Origin: Oscillospiraceae bacterium
Lineage (GTDB): Bacteria > Bacillota > Clostridia > Saccharofermentanales > Saccharofermentanaceae
Assembly (NCBI GenBank): GCA_902789515.1
Contig: CADAOK010000002.1
Span: 1 to 42,157 of the forward strand
Length of the DNA: 42,157 nucleotides
Direction: 5' to 3'
Position 1 is the first letter of the stretch; the number at the start of each line of letters is the position of its first letter. Under the pieces are notes generated by a model that saw nothing but the letters and a program-made list of their open reading frames with translations, was not told the origin of the DNA and did no database searches. The position numbers and the translations under genes were made by a program. Below, in pieces: positions 1 through 42,157 of the stretch.

Positions 1-216
1 GACAACGGCGTCATCATCCTCCCCGGCGACGAGCTTCAGCGCCAGGTACCGTGGGATGCTTCCAAGATGCTGTCAGGCAACATCTCCGCATTCCTCACTC
101 ACTTCTACAACAAAGAGACAAAGGAATTTGAGGTCAACCTCGAAGACGAGATAATGAAGGGCTGCCTCCTCACCAAAGGCGGCGAGATAATCCACGAAAG
201 ATTCAAGGAGGCATAA
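1..216 (+). CDS. pntAA: NAD(P) transhydrogenase alpha subunit PntAA, C-terminal end only
   Basis: The window opens inside this gene; the last 71 codons are visible, ending at TAA 214-216. The tail has the pattern typical of the end of the soluble NAD(H)-binding alpha subunit: ILPGDELQRQVPWDASKM, then ISAFLTHFY, then a short acidic and KGGEI segment. It is followed after two bases by a short membrane subunit and a long beta subunit, the split three-gene arrangement (pntAA-pntAB-pntB) known from many bacteria. PntAA binds NAD(H) in the cytoplasm and exchanges hydride with NADP(H) on PntB, coupled to proton movement through PntAB/PntB. The identification rests mostly on this context and on the tail motif. 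The start and nucleotide fold lie outside the window. Confidence 0.85.
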   Translation, partial: DNGVIILPGDELQRQVPWDASKMLSGNISAFLTHFYNKETKEFEVNLEDEIMKGCLLTKGGEIIHERFKEA

Positions 217-218
217 TA

Positions 219-524
219 ATGGACGATCAGACAATAATGCTGCTGATATTCGTTTTCATCATCGCAGCTTTCCTCGGAGTCGAACTGATTTCCAAAGTTC
301 CCTCCCAGCTTCATACCCCGCTTATGAGCGGTACGAATGCCATCTCCGGTATTACCATCGTAGGTGCCATCGCAGCTTGCGCCATCAATATGGATAACCA
401 TGCTTTGGGCGTTATCCTTGGCGGTATCGCGATCCTTTTCGCTACCATCAACGTTATCGGCGGTTATTTCGTAACAGACAGAATGCTGTCAATGTTCAAG
501 AAGAAGGAGGATAAGAAGAAATAA
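219..524 (+). CDS. pntAB: NAD(P) transhydrogenase membrane subunit PntAB
   Basis: A 101-residue membrane protein with about three hydrophobic helices (near residues 6-24, 42-60 and 66-87) and a lysine-rich end (KKKEDKKK). It contains the LHTPLMSGTNAISGI segment, conserved in the small alpha-2 subunit of split transhydrogenases, where the helices line the proton channel with those of PntB. The ATG has AAGGAGG upstream, contributed by the end of pntAA. Its stop overlaps the pntB ATG by one base (ATAATG at 521-526), so translation of the two is probably coupled. Length fits the family. Confidence 0.93.
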   Translation: MDDQTIMLLIFVFIIAAFLGVELISKVPSQLHTPLMSGTNAISGITIVGAIAACAINMDNHALGVILGGIAILFATINVIGGYFVTDRMLSMFKKKEDKKK

Positions 525-1942
525 TGGATTTCATAGATATCTTCTGCATTATCCTCTACATGGTAGCTTCTGTGCTCTTCATCATGGGCATCAAGAAGCT
601 CGGTAAGGCTGATACTGCCCGTAAGGGCAACCTGATGTCCTCCATCGGTATGGGCATCGCAGTTATCTCCGTCCTCATCTCGCAGGATGTGTTTGACGGA
701 GGATTCTTCGCTTATCTGATCATCATCCTCGCTATCATCGCAGGATCTGTTATCGGTTTCATCTGGGCCAAGAAGGTCGAGATGACAGGAATGCCCCAGC
801 TCGTTGCACTCTTCAACGGTTTCGGCGGTCTGTCTTCCATGCTCGTTGCCATCTCTCAGTACTGCGCTCTCAAGGGCGGCTCTGATGCGGTAGGCACAGA
901 TGCTTTCACATCTCTGACACTCGGTCTGACGATCCTGATCGGTGCAGTCGCATTCACAGGTTCACTCATCGCATGGGGCAAACTCGCAGGACTTAAGATG
1001 TTCAAGAAGAATATCGTCCTTCCCGGCAAAAACTTCATCAATGCGGGTATTACTTTCGTAGCTGTTCTCGGCATCATCTTCTATATGATCGATCCTGAGG
1101 GCGGTCTGGGCCTGGCAGGCATCCTTATTACAACAATCGCTTCTCTCGTACTCGGTGTCACACTGGTTATCACGATCGGCGGCGGCGACATGCCTGTCAT
1201 CATCTCCTTCCTGAACGCACTCTCCGGTCTCGCAGCTGCTTTCGCAGGCTTCCCTATCGGAAACACGGTGCTCATCGTATCCGGATGTCTCGTAGGTGCT
1301 TCAGGCGTCATCCTTACACTCATCATGTGCAAGGCTATGAACAAGAGCTTTGCTTCACTCCTCTTCAAGACTGTTAAGAAGAAGGCTTCTTCTGCTACAG
1401 GCGAGCATAAGGAACCCAAGGCTCTGTCCGTCGAGGATGCATTCCTTATCCTTGAGGCAGCCAAGAGCGTTGTTATCGTTCCGGGTTACGGAATGGCTGT
1501 TGCCCAGGCTCAGCATGCCGTTAAGGAGCTCTGCGATGTTCTTGAGGAGAACGGCTGCGAAGTCAACTTCGCGATCCACCCTGTTGCAGGACGTATGCCC
1601 GGTCACATGAACGTTCTCCTTGCTGAGGCTAACGTTCCTTACGAGCAGCTCAAGACATCCGACGAGATGAATCCTCAGATGCCCAATGTAGATATCGCTA
1701 TCGTCATCGGTGCTAACGACGTTGTTAACCCTGCGGCTATCAACGACGAGAGCTCACCTATCTACGGCATGCCTATCGTAAATGCTTACGAGGCACGCAC
1801 GGTATTCGTCCTCAAGAGAGGTCAGGGTACAGGTTTCTCCGGTATCGAGAACCCGCTGTTTACCAACGACAACACCGTAATGATCTACGGTGATGCTAAG
1901 CAGACAGTATCACAGCTCGTTGTCGAGTTTGAAAACGATTAA
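524..1942 (+). CDS. pntB: NAD(P) transhydrogenase beta subunit PntB
   Basis: A 472-residue protein with a membrane half (about residues 1-265, eight or nine helices) and a soluble NADP(H)-binding half (about 300-472). The soluble half shows VPGYGMAVAQAQHAV, FAIHPVAGRMPGHMNVLLAE, VIGANDVVNPAA and VFVLKRGQGTGFSGIENPLF, all hallmark NADP-domain segments of PntB. The enzyme uses the proton gradient to reduce NADP+ with NADH. In a fermenting anaerobe this supplies NADPH for biosynthesis. It is the last gene of the operon; a hairpin-rich stretch and a terminator follow. Length is as usual for the family and no key motif is missing. Confidence 0.96.
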   Translation: MDFIDIFCIILYMVASVLFIMGIKKLGKADTARKGNLMSSIGMGIAVISVLISQDVFDGGFFAYLIIILAIIAGSVIGFIWAKKVEMTGMPQLVALFNGFGGLSSMLVAISQYCALKGGSDAVGTDAFTSLTLGLTILIGAVAFTGSLIAWGKLAGLKMFKKNIVLPGKNFINAGITFVAVLGIIFYMIDPEGGLGLAGILITTIASLVLGVTLVITIGGGDMPVIISFLNALSGLAAAFAGFPIGNTVLIVSGCLVGASGVILTLIMCKAMNKSFASLLFKTVKKKASSATGEHKEPKALSVEDAFLILEAAKSVVIVPGYGMAVAQAQHAVKELCDVLEENGCEVNFAIHPVAGRMPGHMNVLLAEANVPYEQLKTSDEMNPQMPNVDIAIVIGANDVVNPAAINDESSPIYGMPIVNAYEARTVFVLKRGQGTGFSGIENPLFTNDNTVMIYGDAKQTVSQLVVEFEND

Positions 1943-1950
1943 AGGCGTTC

Positions 1951-2025
1951 GCACCCCATTTGCTCTTGGCTGCGAACAGGTCCTCGGCGCAAAGCGCCTG
2001 CGGAACTTGCAGAGCAAATGGGTGC
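1951..2025 (+). repeat. Long imperfect inverted repeat (cruciform/hairpin) after pntB
   Basis: GCACCCCATTTGCTCT (1951-1966) is matched about 45 bases later by AGAGCAAATGGGTGC (2011-2025), its reverse complement except for one extra C. Between the arms a second hairpin centres on GGCGC-AAA-GCGCC, flanked by further partial pairing, so the whole block can fold into a single long rod. It lacks a U-run, and a separate terminator follows about 75 bases later. It may be a 3'-UTR structure, a small RNA or a copy of a dispersed palindromic element. No second copy was seen in this window. Confidence 0.6.
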
Positions 2026-2100
2026 TCTCTTAGGAGCATCGCAAACCCTGCTGCTCTTTACAGTAGTTAAGGGGGCTCAATTTGAAGCAGTAAAAAAACA

Positions 2101-2130
2101 AGCCGGGAACTCGGGTTCCCGGCTTTTTAT
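2101..2130. terminator. Bidirectional rho-independent terminator between pntB and the ChW gene
   Basis: Perfect 10-bp stem AGCCGGGAAC / GTTCCCGGCT with a TCGG tetraloop. It is followed by TTTTTATT on the plus strand and preceded by AAAAAAACA, which is a U-run for minus-strand transcripts. It sits between the convergent ends of the pnt operon and the ChW-protein operon and can serve both. Confidence 0.92.
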
Positions 2131-2145
2131 TGTCTGCTGTTATCA

Positions 2146-3666
2146 TCATGGATAATAATTCAAGAAATAATCTGGGTCATTCCAGGTTACAGGGTATGAG
2201 TAACCTGCGCGGCTTATCCTCATGGAGCCATCATCTGACAACCAGGAGCCAATAGCGCCGCCGTTACGATCAGGGAAATTCCTGATGGTCCCATCGTCAT
2301 ATAGATACCCGGTACAAGCATAATGAGTAGGGATGTATCCGTGTGCGAAAAATACTTCAATTGCATATAAATCTATCTCTTTCTGCGGATAATCCAGGGG
2401 AAACAGGAATTCCTTGAATATGTCTGTTTGTTCTTCCGGTACATTTGAATCAACATATCCGTCGAACTCCCAAATCTGACCAATGCAGTTAGCCGGTGGT
2501 AGATAATATGGGTTCACCTTGTAATCTGGGATTTTATAGATATCCGGTATCGGCTCAGCTTCAGCAGTCGGATTAGAAGGATTTTGTATCGTTCCTGTAG
2601 GAACCGGTGCGCTGGTCGGTGCAGGTGTAGGCATAGGTGAATCGGATACCGCTGCATAGCCGGTTACGCTCGTGACTCCATTGATATCACCTGGAACCGA
2701 TTCTCCCTTCTTTACCAAAACTATCTGTATCGCTTCGAGTCTCTTTGACAGACCTGACGTACCGCTTACTTCGCCGTTCTTGGCCCAACCGAGCCACCCG
2801 AAATCTTGCGCATGCACCCTATAGTAAACATCGTAGTAGTTTGCTATATCCCCGGTCAGTTCTATTTGTATCGCTTCAAGTCTGTAAGCTAGACCTTGAG
2901 TTCCGCTCATCTCACCGTTCTGCGACCAAGACGATTCCCAGCCGATGTTTTGTACATGGGTTCTGTATTTGATTCCACCGGAATACTCATTGCCGGAAAG
3001 GTGTATCTCAATACCCTCAAGACGCTTAGATTCACCTACGGTGCCTGATGACTGCCCGTTCGTCTTCCATACGGATTCCCAGCCATAGTCCTGGCGGTGA
3101 ACTCTATAGTTGACTGTTGTTGATGTGCCCTGTCCTCTGGGAACGATCCTGATACGGACTTCCTCAAGTCTCTTGGATTCGCCGGTTGTTCCGGCAAGAG
3201 TACCATCAGAAACAAAACCCTGAGCATCGCCATAATCTTGAATATGAACCGCATATTCAACAGTATAAGCAGCTGCCAGGTCTCCGGTAAGATTCATTTC
3301 GATGCCTTCCAAACGCTTTGCCTGTCCGGAAGTTCCTGCCATCTCACCTGCCGTACGGTAGTCCTGCCAACCAATGTCCTGAACATGCACCCGGTATTCG
3401 AGCGTACCGGACAAACCGGTGTTGTTTTCAAGATAGATGGTGATAGCTTCCACTCTCTTTGACTGTCCTCTGGTGCCGAGTGTTAGTGTACCGGTCGATG
3501 CATCCCATGTGCCCTCTGTGTCACCGTAGTCCTGAACGTGACAAGTTCCTGATAAAGAGATTCCTGTATCGGCGCTAACCAAGATGCTGGCGGTTCCGAT
3601 CAGTAATGATACTGATAATAGAAGAACCATTATCTTGCAGGCTTGTCTCGTGAATAGTTTTCTCAT
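2146..3666 (-). CDS. Secreted ChW-repeat protein with unknown C-terminal domain
   Basis: 506 residues. A signal peptide occupies about residues 1-32 (MRKLF, hydrophobic core, cut near VSADTG). Six ChW-type repeats follow (about 35-320), recognisable by an H-x-Q-[DN]-x-G-[WD] start and a GxxxKRLEAIxI end; the first and third have D where the typical W stands. A proline/threonine-rich linker (about 335-370) leads to a final domain of about 130 residues rich in Tyr, Asp and Pro that I do not recognise. ChW repeats occur on secreted and surface proteins of clostridia and are thought to mediate protein or carbohydrate contacts. The gene lies 39 bases behind the sigma-fusion gene, so the secreted protein is probably co-expressed with that membrane-anchored regulator. 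GAGGTG precedes the ATG. No cell-wall anchor is visible. Confidence 0.85.
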   Translation of the reverse strand: MRKLFTRQACKIMVLLLSVSLLIGTASILVSADTGISLSGTCHVQDYGDTEGTWDASTGTLTLGTRGQSKRVEAITIYLENNTGLSGTLEYRVHVQDIGWQDYRTAGEMAGTSGQAKRLEGIEMNLTGDLAAAYTVEYAVHIQDYGDAQGFVSDGTLAGTTGESKRLEEVRIRIVPRGQGTSTTVNYRVHRQDYGWESVWKTNGQSSGTVGESKRLEGIEIHLSGNEYSGGIKYRTHVQNIGWESSWSQNGEMSGTQGLAYRLEAIQIELTGDIANYYDVYYRVHAQDFGWLGWAKNGEVSGTSGLSKRLEAIQIVLVKKGESVPGDINGVTSVTGYAAVSDSPMPTPAPTSAPVPTGTIQNPSNPTAEAEPIPDIYKIPDYKVNPYYLPPANCIGQIWEFDGYVDSNVPEEQTDIFKEFLFPLDYPQKEIDLYAIEVFFAHGYIPTHYACTGYLYDDGTIRNFPDRNGGAIGSWLSDDGSMRISRAGYSYPVTWNDPDYFLNYYP

Positions 3667-3705
3667 CTTTTCACCTCATTCTGCTCAGATGCCACTTAAC
3701 AAAAA

Positions 3706-5247
3706 TTAAGAACAACGGACATAGAACTCAACAAATTCATCTTTGGCTGGTTCTTCACCAGACAAATACCATCCGGATGTCTGCTCAGTTGACAGATGGA
3801 TCGAGAATATATAACCGGGAACAACATACTCGGCAGGAATCGTGAGAGTATATGTTCCATTATTATTGGTAAGATAATCAGAGATATTGCATTCATATGT
3901 CATAGACTCTTCTTCGACAACTTCTCCATCAACCTCTATGCCGGAAGTATGATTTGCCGTAGTCTGAGCAATACAGATCAAATCGGCATTTTCATCGAAC
4001 ACAGCGAATGTCGGATCTACGCCATCGGCATACCGCATGATCGTGCCCCAATCCAGATCTTCGTCGCATTTAAATGTGATCACAATATCTTCTCCGGCAG
4101 GATAGTTTGGATAAGTAGGCCAGCTATAACCATCTTCATCGGTCCAGAGCTCTAAAGAAACATTGCTTCCAAAATCAAAATCTGTTGCGACAAGATCTCC
4201 ATAATCTGAGGGATAGAATTCGTCCATGTAGTAACTGCCTCCCGAACAGTTGACCTGTGCATAGCCTTCCGGTGGATATAGTATTTCCTGAGCTTCACTT
4301 TCCTCACTCACCGAGGGCTCAGTTATCTCCGATTCTTCGGTCGTAGTCTCGACTATCTCCTCTTCTGTTTCTTCTTTGTCTGCCACGTTGGAATTACTTT
4401 CGCTCAGGAGCTTGATGCCTATCCCTGCTGTGGCAATAACCGCCAGAGAAACAGCACCGACCGCAATCTTTCCACCAACTGTTGAAAAAAAGGATGTCTT
4501 AGCTGTTGCTGCTGCAGAGTGTGCTGCTGACTGTGAAACAGTTTTTGCAGTATTACCAATAGAAAGCGTAAGAGAAGAAAAATCCGGAACAGTAAGTCCG
4601 AGCGCTTCTTCCTTGAAGAATCTTCCCAGGAAGGAGATGCCGATAGCTGCTGCGCCGAGTTTGTCTCCGGTCTTCTTCTCGTATTTCTCAACCCCGGACT
4701 TGATCTTTATACGGGAATTCTGAAGTCGCCTTTTGATAGTGCCTTCCGGACAACCTGTCACATCTGCAATCTCCTTGACGCTCATCTCATTAAAGTAATA
4801 GAAGAGAACTGTCTGATATTGATCTTCGGAAAGAACGTTTTTTATAATCTTGTGAAGCTCTTCTCTCTTTGCCTTCTCTTCGATGAAGTACTCGGGAAGC
4901 GATTCCAGATCATCATCGCCTTCAAGTATCTCTTCGGTCTCGATTGCATCATCATAAGAAATCCCGTCTCTCCTCTTTCTCTGAATATCTATGGACTTAT
5001 ATACAGCGATCTTCTTGATCCATCCGAGGAACTTCTCATTATCTTCAAGCTTGCCGATATCGTTTACGACTGTCAAATAAGTCTCCTGCATTGCATCCTG
5101 TGCATCTTCAGGATTGCCAAGAGTATTAAGACATGTCATGTAGACAAATCTTGATGATCTGTCATAAATCTCGGAGAACGCCTCTTCGTCACCTGACTTA
5201 TACTTTCTTACGAGATCTGCATATTCATAAAACAACTCATTATCCAT
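3706..5247 (-). CDS. ECF-like sigma factor fused to a transmembrane anchor and extracellular domain
   Basis: 513 residues. Residues about 10-95 match sigma-70 region 2 (EDAQDAMQETYLTVV and FLGWIKKIAVYKSID). Residues about 125-185 match region 4 (LSEDQYQTVLFYYFNEMS, VKEIADVTGCPEGTIKRRL), with an intact recognition helix. A linker rich in Ser and Ala leads to one membrane helix (about 258-281), an acidic Glu/Thr stretch, and an ectodomain of about 190 residues with two visible Cys and many aromatic residues, which I do not recognise. The sigma half should be cytoplasmic and the tail outside, so the sigma factor would be tethered until released or would act from the membrane. The chosen ATG (5247) has GGAGGG nine bases ahead; an in-frame ATG at 5265 has only a weak site. 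It overlaps the upstream small ORF by 8 bases. Confidence 0.85.
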   Translation of the reverse strand: MDNELFYEYADLVRKYKSGDEEAFSEIYDRSSRFVYMTCLNTLGNPEDAQDAMQETYLTVVNDIGKLEDNEKFLGWIKKIAVYKSIDIQRKRRDGISYDDAIETEEILEGDDDLESLPEYFIEEKAKREELHKIIKNVLSEDQYQTVLFYYFNEMSVKEIADVTGCPEGTIKRRLQNSRIKIKSGVEKYEKKTGDKLGAAAIGISFLGRFFKEEALGLTVPDFSSLTLSIGNTAKTVSQSAAHSAAATAKTSFFSTVGGKIAVGAVSLAVIATAGIGIKLLSESNSNVADKEETEEEIVETTTEESEITEPSVSEESEAQEILYPPEGYAQVNCSGGSYYMDEFYPSDYGDLVATDFDFGSNVSLELWTDEDGYSWPTYPNYPAGEDIVITFKCDEDLDWGTIMRYADGVDPTFAVFDENADLICIAQTTANHTSGIEVDGEVVEEESMTYECNISDYLTNNNGTYTLTIPAEYVVPGYIFSIHLSTEQTSGWYLSGEEPAKDEFVEFYVRCS

Positions 5248-5386
5248 TTGGTTTTCCCTCCGCATTATTACCTTTGATTATAGTACTTTCGTTTTTGTTT
5301 GTTCTGCCCGGAATCTTGAGATCTTCTGCCAAAGACTGGAAGAATCTGCTTAGAAACGGGATCTTTTCTATTTTGTTTCTTTTCAT
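5240..5386 (-). CDS. Small 48-residue protein coupled to the sigma-fusion gene
   Basis: This short frame starts at ATG 5386 with a strong GGAGG seven bases upstream and ends at 5240, inside the sigma gene start (ATGGATAA overlap). The product is basic: MKRNKIEKIPFLSRFFQSL, then a polar tail rich in Lys and Asn. There is no membrane helix; the N-terminal part could be an amphipathic helix. Position, spacing (44 bases after the membrane-protein gene) and coupling argue for a real gene in the operon. It could be a regulator of the sigma factor, or a leader peptide that sets its translation. Function is unknown. Confidence 0.6.
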   Translation of the reverse strand: MKRNKIEKIPFLSRFFQSLAEDLKIPGRTNKNESTIIKGNNAEGKPNG

Positions 5387-5430
5387 CGTGGACCTCCTGA
5401 ACCTGCAACTTCCGGTTATCATTCAGCTCC

Positions 5431-6267
5431 TTATGAAAGCTGTTCAAGTTCTTTCATGTCTTTTTCGATCTGCCTTCTTGTAACATCCACGTCGACATGA
5501 GCATAGTTCCAGCTTTTTTCCTGCTTTCCCTTAATGCCCTTGCGGCTTGCTGCGATCCTGTTTTCGAGGACATTCTTTCTTTCCTGCTTCTTCTTATCTG
5601 CTTTTGATGTGTCGTTGGATGAAGAACCAAAACCGGAATTACCTGTTGCAACTGCAGGAAGCTTCATTGTCATGAGGATTACAAACACTATGGCTCCGAT
5701 CAGGACACCAATCTTGGATGCTGTCGAAAGGAAAGCAAACCACATGATCAGTGGGACCAGGATGTTCTTAAAGAGTAGTCCTCCAATACCTGCAAGCATG
5801 AATACACTACCAGTCGTTCCCTTAAAGCAGATAAAACAAACGATCAAGCCAAGAATAAGAGCTGCTGTAGCAAACATCATTGGATCTTCTCCAAGCCAAC
5901 GATCGTCATGGCTGTTCATAGCTACGATCTCTATTGCTGTTACGCCTATCAGATCAATAATGGCAAGAACTGCTTTTAACGGGGTTTCCGTAAAGTTGAT
6001 GATGATCGCGAGAACGAATGTGCAAAAGATAAAGGCTACATCAACAAGTCCGCAGACATCACTACTCAGCATATATTCAAACGAATCGTTGAGATGGATC
6101 ATATTCTTCGTTTCCGCACCAAAGAGGACCGGGAACGCATCCGATAACATGGGATACCAGCCTGTCTTGTTGTAGCAAAGGCCTCCCAGAATACCCGTAA
6201 CGATTACCACGATTGCATAAACCGCTACCAAAACCTTAAAGATCCTGCTTACTTTTTTACTAAACAT
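5431..6267 (-). CDS. Polytopic membrane protein of unknown function, first gene of the sigma operon
   Basis: 278 residues with about seven hydrophobic segments (roughly 10-32, 72-94, 98-116, 128-147, 152-170, 173-190 and 183-205), then a cytoplasmic tail of about 75 residues rich in Lys, Arg, Glu and Ser that looks helical (KADKKKQERKNVLENR). I do not recognise a family. It has a strong site (AGGAGG, seven bases ahead of ATG) and an ECF-like promoter about 50-75 bases upstream. Since it leads an operon with a membrane-tethered sigma factor, it may sense a signal or modify the tethered factor; this is inference from position only. Confidence 0.7.
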   Translation of the reverse strand: MFSKKVSRIFKVLVAVYAIVVIVTGILGGLCYNKTGWYPMLSDAFPVLFGAETKNMIHLNDSFEYMLSSDVCGLVDVAFIFCTFVLAIIINFTETPLKAVLAIIDLIGVTAIEIVAMNSHDDRWLGEDPMMFATAALILGLIVCFICFKGTTGSVFMLAGIGGLLFKNILVPLIMWFAFLSTASKIGVLIGAIVFVILMTMKLPAVATGNSGFGSSSNDTSKADKKKQERKNVLENRIAASRKGIKGKQEKSWNYAHVDVDVTRRQIEKDMKELEQLS

Positions 6268-6317
6268 TGTTTTTACCTCCTGAATTATCGGATGCTTTAT
6301 CCGTCTTATACCTAATA

Positions 6318-6343
6318 GTCGGTATGAGAATTCATTCGGTTCA
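6318..6343 (-). promoter_or_regulatory. Candidate ECF-type promoter of the sigma-fusion operon
   Basis: On the minus strand TGAACC (6343-6338) is separated by 16 bases from CGAC (6321-6318), resembling the TGAAAC-N16-CGTA/C pattern of ECF promoters such as those of SigW and SigX in Bacillus. It would start transcription about 40 bases ahead of the membrane-protein ATG at 6267, which fits autoregulation of the operon. No good housekeeping -35/-10 pair was seen in the same gap. Confidence 0.4.
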
Positions 6344-6407
6344 CTGATATTTGAAAAAAGTTGTATAAATTCTCAGAGCAGGGATCCAGCCAGCAAAAAT
6401 GCAAACG

Positions 6408-6435
6408 GAAACAATAAAACCCGGGATTACCCGGG
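6408..6435 (-). terminator. Rho-independent terminator after the GT2 gene
   Basis: Minus-strand hairpin CCCGGG-TAAT-CCCGGG (6435-6420) followed by TTTTATTGTTT, eight bases beyond the GT2 stop at 6443. Confidence 0.85.
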
Positions 6436-6442
6436 CCGTTAC

Positions 6443-7474
6443 TCAGTTGAAGTTATAGAACTTCTGAGCGAGCTTGTATGCGCTCAGGGACAGCAACCTT
6501 CCGCTCTTGCCCGGCAGCGTCATTATGGTGCCGCAGATGCCGAAACGGAATTTGGTATAGAGCATCTTGTCCTTTCCGGAGATATATTCGAGGAGCGCGG
6601 TCTTCTTATCGATCGCCTCGCGGCTTCCGTCGAGGAGCAACAGTACCATGGAAACTGTCGTGATGATCTCGAGATAGCTGTACATATACTGCGCGCGGCG
6701 CTTATTCTGCTTGATTATGTCCTTGTTCGTGATATAGAAATCAAGCATGCGGTAATTGACCGACAACTGCTGGTCAACGCGCTTTACCATTACCGCCTCA
6801 TTAACGGACTGGTCTTCCCTTCCGATGAAGTAATAATAGAAGTTAACGTTCAGATAGTACATACGCTCGACATGAAGGAGCGGCTCAAAGACAAAGATAT
6901 TGTCCACATAGAAAGTGTGCCTCGGCAGCTTCAGCTCCATATCGCGGAGGATCTGGGTCCTGAATATGACCGAATGCATGAGCATGTAATCGCCGGGCTT
7001 GAAGTGAGATGTGATCTCCCAGTCGAACACGAAGTTCTCGGGCATGATGCCTTCAAATGACATTATCTTCTTCTTATCTTCCGCTACACCCAGCTTGTCA
7101 TAGACAAAGTTGGAGATGAGCATGTCGATGGGCTGGTCTTCAGTCGTAAAGTATCTGAGAGTGTCGAGGACCTTGGTAAGACCTTCCTCTCCGACCTTAT
7201 CGTCGCTGTCGACGACCTTGAAATACATACCCGTGGCATTCTCCATGCCGGCATTGACAGCTGCGCCGTGACCGCCGTTGGTCTGATGGATAGCCTTGAT
7301 TATCGTGGGGTATTTGGCAGCATATTCGTCTGCGATCTTCGCGGTATCATCCGTTGAACCGTCGTCAACGATAATGATCTCAATATCCTCACCGCCGGGA
7401 AGAAGTGATTCAACAGCAACGGACATGTATTCCGCGGAATTGTAGCAAGGAATGGCTACGCTCAGGATCTTCAT
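6443..7474 (-). CDS. Family 2 glycosyltransferase
   Basis: 343 residues. The first 110 residues form a GT-A fold: SVAIPCYNSAEYMSVAVESL, IIIVDDGSTDDTAKIADEYA (nucleotide-sugar binding), GGHGAAVNAGMENATGMYFK, and the metal-binding DSDD near residue 95. The C-terminal 200 residues carry no extra domain that I recognise; one hydrophobic stretch near 280 (YLEIITTVSMVLLLL) may touch the membrane. Such enzymes add a sugar to a lipid-linked or surface glycan in the cytoplasm; the substrate cannot be read from the sequence. GGGGG lies eight bases before the ATG. The gene appears to be a single unit, with its own promoter near 7575-7602 and a terminator behind it. Confidence 0.9.
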   Translation of the reverse strand: MKILSVAIPCYNSAEYMSVAVESLLPGGEDIEIIIVDDGSTDDTAKIADEYAAKYPTIIKAIHQTNGGHGAAVNAGMENATGMYFKVVDSDDKVGEEGLTKVLDTLRYFTTEDQPIDMLISNFVYDKLGVAEDKKKIMSFEGIMPENFVFDWEITSHFKPGDYMLMHSVIFRTQILRDMELKLPRHTFYVDNIFVFEPLLHVERMYYLNVNFYYYFIGREDQSVNEAVMVKRVDQQLSVNYRMLDFYITNKDIIKQNKRRAQYMYSYLEIITTVSMVLLLLDGSREAIDKKTALLEYISGKDKMLYTKFRFGICGTIMTLPGKSGRLLSLSAYKLAQKFYNFN

Positions 7475-7574
7475 TGAGCAGCCCCCGTATAAGTAATTTT
7501 ACTGTCTATATTCAAAGCAGCAGTTATGTTGCCGTGCATAGAAACTAATCACACCCCGTGCAGATAGTGCTTAT

Positions 7575-7602
7575 ATTATATAAAAAGAAAAACATTTTGA
7601 CA
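7575..7602 (-). promoter_or_regulatory. Candidate promoter of the GT2 gene
   Basis: Minus-strand TGTCAA (7602-7597), 16-base spacer, TATAAT (7580-7575). It would give a leader of roughly 95 bases to the ATG at 7474. The 241-base gap between the GT2 and serpin genes otherwise holds only the serpin terminator. Confidence 0.5.
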
Positions 7603-7658
7603 GACAAAGTTTGTGGCTAAACAGGGGAATTTTTATCCGAAATTTCCGCAAAACAGAC

Positions 7659-7698
7659 AAAAGCGGGCGTGTCCGCTTGTTAAGACCGCCCGCTTTTT
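7659..7698. terminator. Terminator after the serpin gene
   Basis: AAAAGCGGGCG (7659-7669) pairs with CGCCCGCTTTT (from 7687) around a 17-base loop. U-runs are present on both strands (GCTTTTT on plus; GCTTTTGTCTGTTTT on minus). It lies 18 bases beyond the serpin stop. Confidence 0.85.
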
Positions 7699-7715
7699 AT
7701 ATAGAACTGTAAATA

Positions 7716-9029
7716 TCAGCTTACGGAATTGACCGTGCCGATGAATATCGGGTTCATTGTCTCCATGTCGACGATCGCATATGCGAACGGTCTGTCACAG
7801 TAGACTTCCTTGTACTGCACTTCTTCGAACGGGGCACAGGCTCCCGCATCGAGCATTACTGCCGTTGCAGCAGCTGCCTTGGTTCCGTTTCTGTCAACTT
7901 CAATGAATGTCTTGTGAAGTACCTTGGAGATGTAAAGACCGCCATCTGATGTGATTCCGGAGAAATCCGCCTCGCCCTCAATGAAAGGTAATTCAACGCC
8001 CATCTCCATAAGAATGTCATTCATCTCGACCTCATATTCGGATTCAAACTCGGGAAGCAATGTATAGACGTCATACTCATATGTCATGCTGTCTACGAAT
8101 TCAAGATAATCGTCACCTGTGAAGTCACCGATGAACTCGTTTGCGCTGATGCTGTCGTCTGTCGGCAGGATGGCGATAAAGGCATACTGTCCGCCTTCGT
8201 AATACTTCATAAATCCGGTTGCCTTGTCCGTCTCGAAATACGCACTCTCCGTGCTGCTCAGGAAGGTAGCATCCTGTGTCTTGCCTGAGACAAGGTTGAA
8301 CTTGCCGTCAGACACCTGATAATCCTCATATTGTTCGGCCCACTCACCCTCAAAAGCGATGGCATTAACCAGGACTGCCGCTGTGGTGGGGTTGAGATTC
8401 CCGATGATCTCATCGATCATACCGTCAGTATTGTCAGAGACCCATTCGTTAATCTCGTCAACGGTGCTGTCATCAAAAGCTCCTGCCTTGATCTCAGCAT
8501 TGAATGTATCCTCGACATAATCAATGTAATCACTGCTCACCTTATCCCCGAGGATACTTGAATTGTTCCAGATTGCGTTAGCACAGGAGAATTCGACTTT
8601 GTCGGAATCGTTGATCTTGTCCATCATATCTGAAGCAAATGCCTGCTGCTCAAGCGGATCGCCGTCTGAAGTGAACAGGCCGTTTATCTGGTCCAGGGTA
8701 TCGCCGTTGGCTCCGGCTGCGGCAAGATCCATGGCAAACATTATAGATGCCGGAGAGATCATGATATTGGTATCTCCGTTATCCTTCGAAGCCGTCGTTG
8801 CCATGAGATCAAACGCATACTTGTTATAGTCTTTGCTGTAATCATCCTCGTCGTAGTCCGTATCTCTGACTTCGTCGTAGTCAAAAGCGGCCTCTGCCTT
8901 GGGATCATCCTCGAGCTTGACCTTCCCGCCCTTCTTTCCGGATGAGCCGGAAGAACTGCATCCCGCAAAAGAGAGGAGCATGGTACATGCAAGAACACCT
9001 GTTAATAATCTTTTGTGCGTATCTTTCAT
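7716..9029 (-). CDS. Serpin (serine/cysteine protease inhibitor), lipoprotein
   Basis: 437 residues. A lipoprotein signal peptide ends in LLSFAGC (Cys24), followed by a Ser/Gly linker. The serpin fold runs from about residue 65 to the end: NIMISPASIMFAMDLAAAGA (helix B region), VLVNAIAFEGEWAEQ, and the late signature DRPFAYAIVDMETMNPIFIGTV. The reactive-loop hinge GTKAAAATAVML is intact and alanine-rich, as needed for loop insertion, so an inhibitory serpin is likely. By standard hinge counting P1-P1' would be Gly-Ala (LDAG/ACAPF), pointing to a target that accepts small residues. P17, usually Glu, appears to be Arg. Being lipid-anchored outside the cell it could guard against host or neighbour proteases. 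The ATG at 9029 has GGAGG nine bases ahead; a TTG at 9038 is too close to that site. Confidence 0.92.
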   Translation of the reverse strand: MKDTHKRLLTGVLACTMLLSFAGCSSSGSSGKKGGKVKLEDDPKAEAAFDYDEVRDTDYDEDDYSKDYNKYAFDLMATTASKDNGDTNIMISPASIMFAMDLAAAGANGDTLDQINGLFTSDGDPLEQQAFASDMMDKINDSDKVEFSCANAIWNNSSILGDKVSSDYIDYVEDTFNAEIKAGAFDDSTVDEINEWVSDNTDGMIDEIIGNLNPTTAAVLVNAIAFEGEWAEQYEDYQVSDGKFNLVSGKTQDATFLSSTESAYFETDKATGFMKYYEGGQYAFIAILPTDDSISANEFIGDFTGDDYLEFVDSMTYEYDVYTLLPEFESEYEVEMNDILMEMGVELPFIEGEADFSGITSDGGLYISKVLHKTFIEVDRNGTKAAAATAVMLDAGACAPFEEVQYKEVYCDRPFAYAIVDMETMNPIFIGTVNSVS

Positions 9030-9061
9030 TTTGAACAACCTCCATGTTGGATTCTACTATA

Positions 9062-9090
9062 TATACAGGCTTAGTAGCAAAATGTTGCAA
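9062..9090 (-). promoter_or_regulatory. Candidate promoter of the serpin gene
   Basis: Minus-strand TTGCAA (9090-9085), 17-base spacer, TGTATA (9067-9062), giving a leader of about 25-30 bases that carries the GGAGG of the serpin. Confidence 0.5.
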
Positions 9091-9100
9091 ACTATCCGCA

Positions 9101-9142
9101 AAAAAATAAAAAGAGGTTGCCGGATACCGGACAACCCCTTTG
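9101..9142 (-). terminator. Terminator after the zinc-ribbon membrane protein gene
   Basis: On the minus strand GGGGTTGTCCGG-TAT-CCGGCAACCTC forms a hairpin with one bulge, followed by TTTTTATTTTTTT. It lies about 20 bases past the stop at 9162. Confidence 0.88.
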
Positions 9143-9161
9143 TTTAAGGCTTTTGCAACTA

Positions 9162-9920
9162 TCAGAAAAGGAATGATACGAGGAATGTAAAGCCAAGGCA
9201 GGCAGCATGAACAAATACTCTCTTGTTGCCTGTAAGCTTTGTCTCGTCATTGACTCCCTCATACAGCATAAGCATCATGTATACGAGGCCGGCCATTGAG
9301 ATACCGTACTCGAGATTGCTGTAAAGCAGACCGCAGAACGGTGCGATAAAGCATCTGATGATATATCCGACGCCGACTGACATTGCGGTGATCGAGAGGA
9401 TCTTGGAATAATTCCAGCTCTCCTTGAGGATCGCGCCCGCAATATAATAAACGCCCGCCAGACCGAATGTGAGTATGGCAAACATAATGAAGCTGAGGAT
9501 CGGTGTCAGCAGGAAGTATACGGCGTCTACCCACGGATTGATGATGTAACCCGTGATGCACAGTACTACAGATCTGATGACCGTAAGGATCAGGATGACT
9601 ATTGCTGACAGGATCGCAGAGTTGGCAAAGGATGTGTAACGTTCCTTCTCTTCGATCACGCCGGTAACAGGCTTGGCAACGGCTGTAATAAGTGTCTTGA
9701 AGAACTGGTCAAAAGGAAGGACTCCCCCTCCGTTATTTGCAGTCTGCGAATATGACTGACGGGAATCGGTCTTAGGACCGTCGTCGACCGGTGCGGCAGG
9801 AGCCACAGGTTCGGCCGGTGCCTCCGGAGCCGGAGCTGCACCTGCAGGAATAGCCTTACCGCATGAAGTGCAGAACTTTGCGTCGTTTTCCAGTTCGCTT
9901 CCACAATTTGGACAATGCAT
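9162..9920 (-). CDS. Zinc-ribbon, Yip1-like membrane protein
   Basis: 252 residues. The N-terminus is a zinc ribbon with two CxxC knuckles (CPNCG at residue 3 and CTSCG at residue 17). A Pro/Ala-rich linker follows (about 25-75). Five membrane helices then occupy roughly 95-252, in a layout like Yip1/DUF1282-type proteins. Such zinc-ribbon plus membrane proteins are common in Clostridia; their role is not established. The gene has its own terminator and AAGAAGG ahead of the ATG. It stands between the serpin and the sigma/anti-sigma pair, transcribed in the same direction. Confidence 0.75.
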   Translation of the reverse strand: MHCPNCGSELENDAKFCTSCGKAIPAGAAPAPEAPAEPVAPAAPVDDGPKTDSRQSYSQTANNGGGVLPFDQFFKTLITAVAKPVTGVIEEKERYTSFANSAILSAIVILILTVIRSVVLCITGYIINPWVDAVYFLLTPILSFIMFAILTFGLAGVYYIAGAILKESWNYSKILSITAMSVGVGYIIRCFIAPFCGLLYSNLEYGISMAGLVYMMLMLYEGVNDETKLTGNKRVFVHAACLGFTFLVSFLF

Positions 9921-9972
9921 AAACAGAACCTTCTTTCTTGGGATTACAGAAAGTATAACATATTACCCGGGA

Positions 9973-10824
9973 TTAATACTCGGAGATGAATTCCCTGAGG
10001 CTCTCCTCCGGTACGGGTTTGTCAAACACGATCAGATATGTCTTGCCGTTATTGGCAAAAGAAGCTGCGTTGTATACCGCGCCGGCATCGGGCATATTGT
10101 TGAACAGTGCGTAGTTAACGCCATTGTCAGTCGTTCCGTTCAAGATAATGGTATTCTCATCCAATACGTCGTCTTTGTACATCTCGGGAAGATCAACGCC
10201 TTCATCCGCCATATAGATCACACAGTTATTGCCGTCATTGTTGAACGTATATATCTGGACTCCGTTCTCTTCGGACTGGGCAACCATCGAGTAATCGGTT
10301 GGCATCAGGGCATAGATATCCGCACCGGCAGTCTCTTCAACGCCTTCGCCGGGATCCTTGCCCTGCGATGTTGTCGTCTCCTCGCTGTCAGAATCTAAGT
10401 CAAAAGCTGCTTCATCGGCAGCTTCATCTATAAATCCGTCACCACCGGCATAATATTCCGGCGCACTGTCGCCGTCAGTGAAAGTCTTGCTCACAATGTC
10501 TGCGGCACCGTCCGCTGCTTCAGTCTCGGCAGCCTCCGTGCTGACCTTGTCAGACTTGGCGGTCTTGGGAATATCGGGATTGTTGCTGATAAACAGGACC
10601 ACGATGCCGCCCACTATCAGAACGGATGCGGCAATAGAGATTATCGCGGCTATCGGAACCGGTTTCTTCTTACGGGCGACCGGCATGGGCGTGACATCAG
10701 CCTTCGCGCCGCCGTCCGCCTTCTGCTCCTCGATTGCCTTGGAGACGTTCGCAAGCACACGGGCCTTCATCTCGTCCGTGACTTCGATATGACTCATGTA
10801 CTCATTGTACTTATTCAAAGTCAT
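9973..10824 (-). CDS. Membrane-anchored anti-sigma-type protein paired with the ECF sigma factor
   Basis: 283 residues. A cytoplasmic N-terminal segment (MTLNKYNEYMSHIEV, then a helical stretch to about 45) is followed by a basic patch ARKKKP, a single membrane helix (about 55-80), an acidic low-complexity linker rich in Glu, Ala, Asp and Thr (85-165), and an outer domain of about 115 residues. It overlaps the sigma gene by 14 bases, and its Shine-Dalgarno (AAGGAGG) lies within the last sigma codons, so translation is coupled. This layout fits a single-pass anti-sigma factor that holds its partner at the membrane. No HCC zinc motif is present, so it is not a ZAS-type anti-sigma factor. The outer domain may resemble a DUF4367-type domain; I am not sure. 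Confidence 0.7.
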   Translation of the reverse strand: MTLNKYNEYMSHIEVTDEMKARVLANVSKAIEEQKADGGAKADVTPMPVARKKKPVPIAAIISIAASVLIVGGIVVLFISNNPDIPKTAKSDKVSTEAAETEAADGAADIVSKTFTDGDSAPEYYAGGDGFIDEAADEAAFDLDSDSEETTTSQGKDPGEGVEETAGADIYALMPTDYSMVAQSEENGVQIYTFNNDGNNCVIYMADEGVDLPEMYKDDVLDENTIILNGTTDNGVNYALFNNMPDAGAVYNAASFANNGKTYLIVFDKPVPEESLREFISEY

Positions 10825-11383
10825 TTGCCTCCTTTATGGTCGCTTCCTTGCGGCCGAGGATGTCAGCGATCTCAGCTGTCTTGTATCCTTCCTGATAGAA
10901 CAGGTGGATGACCTCTCGCTGGTTATCGGGAAGTTTCTTTACCGCTTCCCATACGAAAGACAGGTCGTCATCCTCTTCTTCCGGCGCCGCGCCTGCGATC
11001 TCCTCGTTAAGTTCTTCCGAGGTGCGCACGCGGTTGTATTCGATGCGGTTCTTGGCAAGGTTTGCCGCCACCGTGAGAAGCCATGCCTTGCGGTGCTTCT
11101 CGTTCTCGAAAACGGGCTTTGCCGTGACAAACTTGATCAGGGTCTCCTGCAGGATGTCCTCGGCATCTTCCATGTTGTGCAGATAAGAATAGGCGAGCCT
11201 CAATATGGCGTTTCCGAGTTGATCCATTATCTCTACGGTCTCGCGCTCGATCCGTTCGCTCTCGGTCTCGGCGCCCGCATCAGCTCCGGTAAACTGCCCT
11301 GACCCGGCATCCGCGAAAAGCACTCTTACCAGCCTTACGGCAGTAAGGATGAACCGCGGAAAGATTGCCAGCGCTCCGGTCAT
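10811..11383 (-). CDS. ECF-type RNA polymerase sigma factor with shortened C-terminus
   Basis: 190 residues. An N-terminal extension of about 45 residues with a hydrophobic start (MTGALAIFPRFILTAVRLV) precedes sigma region 2 (about 60-120: LRLAYSYLHNMEDAEDILQE, RKAWLLTVAANLAKN). Region 4 (about 145-185) shows LPDNQREVIHLFYQEGYKTA and EIADILGRKEATIK. The protein then stops after EANDFE, where the family normally has about ten more residues of recognition helix (the SRLxRGRxxL pattern). GGGAGG lies five bases before the ATG; a perfect minus-strand TATAAT at 11460-11455 may be the -10 box. It should direct RNA polymerase to a stress or surface regulon under control of the downstream anti-sigma gene, if the shortened region 4 still binds DNA. 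Confidence 0.85.
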   Translation of the reverse strand: MTGALAIFPRFILTAVRLVRVLFADAGSGQFTGADAGAETESERIERETVEIMDQLGNAILRLAYSYLHNMEDAEDILQETLIKFVTAKPVFENEKHRKAWLLTVAANLAKNRIEYNRVRTSEELNEEIAGAAPEEEDDDLSFVWEAVKKLPDNQREVIHLFYQEGYKTAEIADILGRKEATIKEANDFE

Positions 11384-11484
11384 TGGGCCTCCCTTTTATC
11401 CGCTTCTGTCCTTAATACAGACGAAGCGTAAGAAATGTTGCATTGAACAGATAAATTATACCTCATTGTTGTAAAATAACTTCT

Positions 11485-12189
11485 ATGAAAGAAGAATTGG
11501 AAAGAACCGCACTGCTGCTTGGCGAAGAGGCTGTATCGAAGCTGTCTTCTTCGCATGTCCTTGTCTTCGGTGTTGGGGGAGTCGGCGGTCATGCCGTTGA
11601 TGCTCTCGCCAGGGCCGGAATAGGCAGCATTACGATCGTGGATAACGACAAGGTCTCTGCTTCCAACATCAACAGGCAGATGGTCGCACTCCATTCCACT
11701 GTCGGCAGATCAAAAGTCGAAGTGATGAAGGAGCGCATCCTGGACATTAATCCTGACTGCAGTGTCGACGCCCGCGAGCTCTTCTTCCTTCCGGAGACGG
11801 CGGATGAGTTCGATTTCGGGAAGTTCGACTATGTGCTCGACTGTGTGGATACTGTATCTGCCAAGATAGCGATAATCTCTGAGGCGAAGAAGGCCGGCGT
11901 TCCCGTCATAAGTGCGATGGGCGCCGGAAACAAACTCGATCCGGCACAGTTCCGTGTGTCTGACATATCAAAGACCGAGTACTGCCCTCTGGCAAAGGTC
12001 ATGCGCCGTGAACTCAGGCAGCGAGGGATAAATCATGTTGATGTCTGCTGGTCTCCCGAGATCCCTGTTAAGCCGTCTGAATCAGAAGGCAGACCGGTGC
12101 CGGGGTCGGTGTCTTTCGTGCCGTCCGTATGCGGTCTTGTAATGGCAGGCAGAACAGTTACGGTTCTTGCCACAAAGTCTTCTGACTGA
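11485..12189 (+). CDS. tcdA: tRNA threonylcarbamoyladenosine dehydratase-like E1 protein (TcdA/CsdL)
   Basis: 234 residues. It opens with the ThiF/E1 Rossmann signature VLVFGVGGVGGHAVDALARA (about 28-47), then the acidic and Arg contacts VDNDKVSASNINRQ, the DCVDTVSAKIAII segment, and a middle block typical of TcdA (SAMGAGNKLDPAQF, SKTEYCPLAKVMRREL). TcdA uses ATP to cyclise t6A37 of tRNA to ct6A. Length is close to the short form of the family. The ATG has no Shine-Dalgarno; a TAAAAT box ends seven bases before it, so the message may be leaderless. It is divergent from the sigma/anti-sigma genes. Confidence 0.9.
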   Translation: MKEELERTALLLGEEAVSKLSSSHVLVFGVGGVGGHAVDALARAGIGSITIVDNDKVSASNINRQMVALHSTVGRSKVEVMKERILDINPDCSVDARELFFLPETADEFDFGKFDYVLDCVDTVSAKIAIISEAKKAGVPVISAMGAGNKLDPAQFRVSDISKTEYCPLAKVMRRELRQRGINHVDVCWSPEIPVKPSESEGRPVPGSVSFVPSVCGLVMAGRTVTVLATKSSD

Positions 12190-12233
12190 AACAGAAAATT
12201 CATACTACTGCCCGTAAATTCACATTCCTTTAA

Positions 12234-12262
12234 TTTACATATATATAAAAACTCTTCATAAT
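12234..12262 (+). promoter_or_regulatory. Candidate promoter of the GGDEF-EAL gene, possibly leaderless
   Basis: TTTACA (12234-12239), 17-base spacer, CATAAT (12257-12262). The -10 box ends seven bases before the ATG at 12270, so the transcript would begin at or next to the start codon. No ribosome binding site is present. Confidence 0.5.
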
Positions 12263-12269
12263 AGTAACT

Positions 12270-14120
12270 ATGAGAAGCGGCAATGACAGGATCTTCTTCA
12301 AGAGCGGAGCCAGGTACTTTCTGGTCCTCGTTTTCACGACCCTGGTTTTCCTTGCACTGCTCGGACTCCAGTTGCTTTCCGTAAGCCTCACGGCTTTCTA
12401 TTATCTCGGCGTTACACTGATGTTCCTGTCATTTTTGATGAACATCGCTCTCGATAAATACGGTTTCTACGCATCTTTTGTACTTAACTTCCTCCAGTTC
12501 CTGGCCTATGCCTATGAGTATCTGGTCATGGGCAACGAGGCCGCTCCGGTCCTGATGGCAATGACATTTACCGTCATGACGATGGATCTGTTCCTGCAGT
12601 ATTACATCATCCGTATGGCCACAAAGATATACGAAGACTGGAAGACCAACAGGAAAGAGCGCAATGCCCGGATAGCAAAAGAGCTCGAGGAAGAGATGTT
12701 CTCCAGGACCAGCCTTATCGTAAACCACGAGGAGATGGATAAGAAAGAAGGCATGAGCGAGGCCTTGGGCGAGAACCTGACAAGCTCGATCGACCCTCTG
12801 ACAACACTTCCCGGAAGAGAGATGATCACCGCAAGGATGGACCGGCACATCGCAGACGATATCGCCGGAATGCAGTCTTCAAAGACCCCGGATTCCCAGT
12901 GCCATCCGTTTGATGTCATCTATATCGGCCTCGACGGATATGAGGACTTAAGCCGTGAGATAGGCCACAAGTCAATGGACCTCTTTATCCAGAATATGGC
13001 GCACCGCGTCCGCGAGGCAGCGCTGCCCTCCGACATGGTGGCAAGACTCGTCAATGCCGAATTCATCGTACTCTCCAGAAGATCGATGGCAGCAATCGAG
13101 ACAGATGCGTATGCGCGTAAACTCGCGACTTCCTGCATGAAGGCTTTCGAGAGCGGGAGCGATAAGCTCTCAGTCAGCGTCTCGTGCGGCGTATCCAACT
13201 ATCCCCGCGACGGTAGGATCGCCGGAGAGCTCATAGCAAGAGCGGAAGAGGCAAGACTTGCCGTAAGGGATACGGAACACGGCAAGGTCGGACATACATC
13301 CATGACAAGATTTGCCGACATGGCAAAGATAATGGACCGTGCCGGAAAGATCTTCGAAGGAAAGAACACCCATGAGATCACATCCATCTTCGAGTCTGCG
13401 ATTGAAGACGGCAGTCTCCATATGACATATCAGCCCTGCTTCACAAAAGACAGGGAACTCCTGGGATTCGAAGCTTTCATGAGATTCGAACGCGACGGCC
13501 AGGTCATCCCTCCGCCCGTATTCCTGTCCGCGGCAGAGAAAGCCGGCTATATGAACCGCATCGGCGGCTTCTCGCTTGACCAGAGCCTCAAGGCGCTTGC
13601 CCTCTTTGATGTTGCCCGCCCCGGTCTGACCATGAACCTCAATATATCGACGAGCCAGCTCAAGAACCACGATTTTATCGACATGCTGTCGAATGCCGTG
13701 TCCAATGCGGACTGCAAACTGATGAACCTGATGCTGGACATTCCGGAAGAGAGCCTTTTTACGGAGCTTTCCGATATCAATGAGACTATTGAGAAACTCT
13801 CGGCCAAGGGCGTGAAGATGGCACTGGATAATTTCGGACGCGGCTATTCTTCGTTCAATTCAATACCGCTGCTGCCTATTACGGTCCTTAAGCTCGACGG
13901 CAATTTCACGGGTAATCTGGCTAACGATGCCAATGTCCGCGTCCTCTCCCACTCTGTGATCTCACTGATGCACGACATAGACATCAAGGTCTGTGCCACC
14001 GGCGTCGGATCCGATGAACAGTTCAATATCCTCGCAGAACAGGGATGCGACATATTCCAGGGCCAGTATCTCGGCCCCGCAATGCCGCTTAATGAAGCTT
14101 TGGGATTTATCTCAGAATAA
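12270..14120 (+). CDS. Membrane GGDEF-EAL protein with degenerate active sites
   Basis: 616 residues. Four or five membrane helices span about 10-120, then a helical linker (120-165). The GGDEF-type domain (about 170-340) begins with DPLTTLPGRE but has VNAEF where GGDEF should be, so cyclase activity is unlikely. The EAL-type domain (about 370-616) keeps GFEAF, NLNIS and FQGQYLGP, but reads LDIPEE for LExTE, LDNFGRG for DDFG, and CATGVGS for AEGVE. At least three metal or catalytic positions are altered, so c-di-GMP hydrolysis is doubtful. It is more likely a c-di-GMP or other nucleotide sensor, or a scaffold at the membrane. It runs to within five bases of the convergent HAD gene, with no terminator between. 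Confidence 0.9.
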   Translation: MRSGNDRIFFKSGARYFLVLVFTTLVFLALLGLQLLSVSLTAFYYLGVTLMFLSFLMNIALDKYGFYASFVLNFLQFLAYAYEYLVMGNEAAPVLMAMTFTVMTMDLFLQYYIIRMATKIYEDWKTNRKERNARIAKELEEEMFSRTSLIVNHEEMDKKEGMSEALGENLTSSIDPLTTLPGREMITARMDRHIADDIAGMQSSKTPDSQCHPFDVIYIGLDGYEDLSREIGHKSMDLFIQNMAHRVREAALPSDMVARLVNAEFIVLSRRSMAAIETDAYARKLATSCMKAFESGSDKLSVSVSCGVSNYPRDGRIAGELIARAEEARLAVRDTEHGKVGHTSMTRFADMAKIMDRAGKIFEGKNTHEITSIFESAIEDGSLHMTYQPCFTKDRELLGFEAFMRFERDGQVIPPPVFLSAAEKAGYMNRIGGFSLDQSLKALALFDVARPGLTMNLNISTSQLKNHDFIDMLSNAVSNADCKLMNLMLDIPEESLFTELSDINETIEKLSAKGVKMALDNFGRGYSSFNSIPLLPITVLKLDGNFTGNLANDANVRVLSHSVISLMHDIDIKVCATGVGSDEQFNILAEQGCDIFQGQYLGPAMPLNEALGFISE

Positions 14121-14125
14121 TAAGA

Positions 14126-14860
14126 TCAGCCCAGAAGATCGCTCAACGTCTTGATCTCTTCGCAAGGGAGATTGCGTGCGACCGTGGGAGACTGCTCTGT
14201 CTGGATGTAGCAAGCCGTCATTCCGGCTGCCATACCGCCTCTGATATCACCGAACTCGTCACATCCGACGATAACGGTCTCCTTTGCCTTGATCTCTGAT
14301 CTCTTGAGAGCTGTTGTAAAGAAAGTCTTGGCAGGCTTCTTGGCTCCGATATCGGAAGAGATCTGGATCCCGTCAAAGTTGTCGATGAGACCGAGGCTCT
14401 CGATCTCGGGGATCGTGAAGCAGGCCTGGCCGTTTGTAAATACAAAGACCTTCTTGCCTCTCTTCTTAAGCTCTTCGATTACCATCTTAGCCTCAGGATA
14501 GAGGTTGAGCTTTACAATGGACATGCATCTGAAAGTGAGGGCCGCCTCGTCGACTTCGGATTGGAATACCCTGCAGCCCTTCTGTGTGAAGAGTTCCTTG
14601 AACACTTCGGAAAGGTCGATCTCAGCTTCTTCGGGTGCGAGTTTGGTCTTGCCCTTCTTGGATTTCTTGGCGGAAGCCTCAGCCTGCTTTCTGCAGAGCC
14701 TTGAATACTCTTCGCGGAACTCCGCTTCATCGTAGCTTGCGCCCTTCATTGAGTAATATCTGGCCATGGAACTCCAGAGATAAGGCAGATTCTCGTCCGT
14801 GCGGATATCCACCAGAGTGCCATATAAATCAAAAACGAAGTTGTTTTTCTCGTCAAACAT
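14126..14860 (-). CDS. HAD-superfamily hydrolase
   Basis: 244 residues. Motif I is FVFDLYGTLVDIRTD (DLYGT: the nucleophile Asp is followed by LYGT, so the second catalytic Asp is replaced by Tyr). Motif II is VFTNG; Lys and the acidic motif IV are GAKKPAKTFF and VGCDEFGDIRGG. A cap domain of roughly 90 residues has a Lys-rich loop (SAKKSKKGKTK). In canonical HAD phosphatases motif I is DxDGT; DxYGT forms are seen in the haloacid dehalogenase-like and YjjG-like branch. A small-molecule phosphatase or dehalogenase-type hydrolase is likely; the substrate is unknown. The ATG at 14860 has GGGAG nine bases ahead; a TTG at 14887 is less likely. Confidence 0.85.
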   Translation of the reverse strand: MFDEKNNFVFDLYGTLVDIRTDENLPYLWSSMARYYSMKGASYDEAEFREEYSRLCRKQAEASAKKSKKGKTKLAPEEAEIDLSEVFKELFTQKGCRVFQSEVDEAALTFRCMSIVKLNLYPEAKMVIEELKKRGKKVFVFTNGQACFTIPEIESLGLIDNFDGIQISSDIGAKKPAKTFFTTALKRSEIKAKETVIVGCDEFGDIRGGMAAGMTACYIQTEQSPTVARNLPCEEIKTLSDLLG

Positions 14861-14974
14861 AGCAAAATGCTCCCTTCTATCTGACAATCCAAAATAATAA
14901 TATATTATTTTTTTGCGTTCGTGGGGATAATTTGATTGTTTAACTGACTAAAATCGTGCTCAAACGGAACTATT

Positions 14975-15577
14975 TTATGTTTTTCCTGCAACAAATTCGA
15001 TTATTTGCGCTGCGCGGTCCGCTCCGAGCATATCGGTATTGAGGCAGATGTCATATGTGGCGGCATATCCCCATTCGTTTCCCGAGAACTGGTTGTAATA
15101 CGCCGCTCTCTCCTTGTCGGCCCTGATGACCTTCTTTCTGGCCTCTTTCTCGGTAAGGCCCTCTCTGTTCATGACATGGATGATGCGTGACTCTACGGAA
15201 GCGGTAATAAACACGCTGAGAAGGTTCGGCTTCCCGGCCAGGATCTCGTTCGCACGGCGCCCGACTATTACGCACGGACCTTCGGATGCAATCTTCTCTA
15301 TTACTTCCCTCTGGGCATTTGCGGCTATCTGCCTGACGGAGGAATACGTCGGGCTCATATAGCCGACTGACATATAGAGCGCCGCATCATTTATTTCCTT
15401 CTCATCGACACTGGCAAGGTACTTCTCGTCAAGCCCGCTGCTCTTTGCCGTCTCTGCAAGCAATTCGGAATCGTAATAAGGGATGCCCAGATCCTCTGCG
15501 ATCTGTCTTCCTATCGACCTTCCCCCGGCTCCGTAGGACCTTCCTATAGTGATGATCTTTCCAGTTGCTGCTGTCAT
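14975..15577 (-). CDS. Cytidylate kinase-like protein
   Basis: 200 residues. The P-loop is ITIGRSYGAGGRSIGRQIA (residues about 9-27), the Gly-rich form typical of the cytidylate kinase-like family (PF13189) and distinct from canonical Cmk. Further family features are LGIPYYDSELL, CVIVGRRANEIL, and the lid-like Arg pattern NREGLTEKEARKKVI. The family is widespread in gut Firmicutes and presumed to phosphorylate a nucleotide; activity is rarely tested. It lies 94 bases behind the VTT gene, on the same strand as the phosphonate cluster. Recycling of CMP released by CMP-activated transferases would fit, but this is inference. AGGAGG precedes the ATG. Confidence 0.85.
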   Translation of the reverse strand: MTAATGKIITIGRSYGAGGRSIGRQIAEDLGIPYYDSELLAETAKSSGLDEKYLASVDEKEINDAALYMSVGYMSPTYSSVRQIAANAQREVIEKIASEGPCVIVGRRANEILAGKPNLLSVFITASVESRIIHVMNREGLTEKEARKKVIRADKERAAYYNQFSGNEWGYAATYDICLNTDMLGADRAAQIIEFVAGKT

Positions 15578-15671
15578 ACCGGTACCTCCTTGCGCTCTGC
15601 CCTCAAGGGGTTGATGTTATACCCAAAGCATACTCCATTTTGGCGCAGGTTCATACCGCCAAACGCAGATC

Positions 15672-16493
15672 TCAGTCCCCGGCGCCCTCCGCACTTTCCG
15701 TACCGTCAGTGCTTTCCGTGTTTTCTTCGCTTTCCTTTTCCGGAGAACCCTCAGGCGTCTTGTGTTCCGCGGGAACATGCTTCATGTGCCAGAAGTAGTA
15801 ACATATGCTTCCCACGATGAATGTTACGATGATGAGCGCCCCGATTATGAACAGTCTGATGTAATTTCCGTTGTTCAGTGCGCTTCCGCCTACTGCAGAC
15901 AGGAAGATCGCGGGGAACCTTCCGACAAAAGTTATGAATATCCATACGGGAAGTTTCATATCCGTAAAGCCTATAAAATAAGTGATTATGTCTTTGGGGG
16001 TTCCCGGTATAAGGAAAAGGATGAATGTTATAAGGTCCCTCCTCGGCGAATGCTTGAGGAACTTGACCTGATCCAGCTTATCCTTGGATACGAAGAGCTC
16101 GACGAACCTCATTCCGAATCTTCTTACCATCAGGAACACGAAAACGCTTCCTACCGTCATGGCAATATCGGCAATGATGGAACCCAGCACGGTGCCGAAA
16201 GCATATCCGGCAGCGACCTCGAAAGGTCCGCCCGGGATTATCGCCGCAACGACCTGCAGGAACATGCAGATCATGAACATGACGATGCTCCACGGTTTCT
16301 TGTCGTGCATATAGGCACGGAATTCCGCCGGATGCTCCGCCATCTCGAGCATTGGTCTGCAGATGAGATAGGACAGGCCTATGACAACGGCAAAGATCGC
16401 GACCAGAAGAACGATCGCGAATACCCTCTTGCGTATGGTCTCTTTGCTTATCGGCTGTTTATCCTTTTTTGCCGGCTTCTTTTTTGTTTCCAT
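15672..16493 (-). CDS. TVP38/TMEM64-family (VTT-domain) membrane protein
   Basis: 273 residues. A basic N-terminus (KKKPAKKDK) precedes about six hydrophobic segments. The VTT core has GGPFEVAAGYAFGTVLGSI followed by ILFLIPGTPKDIITYFIGF, the two re-entrant signatures of the TVP38/DedA superfamily. The tail (about 245-273) is acidic and Ser/Glu-rich. DedA/VTT proteins have been linked to movement of lipids across membranes, including undecaprenyl phosphate recycling by some DedA members. Next to transferases that probably use lipid-linked substrates, a lipid-carrier role is plausible but not shown. The gene overlaps the upstream glycerophosphotransferase gene by 35 bases. I chose ATG 16493 (AGAGGAAG directly before it) over a TTG at 16529. 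Confidence 0.85.
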   Translation of the reverse strand: METKKKPAKKDKQPISKETIRKRVFAIVLLVAIFAVVIGLSYLICRPMLEMAEHPAEFRAYMHDKKPWSIVMFMICMFLQVVAAIIPGGPFEVAAGYAFGTVLGSIIADIAMTVGSVFVFLMVRRFGMRFVELFVSKDKLDQVKFLKHSPRRDLITFILFLIPGTPKDIITYFIGFTDMKLPVWIFITFVGRFPAIFLSAVGGSALNNGNYIRLFIIGALIIVTFIVGSICYYFWHMKHVPAEHKTPEGSPEKESEENTESTDGTESAEGAGD

Positions 16494-17730
16494 CTTCCTC
16501 TTTCTGTTCAAGCTGCTTAAGCTTGGCAACTATAAAATCTGCGGTGTTGGCCGCGCCCTTACCCCTGCACTGCCAGATCTCTTCCCTGGCCTGCGCCCTG
16601 GTCTCCCTGAACTTCGGGTTGTTCAGGCACTCTTCAATGAGAGCCTTGACATTGCCCGCATTCTCCATTGTAAGACCCATTCCGATCTTCGGGAGCATCG
16701 TCAGCGACCAGGGCTCTTCCTTGAGGAAGTAGTAATCGTACTGGCCCTTGTCAAATTCAATGTCCGCATAGATGACAGGCTTGTCAAATATGAACGCAAA
16801 GTCCAGCATGACGCCGGAGAAGTCAGATATCATGATATCAGAACGTCTTAAGACCTCGAAATTATCATTGTCGCGGTTCCACTCAAGGTTCTCACTGTCC
16901 GGGAACTGCGCCATAAGATGTTCGATCACGTCCTTGTCCGCGGTAAAAGACTGCGGGTGAGGCCTGATTATCACATGATATCCGGTATCGAGAAGGTTTC
17001 TGATCATGGTCTCGCCGTATCTTACGAGAAGGCTCGACACACCCCACGAAGGCGCGAGGAGTACCGTTGTCTTGTCAGATGCGGGAGCGGGACCTGCCGC
17101 TTCAACACGCTTCATCATCTCATCCATATACGGGATTCCGACGATCTTGAGTTCTTTCGAGGGAAGTCCGCGGAGCTTCTCGAGTTCTCTTATCTGGTCG
17201 ATCTGAACCTGCCCGGAAAAAAGGATGCTGTCAAAATAATCGAGTTCGAACATCCTATAGGATGCCGCATCCCTGGGTGCATGCATGATATGCACATAGC
17301 AGTCGACCGATCTTGAGCGCTTCCACTGAAGAACATCAAGTCCGGGTGTGGTACAGAAGACGAGAGACGCGTTGAGCATATTGAGTCTGGTGAAGGCCTT
17401 GTTGCCCTCACCGATGAATTCAGTCTTAATGTGGCTGTACTCTTTGGACAGGGCCGGATCGTCGGGCGAAGATGTCATGAAGACGGTGTCCACGCCTCTT
17501 TTCTCAAGCTCGTCGCAGATAGGTTCGAATGTGTTCCAGTAACGTTTCGAGTCGGAGTAGATGACGAGAGGGATCCTGTTGCTGTCGGCCTTCCTGCCCG
17601 CGCCTGACTTAAGCTTGATTATGAGAGTCCTGACAAGATAGACTGCGGCACTGAGGATGCCGATCAACACCGTGAAGAGCATCGATCCCGTGCCCGGGTC
17701 GATATACAGACTGAATAATGGGTTAATCAT
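16459..17730 (-). CDS. CDP-glycerol glycerophosphotransferase-family protein (TagB/TagF-like), copy 1
   Basis: 423 residues. The N-terminus is a membrane anchor with YIDPGTGSMLFTVLIGIL (about 9-26). The rest is a GT-B-like domain of the TagB/TagF family: HIMHAPRD (His150), RPHPQSFTADKD (about 256-267), and SDIMISDFSGVMLDFAF (about 297-313), the CDP-alditol binding part. In wall teichoic acid synthesis such enzymes move glycerol phosphate from CDP-glycerol to a lipid-linked acceptor on the inner membrane face. Here the gene overlaps phosphonopyruvate decarboxylase by 8 bases, so the substrate may instead be a CMP-activated phosphonate. The tail is Lys/Glu-rich, where it overlaps the VTT gene. 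GGAG lies seven bases before the ATG. A paralogue with the same anchor lies at 24536-25822. Confidence 0.88.
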   Translation of the reverse strand: MINPLFSLYIDPGTGSMLFTVLIGILSAAVYLVRTLIIKLKSGAGRKADSNRIPLVIYSDSKRYWNTFEPICDELEKRGVDTVFMTSSPDDPALSKEYSHIKTEFIGEGNKAFTRLNMLNASLVFCTTPGLDVLQWKRSRSVDCYVHIMHAPRDAASYRMFELDYFDSILFSGQVQIDQIRELEKLRGLPSKELKIVGIPYMDEMMKRVEAAGPAPASDKTTVLLAPSWGVSSLLVRYGETMIRNLLDTGYHVIIRPHPQSFTADKDVIEHLMAQFPDSENLEWNRDNDNFEVLRRSDIMISDFSGVMLDFAFIFDKPVIYADIEFDKGQYDYYFLKEEPWSLTMLPKIGMGLTMENAGNVKALIEECLNNPKFRETRAQAREEIWQCRGKGAANTADFIVAKLKQLEQKEEDGNKKEAGKKG

Positions 17731-18841
17731 TGATGTACTCCATAAAGTTATTCTTGTTCTCTATCGCGGTAGTCGTAGGCCTGCCGAGATCCGCTCTCGC
17801 TCCGACCTGACATTTGATCTCGATAAGGACAAGGTCTTCGGAAGCCTTAGCATCTGCAAGTGCCTTGCCGAGGCCTTCGAGATCCGATACGGTAACGGCC
17901 TTCGGATAGCCGCAGGATCTCGCAATTCCCGGAAGATCTATTGAACCTGCAACCGTCGGCATTCCTCCGACAGTCTCATGCGCAGAGTTGTTGATGACGA
18001 TGTGGACCATGTTGGAAGGCTTGTTCGCGCCGATGACCGCCATCGCGCCCATGTGCATGAGAGCCGCGCCGTCGCCGTCTATACACCATACCTTGAGCTC
18101 AGGTCTGTTTACCGCTATGCCTAGCGCTATGCTCGAACAGTGCCCCATGGAACCTACCGTAAGGAAATCATACTTGTGGCTCATGCCTTTCGCCGTACGG
18201 TACTCGAAAAGCTCTCTCGAGATCTTGCCGGTCGTCGAGACAACCGGATCCTCTCCGGCAGCTTCCGCGATCAGACCGACGACCTGCTCGCGGTTAAGCG
18301 AGAACTCATTCGAATAATCGACTTTGCCGTCAAATTCGAGCGCTCCTTTGCGCACAACAAATGCCACCTGTTTGCCTTTGGCGAGAAGACCGCGGAATCC
18401 TTCCATAGTCTCCGCGAGTTCCCCGTCTGTCGTATCGGGACTTATTACAAAATTAGCAACATCCATATCATCTAGGAGCTTTGTGGTCACCATGCCCTGA
18501 TAGATGTGCTGGGGCTCGTCGTGAACACCGGGCTCGCCTCTCCAGCCGATGATGAATATGACCGGTATCGCATAGACCTTGTCATTAAGAAGTGAAGCCA
18601 GAGGATTGATGATATTGCCCTCGCCGGAATTCTGCATATAGACAACGGGCACCTTGCCTGTCGCCATGTGATAACCTGCCGCCAGAGCTGCACAGTTGCC
18701 TTCGTTCGCTGCGATAACATGATGCTTCGGATCGATCCCGTATGTGCTCATCAGGCAGTTGCAAAGAGCCTTGAGCTGGGAATCCGGTACTCCCGTATAG
18801 AAGTCCGATCCTATCAGTTCCATCAATCTTTCTGCTTTCAT
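17723..18841 (-). CDS. ppd: Phosphonopyruvate decarboxylase
   Basis: 372 residues, a usual length for the family. The thiamine diphosphate fold is clear: ANEGNCAALAAGYHMATGK (catalytic Glu region, about 45-63), VYMQNSGEGNIINPLASL, and the pyrophosphate/Mg motif CIDGDGAALMHMGAM ... NNSAHETVGGMPT. Also seen are FIIGWRGEPGVHDEPQH and SMGHCSSIALGIA, which distinguish phosphonopyruvate and sulfopyruvate decarboxylases from acetolactate synthases. The adjacent PEP mutase settles the phosphonate assignment. It makes phosphonoacetaldehyde and CO2, pulling the unfavourable mutase step forward. GAGGAG precedes the ATG; 10 bases separate it from the dehydrogenase gene and 8 overlap the transferase gene. 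Confidence 0.93.
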   Translation of the reverse strand: MKAERLMELIGSDFYTGVPDSQLKALCNCLMSTYGIDPKHHVIAANEGNCAALAAGYHMATGKVPVVYMQNSGEGNIINPLASLLNDKVYAIPVIFIIGWRGEPGVHDEPQHIYQGMVTTKLLDDMDVANFVISPDTTDGELAETMEGFRGLLAKGKQVAFVVRKGALEFDGKVDYSNEFSLNREQVVGLIAEAAGEDPVVSTTGKISRELFEYRTAKGMSHKYDFLTVGSMGHCSSIALGIAVNRPELKVWCIDGDGAALMHMGAMAVIGANKPSNMVHIVINNSAHETVGGMPTVAGSIDLPGIARSCGYPKAVTVSDLEGLGKALADAKASEDLVLIEIKCQVGARADLGRPTTTAIENKNNFMEYIND

Positions 18842-18851
18842 ATCTGTCTCC

Positions 18852-19835
18852 TCACAGGTTACGGTAGACCGTAACTATATCTTCGCGTGTAAGTGCCGCC
18901 GGGTTATTCGACAGCCTCTCGGTGTTTACCGAATCAGCCAGGATGCCGTAGTCTTCTTCCGGGATGTCCGGCTTTGCAAGATCAAGGTATCTGAAGTATT
19001 CGTCAAACTGTTCTTTATATCTGCTTACAAACTCAAGGTTGTCTGTCCTTCCTTCCATGTAGTTCCACAGAGCCCTGACACAAAGCAAAGCAGCATGACC
19101 GTGTGAGATGCCGTACATGGTAGTAAGCTTATAGCAAAGGGCATGGCCGCCGGTCGTCTTTGTGATATTGATCGCCTCGCCCGCTTCATATGCGGCATCG
19201 AGCATGACGCCGAATGTCTGTTCATCGCCTGCAAGATAGCTCTTGTAATTGGCAAATATCTTATCCAGTGCGGAATAGGAGAATGCCCTGCTCTCTTCGC
19301 ATGTCGCTGAAGACCAGGCGGACTCGACCGCATGGCATACCGCGTCAGACATCGTGGCTTTTTTCTGGTATTCCGGAAGGTTCTCCAGAACCGACGGATC
19401 GAGCAGGACCGCATCGGGAAGCATGACATCTGATGTAAGAGATGTCTTTGTGCCGTCTTTGTATATGACCGCAAATCTTGTGGCCTCGCTTCCGGTCCCG
19501 GCCGTTGTCGGGATCGCAACGAACGGCACATTCAGCTGCCCCTCAAACTTTATCGCCTTGGCAACATCCATTGCGCTTCCGCCGCCGCCGCCGATGATGG
19601 TATCGGCTCCGCACTCTTTGAAAGCTTCAATGCCCTTATCGACAGACGAATGGTCGGGGTTAGGCGTGAAGTCCCTGAAATAAGTGATCTTAAACCCGAC
19701 CGCCGCAAGACAGTCGATGAATCTTCCGGGGGCGATGGATGCAAAAGAATTGCCGCATACGACAAACAGGCTCTTGCGTCCTCTCGCGGACAGCCACCTG
19801 GCAAGCTCGTTGTAATCTCTTATGACCTCGCTCAT
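18852..19835 (-). CDS. Iron-type alcohol dehydrogenase, probable phosphonoacetaldehyde reductase
   Basis: 327 residues, shorter than the typical 380 of the family. NAD(P)-binding GGGGGSAMDVAKAIK (about 82-96) and AIPTTAGTGSEATRF are intact. The four metal ligands appear as Asp164, His168, His231 and His245 (MSDAVCHAVES, TGGHALCYKL, GISHGHAALL), with the spacing of canonical group III enzymes. Lying between PEP mutase (4-base ATGA overlap) and phosphonopyruvate decarboxylase, it most likely reduces phosphonoacetaldehyde to 2-hydroxyethylphosphonate, as PhpC-type reductases do. No aminotransferase is present in the window, so 2-aminoethylphosphonate is not the expected product. GGAGG lies four bases before the ATG. 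Confidence 0.87.
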   Translation of the reverse strand: MSEVIRDYNELARWLSARGRKSLFVVCGNSFASIAPGRFIDCLAAVGFKITYFRDFTPNPDHSSVDKGIEAFKECGADTIIGGGGGSAMDVAKAIKFEGQLNVPFVAIPTTAGTGSEATRFAVIYKDGTKTSLTSDVMLPDAVLLDPSVLENLPEYQKKATMSDAVCHAVESAWSSATCEESRAFSYSALDKIFANYKSYLAGDEQTFGVMLDAAYEAGEAINITKTTGGHALCYKLTTMYGISHGHAALLCVRALWNYMEGRTDNLEFVSRYKEQFDEYFRYLDLAKPDIPEEDYGILADSVNTERLSNNPAALTREDIVTVYRNL

Positions 19836-21841
19836 AATTCCTCCGGAATTAGCCTGATTATCTGCTTGAATCCCATCAGGTGCTCATCAGCTTCCTGGGC
19901 ACGGTGATTCTTAAGGATCTCCTCGGCAGTCTGCTGCATTGCGGGAACCTCTGCTCTCATGAGCTGGTTCGCATAGATGACCACATTGACTCCGAGCTTC
20001 TTCCACTCATCTTCCTTTACGGAATTGAACGATGTGGGAACGATGACGATGGGTGTGATCTTATCCGCTGCCCTGAACTTATTGATGAATTCGATTATCT
20101 CGTCCGGGTCCGGTTTCCTGGAGTGGATCATGATGCCGTCGGCGCCGGCCTTAACAAATGCAAATGCCCTCTCAAGCGCATCTTCCATTCCGCGCTCCAG
20201 GATAAGGCTCTCGATCCTTGCGATGATCATGAAGTCAGCCGACTTCTGGGCCTTCTTGCCGGCAGCGATCTTGGCGCTCATCTCCTCGATGGTTGCCTGT
20301 GTCTGCTCGACTTCCGTACCGAACAGCGAGTTCTTCTTAAGACCTTTCTTGTCCTCGATGATAACTGCGGATACGCCGAGCTTCTCGAGCGACCGCACCG
20401 TATATACGAAGTGTTCCGTGAGTCCGCCCGTATCGCCGTCGAAGATGATCGGCTTGGTCGTGACTTCGGTAATATCGTCTATGGTCCTGAACCTTGACGT
20501 CATGTCGACAAGTTCAATGTCCGGCTTACCCTTCGCGGTCGAATCGCAGAGTGACGATACCCACATGCCGTCAAACTGATAGGAAGCGCCGCCGTCATGC
20601 ACAACAGTATTCTCGACGATCAGTCCGCTTATTCCGTCATGGGCCTCCATCATCGTAACGAGCCCCTTCATGGCAATGAGCTTTCTCAGGCGGCCGCGTC
20701 TGTTATCAGGCAGCGACAGTTCAAGCCTTGCCCTGTTGTCAACTTCTTTAAGCTCCGGATCAGACGAATAGGGGAATTCGACCAGCCTGCCGCCGTATGC
20801 GCCGAGCAGCTCTATAACCTCGTCGCGGATAGGCTTCTGGAATCCTTCCTTCCAGTTGTCTCCGTGCACCACAACATCCGGATGATATTTCTCTATGACA
20901 TCCTTGTAGCTGAGCGAATCCTGCTCAACCACCTTCCACACGCCCTTGATTGATTTGAACATCGCCCTGCGCTCTTCGAAAGGCACGAGCGGATAGCGCT
21001 TGTAAGATGCGACAGCCTCATCGCTCATAACACCCGCGATGACCCTGCCGAGCCTTACCGCTCTGCTGATGAGCCTTAAGTGACCGCTGTGCAGGATATC
21101 CGTCGAGAAACAGATGTATACCGTCGTATTCTTAATTGCTTCAAGCTTTGCCGTTACAACTGCGAGATCCTCGGGATTGTCGACTTCGCCGCAGAGCATG
21201 TCCCCCACATCGAACGGTCTTATGACAGTATCACCGGACACCTCGTTAAGGGCCTTCTCTGCATAACAATCCGTCTTGTCCGACTCACAGAAACTCACAA
21301 TACCTGCAAGCCATACCTCCCAGTCTTTCCTCAGGAGTTTGTACAGGGGCTGTGCGGCTACGGCATTCTCGAAAAACTCGATCCCGACCTTCGTTATCTT
21401 TCCGTTCTCGACTACGGCCTTGAAATCCTTCTCGGGAAGCTCCAGTTCAGATGATACCGCCATGGCAGATTCCTTCGCATCGAGGATGCCGTCAAGCACC
21501 GCATTCTCAAACACGAGATCCCCGTGCATCAGAATGATGTCGTCGTGAAGCAGATCTCTTGCCATGTAGATCGAATAGATGTAATTGGTCTTATCGTAGA
21601 TCGGGTTTGCAACATAGGTTATGCTGACAGGAAGATTAAGAGATGCGATGTAGCTTTCCAGTACATCCGCAAAAGGTCCTGTCGTCATGACGATCTCGGT
21701 AATCCCGACATCGGCAAGCTGTCTGAGCTGCCTGCTGACGATCGTCTTTCCGATGGAAAGTTCGGTCATGCATTTCGGATGGGATGTGACGAGGTCTCCC
21801 ATGCGTTTGCCTAAGCCAGAGTTAAGGATAAGTGCTTTCAT
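19832..21841 (-). CDS. pepM: Three-domain fusion: sugar-nucleotidyltransferase-like, cytidylyltransferase, phosphoenolpyruvate mutase
   Basis: 669 residues in three blocks. (1) 1-238: MobA/LicC/PntC-like NTP transferase, with LNSGLGKRMG, HPKCMTEL, MHGDLVFE and EVDNPEDL. (2) 240-375: TagD/GCT-type cytidylyltransferase with FSTDILHSGHLRLI (HxGH at 251-254); the distal ISTTxI motif is not evident. (3) 385-669: PEP mutase with EDKKGLKKNS (496-505), the signature that separates PepM from isocitrate lyase relatives, plus FDGDTGG. PepM converts PEP to phosphonopyruvate, the entry to phosphonates; PntC-type domains activate phosphonates with CTP. I chose ATG 21841 (GGGGG seven bases ahead) over ATG 21847; it overlaps the preceding stop by one base (TAATG). 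Fusion of PepM to one transferase is known; two in one chain is unusual. Confidence 0.93.
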   Translation of the reverse strand: MKALILNSGLGKRMGDLVTSHPKCMTELSIGKTIVSRQLRQLADVGITEIVMTTGPFADVLESYIASLNLPVSITYVANPIYDKTNYIYSIYMARDLLHDDIILMHGDLVFENAVLDGILDAKESAMAVSSELELPEKDFKAVVENGKITKVGIEFFENAVAAQPLYKLLRKDWEVWLAGIVSFCESDKTDCYAEKALNEVSGDTVIRPFDVGDMLCGEVDNPEDLAVVTAKLEAIKNTTVYICFSTDILHSGHLRLISRAVRLGRVIAGVMSDEAVASYKRYPLVPFEERRAMFKSIKGVWKVVEQDSLSYKDVIEKYHPDVVVHGDNWKEGFQKPIRDEVIELLGAYGGRLVEFPYSSDPELKEVDNRARLELSLPDNRRGRLRKLIAMKGLVTMMEAHDGISGLIVENTVVHDGGASYQFDGMWVSSLCDSTAKGKPDIELVDMTSRFRTIDDITEVTTKPIIFDGDTGGLTEHFVYTVRSLEKLGVSAVIIEDKKGLKKNSLFGTEVEQTQATIEEMSAKIAAGKKAQKSADFMIIARIESLILERGMEDALERAFAFVKAGADGIMIHSRKPDPDEIIEFINKFRAADKITPIVIVPTSFNSVKEDEWKKLGVNVVIYANQLMRAEVPAMQQTAEEILKNHRAQEADEHLMGFKQIIRLIPEEL

Positions 21842-24423
21842 TACCATTCCCCCTCATATGTCCAATTGTCTTTGTTCCACAGATCATCATGTACAGAATA
21901 CCAATATCCGGGAAGATATGTTGTGCCGTTATTCTTCTCGACTTCCCACTCCGTAGAACTAAGCAGGAGCAGGTCGCCGTATTTATCGTCATTTGTTATC
22001 GGGTTGCCGGTATACGGATTAACAGGATCGTCGATGACTCCCGTTACCGCAATATACGCAGTATCCGCATTGGTCATGAATTCATCGGATGTGGTGAATC
22101 CTTCGGCATCAAAATCCTTGACCATGAGAAGCGGAGTGAACCACTCGGCATCAAGTCCGACCTCAAGGTCCGACAGGAACAGGTCGGAGAAGCCTCCGAG
22201 GCCAGAGCCGTGGTCAGCCACGATGATTATCCTCGTGTTGTCATATACACCCTGTTCGCGCAGATAATCGAACCAGTCTGCCAGCGCATACAGCGCCGCG
22301 GTATTGATCTGATAGTGCGCATAGTCATTCGAATCGAGCATCAGCATCGTCTTGCCGTCCACGGTAAACCTTCCGGGATTCGTCTGATCAAAAGCGGTGT
22401 TGTCCACATAGTCGGCAGGCAGGTAATCGGGTTCGGAAAGGAGCGCGGGATTGTGCGTTGCTTTGCTCGAGAAGAACAGGAAGTTATTGCTCGATCCGCC
22501 GTCTATGACCGTCATCGAACCAAGCCCCTCAAGAGCATAGTATTCCGACTCGAAATCCTTGTTATGTCCGTATGCGGTCGAAGGTCCGGTAATTATCTGC
22601 GATGACTGCGAGACATCCACGATCGTGGTCTCGTTGTAATTGCCGTCGTCGTAGAAGACCTCCTGAAGAAGAACCGGTGCGGACTTATACAGGGAATACG
22701 AGAAGAGGTTGTGTTTGATCTCGTTGTCGTATGCCGCGCCGAAATCGATCCTCGAGTACTTGAACAGTGTGTTGTAAGCCTTGACGCCTTCCATATCATC
22801 GAAGATGCCGAGGCTCGGATACCATGTGTATCCCGCATAGGAAGGGTTGATCATTACCGCACTGAACCCGTTCTCAGAGAAGATTGCGGGCAGGACCTTC
22901 AGAGCCTCGTCGTGCTTGTCCATGAGCAGTTCCGTGTCCCTCTCGTTCATCTTCTCAGGCGTGTACTCGTATCCGCCGTACATCGCAGGCGCACCGAAAT
23001 TCGTCCACGCGCCGAACGATACTGTATTGCTGTAGTATGTAAATCCGTCGAATCTCTCTTCAAGGTCGGGATGCTCCGCAAAGATGTACGGAACCATCGG
23101 TCCGACAGCGCGGTCGAGCATGATGACAACAACGTTCTCGCCTTCGGCCGACAGCGTGAACTCCGGCATCTCAGCCGAATACTGCGCCTGAACCGTCTTG
23201 TAACCGCCCTCTATCTTGACGGCATTCATTATGCCCATAACGAGAAACACCAGCGATGCGGATATCGCGATAACGCCGGCAATGCTCCGCGCAAATCTCG
23301 CGAGAAGGAAAGCTGCAGCACCGGCAACGGCGCAGACAATAAGATTGATGACGATATCGGAAGTGACAAAGGCCGGCGCCGCGTCATAGACCAGCTCGTT
23401 GTTCATGGTACCGAACCCGTTGCTGAAGAGCTGCGAATTGACCACGAGCAGGCAGGCAAGGATAAACATGACATATGACATCGCACGTTTGCCCTTATCC
23501 GAAGCTATACCGCAGAACACGGCCGGCCAGAGAGTAAACAGTCCGAGTCCCAGACAAAGCGAATCGACCAGATATGCATTCGGATCTCCTAGAGTGCAGA
23601 TATTTACGAATTCCTGCGGAGCAAGGCTCATTACAGAAGAGGGCAGGAACCATCCGGTATAGAATCCTGCCGCAACGCAGGACATAATGAACAAAACCTT
23701 GTGCTTTCCTGTAAACACCTTAAGCTCAGGCTCAGTCTTCTCTTTGATCGGGAAGAACTTAAGGACGATGTTCTTTATGAGTGCAAAGATGTTGTTGCAT
23801 GTCCAGTAAAGCACCATGCCCGAAGGTGAGTTGTAGAGCAGCACCAGGAACAGCGCCGCCATAAGGTACAGCTGCACCTTTGATTTGAGCGGAAGTTTCG
23901 TCGTGTATATCGCGCTTGATATGACATTGATGAGCGTCATTACGATCGGGAGCACGTTTACCGTGACAGCACCGATCACAAGAAGACCGTCAGGCTTGCC
24001 CAGATCTGCGATCGGGCCGAATCCGGCTCCCGTCAGATACATGTTGTTCGAGAGCATCCTGTAAGCGGCAAGGAAGAAAGGTATCTGCAGCAGGAGCGAT
24101 ACAGTAGTCTTAACGACACTTAAGGGACTGTAATCGTTCTGACGGTAATAGGTCTGGAGCATCATGAACCGCTCGTCGCCCTTGAAGACCTTCTTGATAT
24201 GGTCGATAACCGGTTTGAGCCTTTCTTCCTTAAGCCTCGTCTCTTCCTGTATCCTGTCGGCACGCCTGTACAAAGGCAGTACCATAAGGCTGAAAGCAAG
24301 ACTTAAGAATATGACCGACACACCCGCATTGCGGATGTTTTTGTTCAGTATGGAAAAGATGATCTCGAACACCAGTTCCAGCGGGCCGAAGATCAACGAA
24401 TAAAGCGCGCTCAAAATTTGCAT
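21841..24423 (-). CDS. YidC/Oxa1-like domain fused to LtaS-type alkaline-phosphatase-fold transferase, copy 1
   Basis: 860 residues. Residues about 1-225 are YidC-like: LSLAFSLMVLPLYRR in the first core helix, a charged hairpin with FKGDERFMMLQTYYR, LLLQIPFFLAAYRML, and YNSPSGMVLYWTCNNIFALI. About six further helices (240-400) lead to an extracellular domain (425-860) of the alkaline phosphatase/sulfatase superfamily: Asp437 in VVVIMLDRAVG, nucleophile candidate Thr474 in AWTNFGAPA, His657 in SKATHNP, Asp737-His738 in VADHGSGLG. That set matches the metal and catalytic layout of LtaS/sulfatases. The YidC groove Arg is Ser45 here. It heads the phosphonate operon. ATG 24423 is used; TTG 24429, seven bases after AAGG, is a real alternative. 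Confidence 0.88.
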   Translation of the reverse strand: MQILSALYSLIFGPLELVFEIIFSILNKNIRNAGVSVIFLSLAFSLMVLPLYRRADRIQEETRLKEERLKPVIDHIKKVFKGDERFMMLQTYYRQNDYSPLSVVKTTVSLLLQIPFFLAAYRMLSNNMYLTGAGFGPIADLGKPDGLLVIGAVTVNVLPIVMTLINVISSAIYTTKLPLKSKVQLYLMAALFLVLLYNSPSGMVLYWTCNNIFALIKNIVLKFFPIKEKTEPELKVFTGKHKVLFIMSCVAAGFYTGWFLPSSVMSLAPQEFVNICTLGDPNAYLVDSLCLGLGLFTLWPAVFCGIASDKGKRAMSYVMFILACLLVVNSQLFSNGFGTMNNELVYDAAPAFVTSDIVINLIVCAVAGAAAFLLARFARSIAGVIAISASLVFLVMGIMNAVKIEGGYKTVQAQYSAEMPEFTLSAEGENVVVIMLDRAVGPMVPYIFAEHPDLEERFDGFTYYSNTVSFGAWTNFGAPAMYGGYEYTPEKMNERDTELLMDKHDEALKVLPAIFSENGFSAVMINPSYAGYTWYPSLGIFDDMEGVKAYNTLFKYSRIDFGAAYDNEIKHNLFSYSLYKSAPVLLQEVFYDDGNYNETTIVDVSQSSQIITGPSTAYGHNKDFESEYYALEGLGSMTVIDGGSSNNFLFFSSKATHNPALLSEPDYLPADYVDNTAFDQTNPGRFTVDGKTMLMLDSNDYAHYQINTAALYALADWFDYLREQGVYDNTRIIIVADHGSGLGGFSDLFLSDLEVGLDAEWFTPLLMVKDFDAEGFTTSDEFMTNADTAYIAVTGVIDDPVNPYTGNPITNDDKYGDLLLLSSTEWEVEKNNGTTYLPGYWYSVHDDLWNKDNWTYEGEW

Positions 24424-24481
24424 AGCCAATTTTAAACCTTAATCGCTGTTATGACAAATTTATTATTTAAAATAACAGAAT

Positions 24482-24510
24482 TTGCTTTAGACAGGAGTTA
24501 AATATATAAT
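24482..24510 (+). promoter_or_regulatory. Promoter of the plus-strand transferase/YidC-LtaS pair
   Basis: TTGCTT (24482-24487), 17-base spacer, TATAAT (24505-24510), with ATG at 24536. The leader carries a small hairpin CTCG-AATA-CGAG just ahead of the GAGGTG ribosome binding site. This 106-base divergent region also serves the minus-strand operon, whose own promoter I could not place with confidence. Confidence 0.6.
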
Positions 24511-24535
24511 TCCCTCGAATACGAGAGGTGGCCAA

Positions 24536-25822
24536 ATGATTCGTTTATATATCGATCCGGGAACAGGCAGCATGCTGTTCACCGTTTTTATCGGGATTAT
24601 CAGTGCGGCAGTATATGTCGCAAGGGCAGTCATAATCAAGATCAAGAATTCGGTCGGCGCAGGCAAGAAGATACAGGCCGACAAGAACAAGATACCTGTC
24701 GTCATCTTCTCCGATCACAAACGTTATTTCAGCACATTCAAGCCCATCTGCGACGAACTCGACAAGAAGGGAGTGCGCGTTGTCTATATGACCATGTCGC
24801 CCGACGATCCGGCGCTTGAGGCTAAGTATGAGAATGTCGAGGCAGAGTTCATCGGCAGCGGCAACGATGCTTTCGCGCGGATGAACCTGCTCAATGCAAG
24901 GATCGTGCTCTCTACCACCCCGAGCCTCGATGTCTTCCAGTGGAAGCGTTCCAAGGATGTCGACTGGTATGTTCATGTCCTGCACAGCGCCGGAGATGTT
25001 ACCATGTACCGTCTCTTTGGCATCGACTATTACGATGCTCTGCTCCTTTCAGGCAAGTTCCAGGAAGACGAGGTCAGGGCGCTTGAGGAGATGAGACATC
25101 TTCCCGCCAAGGAGATTGTTATGGCGGGCATCCCCTATATGGATGAGATGGCCAGGCGGGCCGAGACTCTCGAGACCAAAAAGCATGATGTGCCCACAGT
25201 GCTCCTGGCACCCACCTGGGGGCAGTACGGCCTGCTTACAAGATACGGCGCAGAGCTCATAGAGAGCCTTGTAAATACGGGATATAACATTGTTATACGC
25301 CCCCATCCGCAGTCATTTACCGCAGACAAGGATGTTATCGAGCCCCTCATGGCGAAGTTCCCTGAATCAGAGAAGCTCCACTGGAACAGGGACAACGATA
25401 ATTTCGAAGTCCTGGCGGATTCGGACATCATGATCTCGGATTTCTCGGCAGTCAACTTCGACTATGCCTTCGTCTTCAACAGACCGCTTATCTATTCGAA
25501 CACGGGATTTACAAAGAACCTTTATGACGCATGGAGATTCGAGGAAGATCCCTGGAATGTGTCCACGCCCCGCAAGATCGGTGTCGAGCTGACCAAGGAG
25601 AATATCCCGAATCTTAAGACCATAATCGATGATGCGATCAGCAGCTCGAGCCTTGATGAGGCCAGACAGACCGCCAAGGCCGAGACCTGGTGCAATATCG
25701 GATCATCAGCAAAGATAATCGCAGACTACCTCGCAGACAAGCTCGAAGAACTCGGCAAAGCGGATGTCCCCGAAGAGGATGCCGGAGAGACAAAGGCCGT
25801 AGCGGCGGAGGTGACGAAATGA
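24536..25822 (+). CDS. CDP-glycerol glycerophosphotransferase-family protein (TagB/TagF-like), copy 2
   Basis: 428 residues and clearly paralogous to the protein at 16459-17730. It has the same anchor (YIDPGTGSMLFTVFIGII), the same linker style, HVLHSAGD, RPHPQSFTADKD and SDIMISDFSAVNFDYAF. The differences (Ser/Ala for Gly in the SDFSG motif, a shorter N-terminus, an Ala/Glu-rich tail) suggest another donor or acceptor rather than redundancy. It should act at the inner membrane face on a lipid-linked acceptor. Its stop overlaps the start of the next gene by four bases (ATGA), as its counterpart is linked to the first YidC-LtaS gene through the operon. GAGGTG lies seven bases before the ATG. 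Confidence 0.88.
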   Translation: MIRLYIDPGTGSMLFTVFIGIISAAVYVARAVIIKIKNSVGAGKKIQADKNKIPVVIFSDHKRYFSTFKPICDELDKKGVRVVYMTMSPDDPALEAKYENVEAEFIGSGNDAFARMNLLNARIVLSTTPSLDVFQWKRSKDVDWYVHVLHSAGDVTMYRLFGIDYYDALLLSGKFQEDEVRALEEMRHLPAKEIVMAGIPYMDEMARRAETLETKKHDVPTVLLAPTWGQYGLLTRYGAELIESLVNTGYNIVIRPHPQSFTADKDVIEPLMAKFPESEKLHWNRDNDNFEVLADSDIMISDFSAVNFDYAFVFNRPLIYSNTGFTKNLYDAWRFEEDPWNVSTPRKIGVELTKENIPNLKTIIDDAISSSSLDEARQTAKAETWCNIGSSAKIIADYLADKLEELGKADVPEEDAGETKAVAAEVTK

Positions 25823-28446
25823 ACTTCTGGATGTATCTTTACGACCTTTTCATATACCCGATCGAACTTGTTTTCGAGATACTGTTCTCGCTGATATTCA
25901 AGATGACCGGCAACGAGGCAGTTGCCCTGATACTGCTCTCTCTCGCAGTGAACTTCCTCGTACTCCCCCTCTACAACAGAGCGGACAGGATACAGGATGA
26001 ATCACGCATCAAAGAGAAGGAGATCGCTCCTTTCATCAAGCACATCAGACAGAACTTCAAAGGCGACGAGCGCTTCATGCTCCTTCAGACCTGCTACCGT
26101 CAGCATGACTACAGCCCGCTGAATGTCCTCAAGAGTTCAGTATCGCTCCTTCTGCAGATACCTTTCTTCATGGCAGCTTACAATATGCTTTCCGATAACC
26201 GTCTTCTCGCGGGAACGGCGATGGGTCCTATCAAGGATCTCTCCGCACCGGACGGCCTTATTGTGATCGGAGCCGTCGCGATCAATCTCCTTCCGATCCT
26301 GATGACCGTAATCAACCTGATCTCCGGTCTCATATACGGCAAGGATATGCCCCTAAAGTCCATGATCCAGCTCTATGCGCTTGCGGCAGTCTTCCTTGTA
26401 CTCCTGTACAACTCGCCTGCAGGACTTGTTTTCTATTGGACACTTAATAATGTTTTCTCCCTTTGCAAGAACATCGTCATCAGACTGATGGCAAAGAAGA
26501 AAGCCAAGAAAGAAGCTGCGGCAGAAGATGCCAAGAAGGCCAAGGATGCAACAGGTCTCGTATTCCTCATGTCATCGGTCTTCCTCGCAGTCTATGTCGG
26601 TTTCTATCTGCCTTCCTGCGTAATGAATTCCTCACCGAAGGAATTCGTTAACCGTGCGACTCTCATCAACCCCGCATACTATCTTGCAGTGCCTTTCATC
26701 ACGGACATCGGACTGTTCGTGCTCTGGGGCGGACTGTTCTATCTGCTTGCCGCACCGAAAGCAAGAAAGATAATGGCGGGCTTTATGTTTGCGGCATCCT
26801 GCTGCGCAGTTTTTACCGGCCAGCTCTTCAGCAACGAATACGGTACCATGTCTTCGCTTCTTGTGTATGACGGCATCGTCACTCCCAAGACCAACCAGAT
26901 ACTGCTTAACCTCGGCGGCATCGTTCTCATCACCGCTGTCTGCTTTGTTCTCGTGAGATTCCTCAAGCCTCTAGCCGGAACCATCGCAGGCGTCGGAGCC
27001 GCAGTGCTCATCGTTATGACCTGCATGAACATCTACACCATAACTGATACATTCAGATGGAAGTTTGATGAAGGTCTCAACGACAGTGCCAAGCCGGAAT
27101 TCACTCTGTCGACTGAAGGTCAGAACGTCGTAGTCATCATGGTCGACCGTGCGGTTGGTCCGATGGTGCCCTATATCTTCGCGGAGAATCCTGATCTCTA
27201 TGAGAAGTTCGACGGCTTCACATATTATGAGAACACGATGTCTTTCGGACCGTCGACCAACTTCGGAGCACCCGCACTGTACGGCGGATATGACTATCTG
27301 CCCTATGACATGAACCAGCAGAAGGACAGGCTCCTCGTGGATAAGCATGACGAATCGCTCAAGGTGCTCCCGACGATATTCACGAATGAAGGTTATAACT
27401 GCACCTTTGTAAACCCGACCTATGCAGGTTATTCATGGATACCTGATCTGTCGGTCTTCGATGATATGGAGAATGTCGACGCGTACAACATCGGATACAA
27501 CTTTGTTGACGGTATCGAGGGTTACTGCGAAGGCGCCGAGAACATCATGCTCCACAACCTCTGCTGCTTCAGTTACTTCAAGGCTTGCCCTCTGTTTATG
27601 CAGCTTGCGGTATATGACGACGGCAACTACAACACCCTCAGCCTCATCGATTATGACGCGGCTATCCAGACCACAAACGGTCTGTCACAGGCATACGGCC
27701 ACAATGTTGATTTCGAGGCTCAGTACTATGCTCTTAAGGGCATGCCGGAGATGACGCAGATCCTTGATGACGACAGCAACAACCTGCTCATCTTCTGCAC
27801 GGAGATCACGCACAATCCCACGCTCCTCCAGGAGCCTGATTATGTTCCTTCCTCGATCGTTGACAACACTGCTTACGATACTGACTGGGACAGCAAATTC
27901 ACCATCAACGGCATAACTATGAAAATGGATAACATCACCCAGGTCAAGCACTACGAAGTCAATGTGGCGGCATATATGCTCCTCGGCGAATGGTTCGACT
28001 ATCTGCGCGAGAACGGACTGTACGACAACACGAGGATAATCATCGTCGCGGACCACGGTTACTTCCTCGGCCAGTTCGACTACATGCTCAACGACAACAT
28101 CAAGGCTATGACTGTAAAGAGCGATTACAACTTCGACGCCGAGAGCTTCGCGCCCGTTCTGATGGTAAAGGATTTTAACTCTACGGGATTTACTGTATCG
28201 AGCGACTTCATGACCAATGCGGACACGCCTTATCTCGCTACTCAGGGTATCATCGATAACCCGACGAACCCCTTCACCGGCAATCCGCTCATCATGAGCA
28301 AGGATTACACGGGAACGATGTTCATAACGGGTTCAGGCGAGTTCAACGTCAAGGAAGCAGATACCACATTCCTCGCAGGTCCGTGGTATATCGCACCGGG
28401 CGGACTCAAGAGCGTTCCGGCATGGCAGTTCGTATTCTGGGGATGA
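25819..28446 (+). CDS. YidC/Oxa1-like domain fused to LtaS-type alkaline-phosphatase-fold transferase, copy 2
   Basis: 875 residues and homologous along its whole length to the protein at 21841-24423. The YidC-like part (1-230) has LSLAVNFLVLPLYNRADRI, FKGDERFMLLQTCYR, LLLQIPFFMAAYNML and YNSPAGLVFYWTLNNVFSL; the groove Arg position is Asn45. The membrane stretch (about 285-445) is followed by the outer domain with VVVIMVDRAVG, PSTNFGAPALYGG, TEITHNP and VADHGYFLGQFD. All catalytic-type residues are kept. The start at 25819 has GGAGG eight bases ahead; longer frames to 25690 overlap the upstream gene and are not credible. The stop abuts the stop of the convergent SGNH gene, with no bases between. 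Confidence 0.9.
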   Translation: MNFWMYLYDLFIYPIELVFEILFSLIFKMTGNEAVALILLSLAVNFLVLPLYNRADRIQDESRIKEKEIAPFIKHIRQNFKGDERFMLLQTCYRQHDYSPLNVLKSSVSLLLQIPFFMAAYNMLSDNRLLAGTAMGPIKDLSAPDGLIVIGAVAINLLPILMTVINLISGLIYGKDMPLKSMIQLYALAAVFLVLLYNSPAGLVFYWTLNNVFSLCKNIVIRLMAKKKAKKEAAAEDAKKAKDATGLVFLMSSVFLAVYVGFYLPSCVMNSSPKEFVNRATLINPAYYLAVPFITDIGLFVLWGGLFYLLAAPKARKIMAGFMFAASCCAVFTGQLFSNEYGTMSSLLVYDGIVTPKTNQILLNLGGIVLITAVCFVLVRFLKPLAGTIAGVGAAVLIVMTCMNIYTITDTFRWKFDEGLNDSAKPEFTLSTEGQNVVVIMVDRAVGPMVPYIFAENPDLYEKFDGFTYYENTMSFGPSTNFGAPALYGGYDYLPYDMNQQKDRLLVDKHDESLKVLPTIFTNEGYNCTFVNPTYAGYSWIPDLSVFDDMENVDAYNIGYNFVDGIEGYCEGAENIMLHNLCCFSYFKACPLFMQLAVYDDGNYNTLSLIDYDAAIQTTNGLSQAYGHNVDFEAQYYALKGMPEMTQILDDDSNNLLIFCTEITHNPTLLQEPDYVPSSIVDNTAYDTDWDSKFTINGITMKMDNITQVKHYEVNVAAYMLLGEWFDYLRENGLYDNTRIIIVADHGYFLGQFDYMLNDNIKAMTVKSDYNFDAESFAPVLMVKDFNSTGFTVSSDFMTNADTPYLATQGIIDNPTNPFTGNPLIMSKDYTGTMFITGSGEFNVKEADTTFLAGPWYIAPGGLKSVPAWQFVFWG

Positions 28447-29076
28447 TCAACTGACTATAACAGAAGCAACTGCTTCGGCAAGACCCTCGTGGGCTGCGGC
28501 GGTAAGATGAAGTCCGTCGGTCTGTGAGGGTCTTATATATTCCGCGGCATTAAGGAATCTGACTCCGAGTTCGTCCGCGACCTCTTCATAGAATCCGGCA
28601 AGCTCCCGGGATTTACGGCATGATGTCTCATCGAACGATCCGGCAAAAGGTCCCGTCAGCACATCTTCCGTTATCTCTGGCGGCGAGACTATGATCACTT
28701 CCGGGGCGTATTTCTGTTTGTATTCGAGAGTATCCACCGCTGCTTTTACAACGGCTCTCATGCCCGCTGCGATATCGCTGCAGGACGCACCGTAACTTAC
28801 CTTCATGTCGTTGCTTCCGAGCATGATGACAAGCACATCGACAGGACGGTGTGAACACACTATGCCCTTTATGTAATCGAGTCCGTTCTTCCAGTCATCA
28901 TTGGGATCCTCAAAGACGGTAGTACGCCCGTTGCAGCCTTCTTCGATTATGTCGTATCTGTCGCCTAATATCCGCTGCAAGACGCAGGGCCACCTGACCT
29001 CCGCGTTATACCTTCCGCCCGTAACGGGCTCATATCCGTATGTGTTGGAATCGCCGAAACAAACAACTGTCTTCAT
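28447..29076 (-). CDS. SGNH/GDSL-type esterase
   Basis: 209 residues. Block I is VVCFGDSNTYGYEP (nucleophile Ser in GDSN), then EEGCNGRTT (block II Gly), LGSNDMK (block III Asn) and DGLHLT (block V Asp-His). All four SGNH positions are present. The N-terminal pattern resembles the small arylesterase/acyltransferase group rather than secreted lipases, and no signal peptide is present, so a cytoplasmic esterase or deacylase is likely. It starts one base after the stop of the Nudix gene (AAAGG six bases ahead), forming a two-gene unit with it. A longer start at 29118 would overlap the Nudix gene and lacks support. Confidence 0.9.
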   Translation of the reverse strand: MKTVVCFGDSNTYGYEPVTGGRYNAEVRWPCVLQRILGDRYDIIEEGCNGRTTVFEDPNDDWKNGLDYIKGIVCSHRPVDVLVIMLGSNDMKVSYGASCSDIAAGMRAVVKAAVDTLEYKQKYAPEVIIVSPPEITEDVLTGPFAGSFDETSCRKSRELAGFYEEVADELGVRFLNAAEYIRPSQTDGLHLTAAAHEGLAEAVASVIVS

Positions 29077-29077
29077 A

Positions 29078-29773
29078 TCAGCCTTTGAACTTGTAATAAC
29101 GGCTCGGTCTGTGTGCATCTCCGGACGTCATGTGATCGGTCTCGCTGATGAGCTCGGCAACCTTCTTGCGGAAGTTGGCCTTATAGAGCTTCTTGCCGAG
29201 AAGGATCTCATATACCTTCTGGAGCTCGGGAAGAGTGAACTCTTCCGGCATAAGGTTGAATGCGATGGATGTGGTCTCCGTTTTCGAGCGGATGCGTTCC
29301 CTGCCGCACTCGATTATCTGTCTGTGGTCGAATGCGATGCCTTCCTTTGAACCGAGGATCTCATCAACATCCGTAAGCTCTGTCTTCTCGCTCCTGAGAC
29401 CTGTCCTCAGGTGGATCTTCTCGACCGGAACTAGTGCCATATATGCGATGGATACGACTCTCATACGGGGGTCCCTGTCAACTTCACCGAATGTATAGAG
29501 CTGCTCGAAATAAATATCCTCGAGACCGGCCTCTTCCCTGATACCGCGCTTGGCAGCATCATCTACAGATTCAGACATGCCCACGAAAACGCCGGGAAGA
29601 GCAAGATCCCCTTTGAAGGGATACTCCTGACGTCTGACCGTAACCACCTTGAGGCGGCCGTCCTCAACCGTGAACACCAGAATATCAACAGCTACAGAGG
29701 GCTTCTCAAAAGCCTCGCTGCTGTATGTCTTGAGGAATTCCTGTTCTGCCTTGATCTTATCTTTCTTTGCCAT
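29078..29773 (-). CDS. NrtR-like Nudix-domain transcriptional regulator
   Basis: 231 residues. A Nudix fold (about 28-155) is followed by a winged helix-turn-helix-like C-terminus (about 160-225: FTLPELQKVYEILLGKKL, ANFRKKVAEL), the architecture of NrtR regulators that sense ADP-ribose or related molecules. The Nudix box reads ESVDDAAKRGIREEAGLE: the Glu expected after the first Arg is Gly and the leading Gly is Val, so hydrolysis may be weakened or lost, as in other NrtR proteins. It is preceded by a good promoter that contains an inverted repeat, suggesting autoregulation. ATG 29773 (AAGGGA eight bases ahead) is preferred to GTG 29779. Its true effector and targets are unknown. Confidence 0.8.
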   Translation of the reverse strand: MAKKDKIKAEQEFLKTYSSEAFEKPSVAVDILVFTVEDGRLKVVTVRRQEYPFKGDLALPGVFVGMSESVDDAAKRGIREEAGLEDIYFEQLYTFGEVDRDPRMRVVSIAYMALVPVEKIHLRTGLRSEKTELTDVDEILGSKEGIAFDHRQIIECGRERIRSKTETTSIAFNLMPEEFTLPELQKVYEILLGKKLYKANFRKKVAELISETDHMTSGDAHRPSRYYKFKG

Positions 29774-29813
29774 ATACACATCCCTTTCCCGTCATCATGA
29801 TATCTATGTCTGG

Positions 29814-29842
29814 ATAATAGTATTTGATTGCTACTATGTCAA
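29814..29842 (-). promoter_or_regulatory. Promoter of the Nudix/SGNH unit with embedded operator-like palindrome
   Basis: Minus-strand TTGACA (29842-29837), 17-base spacer, TATTAT (29819-29814). The inverted repeat ATAGTA-N9-TACTAT (29817-29837) fills the spacer and touches both boxes. A dimeric regulator bound there would block transcription; the product of the gene itself is the obvious candidate. Confidence 0.65.
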
Positions 29843-29891
29843 GGTCTTTTTTCCGCAAGTCTCAATATTCGCGCATTCGGCATGTTCGATA

Positions 29892-29920
29892 TTCCAACAC
29901 CGGCATCCCAAAGTTATAAT
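29892..29920 (+). promoter_or_regulatory. Candidate promoter of the two small unknown genes
   Basis: TTCCAA (29892-29897), 17-base spacer, perfect TATAAT (29915-29920), 27 bases ahead of the ATG at 29947. The -35 match is weak. Confidence 0.45.
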
Positions 29921-29946
29921 TTAATAAAAAATAACGGAGGCAGATC

Positions 29947-30291
29947 ATGGACTGGAATGATTTCGATATGGAGACCACGTGGATAGACAGATTCTCGTAC
30001 TACCTTGACCCCGAGAACAGGGATGACCTGAGCAAAGATGATCTGCTGAGCGCCCTGTCTGTGGCTGTGGCAATGTATTGCGATGAGTATCAGAATACTT
30101 GCCTTCTTGAAGACAGCATCTCGAACACTTTCGGTGAGGAGGCTCTCGATAAGATCCTTGAAGACGGGACGCCGGAAGACGATGTCGTACGATTCGTGGA
30201 AGTCGGGGAATGCGCATCATCAGCTTCGCGCACAAGGCTCGCACTTGAATATCTGAGGCAGCTCAAGGAAGGCGACGGAAAGGATACCTGA
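29947..30291 (+). CDS. Small acidic protein of unknown function
   Basis: 114 residues, acidic (many Asp/Glu), predicted helical and soluble, without signal peptide or membrane segment. Visible features are only an N-terminal aromatic patch (MDWNDFDMETTWIDRFSYYL) and scattered Cys. I do not recognise a family. GGAGG lies eight bases before the ATG, codon use resembles the neighbours, and the next small gene follows after three bases, so both are probably expressed as a pair. Confidence 0.65.
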   Translation: MDWNDFDMETTWIDRFSYYLDPENRDDLSKDDLLSALSVAVAMYCDEYQNTCLLEDSISNTFGEEALDKILEDGTPEDDVVRFVEVGECASSASRTRLALEYLRQLKEGDGKDT

Positions 30292-30294
30292 GCC

Positions 30295-30615
30295 ATGACA
30301 GAAGACAGATTGCAGGGTGATGTAATGCAGGCTGTCGCTGCATTTGTGCTTAAAGACCTCTATGACAACAGGGGCTGCGGAGATGTCATGGAAGCCGCCG
30401 ACAGGCTTTGTGTGGCGGTGGGTGCCGGCATCCTCGAGGCTATCGGCATATACGGAAGCCAGGGACCCGAGACTATCTCGGTTGAAAACGATCACTGGAT
30501 AGACAGGGATGTGACGGACAGCCTGCCGGCTGAGGACCGCCGGCTCCTGGACCTTTACATGATATCACTCGCAATGCGCATAGCAGAGCGCCATACACCG
30601 GAGAAGAGCGCCTGA
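30295..30615 (+). CDS. Small protein of unknown function
   Basis: 106 residues, predicted mostly helical and soluble. It shares with its upstream neighbour an acidic character and similar size but no clear repeat of sequence. I see no known motif. It begins three bases after the previous stop; a weak AAGG lies about 15 bases ahead, so it probably depends on translational coupling. Its ending region is Arg/Glu-rich (MRIAERHTPEKSA). Confidence 0.6.
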   Translation: MTEDRLQGDVMQAVAAFVLKDLYDNRGCGDVMEAADRLCVAVGAGILEAIGIYGSQGPETISVENDHWIDRDVTDSLPAEDRRLLDLYMISLAMRIAERHTPEKSA

Positions 30616-30655
30616 ACCTCTATGTCATTCCCTCATTTTTGACTTAATCTGCGTT

Positions 30656-30683
30656 TTGACACTCGCGTCATTACTGTTATAAT
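30656..30683 (+). promoter_or_regulatory. glmS promoter
   Basis: Consensus TTGACA (30656-30661), 16-base spacer, consensus TATAAT (30678-30683). The leader to the ATG at 30720 is only about 30 bases, leaving no room for a glmS ribozyme. Confidence 0.85.
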
Positions 30684-30719
30684 GCGTAATTAAAATTTCT
30701 GATGCCGAGGTGCAACATT

Positions 30720-32570
30720 ATGTGCGGAATTGTCGGATACACCGGAAAGAAAAAAGCTGCTCCCATCCTTCTCGACGGACTTGAGAAGCTCGAATACAGA
30801 GGCTACGATTCAGCCGGTATCGCAGTCAGGGACGGCGACAAGGACGCCACGGTCGTAAAGGCCAAGGGCAGGCTTAAGGTCCTCTCCGAGAAGACTGACG
30901 CAGGCAAGGCCATCAAGGGTACCTGCGGCATCGGCCACACAAGATGGGCAACCCACGGCGAACCTTCAGAGAACAATGCTCATCCCCACATTACGGACGA
31001 TTTCAATGTTGTCGGTGTTCACAACGGCATCATCGAGAACTATCAGCAGCTCAGAGAGAAGATGATCCGCAAGGGTTATAAATTCTATTCTGATACTGAT
31101 ACCGAAGTTGCGATCAAGACCATCGATTACTACTATAAGAAATATACCCACGATCCGATCGAGGCTCTTGCCAAGACCATGGTCCGTGTAAGAGGCTCTT
31201 ATGCCCTGGCGGTAATGTTCAAGGATCATCCCGGCAAGATCTTCGTTGCCCGCAAGGACAGCCCGATGATCGTAGGCGTAACCAAGGACGAGTCTTTCGT
31301 CGCCTCCGATGTTCCCGCCATCCTCAAGTACACAAGAAATGTCTATTATATAGATGACCTCGAGATGGCATGCCTTGAATCAGGCACAGCCACCTTCTAT
31401 AACCTCGACGGCGATGTTGTCGAGAAGACTCCCGTGGAGATCGACTGGGATGCGTCTTCAGCTGAGAAGGAAGGTTTCGAGCACTTCATGATGAAGGAGA
31501 TCAACGAGCAGCCCCGCGCAGTCTCGGATACTCTAGGTTCCTTCGTGTCCTCCGAAGATGACAAGTATAAGATCGACTTTACTTCCGCAGGATTTACCGA
31601 TGAAGAGATCAAAGCATTTACGCAGATTTATTTCGTCGCGTGCGGTTCCGCTTACCATGTAGGCATGGCAGCACAGTATGTCATAGAAGACCTCGCGGGA
31701 CTTCCCGTAAGATGCGAGCTCGCATCGGAGTTCCGCTACAGGAATATGCCCATAGACAAGAACACACTGGTCGTCATCATCAGCCAGTCCGGTGAGACAG
31801 CAGACTCTCTTGCTGCTCTCAGGAAGTGCAAGGAAATCGGCATCAAGACCCTGGCCATCGTCAACGTCGTCGGTTCTTCCATCGCACGTGAGGCAGACCA
31901 CGCGCTCTACACACTCGCCGGTCCCGAGATCTCCGTTGCCACCACGAAAGCCTACAGCGCACAGCTCGCACTCTCATATGTGCTTGCGATCGAATTCGCA
32001 TCAGTCAGAGGCACGATCGACGAAGAGAAGAAACAGGCTCTCCTCACTGAGCTCGTTACCATCCCCGAGAAGATCAAGAAGACTCTCGAGGACAAGGAGC
32101 GCATCCAGTGGTTCGCAAGCAAACTCGCCGCTCAGAAGGACATCTTCTTCATCGGCCGCGGCATCGACTATGCCATCTGCATGGAAGGCTCCCTCAAGAT
32201 GAAGGAGATCTCTTATATCCACAGCGAAGCATATGCTGCAGGAGAGCTCAAGCACGGCACAATAAGCCTTATTGAGGAAGGTACTTTCGTTATCGGTTCC
32301 CTCACGCAGAGCGAGCTTTACGAGAAGACACTGTCCAACCTGGTGGAGACCAAGACAAGAGGATCTTACCTGATGGCTCTTACGAGCTTTGGCAACTACT
32401 CGATAGAGGACCAGGCGGACTTCGTCGTATATGTACCGAAGATCGACGATCATTTCGCGGCATCGCTTGCCATCATCCCGCTGCAGCTCATGGGTTACTA
32501 TGTATCCTGCGCGAGAGGCCTCGACGTCGACAAGCCGCGTAACCTCGCAAAGAGCGTTACCGTCGAGTAA
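30720..32570 (+). CDS. glmS: Glutamine-fructose-6-phosphate aminotransferase (isomerising)
   Basis: 616 residues, typical length. The start is fixed by the N-terminal nucleophile: after Met removal the chain begins CGIVGYTG, so the ATG at 30720 (GAGGTG seven bases ahead) is correct and longer frames are not. The glutaminase domain (about 1-240) has HTRWATHGEPSENNAHPH and HNGIIENY. Two SIS domains follow (about 290-430 and 465-600) with ACGSAYHVGMAAQY, ISQSGETADSLAAL and FIGRGIDYAICMEGSLKMKE, and the conserved end KSVTVE. The enzyme makes glucosamine-6-phosphate from fructose-6-phosphate and glutamine, feeding peptidoglycan and surface polymers. A strong promoter and a short leader suggest simple high-level expression without the ribozyme control seen in Bacillus. 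Confidence 0.98.
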   Translation: MCGIVGYTGKKKAAPILLDGLEKLEYRGYDSAGIAVRDGDKDATVVKAKGRLKVLSEKTDAGKAIKGTCGIGHTRWATHGEPSENNAHPHITDDFNVVGVHNGIIENYQQLREKMIRKGYKFYSDTDTEVAIKTIDYYYKKYTHDPIEALAKTMVRVRGSYALAVMFKDHPGKIFVARKDSPMIVGVTKDESFVASDVPAILKYTRNVYYIDDLEMACLESGTATFYNLDGDVVEKTPVEIDWDASSAEKEGFEHFMMKEINEQPRAVSDTLGSFVSSEDDKYKIDFTSAGFTDEEIKAFTQIYFVACGSAYHVGMAAQYVIEDLAGLPVRCELASEFRYRNMPIDKNTLVVIISQSGETADSLAALRKCKEIGIKTLAIVNVVGSSIAREADHALYTLAGPEISVATTKAYSAQLALSYVLAIEFASVRGTIDEEKKQALLTELVTIPEKIKKTLEDKERIQWFASKLAAQKDIFFIGRGIDYAICMEGSLKMKEISYIHSEAYAAGELKHGTISLIEEGTFVIGSLTQSELYEKTLSNLVETKTRGSYLMALTSFGNYSIEDQADFVVYVPKIDDHFAASLAIIPLQLMGYYVSCARGLDVDKPRNLAKSVTVE

Positions 32571-32608
32571 AACAGAACTGTTTCTGCCTGCGCGGCGCGC
32601 GAAATAAC

Positions 32609-32637
32609 TTGACAAATGCCCGCGCAAGGCTTAAACT
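32609..32637 (+). promoter_or_regulatory. Promoter of the T-box/trpB2 transcript
   Basis: TTGACA (32609-32614), 17-base spacer, TAAACT (32632-32637), starting about 38 bases after the glmS stop. The leader RNA would begin near 32645, just ahead of T-box stem I. Confidence 0.75.
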
Positions 32638-32649
32638 CCACCCAAACCG

Positions 32650-32911
32650 GATGATTCGGAAATAGTACTCGGGGTCGCCGTTCAAAAGAGAGCCGCAGGC
32701 GGTGTGATTGCGGTTGAAAGGTGCCGAAGAATGGATCCGAAGACGGGCGGGCAGGAAATGGCCCGACGGGAACTCTTCCGTTATCAGCAGAGCGCGTTTG
32801 TTGGAACGCGAACCAGAGAGGATCGTCAGCTCAATAGACATCAGACGATCAAAACAGGTGGTACCGCAGTAATTTCTGTCCTGTGTCGCGAGTTGCGATG
32901 CGGGATTTTTT
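32650..32911 (+). promoter_or_regulatory. Tryptophan T-box riboswitch ahead of trpB2
   Basis: The 420-base gap between glmS and trpB2 is filled by this leader. Stem I base TTCGGA (32655-32660) pairs with TCCGAA (32735-32740). The specifier loop has AGTA on the 5' side and TGG-A on the 3' side, so the specifier codon is UGG (32732-32734), tryptophan. The upper stem carries an AGAG bulge and terminal loop GGCGGTGTGA. A stem III-like hairpin (CGCGTT/AACGCG) follows. The T-box core is AGGTGGTACCGC (32856-32867), whose UGGU can pair with the tRNA acceptor end. The competing terminator is CCTGTGTCGC/GCGATGCGGG (32880-32904) with ATTTTTT. Uncharged tRNA-Trp should therefore allow read-through. Confidence 0.93.
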
Positions 32912-32990
32912 ATTGCGACGGAAAACAAATATAACACAGCGGGTTTTCCGGCAGGCCAACATCTTGCCGCCAAGATGAAAGGAGGCCATT

Positions 32991-34358
32991 ATGGCTAAAG
33001 AACCTAAGAGGATATTTTTGACGGAAGACGAGATGCCGAAGCAGTGGTACAACGTGCGTGCGGACATGGTAAACAAGCCTGCACCCCTTATCCACCCGGG
33101 CACACACCAGCCCCTCAAGCTTGAGGACATTACACCCATCTTCTGCGAAGAACTCTGCAAGCAGGAGCTGGATAACGATACGAAGTATTTCGATATTCCG
33201 GAAGAAGTACTGGAGTTCTACAAGATCTTCAGACCTTCTCCCCTGATCCGTGCATACCAGCTCGAGGAAGCACTCGGAACACCCGCAAAGATCTACTATA
33301 AGTTCGAGGGTAACAACACTTCCGGTTCACACAAGCTGAACTCAGCTGCAGCTCAGGTCTACTACGCAAAGAAGCAGGGTCTGGATTCCATTACCACAGA
33401 GACAGGCGCAGGACAGTGGGGCACCGCTCTTGCAATGGCAAGCGCATTCTTCCACATCCCGCTCACGGTATACATGGTTAAGTGCTCTTATGAGCAGAAG
33501 CCTTTCCGTAAGTCCATCATCGAGTCTTTCGGTGCGGATATCATCCCTTCGCCTTCTGACACAACAGAAGTCGGAAGACAGATCCTTGCCAAGTTCCCCG
33601 GCACAGGCGGATCCCTCGGATGCGCTATCTCCGAGGCAGTCGAGAAGGCAACAACTTCAGGCAACAGCCGTTATGTTCTCGGTTCCGTTCTTAACCAGGT
33701 CCTTCTCCACCAGTCCATCATCGGTGAGGAAGCAAAGCTCCAGATGGAGAAGATCGGCAAGTATCCTGACATCGTTATCGGATGCGCAGGCGGCGGTTCC
33801 AACCTCGGCGGCATCATGTCAGCATTCATGAGAGACAAGCTCACAGGCGAGAAGGCTCCCGAGTTCATCGCAGTCGAGCCTGCATCCTGCCCTTCACTTA
33901 CAAGAGGAAGATTCGCTTATGATTTCTGCGACACAGGTCATGTCTGCCCTCTGAGCAAGATGTACACCCTTGGTTCAGAGTTCATGCCTTCGCCTTCACA
34001 CGCAGGCGGTCTGAGATATCACGGTATGTCTCCCATCATCTCACAGCTCTATCACGACGGTTACATCAGGGCTGTCGCAGTCGAGCAGACGAAAGTCTTC
34101 GAGGCAGCTACGCTCTTTGCCAAGACAGAGACCATCCTTCCCGCACCGGAGTCTTCACACGCTATCAGAGCAGCCATCGACGAGGCTCTCAAGTGCAAGG
34201 AGACCGGCGAGGAGAAGACGATCCTGTTCAACCTCACAGGTACGGGCTTCTTCGATATGACAGCTTATCAGGCATATCACGACGGCAAGATGAGCGACAC
34301 CATCCCGACAGACGAAGACCTCGAGAAGGGTTTCGCAACACTTCCGCAGGTAGACTAA
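32991..34358 (+). CDS. trpB2: Tryptophan synthase beta chain-like protein, TrpB2 type
   Basis: 455 residues, longer than TrpB1 (about 400) and typical of the TrpB2 group. The PLP lysine lies in SGSHKLNSA (Lys115); the catalytic ETGAGQWG, the phosphate loop GCAGGGSNLGG and the late PAPESSHAIRAA (Glu/Ser contacts) are present. TrpB2 condenses indole with serine; without trpA or other trp genes nearby, indole salvage is the likely job. Control by the upstream UGG T-box agrees with a role in tryptophan supply and supports the assignment. GGAGG lies six bases before the ATG. A strong terminator follows 25 bases after the stop, so the gene is monocistronic. Confidence 0.95.
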   Translation: MAKEPKRIFLTEDEMPKQWYNVRADMVNKPAPLIHPGTHQPLKLEDITPIFCEELCKQELDNDTKYFDIPEEVLEFYKIFRPSPLIRAYQLEEALGTPAKIYYKFEGNNTSGSHKLNSAAAQVYYAKKQGLDSITTETGAGQWGTALAMASAFFHIPLTVYMVKCSYEQKPFRKSIIESFGADIIPSPSDTTEVGRQILAKFPGTGGSLGCAISEAVEKATTSGNSRYVLGSVLNQVLLHQSIIGEEAKLQMEKIGKYPDIVIGCAGGGSNLGGIMSAFMRDKLTGEKAPEFIAVEPASCPSLTRGRFAYDFCDTGHVCPLSKMYTLGSEFMPSPSHAGGLRYHGMSPIISQLYHDGYIRAVAVEQTKVFEAATLFAKTETILPAPESSHAIRAAIDEALKCKETGEEKTILFNLTGTGFFDMTAYQAYHDGKMSDTIPTDEDLEKGFATLPQVD

Positions 34359-34382
34359 GGTCAAGTTTATAATTCCAAATGC

Positions 34383-34413
34383 AAAGGCCCCCGGGAACAA
34401 TCCGGGGGCCTTT
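34383..34413. terminator. Bidirectional terminator between trpB2 and the STAS gene
   Basis: 12-bp perfect stem AAAGGCCCCCGG / CCGGGGGCCTTT around a 7-base loop, with short T/A runs on both sides. It separates the convergent ends of trpB2 and the STAS gene. Confidence 0.92.
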
Positions 34414-34435
34414 ATACTGCAAATCAAAGCAAGTC

Positions 34436-34735
34436 TTACTCGACTGTGAGGATGTCAGAGAATCCCGTTACCTCGAAGATCTCTTTTACCATGTCGGATA
34501 CGCCCGTAAGCTTCATCTCGCCCTGCTGGTTCATAGTCTTCTGCGCATTGAGAAGGACTCTCAGTCCCGCAGACGAAATGTATTCCACGTCAGTAAAATC
34601 AAAATCCAATTCCTTGATCCCATCGAGGTTCTTTCCCAGTTCCGACTCAAGCTCAGGAGCGGTATTCGTATCCAAACGTCCTACAAGCTTAACCATCAGT
34701 TTCTCACCCTCAGATTGCCAATCGATCTTAAGCAT
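34436..34735 (-). CDS. STAS-domain anti-sigma factor antagonist
   Basis: 99 residues, a complete stand-alone STAS fold: LMVKLVGRLDTNTAPELESE at the start, KELDFDFTDVEYISSAGLRV with the Ser54/Ser55 pair at the usual phosphorylation position, then a helix and the closing VTGFSDIL. Proteins of this type (SpoIIAA/RsbV family) bind anti-sigma kinases unless phosphorylated. No partner kinase or sigma gene lies next to it, so the pathway cannot be read from the context; the two sigma loci in this window are of the ECF type and not obvious partners. GGAGG lies nine bases before the ATG. Confidence 0.93.
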   Translation of the reverse strand: MLKIDWQSEGEKLMVKLVGRLDTNTAPELESELGKNLDGIKELDFDFTDVEYISSAGLRVLLNAQKTMNQQGEMKLTGVSDMVKEIFEVTGFSDILTVE

Positions 34736-34842
34736 TGAGTATCACCTCCATATCTCGAATGATTGACTATGATAAACCTAATAATCAGGTATGCTACATT
34801 CCTATATAAATAAATATCGGTTGGCAGTCACTTAAAAATCTA

Positions 34843-34861
34843 TCAAAAATGCACTTTTTGA
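34843..34861. repeat. Perfect short palindrome between STAS and phosphoesterase genes
   Basis: TCAAAAATGCACTTTTTGA: seven-base perfect arms around a five-base centre, 13 bases past the phosphoesterase stop. It could act as a weak, AT-rich terminator on the minus strand (ATAGATTTTT follows) or as an operator for the STAS gene about 110 bases away. Confidence 0.4.
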
Positions 34862-34873
34862 GTCAAAGATACT

Positions 34874-35485
34874 TTACACTCTGCCCCTGGAGTCAAATTC
34901 GAACGTGTATTTCTCGTAAGCGTTGATGATCTTCGTGCTGCCGTGCTCCGTTAAGCGCTCGACTTTCCTGCCGTAGTTCATGTGCACATGCCCGTGGACC
35001 ATGTACTGCGGCTTGAACTTGTCTAAGAACGTGTTGAAGCATTCGAAACCCCTGTGCGGGAGATCATCCATATCCCCATGTCCTCTTGCCGGCGCGTGCG
35101 TCACGAAAATATCTATCCCCTTTGCACGGAGCAGTCTCGGCGAGGACTTGATGAGCCTTGCGCGCATCTCGTTCTCAGTGTACTGGAACCTGGCATTCGG
35201 GTTATAACGCATGGATCCGCCAAGACCGAATATCTTTACGCCGTTATGGACATATACCTTCTCGTCGATGCATATGCATCCCTCCGGAGGTCTTTCAACA
35301 TACTTGGCATCGTGGTTGCCCGTAACATACAGGAGCGGACATTTGGCGAAAGTAACGAGGAACGAGAGGTATTCTGACGGCAGATCCCCTGCGGAGATTA
35401 TGAGGTCGATATCGTCGAGCCTTCCCTTCTTGTAGAAGTCCCAGAGATACTTGCTCGGTTCGTCTGCTATCGCCAGTATCTTCAT
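34874..35485 (-). CDS. Calcineurin-like metallophosphoesterase
   Basis: 203 residues. The motifs SAGDLPSEYL, VTGNHDAKYV, VTHAPARGHGD and VHGHVHMNYG correspond to the metal-binding GD, GNHD, H and GHxH motifs. The first motif (DxH) reads IADEPSKY, so the usual first His is missing (Asp kept). The family includes phosphodiesterases and phosphatases for nucleotides and for lipid or protein substrates; the target is unknown. It overlaps the preceding ParB-like/BMP fusion gene by four bases, indicating joint translation with that cytoplasmic sensor-like protein. Confidence 0.88.
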   Translation of the reverse strand: MKILAIADEPSKYLWDFYKKGRLDDIDLIISAGDLPSEYLSFLVTFAKCPLLYVTGNHDAKYVERPPEGCICIDEKVYVHNGVKIFGLGGSMRYNPNARFQYTENEMRARLIKSSPRLLRAKGIDIFVTHAPARGHGDMDDLPHRGFECFNTFLDKFKPQYMVHGHVHMNYGRKVERLTEHGSTKIINAYEKYTFEFDSRGRV

Positions 35486-37503
35486 TCTTTGGTCTCTTCC
35501 TTCTCTTCGCTGTCGGCAGCCTCCTGCACTTCCTGTACGGTATCAGGGACCTGTTCCTGCGTTCCGAATTCAGACTGAGCCTTGAGTATGATGCGTCCTG
35601 ATTCGTTCAGCTCGGATATGTCGGGTATCGTACCTACTATGTTGGATACGAGCTGGTTCATCTTGATGAGTTCGGAAGGCGACGGTGCCTCTCCTTCGGT
35701 TCCGAATGACGATCCGTCCTGCATGGTAAGCACGCCTTCGAACGGGTGGAACGATTCGGAATAGATCTGACGCTTCATCGCACTCACGAGCTTGGTCACG
35801 CCCGATGGAAGATTGCTGACCGTAACGAGATCCAGGATGCCGCTGGAGATGCCCCACCAGTAGTTGACGGCGGAGTTTTTCGATGCGCCTGCAGCTGTCT
35901 CCCAGTTGCCCTGCAGGTAGTCCCTGATGATCCTCTCGTAGAACTTGCCCCAGTGCCATACGGGCGACGCAAGCGTGACGGGATCGCCGTCCGCAACGGA
36001 GTACAGACCGTAACGGTAATTCGGGTCTCCCAGACGGATGATGTCATAACCGGAGACGACGGAGATTCCGTGCTCGGCGACCATATCCTCAAGAGGCTGT
36101 CCGTTCTCAGCGCCTTTCCAATTCAGGTATATCTCTGCTCTCGGGTTTGTCATTGTCGCACCGATCGCAAAAGCATTTATGTTGGCAATGGAACCGAATC
36201 CCGGATAGTTGGCAGCATATGCGATCCTGTTGTTATCCGCGATCGCTCCCGCGATGATGCCGGAGAGGAACTTGGCCTCATACATACGTCCGTAGTAAGT
36301 CCTCAGGGACATGTACGGATATCCGACGGAACAGTTAAGGATCCTTACCTCGGGGTGCTTCACTGTGGCACGCAGGCTCTCCGGAAGATGCGCCGGGCTC
36401 GTCGTAAACACGATGTGCGGTTTGGTCGCGATAACCTTCTCAAGGAGCGACTCAAGATCCTCCGGACGTTCTTCAAGCACATATGCTTCCGTCTGTATCC
36501 TGCTGCCGAAAGCCTTCTCCAATGCTATCCTTCCGAGCTCATGCGCATAAGACCATCCGGAATTCTCGATGCCTCTGTCGTAAATGAACGCCACCTTGAG
36601 GGTGGAGCTGTTCGTAAGGCTTACGAACCTCGAGAAGAGAGTCGCAATCGAGTTGTTCTCTTCGGGCTGAAGTGCGACAGATTCATCCACGGCTTCGCTT
36701 CCCGCGATCTGCGAGAACTCGACCTTGATCTTGTCGACATCGGCCTTCATCTCGGTATCGAGCTTGCTTTGTATCTCTTCGTAAGAATAGAGTGACAGAT
36801 AGAAAAGGAATGCGTCGCCTGCGGTGATCGAGATATTGTCGTCCGTGTTCTTGTTGAACAGCCTCTCGAATCTGAAGAACGCCGACGAGAAGTTGATCCT
36901 GTCGTCGTCTGTCCATTTCTCGCCCTTGGTCTTGCCCACAGCCTCGGTAAGCCTGTCGAAGCTTCCGAGCTTGGTAAAGTATATGTAGTTGATGCGGCTG
37001 TCATTATAGAAGTCCAGGAACTCATAGTACAGCTTGGTATCGTTTGTATCGTCCGGGTAAGGCAGCACTCTTATGACGTTACCGTCGATCGAATCGCCGC
37101 CGAAATACTTCAGCACGCTGACACGCTTGTTGCCCTCGAGGACATAGAACTTGTTCAGGTATTCATATGCGACAATGGGGTCGCCGATGCCCTGGTCCAA
37201 GTGGTAATTGACTACGCCTCTCCACTTGCATCCGAACTCGGAATCCTTATCCATCAGCGGCATGAAATTATCCGCAAATCCGGTCTGGCGTCCTTCTGTC
37301 TTGGTGCCCACTATCCTGTCCAGCGGGATCTTTACGAGTCCCAGCCTTACTTCCTGCTTAACCTTTACATGATCAAGGATCCTGTCGAGCGAAGGCAGGT
37401 AAGGGCTTCGGCCTTCTGAGACCGCCTTGTTGTAGGCTTTGCGGCCGCGCTTAAGCGCGTCCTCGTATTCCAGTATTCTCGGGTTTGTAAGATAGTCTGT
37501 CAT
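35482..37503 (-). CDS. Cytoplasmic fusion of ParB-like and BMP/PnrA-type substrate-binding domains
   Basis: 673 residues. Residues about 50-150 resemble a ParB/sulfiredoxin-type domain (GLVKIPLDRIVGT, NKFYVLEGNKRVSVLKYFG), followed by a helical region (150-300). Residues about 310-600 match BMP/PnrA nucleoside-binding lipoproteins: VAFIYDRGIENSGWSYAHEL, VFTTSPAHLPESL, FLSGIIAGAIADNNRIAYAA and NINAFAIGATMTNPRAEIYL. No signal peptide or lipobox is present, so the ligand-binding domain should be inside the cell, acting as a sensor rather than as a transporter component; no permease genes are nearby. The tail is Glu-rich. It overlaps the phosphoesterase gene by four bases. A weak AAGG precedes the ATG. 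Confidence 0.8.
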   Translation of the reverse strand: MTDYLTNPRILEYEDALKRGRKAYNKAVSEGRSPYLPSLDRILDHVKVKQEVRLGLVKIPLDRIVGTKTEGRQTGFADNFMPLMDKDSEFGCKWRGVVNYHLDQGIGDPIVAYEYLNKFYVLEGNKRVSVLKYFGGDSIDGNVIRVLPYPDDTNDTKLYYEFLDFYNDSRINYIYFTKLGSFDRLTEAVGKTKGEKWTDDDRINFSSAFFRFERLFNKNTDDNISITAGDAFLFYLSLYSYEEIQSKLDTEMKADVDKIKVEFSQIAGSEAVDESVALQPEENNSIATLFSRFVSLTNSSTLKVAFIYDRGIENSGWSYAHELGRIALEKAFGSRIQTEAYVLEERPEDLESLLEKVIATKPHIVFTTSPAHLPESLRATVKHPEVRILNCSVGYPYMSLRTYYGRMYEAKFLSGIIAGAIADNNRIAYAANYPGFGSIANINAFAIGATMTNPRAEIYLNWKGAENGQPLEDMVAEHGISVVSGYDIIRLGDPNYRYGLYSVADGDPVTLASPVWHWGKFYERIIRDYLQGNWETAAGASKNSAVNYWWGISSGILDLVTVSNLPSGVTKLVSAMKRQIYSESFHPFEGVLTMQDGSSFGTEGEAPSPSELIKMNQLVSNIVGTIPDISELNESGRIILKAQSEFGTQEQVPDTVQEVQEAADSEEKEETKE

Positions 37504-37594
37504 GCCTTAAATATACAATGAGCCCTGTGATAATTCGTGCCTAATTTTGAGGCAAAACATGCTGTTTTTTGGTGCGTGTTGCAAAAAAGCGGCT

Positions 37595-39934
37595 TTATGC
37601 TATCCCGGCCAACATAAGGACGAGTCTGACCAGCAGCGCGACGATCCAGGCAAGTGTACACTGCCAGAGGACCACTCCGAGAGCCCATCTGGCTCCGAGC
37701 TCGCGCTTTATCGAAGCTATCGCGGCAACGCAGGGGGCATACAGAAGGCTGAACACGAGCATCGTGCACGCACCTGCCGTGGTAAGGACATTCGCTATGC
37801 CCTGCTCGCCGAAAAGCACCTGCAGCGTGGATACGACACTCTCCTTTGCCATAAAGCCGGAGATGAGTGCGGTAATGAGCCTCCAGTCACCGAGCCCGAT
37901 CGGTCTGAACACCGGAACAAGAAGTCCCGCGATCAATGCCATGATGCTCGAACCGGAATCGTCGACCAGATTAAGTGTTAAGTCGAAGCTCTGCATGAAC
38001 CAAACTACGATGGTCGCGATGAGGATGACCGAGAACGCCTTCTGAAGGAAGTCTTTGGCTTTCTCCCACATAAGCTGGATTGTTGACCTGATGCTCGGCA
38101 GTCTGTAGTTCGGAAGTTCCATGACAAACGGTGCGGCTTCGCCCTTGAAGAGGACTCTCTTATAAACAAATGCGATAAGTATTCCGACGATGATGCTGAA
38201 CAGATAAAGACCCGTCATGACCAGTCCTCCCTGCTTCGGGAAGAATGCACTTACGAAGAATGCATAGATCGGAAGCTTGGCAGTACAGCTCATAAACGGA
38301 GTAAGTATTATGGTCATCTTACGGTCTCTGTCAGAAGGCAGCGTCCTTGTCGACATGACAGCCGGGACAGTGCATCCGAATCCGATAAGAAGCGGCACGA
38401 TAGACCTTCCGGACAGACCGATCTTACGCAGCAGTTTGTCCATGAAGAACGCGATGCGTGCGATGTATCCGGAATCCTCCAGCAGTGACAGGAAGAAAAA
38501 CATCGTGACGACTATCGGCATAAAGCTCAGCACTGATCCGACACCCGAGAATATACCGTCGGTAATGAGACCGTGAATGATCGGGTTAACACCGACATCG
38601 GTCATCCAGGCATCAACCACTTCACTTACCCAGGTAATACCCATATCCATGAGATCCTGAAGGAACGCACCGATAACATTGAATGTGAGGAAGAAGACGA
38701 GTGCCATTACCGCTACGAAGATCGGGATGGCTGTGAACCTGCCGGTCAGTATCCTGTCTATCTTCTGAGACCTCAGGTGCTCCTTGCTCTCGCGGGGCTT
38801 GGTAACGCACTTGCCGGTAAGCTGCATGATGTATGCAAATCTCATGTCAGCGACAGCGGCCGCCGGATCTAAGCCCGACTCCTGTTCCGTCTTGACCCTG
38901 ATGTGCTCGAGGAGATCTTTCTCGTTGTCATCAAGACCTATCTTTGTAAGGATGAGTTCGTCGCCTTCAAGCGCTTTGCATGCGGCAAATCTTAAAGGCA
39001 GCCCGTTCTTCTTTGCCTTCTCTTCGATGAGATGCTCAACTGCGTGAATTGAGCTGTGTACCGCGCTGTCAGGCGAGCACAGATCCTGCTCTACCGGCTT
39101 CTCGCAGTATTTCGCGATGTGAAGGGCATGCGAGATGAGCTCATCTATACCCTGGTTCTTGGCGGCACTGATGGGAACAACAGGAACTCCGAGGATCTGC
39201 TCCATCCTGTTGATGTCGACAGAACCGCCGTTGCCGGTAAGTTCGTCCATCATGTTGAGTGCGACGACCACGGGACGCTCGGTCTCGAGCAGCTGCATCG
39301 TCAGGTAGAGGTTGCGTTCTATGTTGGTCGAATCAACGATGTTGATGATGGCATCAGGTTTATCGTCCAGCACGAAATCCCTGGAGACGATCTCCTCGCT
39401 CGAGTAAGGCGACATCGAATAGATGCCGGGAAGGTCCGTAATTACTGTATTCGGATGGCCTATGATCGCACCGTCCTTGCGGTCGACCGTAACACCCGGG
39501 AAATTGCCCACATGCTGGTTGGAGCCGGTCAGACGGTTGAACAGGGTGGTCTTGCCGCTGTTCTGATTGCCCACCAGCGCGAAAGACAGAGTGTGGTCAT
39601 CCGGCAGCGGGCACTCGTGTTTCTTGTCGTGATGGATGCCGGGCTCACCGAGATTCGGATGTACGACCTTGACCTTGAGCTTCTCTGTTACGCTCTCTTC
39701 CGCATCGGCATCAGCCTGCATTACCGCGATCTTCTCCGCGTCGTCCAGCCTTAGGGAGAGTTCATATCCGTGGATCCTTACCTCGACCGGGTCACCCATC
39801 GGCGCGAACTTGACTATAGTGATCTTAGCGCCCGGGATAATACCCATGTCCAGAAAGTGCTGGCGGAGTGCGCCCGAGCCCCCTACCGATTCAACTATGC
39901 AGCTCTGCCCTGCTTTGAGTTCTCTTAAAGTCAT
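37595..39934 (-). CDS. feoB: FeoA-FeoB fusion ferrous iron transporter
   Basis: 779 residues. An N-terminal FeoA-like SH3 domain (about 1-75: LRELKAGQSCIVESVGG, FLDMGIIPGAKI, GYELSLRLDDA) is joined by a His/Asp-containing linker (HHDKKHECPLPDDH) to FeoB. The G domain has G1 GNQNSGKTT (122-130), G3 DLPG, G4 NMMD and G5 SAAKNQG. The membrane part (about 400-779) has two Gate segments (GCTVPAVMSTRTL and GACTMLVFSLLYAPCVAAI with the conserved Cys). It imports Fe2+ with GTP hydrolysis. The ATG at 39934 (AGGGA five bases ahead) fits the FeoA start; a TTG at 39952 is less likely. Two copies of a GTTAG-N6-CTAAC palindrome lie upstream and may mediate metal control. Confidence 0.97.
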   Translation of the reverse strand: MTLRELKAGQSCIVESVGGSGALRQHFLDMGIIPGAKITIVKFAPMGDPVEVRIHGYELSLRLDDAEKIAVMQADADAEESVTEKLKVKVVHPNLGEPGIHHDKKHECPLPDDHTLSFALVGNQNSGKTTLFNRLTGSNQHVGNFPGVTVDRKDGAIIGHPNTVITDLPGIYSMSPYSSEEIVSRDFVLDDKPDAIINIVDSTNIERNLYLTMQLLETERPVVVALNMMDELTGNGGSVDINRMEQILGVPVVPISAAKNQGIDELISHALHIAKYCEKPVEQDLCSPDSAVHSSIHAVEHLIEEKAKKNGLPLRFAACKALEGDELILTKIGLDDNEKDLLEHIRVKTEQESGLDPAAAVADMRFAYIMQLTGKCVTKPRESKEHLRSQKIDRILTGRFTAIPIFVAVMALVFFLTFNVIGAFLQDLMDMGITWVSEVVDAWMTDVGVNPIIHGLITDGIFSGVGSVLSFMPIVVTMFFFLSLLEDSGYIARIAFFMDKLLRKIGLSGRSIVPLLIGFGCTVPAVMSTRTLPSDRDRKMTIILTPFMSCTAKLPIYAFFVSAFFPKQGGLVMTGLYLFSIIVGILIAFVYKRVLFKGEAAPFVMELPNYRLPSIRSTIQLMWEKAKDFLQKAFSVILIATIVVWFMQSFDLTLNLVDDSGSSIMALIAGLLVPVFRPIGLGDWRLITALISGFMAKESVVSTLQVLFGEQGIANVLTTAGACTMLVFSLLYAPCVAAIASIKRELGARWALGVVLWQCTLAWIVALLVRLVLMLAGIA

Positions 39935-39969
39935 AGTATTCCCTGAGTCCAATTATTTATTCCGACCTC

Positions 39970-39998
39970 ATTATATACTCCGGGACATATAAACGAAA
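39970..39998 (-). promoter_or_regulatory. Candidate promoter of feoAB
   Basis: Minus-strand TATAAT (39975-39970), preceded at 17 bases by a weak TTTCGT (39998-39993). The leader would be about 30 bases. The first palindrome (40005-40020) abuts the -35 region. Confidence 0.4.
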
Positions 39999-40029
39999 TC
40001 GGCAGTTAGTATAAACTAACCGCCGATTT
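39996..40029. repeat. Hairpin containing first GTTAG-N6-CTAAC palindrome
   Basis: AAATCGGC / GCCGATTT arms (8 bp) enclose GTTAGTATAAACTAAC (40005-40020). The structure could be the transcription terminator of the xylanase gene, whose stop lies 48 bases away (minus-strand U-run weak: ATTTCGTTTAT). The inner palindrome may also be a protein-binding site in front of feoAB. Confidence 0.6.
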
Positions 40030-40049
40030 TCCACCGTTGTTTTTGTTTT

Positions 40050-40065
40050 GTTAGCACAAACTAAC
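40050..40065. repeat. Second GTTAG-N6-CTAAC palindrome
   Basis: GTTAGCACAAACTAAC matches the first copy at 14 of 16 positions, 45 bases away. Both lie in the 142-base gap between feoAB and the xylanase gene. The GTTAG/CTAAC arms recall DtxR-family boxes, but the centre is not a known consensus. Confidence 0.55.
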
Positions 40066-40076
40066 TTTGTCTGATA

Positions 40077-42101
40077 TCAGTCTGTAACCTCGATCTTAAG
40101 GTTATCGAGATAGAACTCCGTCATGTCTGACGACTCGAAATAGATCGACAGGTTGGAAGATCCGTCCGGTACCGCATAGTCGCACTCGACAAGTATCCAG
40201 TCGTCCGTTCCTGTCGGAACCTCAACGAGGTGAGGCCATGTGCCTTCGATGTCAGCCGTGAGGCAGACCTGCTCGGCTGCGCACTTGACTGCGAAGGATA
40301 CATGGATCGTGTGTCCGATATAGTTGCTGACATCGATGGAGTATCCGTCGTACTCAGCATATCCTTCGGAGTTCATGAGGCAGTAGTCTCCCTCATAAGC
40401 GTCGCCGACAATAGCCTGGACCGAATTGTATCTCGGACCTCCGATATATTCCTGATTCTCGTAGTCTTCCTCGATCGGTGACAGGTCGGTCTTAGGTTCG
40501 ACGTAATCAGCGGGCTTCGTGACCTCGCCGCCCTTGACCGCGCACATAACGCCTTCGTATGCCGGCTTCGGTGTCAGGTTTCCGTAGAAGAGGAGCGGAG
40601 ATGTCGCGGATTTCCAGCTCATATCATCCGTAAGTCCCCAGACCGTTACGCACTCGATCGGTGTGCCGGCATCTTTTGCCGCAATGATCGCCGAGAACAG
40701 CTTCTGCATGTATACGCCCTGGTCATACATCGCATTCTGCGAGTTGGGAGCCTGAACATCGAGCTCAGTGATGTGGATGATGACACCCAGTTCATCAACA
40801 TAAGTCTGCATCGCACCGATGTAGTAGTCAGGATCGAGACCTGAGCTGATGTGGCTCTGCATGCCCATACCGTCGAGGTTGCCTGCCTCGGCTATCGGCT
40901 TGAGCATCTCGATGATGTCTGCCTGCTTGGATGCCTGATACTCGTTGTAATCGTTATAGAAGAGGAGAACTCCGTCGGGTGCGTGCTTCTTGGCAAATTC
41001 AAAAGCCTTCTCGACATAGTCATCGCCGATAGTCTGGAGCCAGTAGCAGTCTCTCATTCCGCCGTCATCTGCGATCGCTTCGTTTACAACATCCCATGCA
41101 TAGATGACTCCGGGATAGTTCTCTTCGCACCAGCTCATGACTGCGTCGATATAGTTCTCCATTCTCGTGAGCATAAGTTCTCTGCTCGCGAGCTCACCGT
41201 TGACATCGTAGTTCTCATAGAAGAGCCAGGACGGTGTCTGAGAATACCAGATCAGGGTGTGTCCTCTCATCTGGATGCCGTTGTCCTTGCAGAAATCGAG
41301 TATCGGCTTGGCCGCATCGAAATTCAGCGCAGGGCATTCATTGTACTTCTCGGGATCAGCGAGTGTGGTCTTTGCATCCAGGACATTCTCGGGCTTGAGC
41401 TCGTTCTCGGGTGTTACCGAGTTGAACTGTGTCTTGAGAAGAGTCCTGAATTCCTCGTTCGGGTTGGTCATAACCGAAGCAGGTGACGCGACACCGAACT
41501 TGAAGTAATCCTTGTATGCTGCCGACAGCGACTCAATGGAAGAAGGATCCGCCAGAGACTCTATCGGGACACCGGTCAGGTTGTTCAGCTCGCCTACTAT
41601 CGCAAGCTCGAAAGAGCTTACCGTGATATCCCTTACATCGCCTGCCTCAATGTATACCATTGCGTTCTCGGCGTTGTCAGGGATCGAGATGTTGCCGGAT
41701 ATCGTAACGACCGATGATTCCGTCGTCTTGTTCTCGGCGATCGTTACGTAAGACGTGTTGCCATAGATCTCATATTTGAGAGACAGTCTTACGAAAGAAT
41801 TCGCAGAAGAAGCTTTCGCGGTCGCGGAGATCGTGTTTCCCCTGTAGTCTGCGCAGGGGATAGCGATACCGGAATTGGATGTGGCGCGTTCTGTCAGGAC
41901 AGCCTTGCCGTCTTCAAGCACGACTTTGCAGTCACCGTATGTGACCCAGTTGCTGCCGTCGCCTGATTTGGAGAAGTCCGCCGTGATCGTAAGCGGAACA
42001 TCGTGAGGTCCTTCCGGTTCCTTGGGCTTTGATGCGCACCCAGACAGGAAGAACACGCCGGTAAGTACTACCGACAATAATACGGATAATTGTTTCTTCA
42101 T
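40077..42101 (-). CDS. GH10 endo-xylanase lipoprotein with flanking carbohydrate-binding modules
   Basis: 674 residues. A lipoprotein signal ends in FFLSGC (Cys22). A CBM22/CBM4-like beta-sandwich occupies about 36-170, the GH10 barrel about 188-535, and a second CBM4/9/22-like module about 550-674. GH10 features are VTPENELKPE, RGHTLIWYSQTPSWL, WDVVNEAI (acid/base Glu341), GMGMQSHIS and HITELDVQA (nucleophile Glu446), and VWGLTDDMSW. It should cleave beta-1,4-xylan outside the cell while tethered to the membrane, with both modules binding xylan. This points to plant-fibre degradation as a life style. AAGGAG lies five bases before the ATG at 42101; GTG 42107 is too near that site. Only about 55 bases of upstream sequence remain in the window. 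Confidence 0.96.
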   Translation of the reverse strand: MKKQLSVLLSVVLTGVFFLSGCASKPKEPEGPHDVPLTITADFSKSGDGSNWVTYGDCKVVLEDGKAVLTERATSNSGIAIPCADYRGNTISATAKASSANSFVRLSLKYEIYGNTSYVTIAENKTTESSVVTISGNISIPDNAENAMVYIEAGDVRDITVSSFELAIVGELNNLTGVPIESLADPSSIESLSAAYKDYFKFGVASPASVMTNPNEEFRTLLKTQFNSVTPENELKPENVLDAKTTLADPEKYNECPALNFDAAKPILDFCKDNGIQMRGHTLIWYSQTPSWLFYENYDVNGELASRELMLTRMENYIDAVMSWCEENYPGVIYAWDVVNEAIADDGGMRDCYWLQTIGDDYVEKAFEFAKKHAPDGVLLFYNDYNEYQASKQADIIEMLKPIAEAGNLDGMGMQSHISSGLDPDYYIGAMQTYVDELGVIIHITELDVQAPNSQNAMYDQGVYMQKLFSAIIAAKDAGTPIECVTVWGLTDDMSWKSATSPLLFYGNLTPKPAYEGVMCAVKGGEVTKPADYVEPKTDLSPIEEDYENQEYIGGPRYNSVQAIVGDAYEGDYCLMNSEGYAEYDGYSIDVSNYIGHTIHVSFAVKCAAEQVCLTADIEGTWPHLVEVPTGTDDWILVECDYAVPDGSSNLSIYFESSDMTEFYLDNLKIEVTD

Positions 42102-42157
42102 AACCACTCCTTGAAAAACAATAAAAAAGATTTCCTAATTGTGCCTTCACCGTCTAT

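Follow-up and report, generated by a model that had tools for sequence, protein, structure and literature searches.

A membrane-anchored ECF sigma factor family of Clostridia with a conserved juxtamembrane linker and a microprotein that carries the same motif

The fused sigma gene and its inserted cassette

The window, which is the whole stretch of 42,157 nucleotides analysed here, carries on its minus strand a gene for a fused ECF sigma factor of 513 aa (3706..5247). An alternative upstream start at 5265 gives an uninterrupted frame of 519 aa (3706-5265, minus strand), and residues of the fused sigma are numbered throughout according to this longer form. The better start is Met7, at 5247, the end coordinate given in the original prediction: it is preceded by a GGAGG at a distance of about 9 nt, and relatives open with MDNDLFENYAEL.

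Two domains of the sigma factor score above their curated Pfam cut-offs: region 2 (residues 34-99; 4969..5166, minus strand; PF04542, Sigma70_r2, 35.2 bits against a cut-off of 24) and region 4 (residues 144-187; 4705..4836, minus strand; PF08281, Sigma70_r4_2, 38.2 bits against 25.7). The general ECF model of NCBIfam, TIGR02937, is also above its cut-off, and the protein, with regions 2 and 4 and without regions 1 and 3, is an ECF sigma factor (group 4 of the sigma70 family). Its predicted sigma fold resembles those of SigW, SigK, and CnrH, and D57 and Q60 of region 2 are invariant in a comparison that included generic ECFs. After region 4 and a cytoplasmic linker, the chain continues through a transmembrane helix (residues 263-285; 4411..4479, minus strand), the sole segment over the hydropathy threshold, into an acidic stalk whose sequence is rich in Thr and Glu (residues 286-340; 4246..4410, minus strand) and an ectodomain of about 180 aa (residues 341-519; 3709..4245, minus strand). 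The original prediction, made from the sequence alone, that complete regions 2 and 4 and an outer domain lie in one chain joined by a membrane helix, so that sigma factor and sensor are merged, is thus borne out by the architecture. A frameshift in the read, named there as something that would overturn it, or a misassembly, is ruled out, since the same 519-aa frame is found at full length and 98% identity in a second genome of the genus (G072:C38), and about 135 genes of this architecture, paralogs included, are spread over the genus. The two sigma genes differ by 17 codon-level changes, of which 7 are synonymous and 10 nonsynonymous.

A domain search of the ectodomain, suggested with the original prediction, gave no Pfam match, but it has homologues without a sigma domain in genomes G074, G023, G063, and G086. 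These are free lipoproteins, marked by a lipobox-like signal and bearing a stalk rich in Thr, and they support an extracytoplasmic location of the ectodomain independently of hydropathy. Comparison with the PDB returned only matches to signal peptides or low-complexity sequence and chance matches.

Three further genes accompany the sigma gene, all on the minus strand. A polytopic membrane protein with about six transmembrane segments (TMP; 5431..6267) is a recurrent neighbour of fused sigmas; a microprotein gene, which was absent from the original prediction, lies between it and the sigma gene; and a secreted protein with six ChW repeats (2146..3666; PF07538, E 6.6e-89) and a signal-peptide-like N-terminus starts 39 nt downstream of the sigma gene. 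The four genes make up an inserted cassette. In genome G006, pntB and the glycosyltransferase gene, which flank the cassette in the window, are direct neighbours about 157 nt apart, so that the window carries a 4.5-kb insertion (1939..6446) relative to that empty site. In G102, G066, and G026, too, DNA matches show parts of the two flanks sharing a contig, close together in the first two genomes. The block at about 2100-6430 is roughly 97-100% identical to G072, except for a tract inside the ChW gene, whereas identity is 79-94% in the DNA left of the block, which includes pntB; correspondingly, dS between the window and G072 is 0.66 for pntB and 0.02 for the sigma gene.

The membrane protein occurs beside fused sigmas in the order sigma-TMP-ChW in G006:C11 and G072:C26 and TMP-sigma in G080:C6, and in the same gene cluster as a fused sigma in G024:C44; the stretch read around the TMP of G063:C64 contains no fused sigma. 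The suggestion that the membrane protein and the ChW protein could be partners of the sigma factor gains support from this recurrence and from the movement of the three genes as one cassette. Transfer of the cassette as a unit suggests that the signalling module and its surface-protein output travel together.

Several minor features of the surroundings were also observed. The ChW tract at about 2850-3600 is only 80-95% identical to G072, as if swapped with another ChW paralog. Palindromic repeats resembling GTCCTC..GCGC..GCGGAA lie at the left edge of the cassette, at the empty site of G006, and in G072, where a transposase-like frame starts right after the cassette (end of L124). Two genes from the cassette is a serpin-family protein (7716-9038, minus strand; PF00079, E 3e-78) with a lipoprotein-like N-terminus, and about 5 kb from the fused sigma (9973-11383, minus strand) a conventional ECF sigma gene (10811-11383) overlaps one for a single-TM anti-sigma-like protein (9973-10824), which is the ordinary two-protein arrangement.

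A clade-specific family with many paralogs

A profile of sigma, linker, and transmembrane segment was run against 85 genomes of the genus (E <= 1e-25). The search gave 141 matches in 57 genomes, six of which are ordinary ECFs of 192-194 aa. Fused copies number about 135, a few of them truncated, in 54 of the 85 genomes, with up to eight per genome as read from the match table. The window's own genome, which is 75% complete, encodes five region-2 proteins: three are fused, one is a conventional ECF, and the remaining one, the strongest match, with a 421-aa frame, is taken for the housekeeping sigma. When the search was extended to 299 genomes of the phylum, almost every match beyond the genus ended at the sigma domain, in frames of 180-280 aa; only one, in G354, spanned the full profile, and partial matches occurred in two other long or membrane-bearing frames. 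The named contigs with the fused architecture are mostly from metagenome-assembled genomes of rumen and gut Clostridia.

In the tree of sigma domains, the 23 sampled members of the clade fall on one side of a branch with support 96/83, and the window sigma lies inside a subset of 10 rows with support 100/98. Other proteins with a sigma-TM-ectodomain order were found in Ruminococcus albus, Erysipelotrichales, and Poribacteria; the TM-fused sigmas of R. albus, Erysipelotrichales, and others are placed outside this clade. The members share both the grouping of their sigma domains and the linker motif, and the window protein has both. The fused sigmas of this type are a clade-specific family with many paralogs.

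The ectodomains vary widely among the members, which carry DUF6273, a DUF5640/lipocalin-like domain, RHS repeats, or no known domain. The pairs L019/L020 and L018/L021 were divergent enough for selection to be measured. In both, dN/dS is about 0.04-0.06 in the sigma part, and in the ectodomain it is about 0.39 for the first pair and 0.25 for the second. An RsiV-like ectodomain guessed by eye in L009/L011 was dropped, as it has no Pfam match. Two members, L006:214-2070 and L133:4279-6249, have an extra N-terminal zinc ribbon before the sigma domain (by Pfam in L006 and by eye in L133). At 6061-16919 of L129 (G030:C14), three fused sigma genes lie within 11 kb, spaced by secreted proteins, a lipoprotein, and an apparent toxin-antitoxin pair.

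The linker motif and the microprotein

The juxtamembrane cytoplasmic linker (residues 191-262; 4480..4695, minus strand) is conserved and contains a predicted helix. Its core motif, ISFLGRFFKEEALGLTVPD (residues 210-228; about 4582-4638, minus strand), corresponds to the conserved motif PFLxRFFxxxAxxLxIP, and the wider consensus reads Y-E-x-x-N-x-x-K-L ... P-F-L-x-x-L/F-F-x-x-E-A-x-x-V/L-x-x-P. Across 43 family members, residues 191-230 come close to region 2 in conservation: the mean information is 2.48 for the linker, 2.68 for region 2, 2.14 for the connector between regions 2 and 4, and 0.69 for the start of the ectodomain. A Pfam search found no anti-sigma domain in the linker, and residues 191-262 contain no Cys. 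The stretch that follows the motif is Ala-rich and of low complexity.

AlphaFold predicts a helix at residues 210-222 with a pLDDT of about 86. The model of the construct with the linker gives TM-scores, by target, of about 0.57-0.64 against SigW:RsiW, RpoE:NepR, SigK, and CnrH, and about 0.33-0.44 against holoenzyme forms. A control model without the linker is equally compact and reaches 0.60-0.68 against the same anti-sigma-bound structures, so that this resemblance says nothing about the linker, and compactness as proof of self-inhibition was dropped because the truncated control is arranged alike. Confidence in region 4 is slightly higher with the linker present than in the truncated model, which weakly favours a predicted contact of the linker with the sigma.

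The same motif is encoded on its own immediately upstream of the sigma gene. The microprotein, MKRNKIEKIPFLSRFFQSLAEDLKIPGRTNKNESTIIKGNNAEGKPNG (48 aa; 5240..5386, minus strand), has an AGGAGG ribosome site and belongs to a conserved family; its stop overlaps the sigma start (ATGGATAA), and it reads MKRNKIEKIPFLSRFFQSLAEDLKIPG..., which is the linker motif by itself. In an alignment of seven microproteins, the P, F, L, F, F, A, and P of the motif are invariant. When a profile was built from microproteins alone, with no linker sequence included, it matched the linkers of long fused sigmas with E values from 2e-6 to 9e-3, besides 19 free microproteins in the genus. Sixteen of the 19 are followed within 0.8 kb by a fused sigma on their own strand. 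As for the others, that of G024:C44 is separated by two lipoprotein genes from a fused sigma about 2 kb downstream of it, that of G080:C34 is 3.8 kb upstream of one, and an orphan (G019:C13:71351-71422, L181) has no fused sigma nearby. Many fused sigmas have no detectable microprotein.

Pooled over the motif codons of the microproteins, pS is 0.82 and pN is 0.22; variation is thus mainly synonymous, and the microprotein is very likely selected as a protein. Searches of Pfam, NCBIfam, and the PDB gave no credible family for it, the few single-member Pfam matches (best E 0.0014) being to eukaryotic or otherwise unrelated domains. Microproteins fit their own linkers no better than those of other sigmas (permutation p 0.20, 8 pairs).

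Proposed control of the anchored sigma and its place among known systems

We consider it somewhat probable, judging from the sequences compared, that the protein is a membrane-tethered one-component ECF sigma receptor that is freed by proteolysis or conformational change and has the motif as its regulatory element. The ectodomain would face outward and sense a signal or a partner. At rest, tethering and the amphipathic PFLxRFF linker helix would together keep the sigma off RNA polymerase, with the helix replacing the missing anti-sigma domain. Upon a signal, cleavage by a site-1 protease and then by a site-2 (RseP-like) protease, or else a conformational change, would free the sigma, whose regulon would take in the sigma operon itself as well as the ChW surface protein. 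Successive site-1 and site-2 cleavage would be the most likely route of release by analogy with the published case of IutY (PMC8999054), and a site-2 protease homologue is encoded in the window's own genome. These steps from signal to transcription are what we infer from the anatomy, conservation, and linkage described above. An autoregulatory ECF promoter was sought with a simple regular expression in the upstream regions of about 45 genes, and no site came up consistently.

The microprotein would have a role in this control too. Made in step with the sigma, it would compete with the linker for a sigma surface, and would either restrain the released sigma or displace the linker. It is possible, though we give it less credence than the tethered receptor itself, that one short peptide element controls the sigma twice, in cis as the membrane linker and in trans as a co-translated microprotein of 40-60 aa acting on the same surface. 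If true, sigma factors would be controlled without an anti-sigma protein across many paralogs with interchangeable ectodomains.

Other explanations bear on how the sigma is released, on what the motif does, and on whether the sigma domain acts at all. The sigma could be active while still tethered, in the manner of ToxR or CadC, with a shift of the ectodomain causing the linker to release the sigma domains for transcription at the membrane without cleavage. A single transmembrane helix with a conserved juxtamembrane linker suits such a conformational relay, and in ECF41 and ECF238 sigma factors a C-terminal extension of the sigma itself exerts control (PMC8999054); however, the tethered sigma would have to engage the large core enzyme, and IutY, the published TM-fused sigma whose mechanism has been worked out, is set free through Prc and RseP (PMC8999054), so that we regard transcription from the membrane as unlikely. 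The linker could alternatively lie along the membrane as a helix or dock a protease. Rather than a sigma-binding element, the motif that it shares with the microprotein would then be an amphipathic membrane helix, or else a tag recognised by a protease or an adaptor, and the microprotein would compete for that factor. The motif is indeed amphipathic and near the membrane, it exists free of any sigma, and it is followed by the Ala-rich region, but the confident linker helix (pLDDT of about 86) and the gain in region 4 confidence weakly favour contact with the sigma, and we judge this function of the motif rather improbable as well. It is highly improbable that the protein acts only as a surface receptor or adhesin, anchored by a decoy or degenerate sigma domain, given that regions 2 and 4 are complete and above curated cut-offs, that D57 and Q60 are invariant, and that dN/dS in the sigma part is so low (about 0.04-0.06).

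The merger of sigma and sensor is not unique to the window, as TM-fused ECFs are already known. Published fused sigma factors include ECF52 (SCO4117 of Streptomyces), ECF48 and ECF53, and IutY (PMC8999054, PMC5826349), from whose published descriptions the window protein is set apart here. Like it, ECF52, ECF48, and ECF53 have an ECF sigma, a transmembrane segment, and an extracytoplasmic part in one chain, and proteolytic release has been proposed for them (PMC8999054, PMC5826349). Between their sigma and the membrane sits a zinc-finger (ZAS) anti-sigma domain; the window protein has no Pfam zinc finger, and its linker holds neither a Cys nor any Pfam domain, and it is the window family that has a microprotein partner. 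ECF52, reported from Actinobacteria only (PMC5826349), has a proline-rich stalk and a carbohydrate-binding module; the stalk of the window protein is rich in Thr and Glu and not in proline, and a Pfam search gave no carbohydrate-binding match. IutY (ECF243, Pseudomonas putida; PMC8999054) is likewise a sigma fused to a membrane-spanning regulator, but the fused part is the whole membrane-bound, FecR-type anti-sigma of a cell-surface signalling system, and the window protein has no such Pfam match outside regions 2 and 4. In RsgI/SigI of Clostridium thermocellum and in RsiV/SigV, an extracellular sensing domain, a single transmembrane segment, and intramembrane cleavage are found, with nine RsgI paralogs in one C. 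thermocellum genome (PMC12203970, PMC4183432); there a separate anti-sigma protein bears the sensor, and in the window protein it is part of the sigma itself.

A literature search covering mainly papers outside subscription found no membrane-anchored sigma of the window's type in Clostridia. Relative to the known TM-fused ECFs, the family is set apart by the lack of a recognisable anti-sigma domain, the linker motif, its microprotein twin, and the scale of paralogy with exchanged ectodomains. If the tethered-receptor reading is right, sigma factors themselves serve as direct surface receptors in these gut and rumen Clostridia, in parallel to two-component systems, with up to eight such receptor genes per genome and widely different ectodomains. 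The microprotein twin would offer a simple handle on the silencing of a membrane-bound sigma, as one short motif that can be mutated in cis or in trans.

The group ECF262, whose type is from R. albus and which is listed with a regulatory extension but no assigned mechanism (PMC8999054), was approached through the R. albus protein L052 (567 aa), from Bacillota like the ECF262 type, which also has the sigma-TM-ectodomain order of the window protein. The linker profile does not match L052, which the tree of sigma domains places outside the PFLxRFF clade. In three other Clostridia proteins of this order (L204, L041, and L050), region 4 is followed by a short hydrophobic motif that loosely resembles the one in the linker, for example VPALPLLLWLF in L204. 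The match of the linker profile to this motif is not significant in the three proteins, and their likeness hints that the linker element may predate the PFLxRFF clade.
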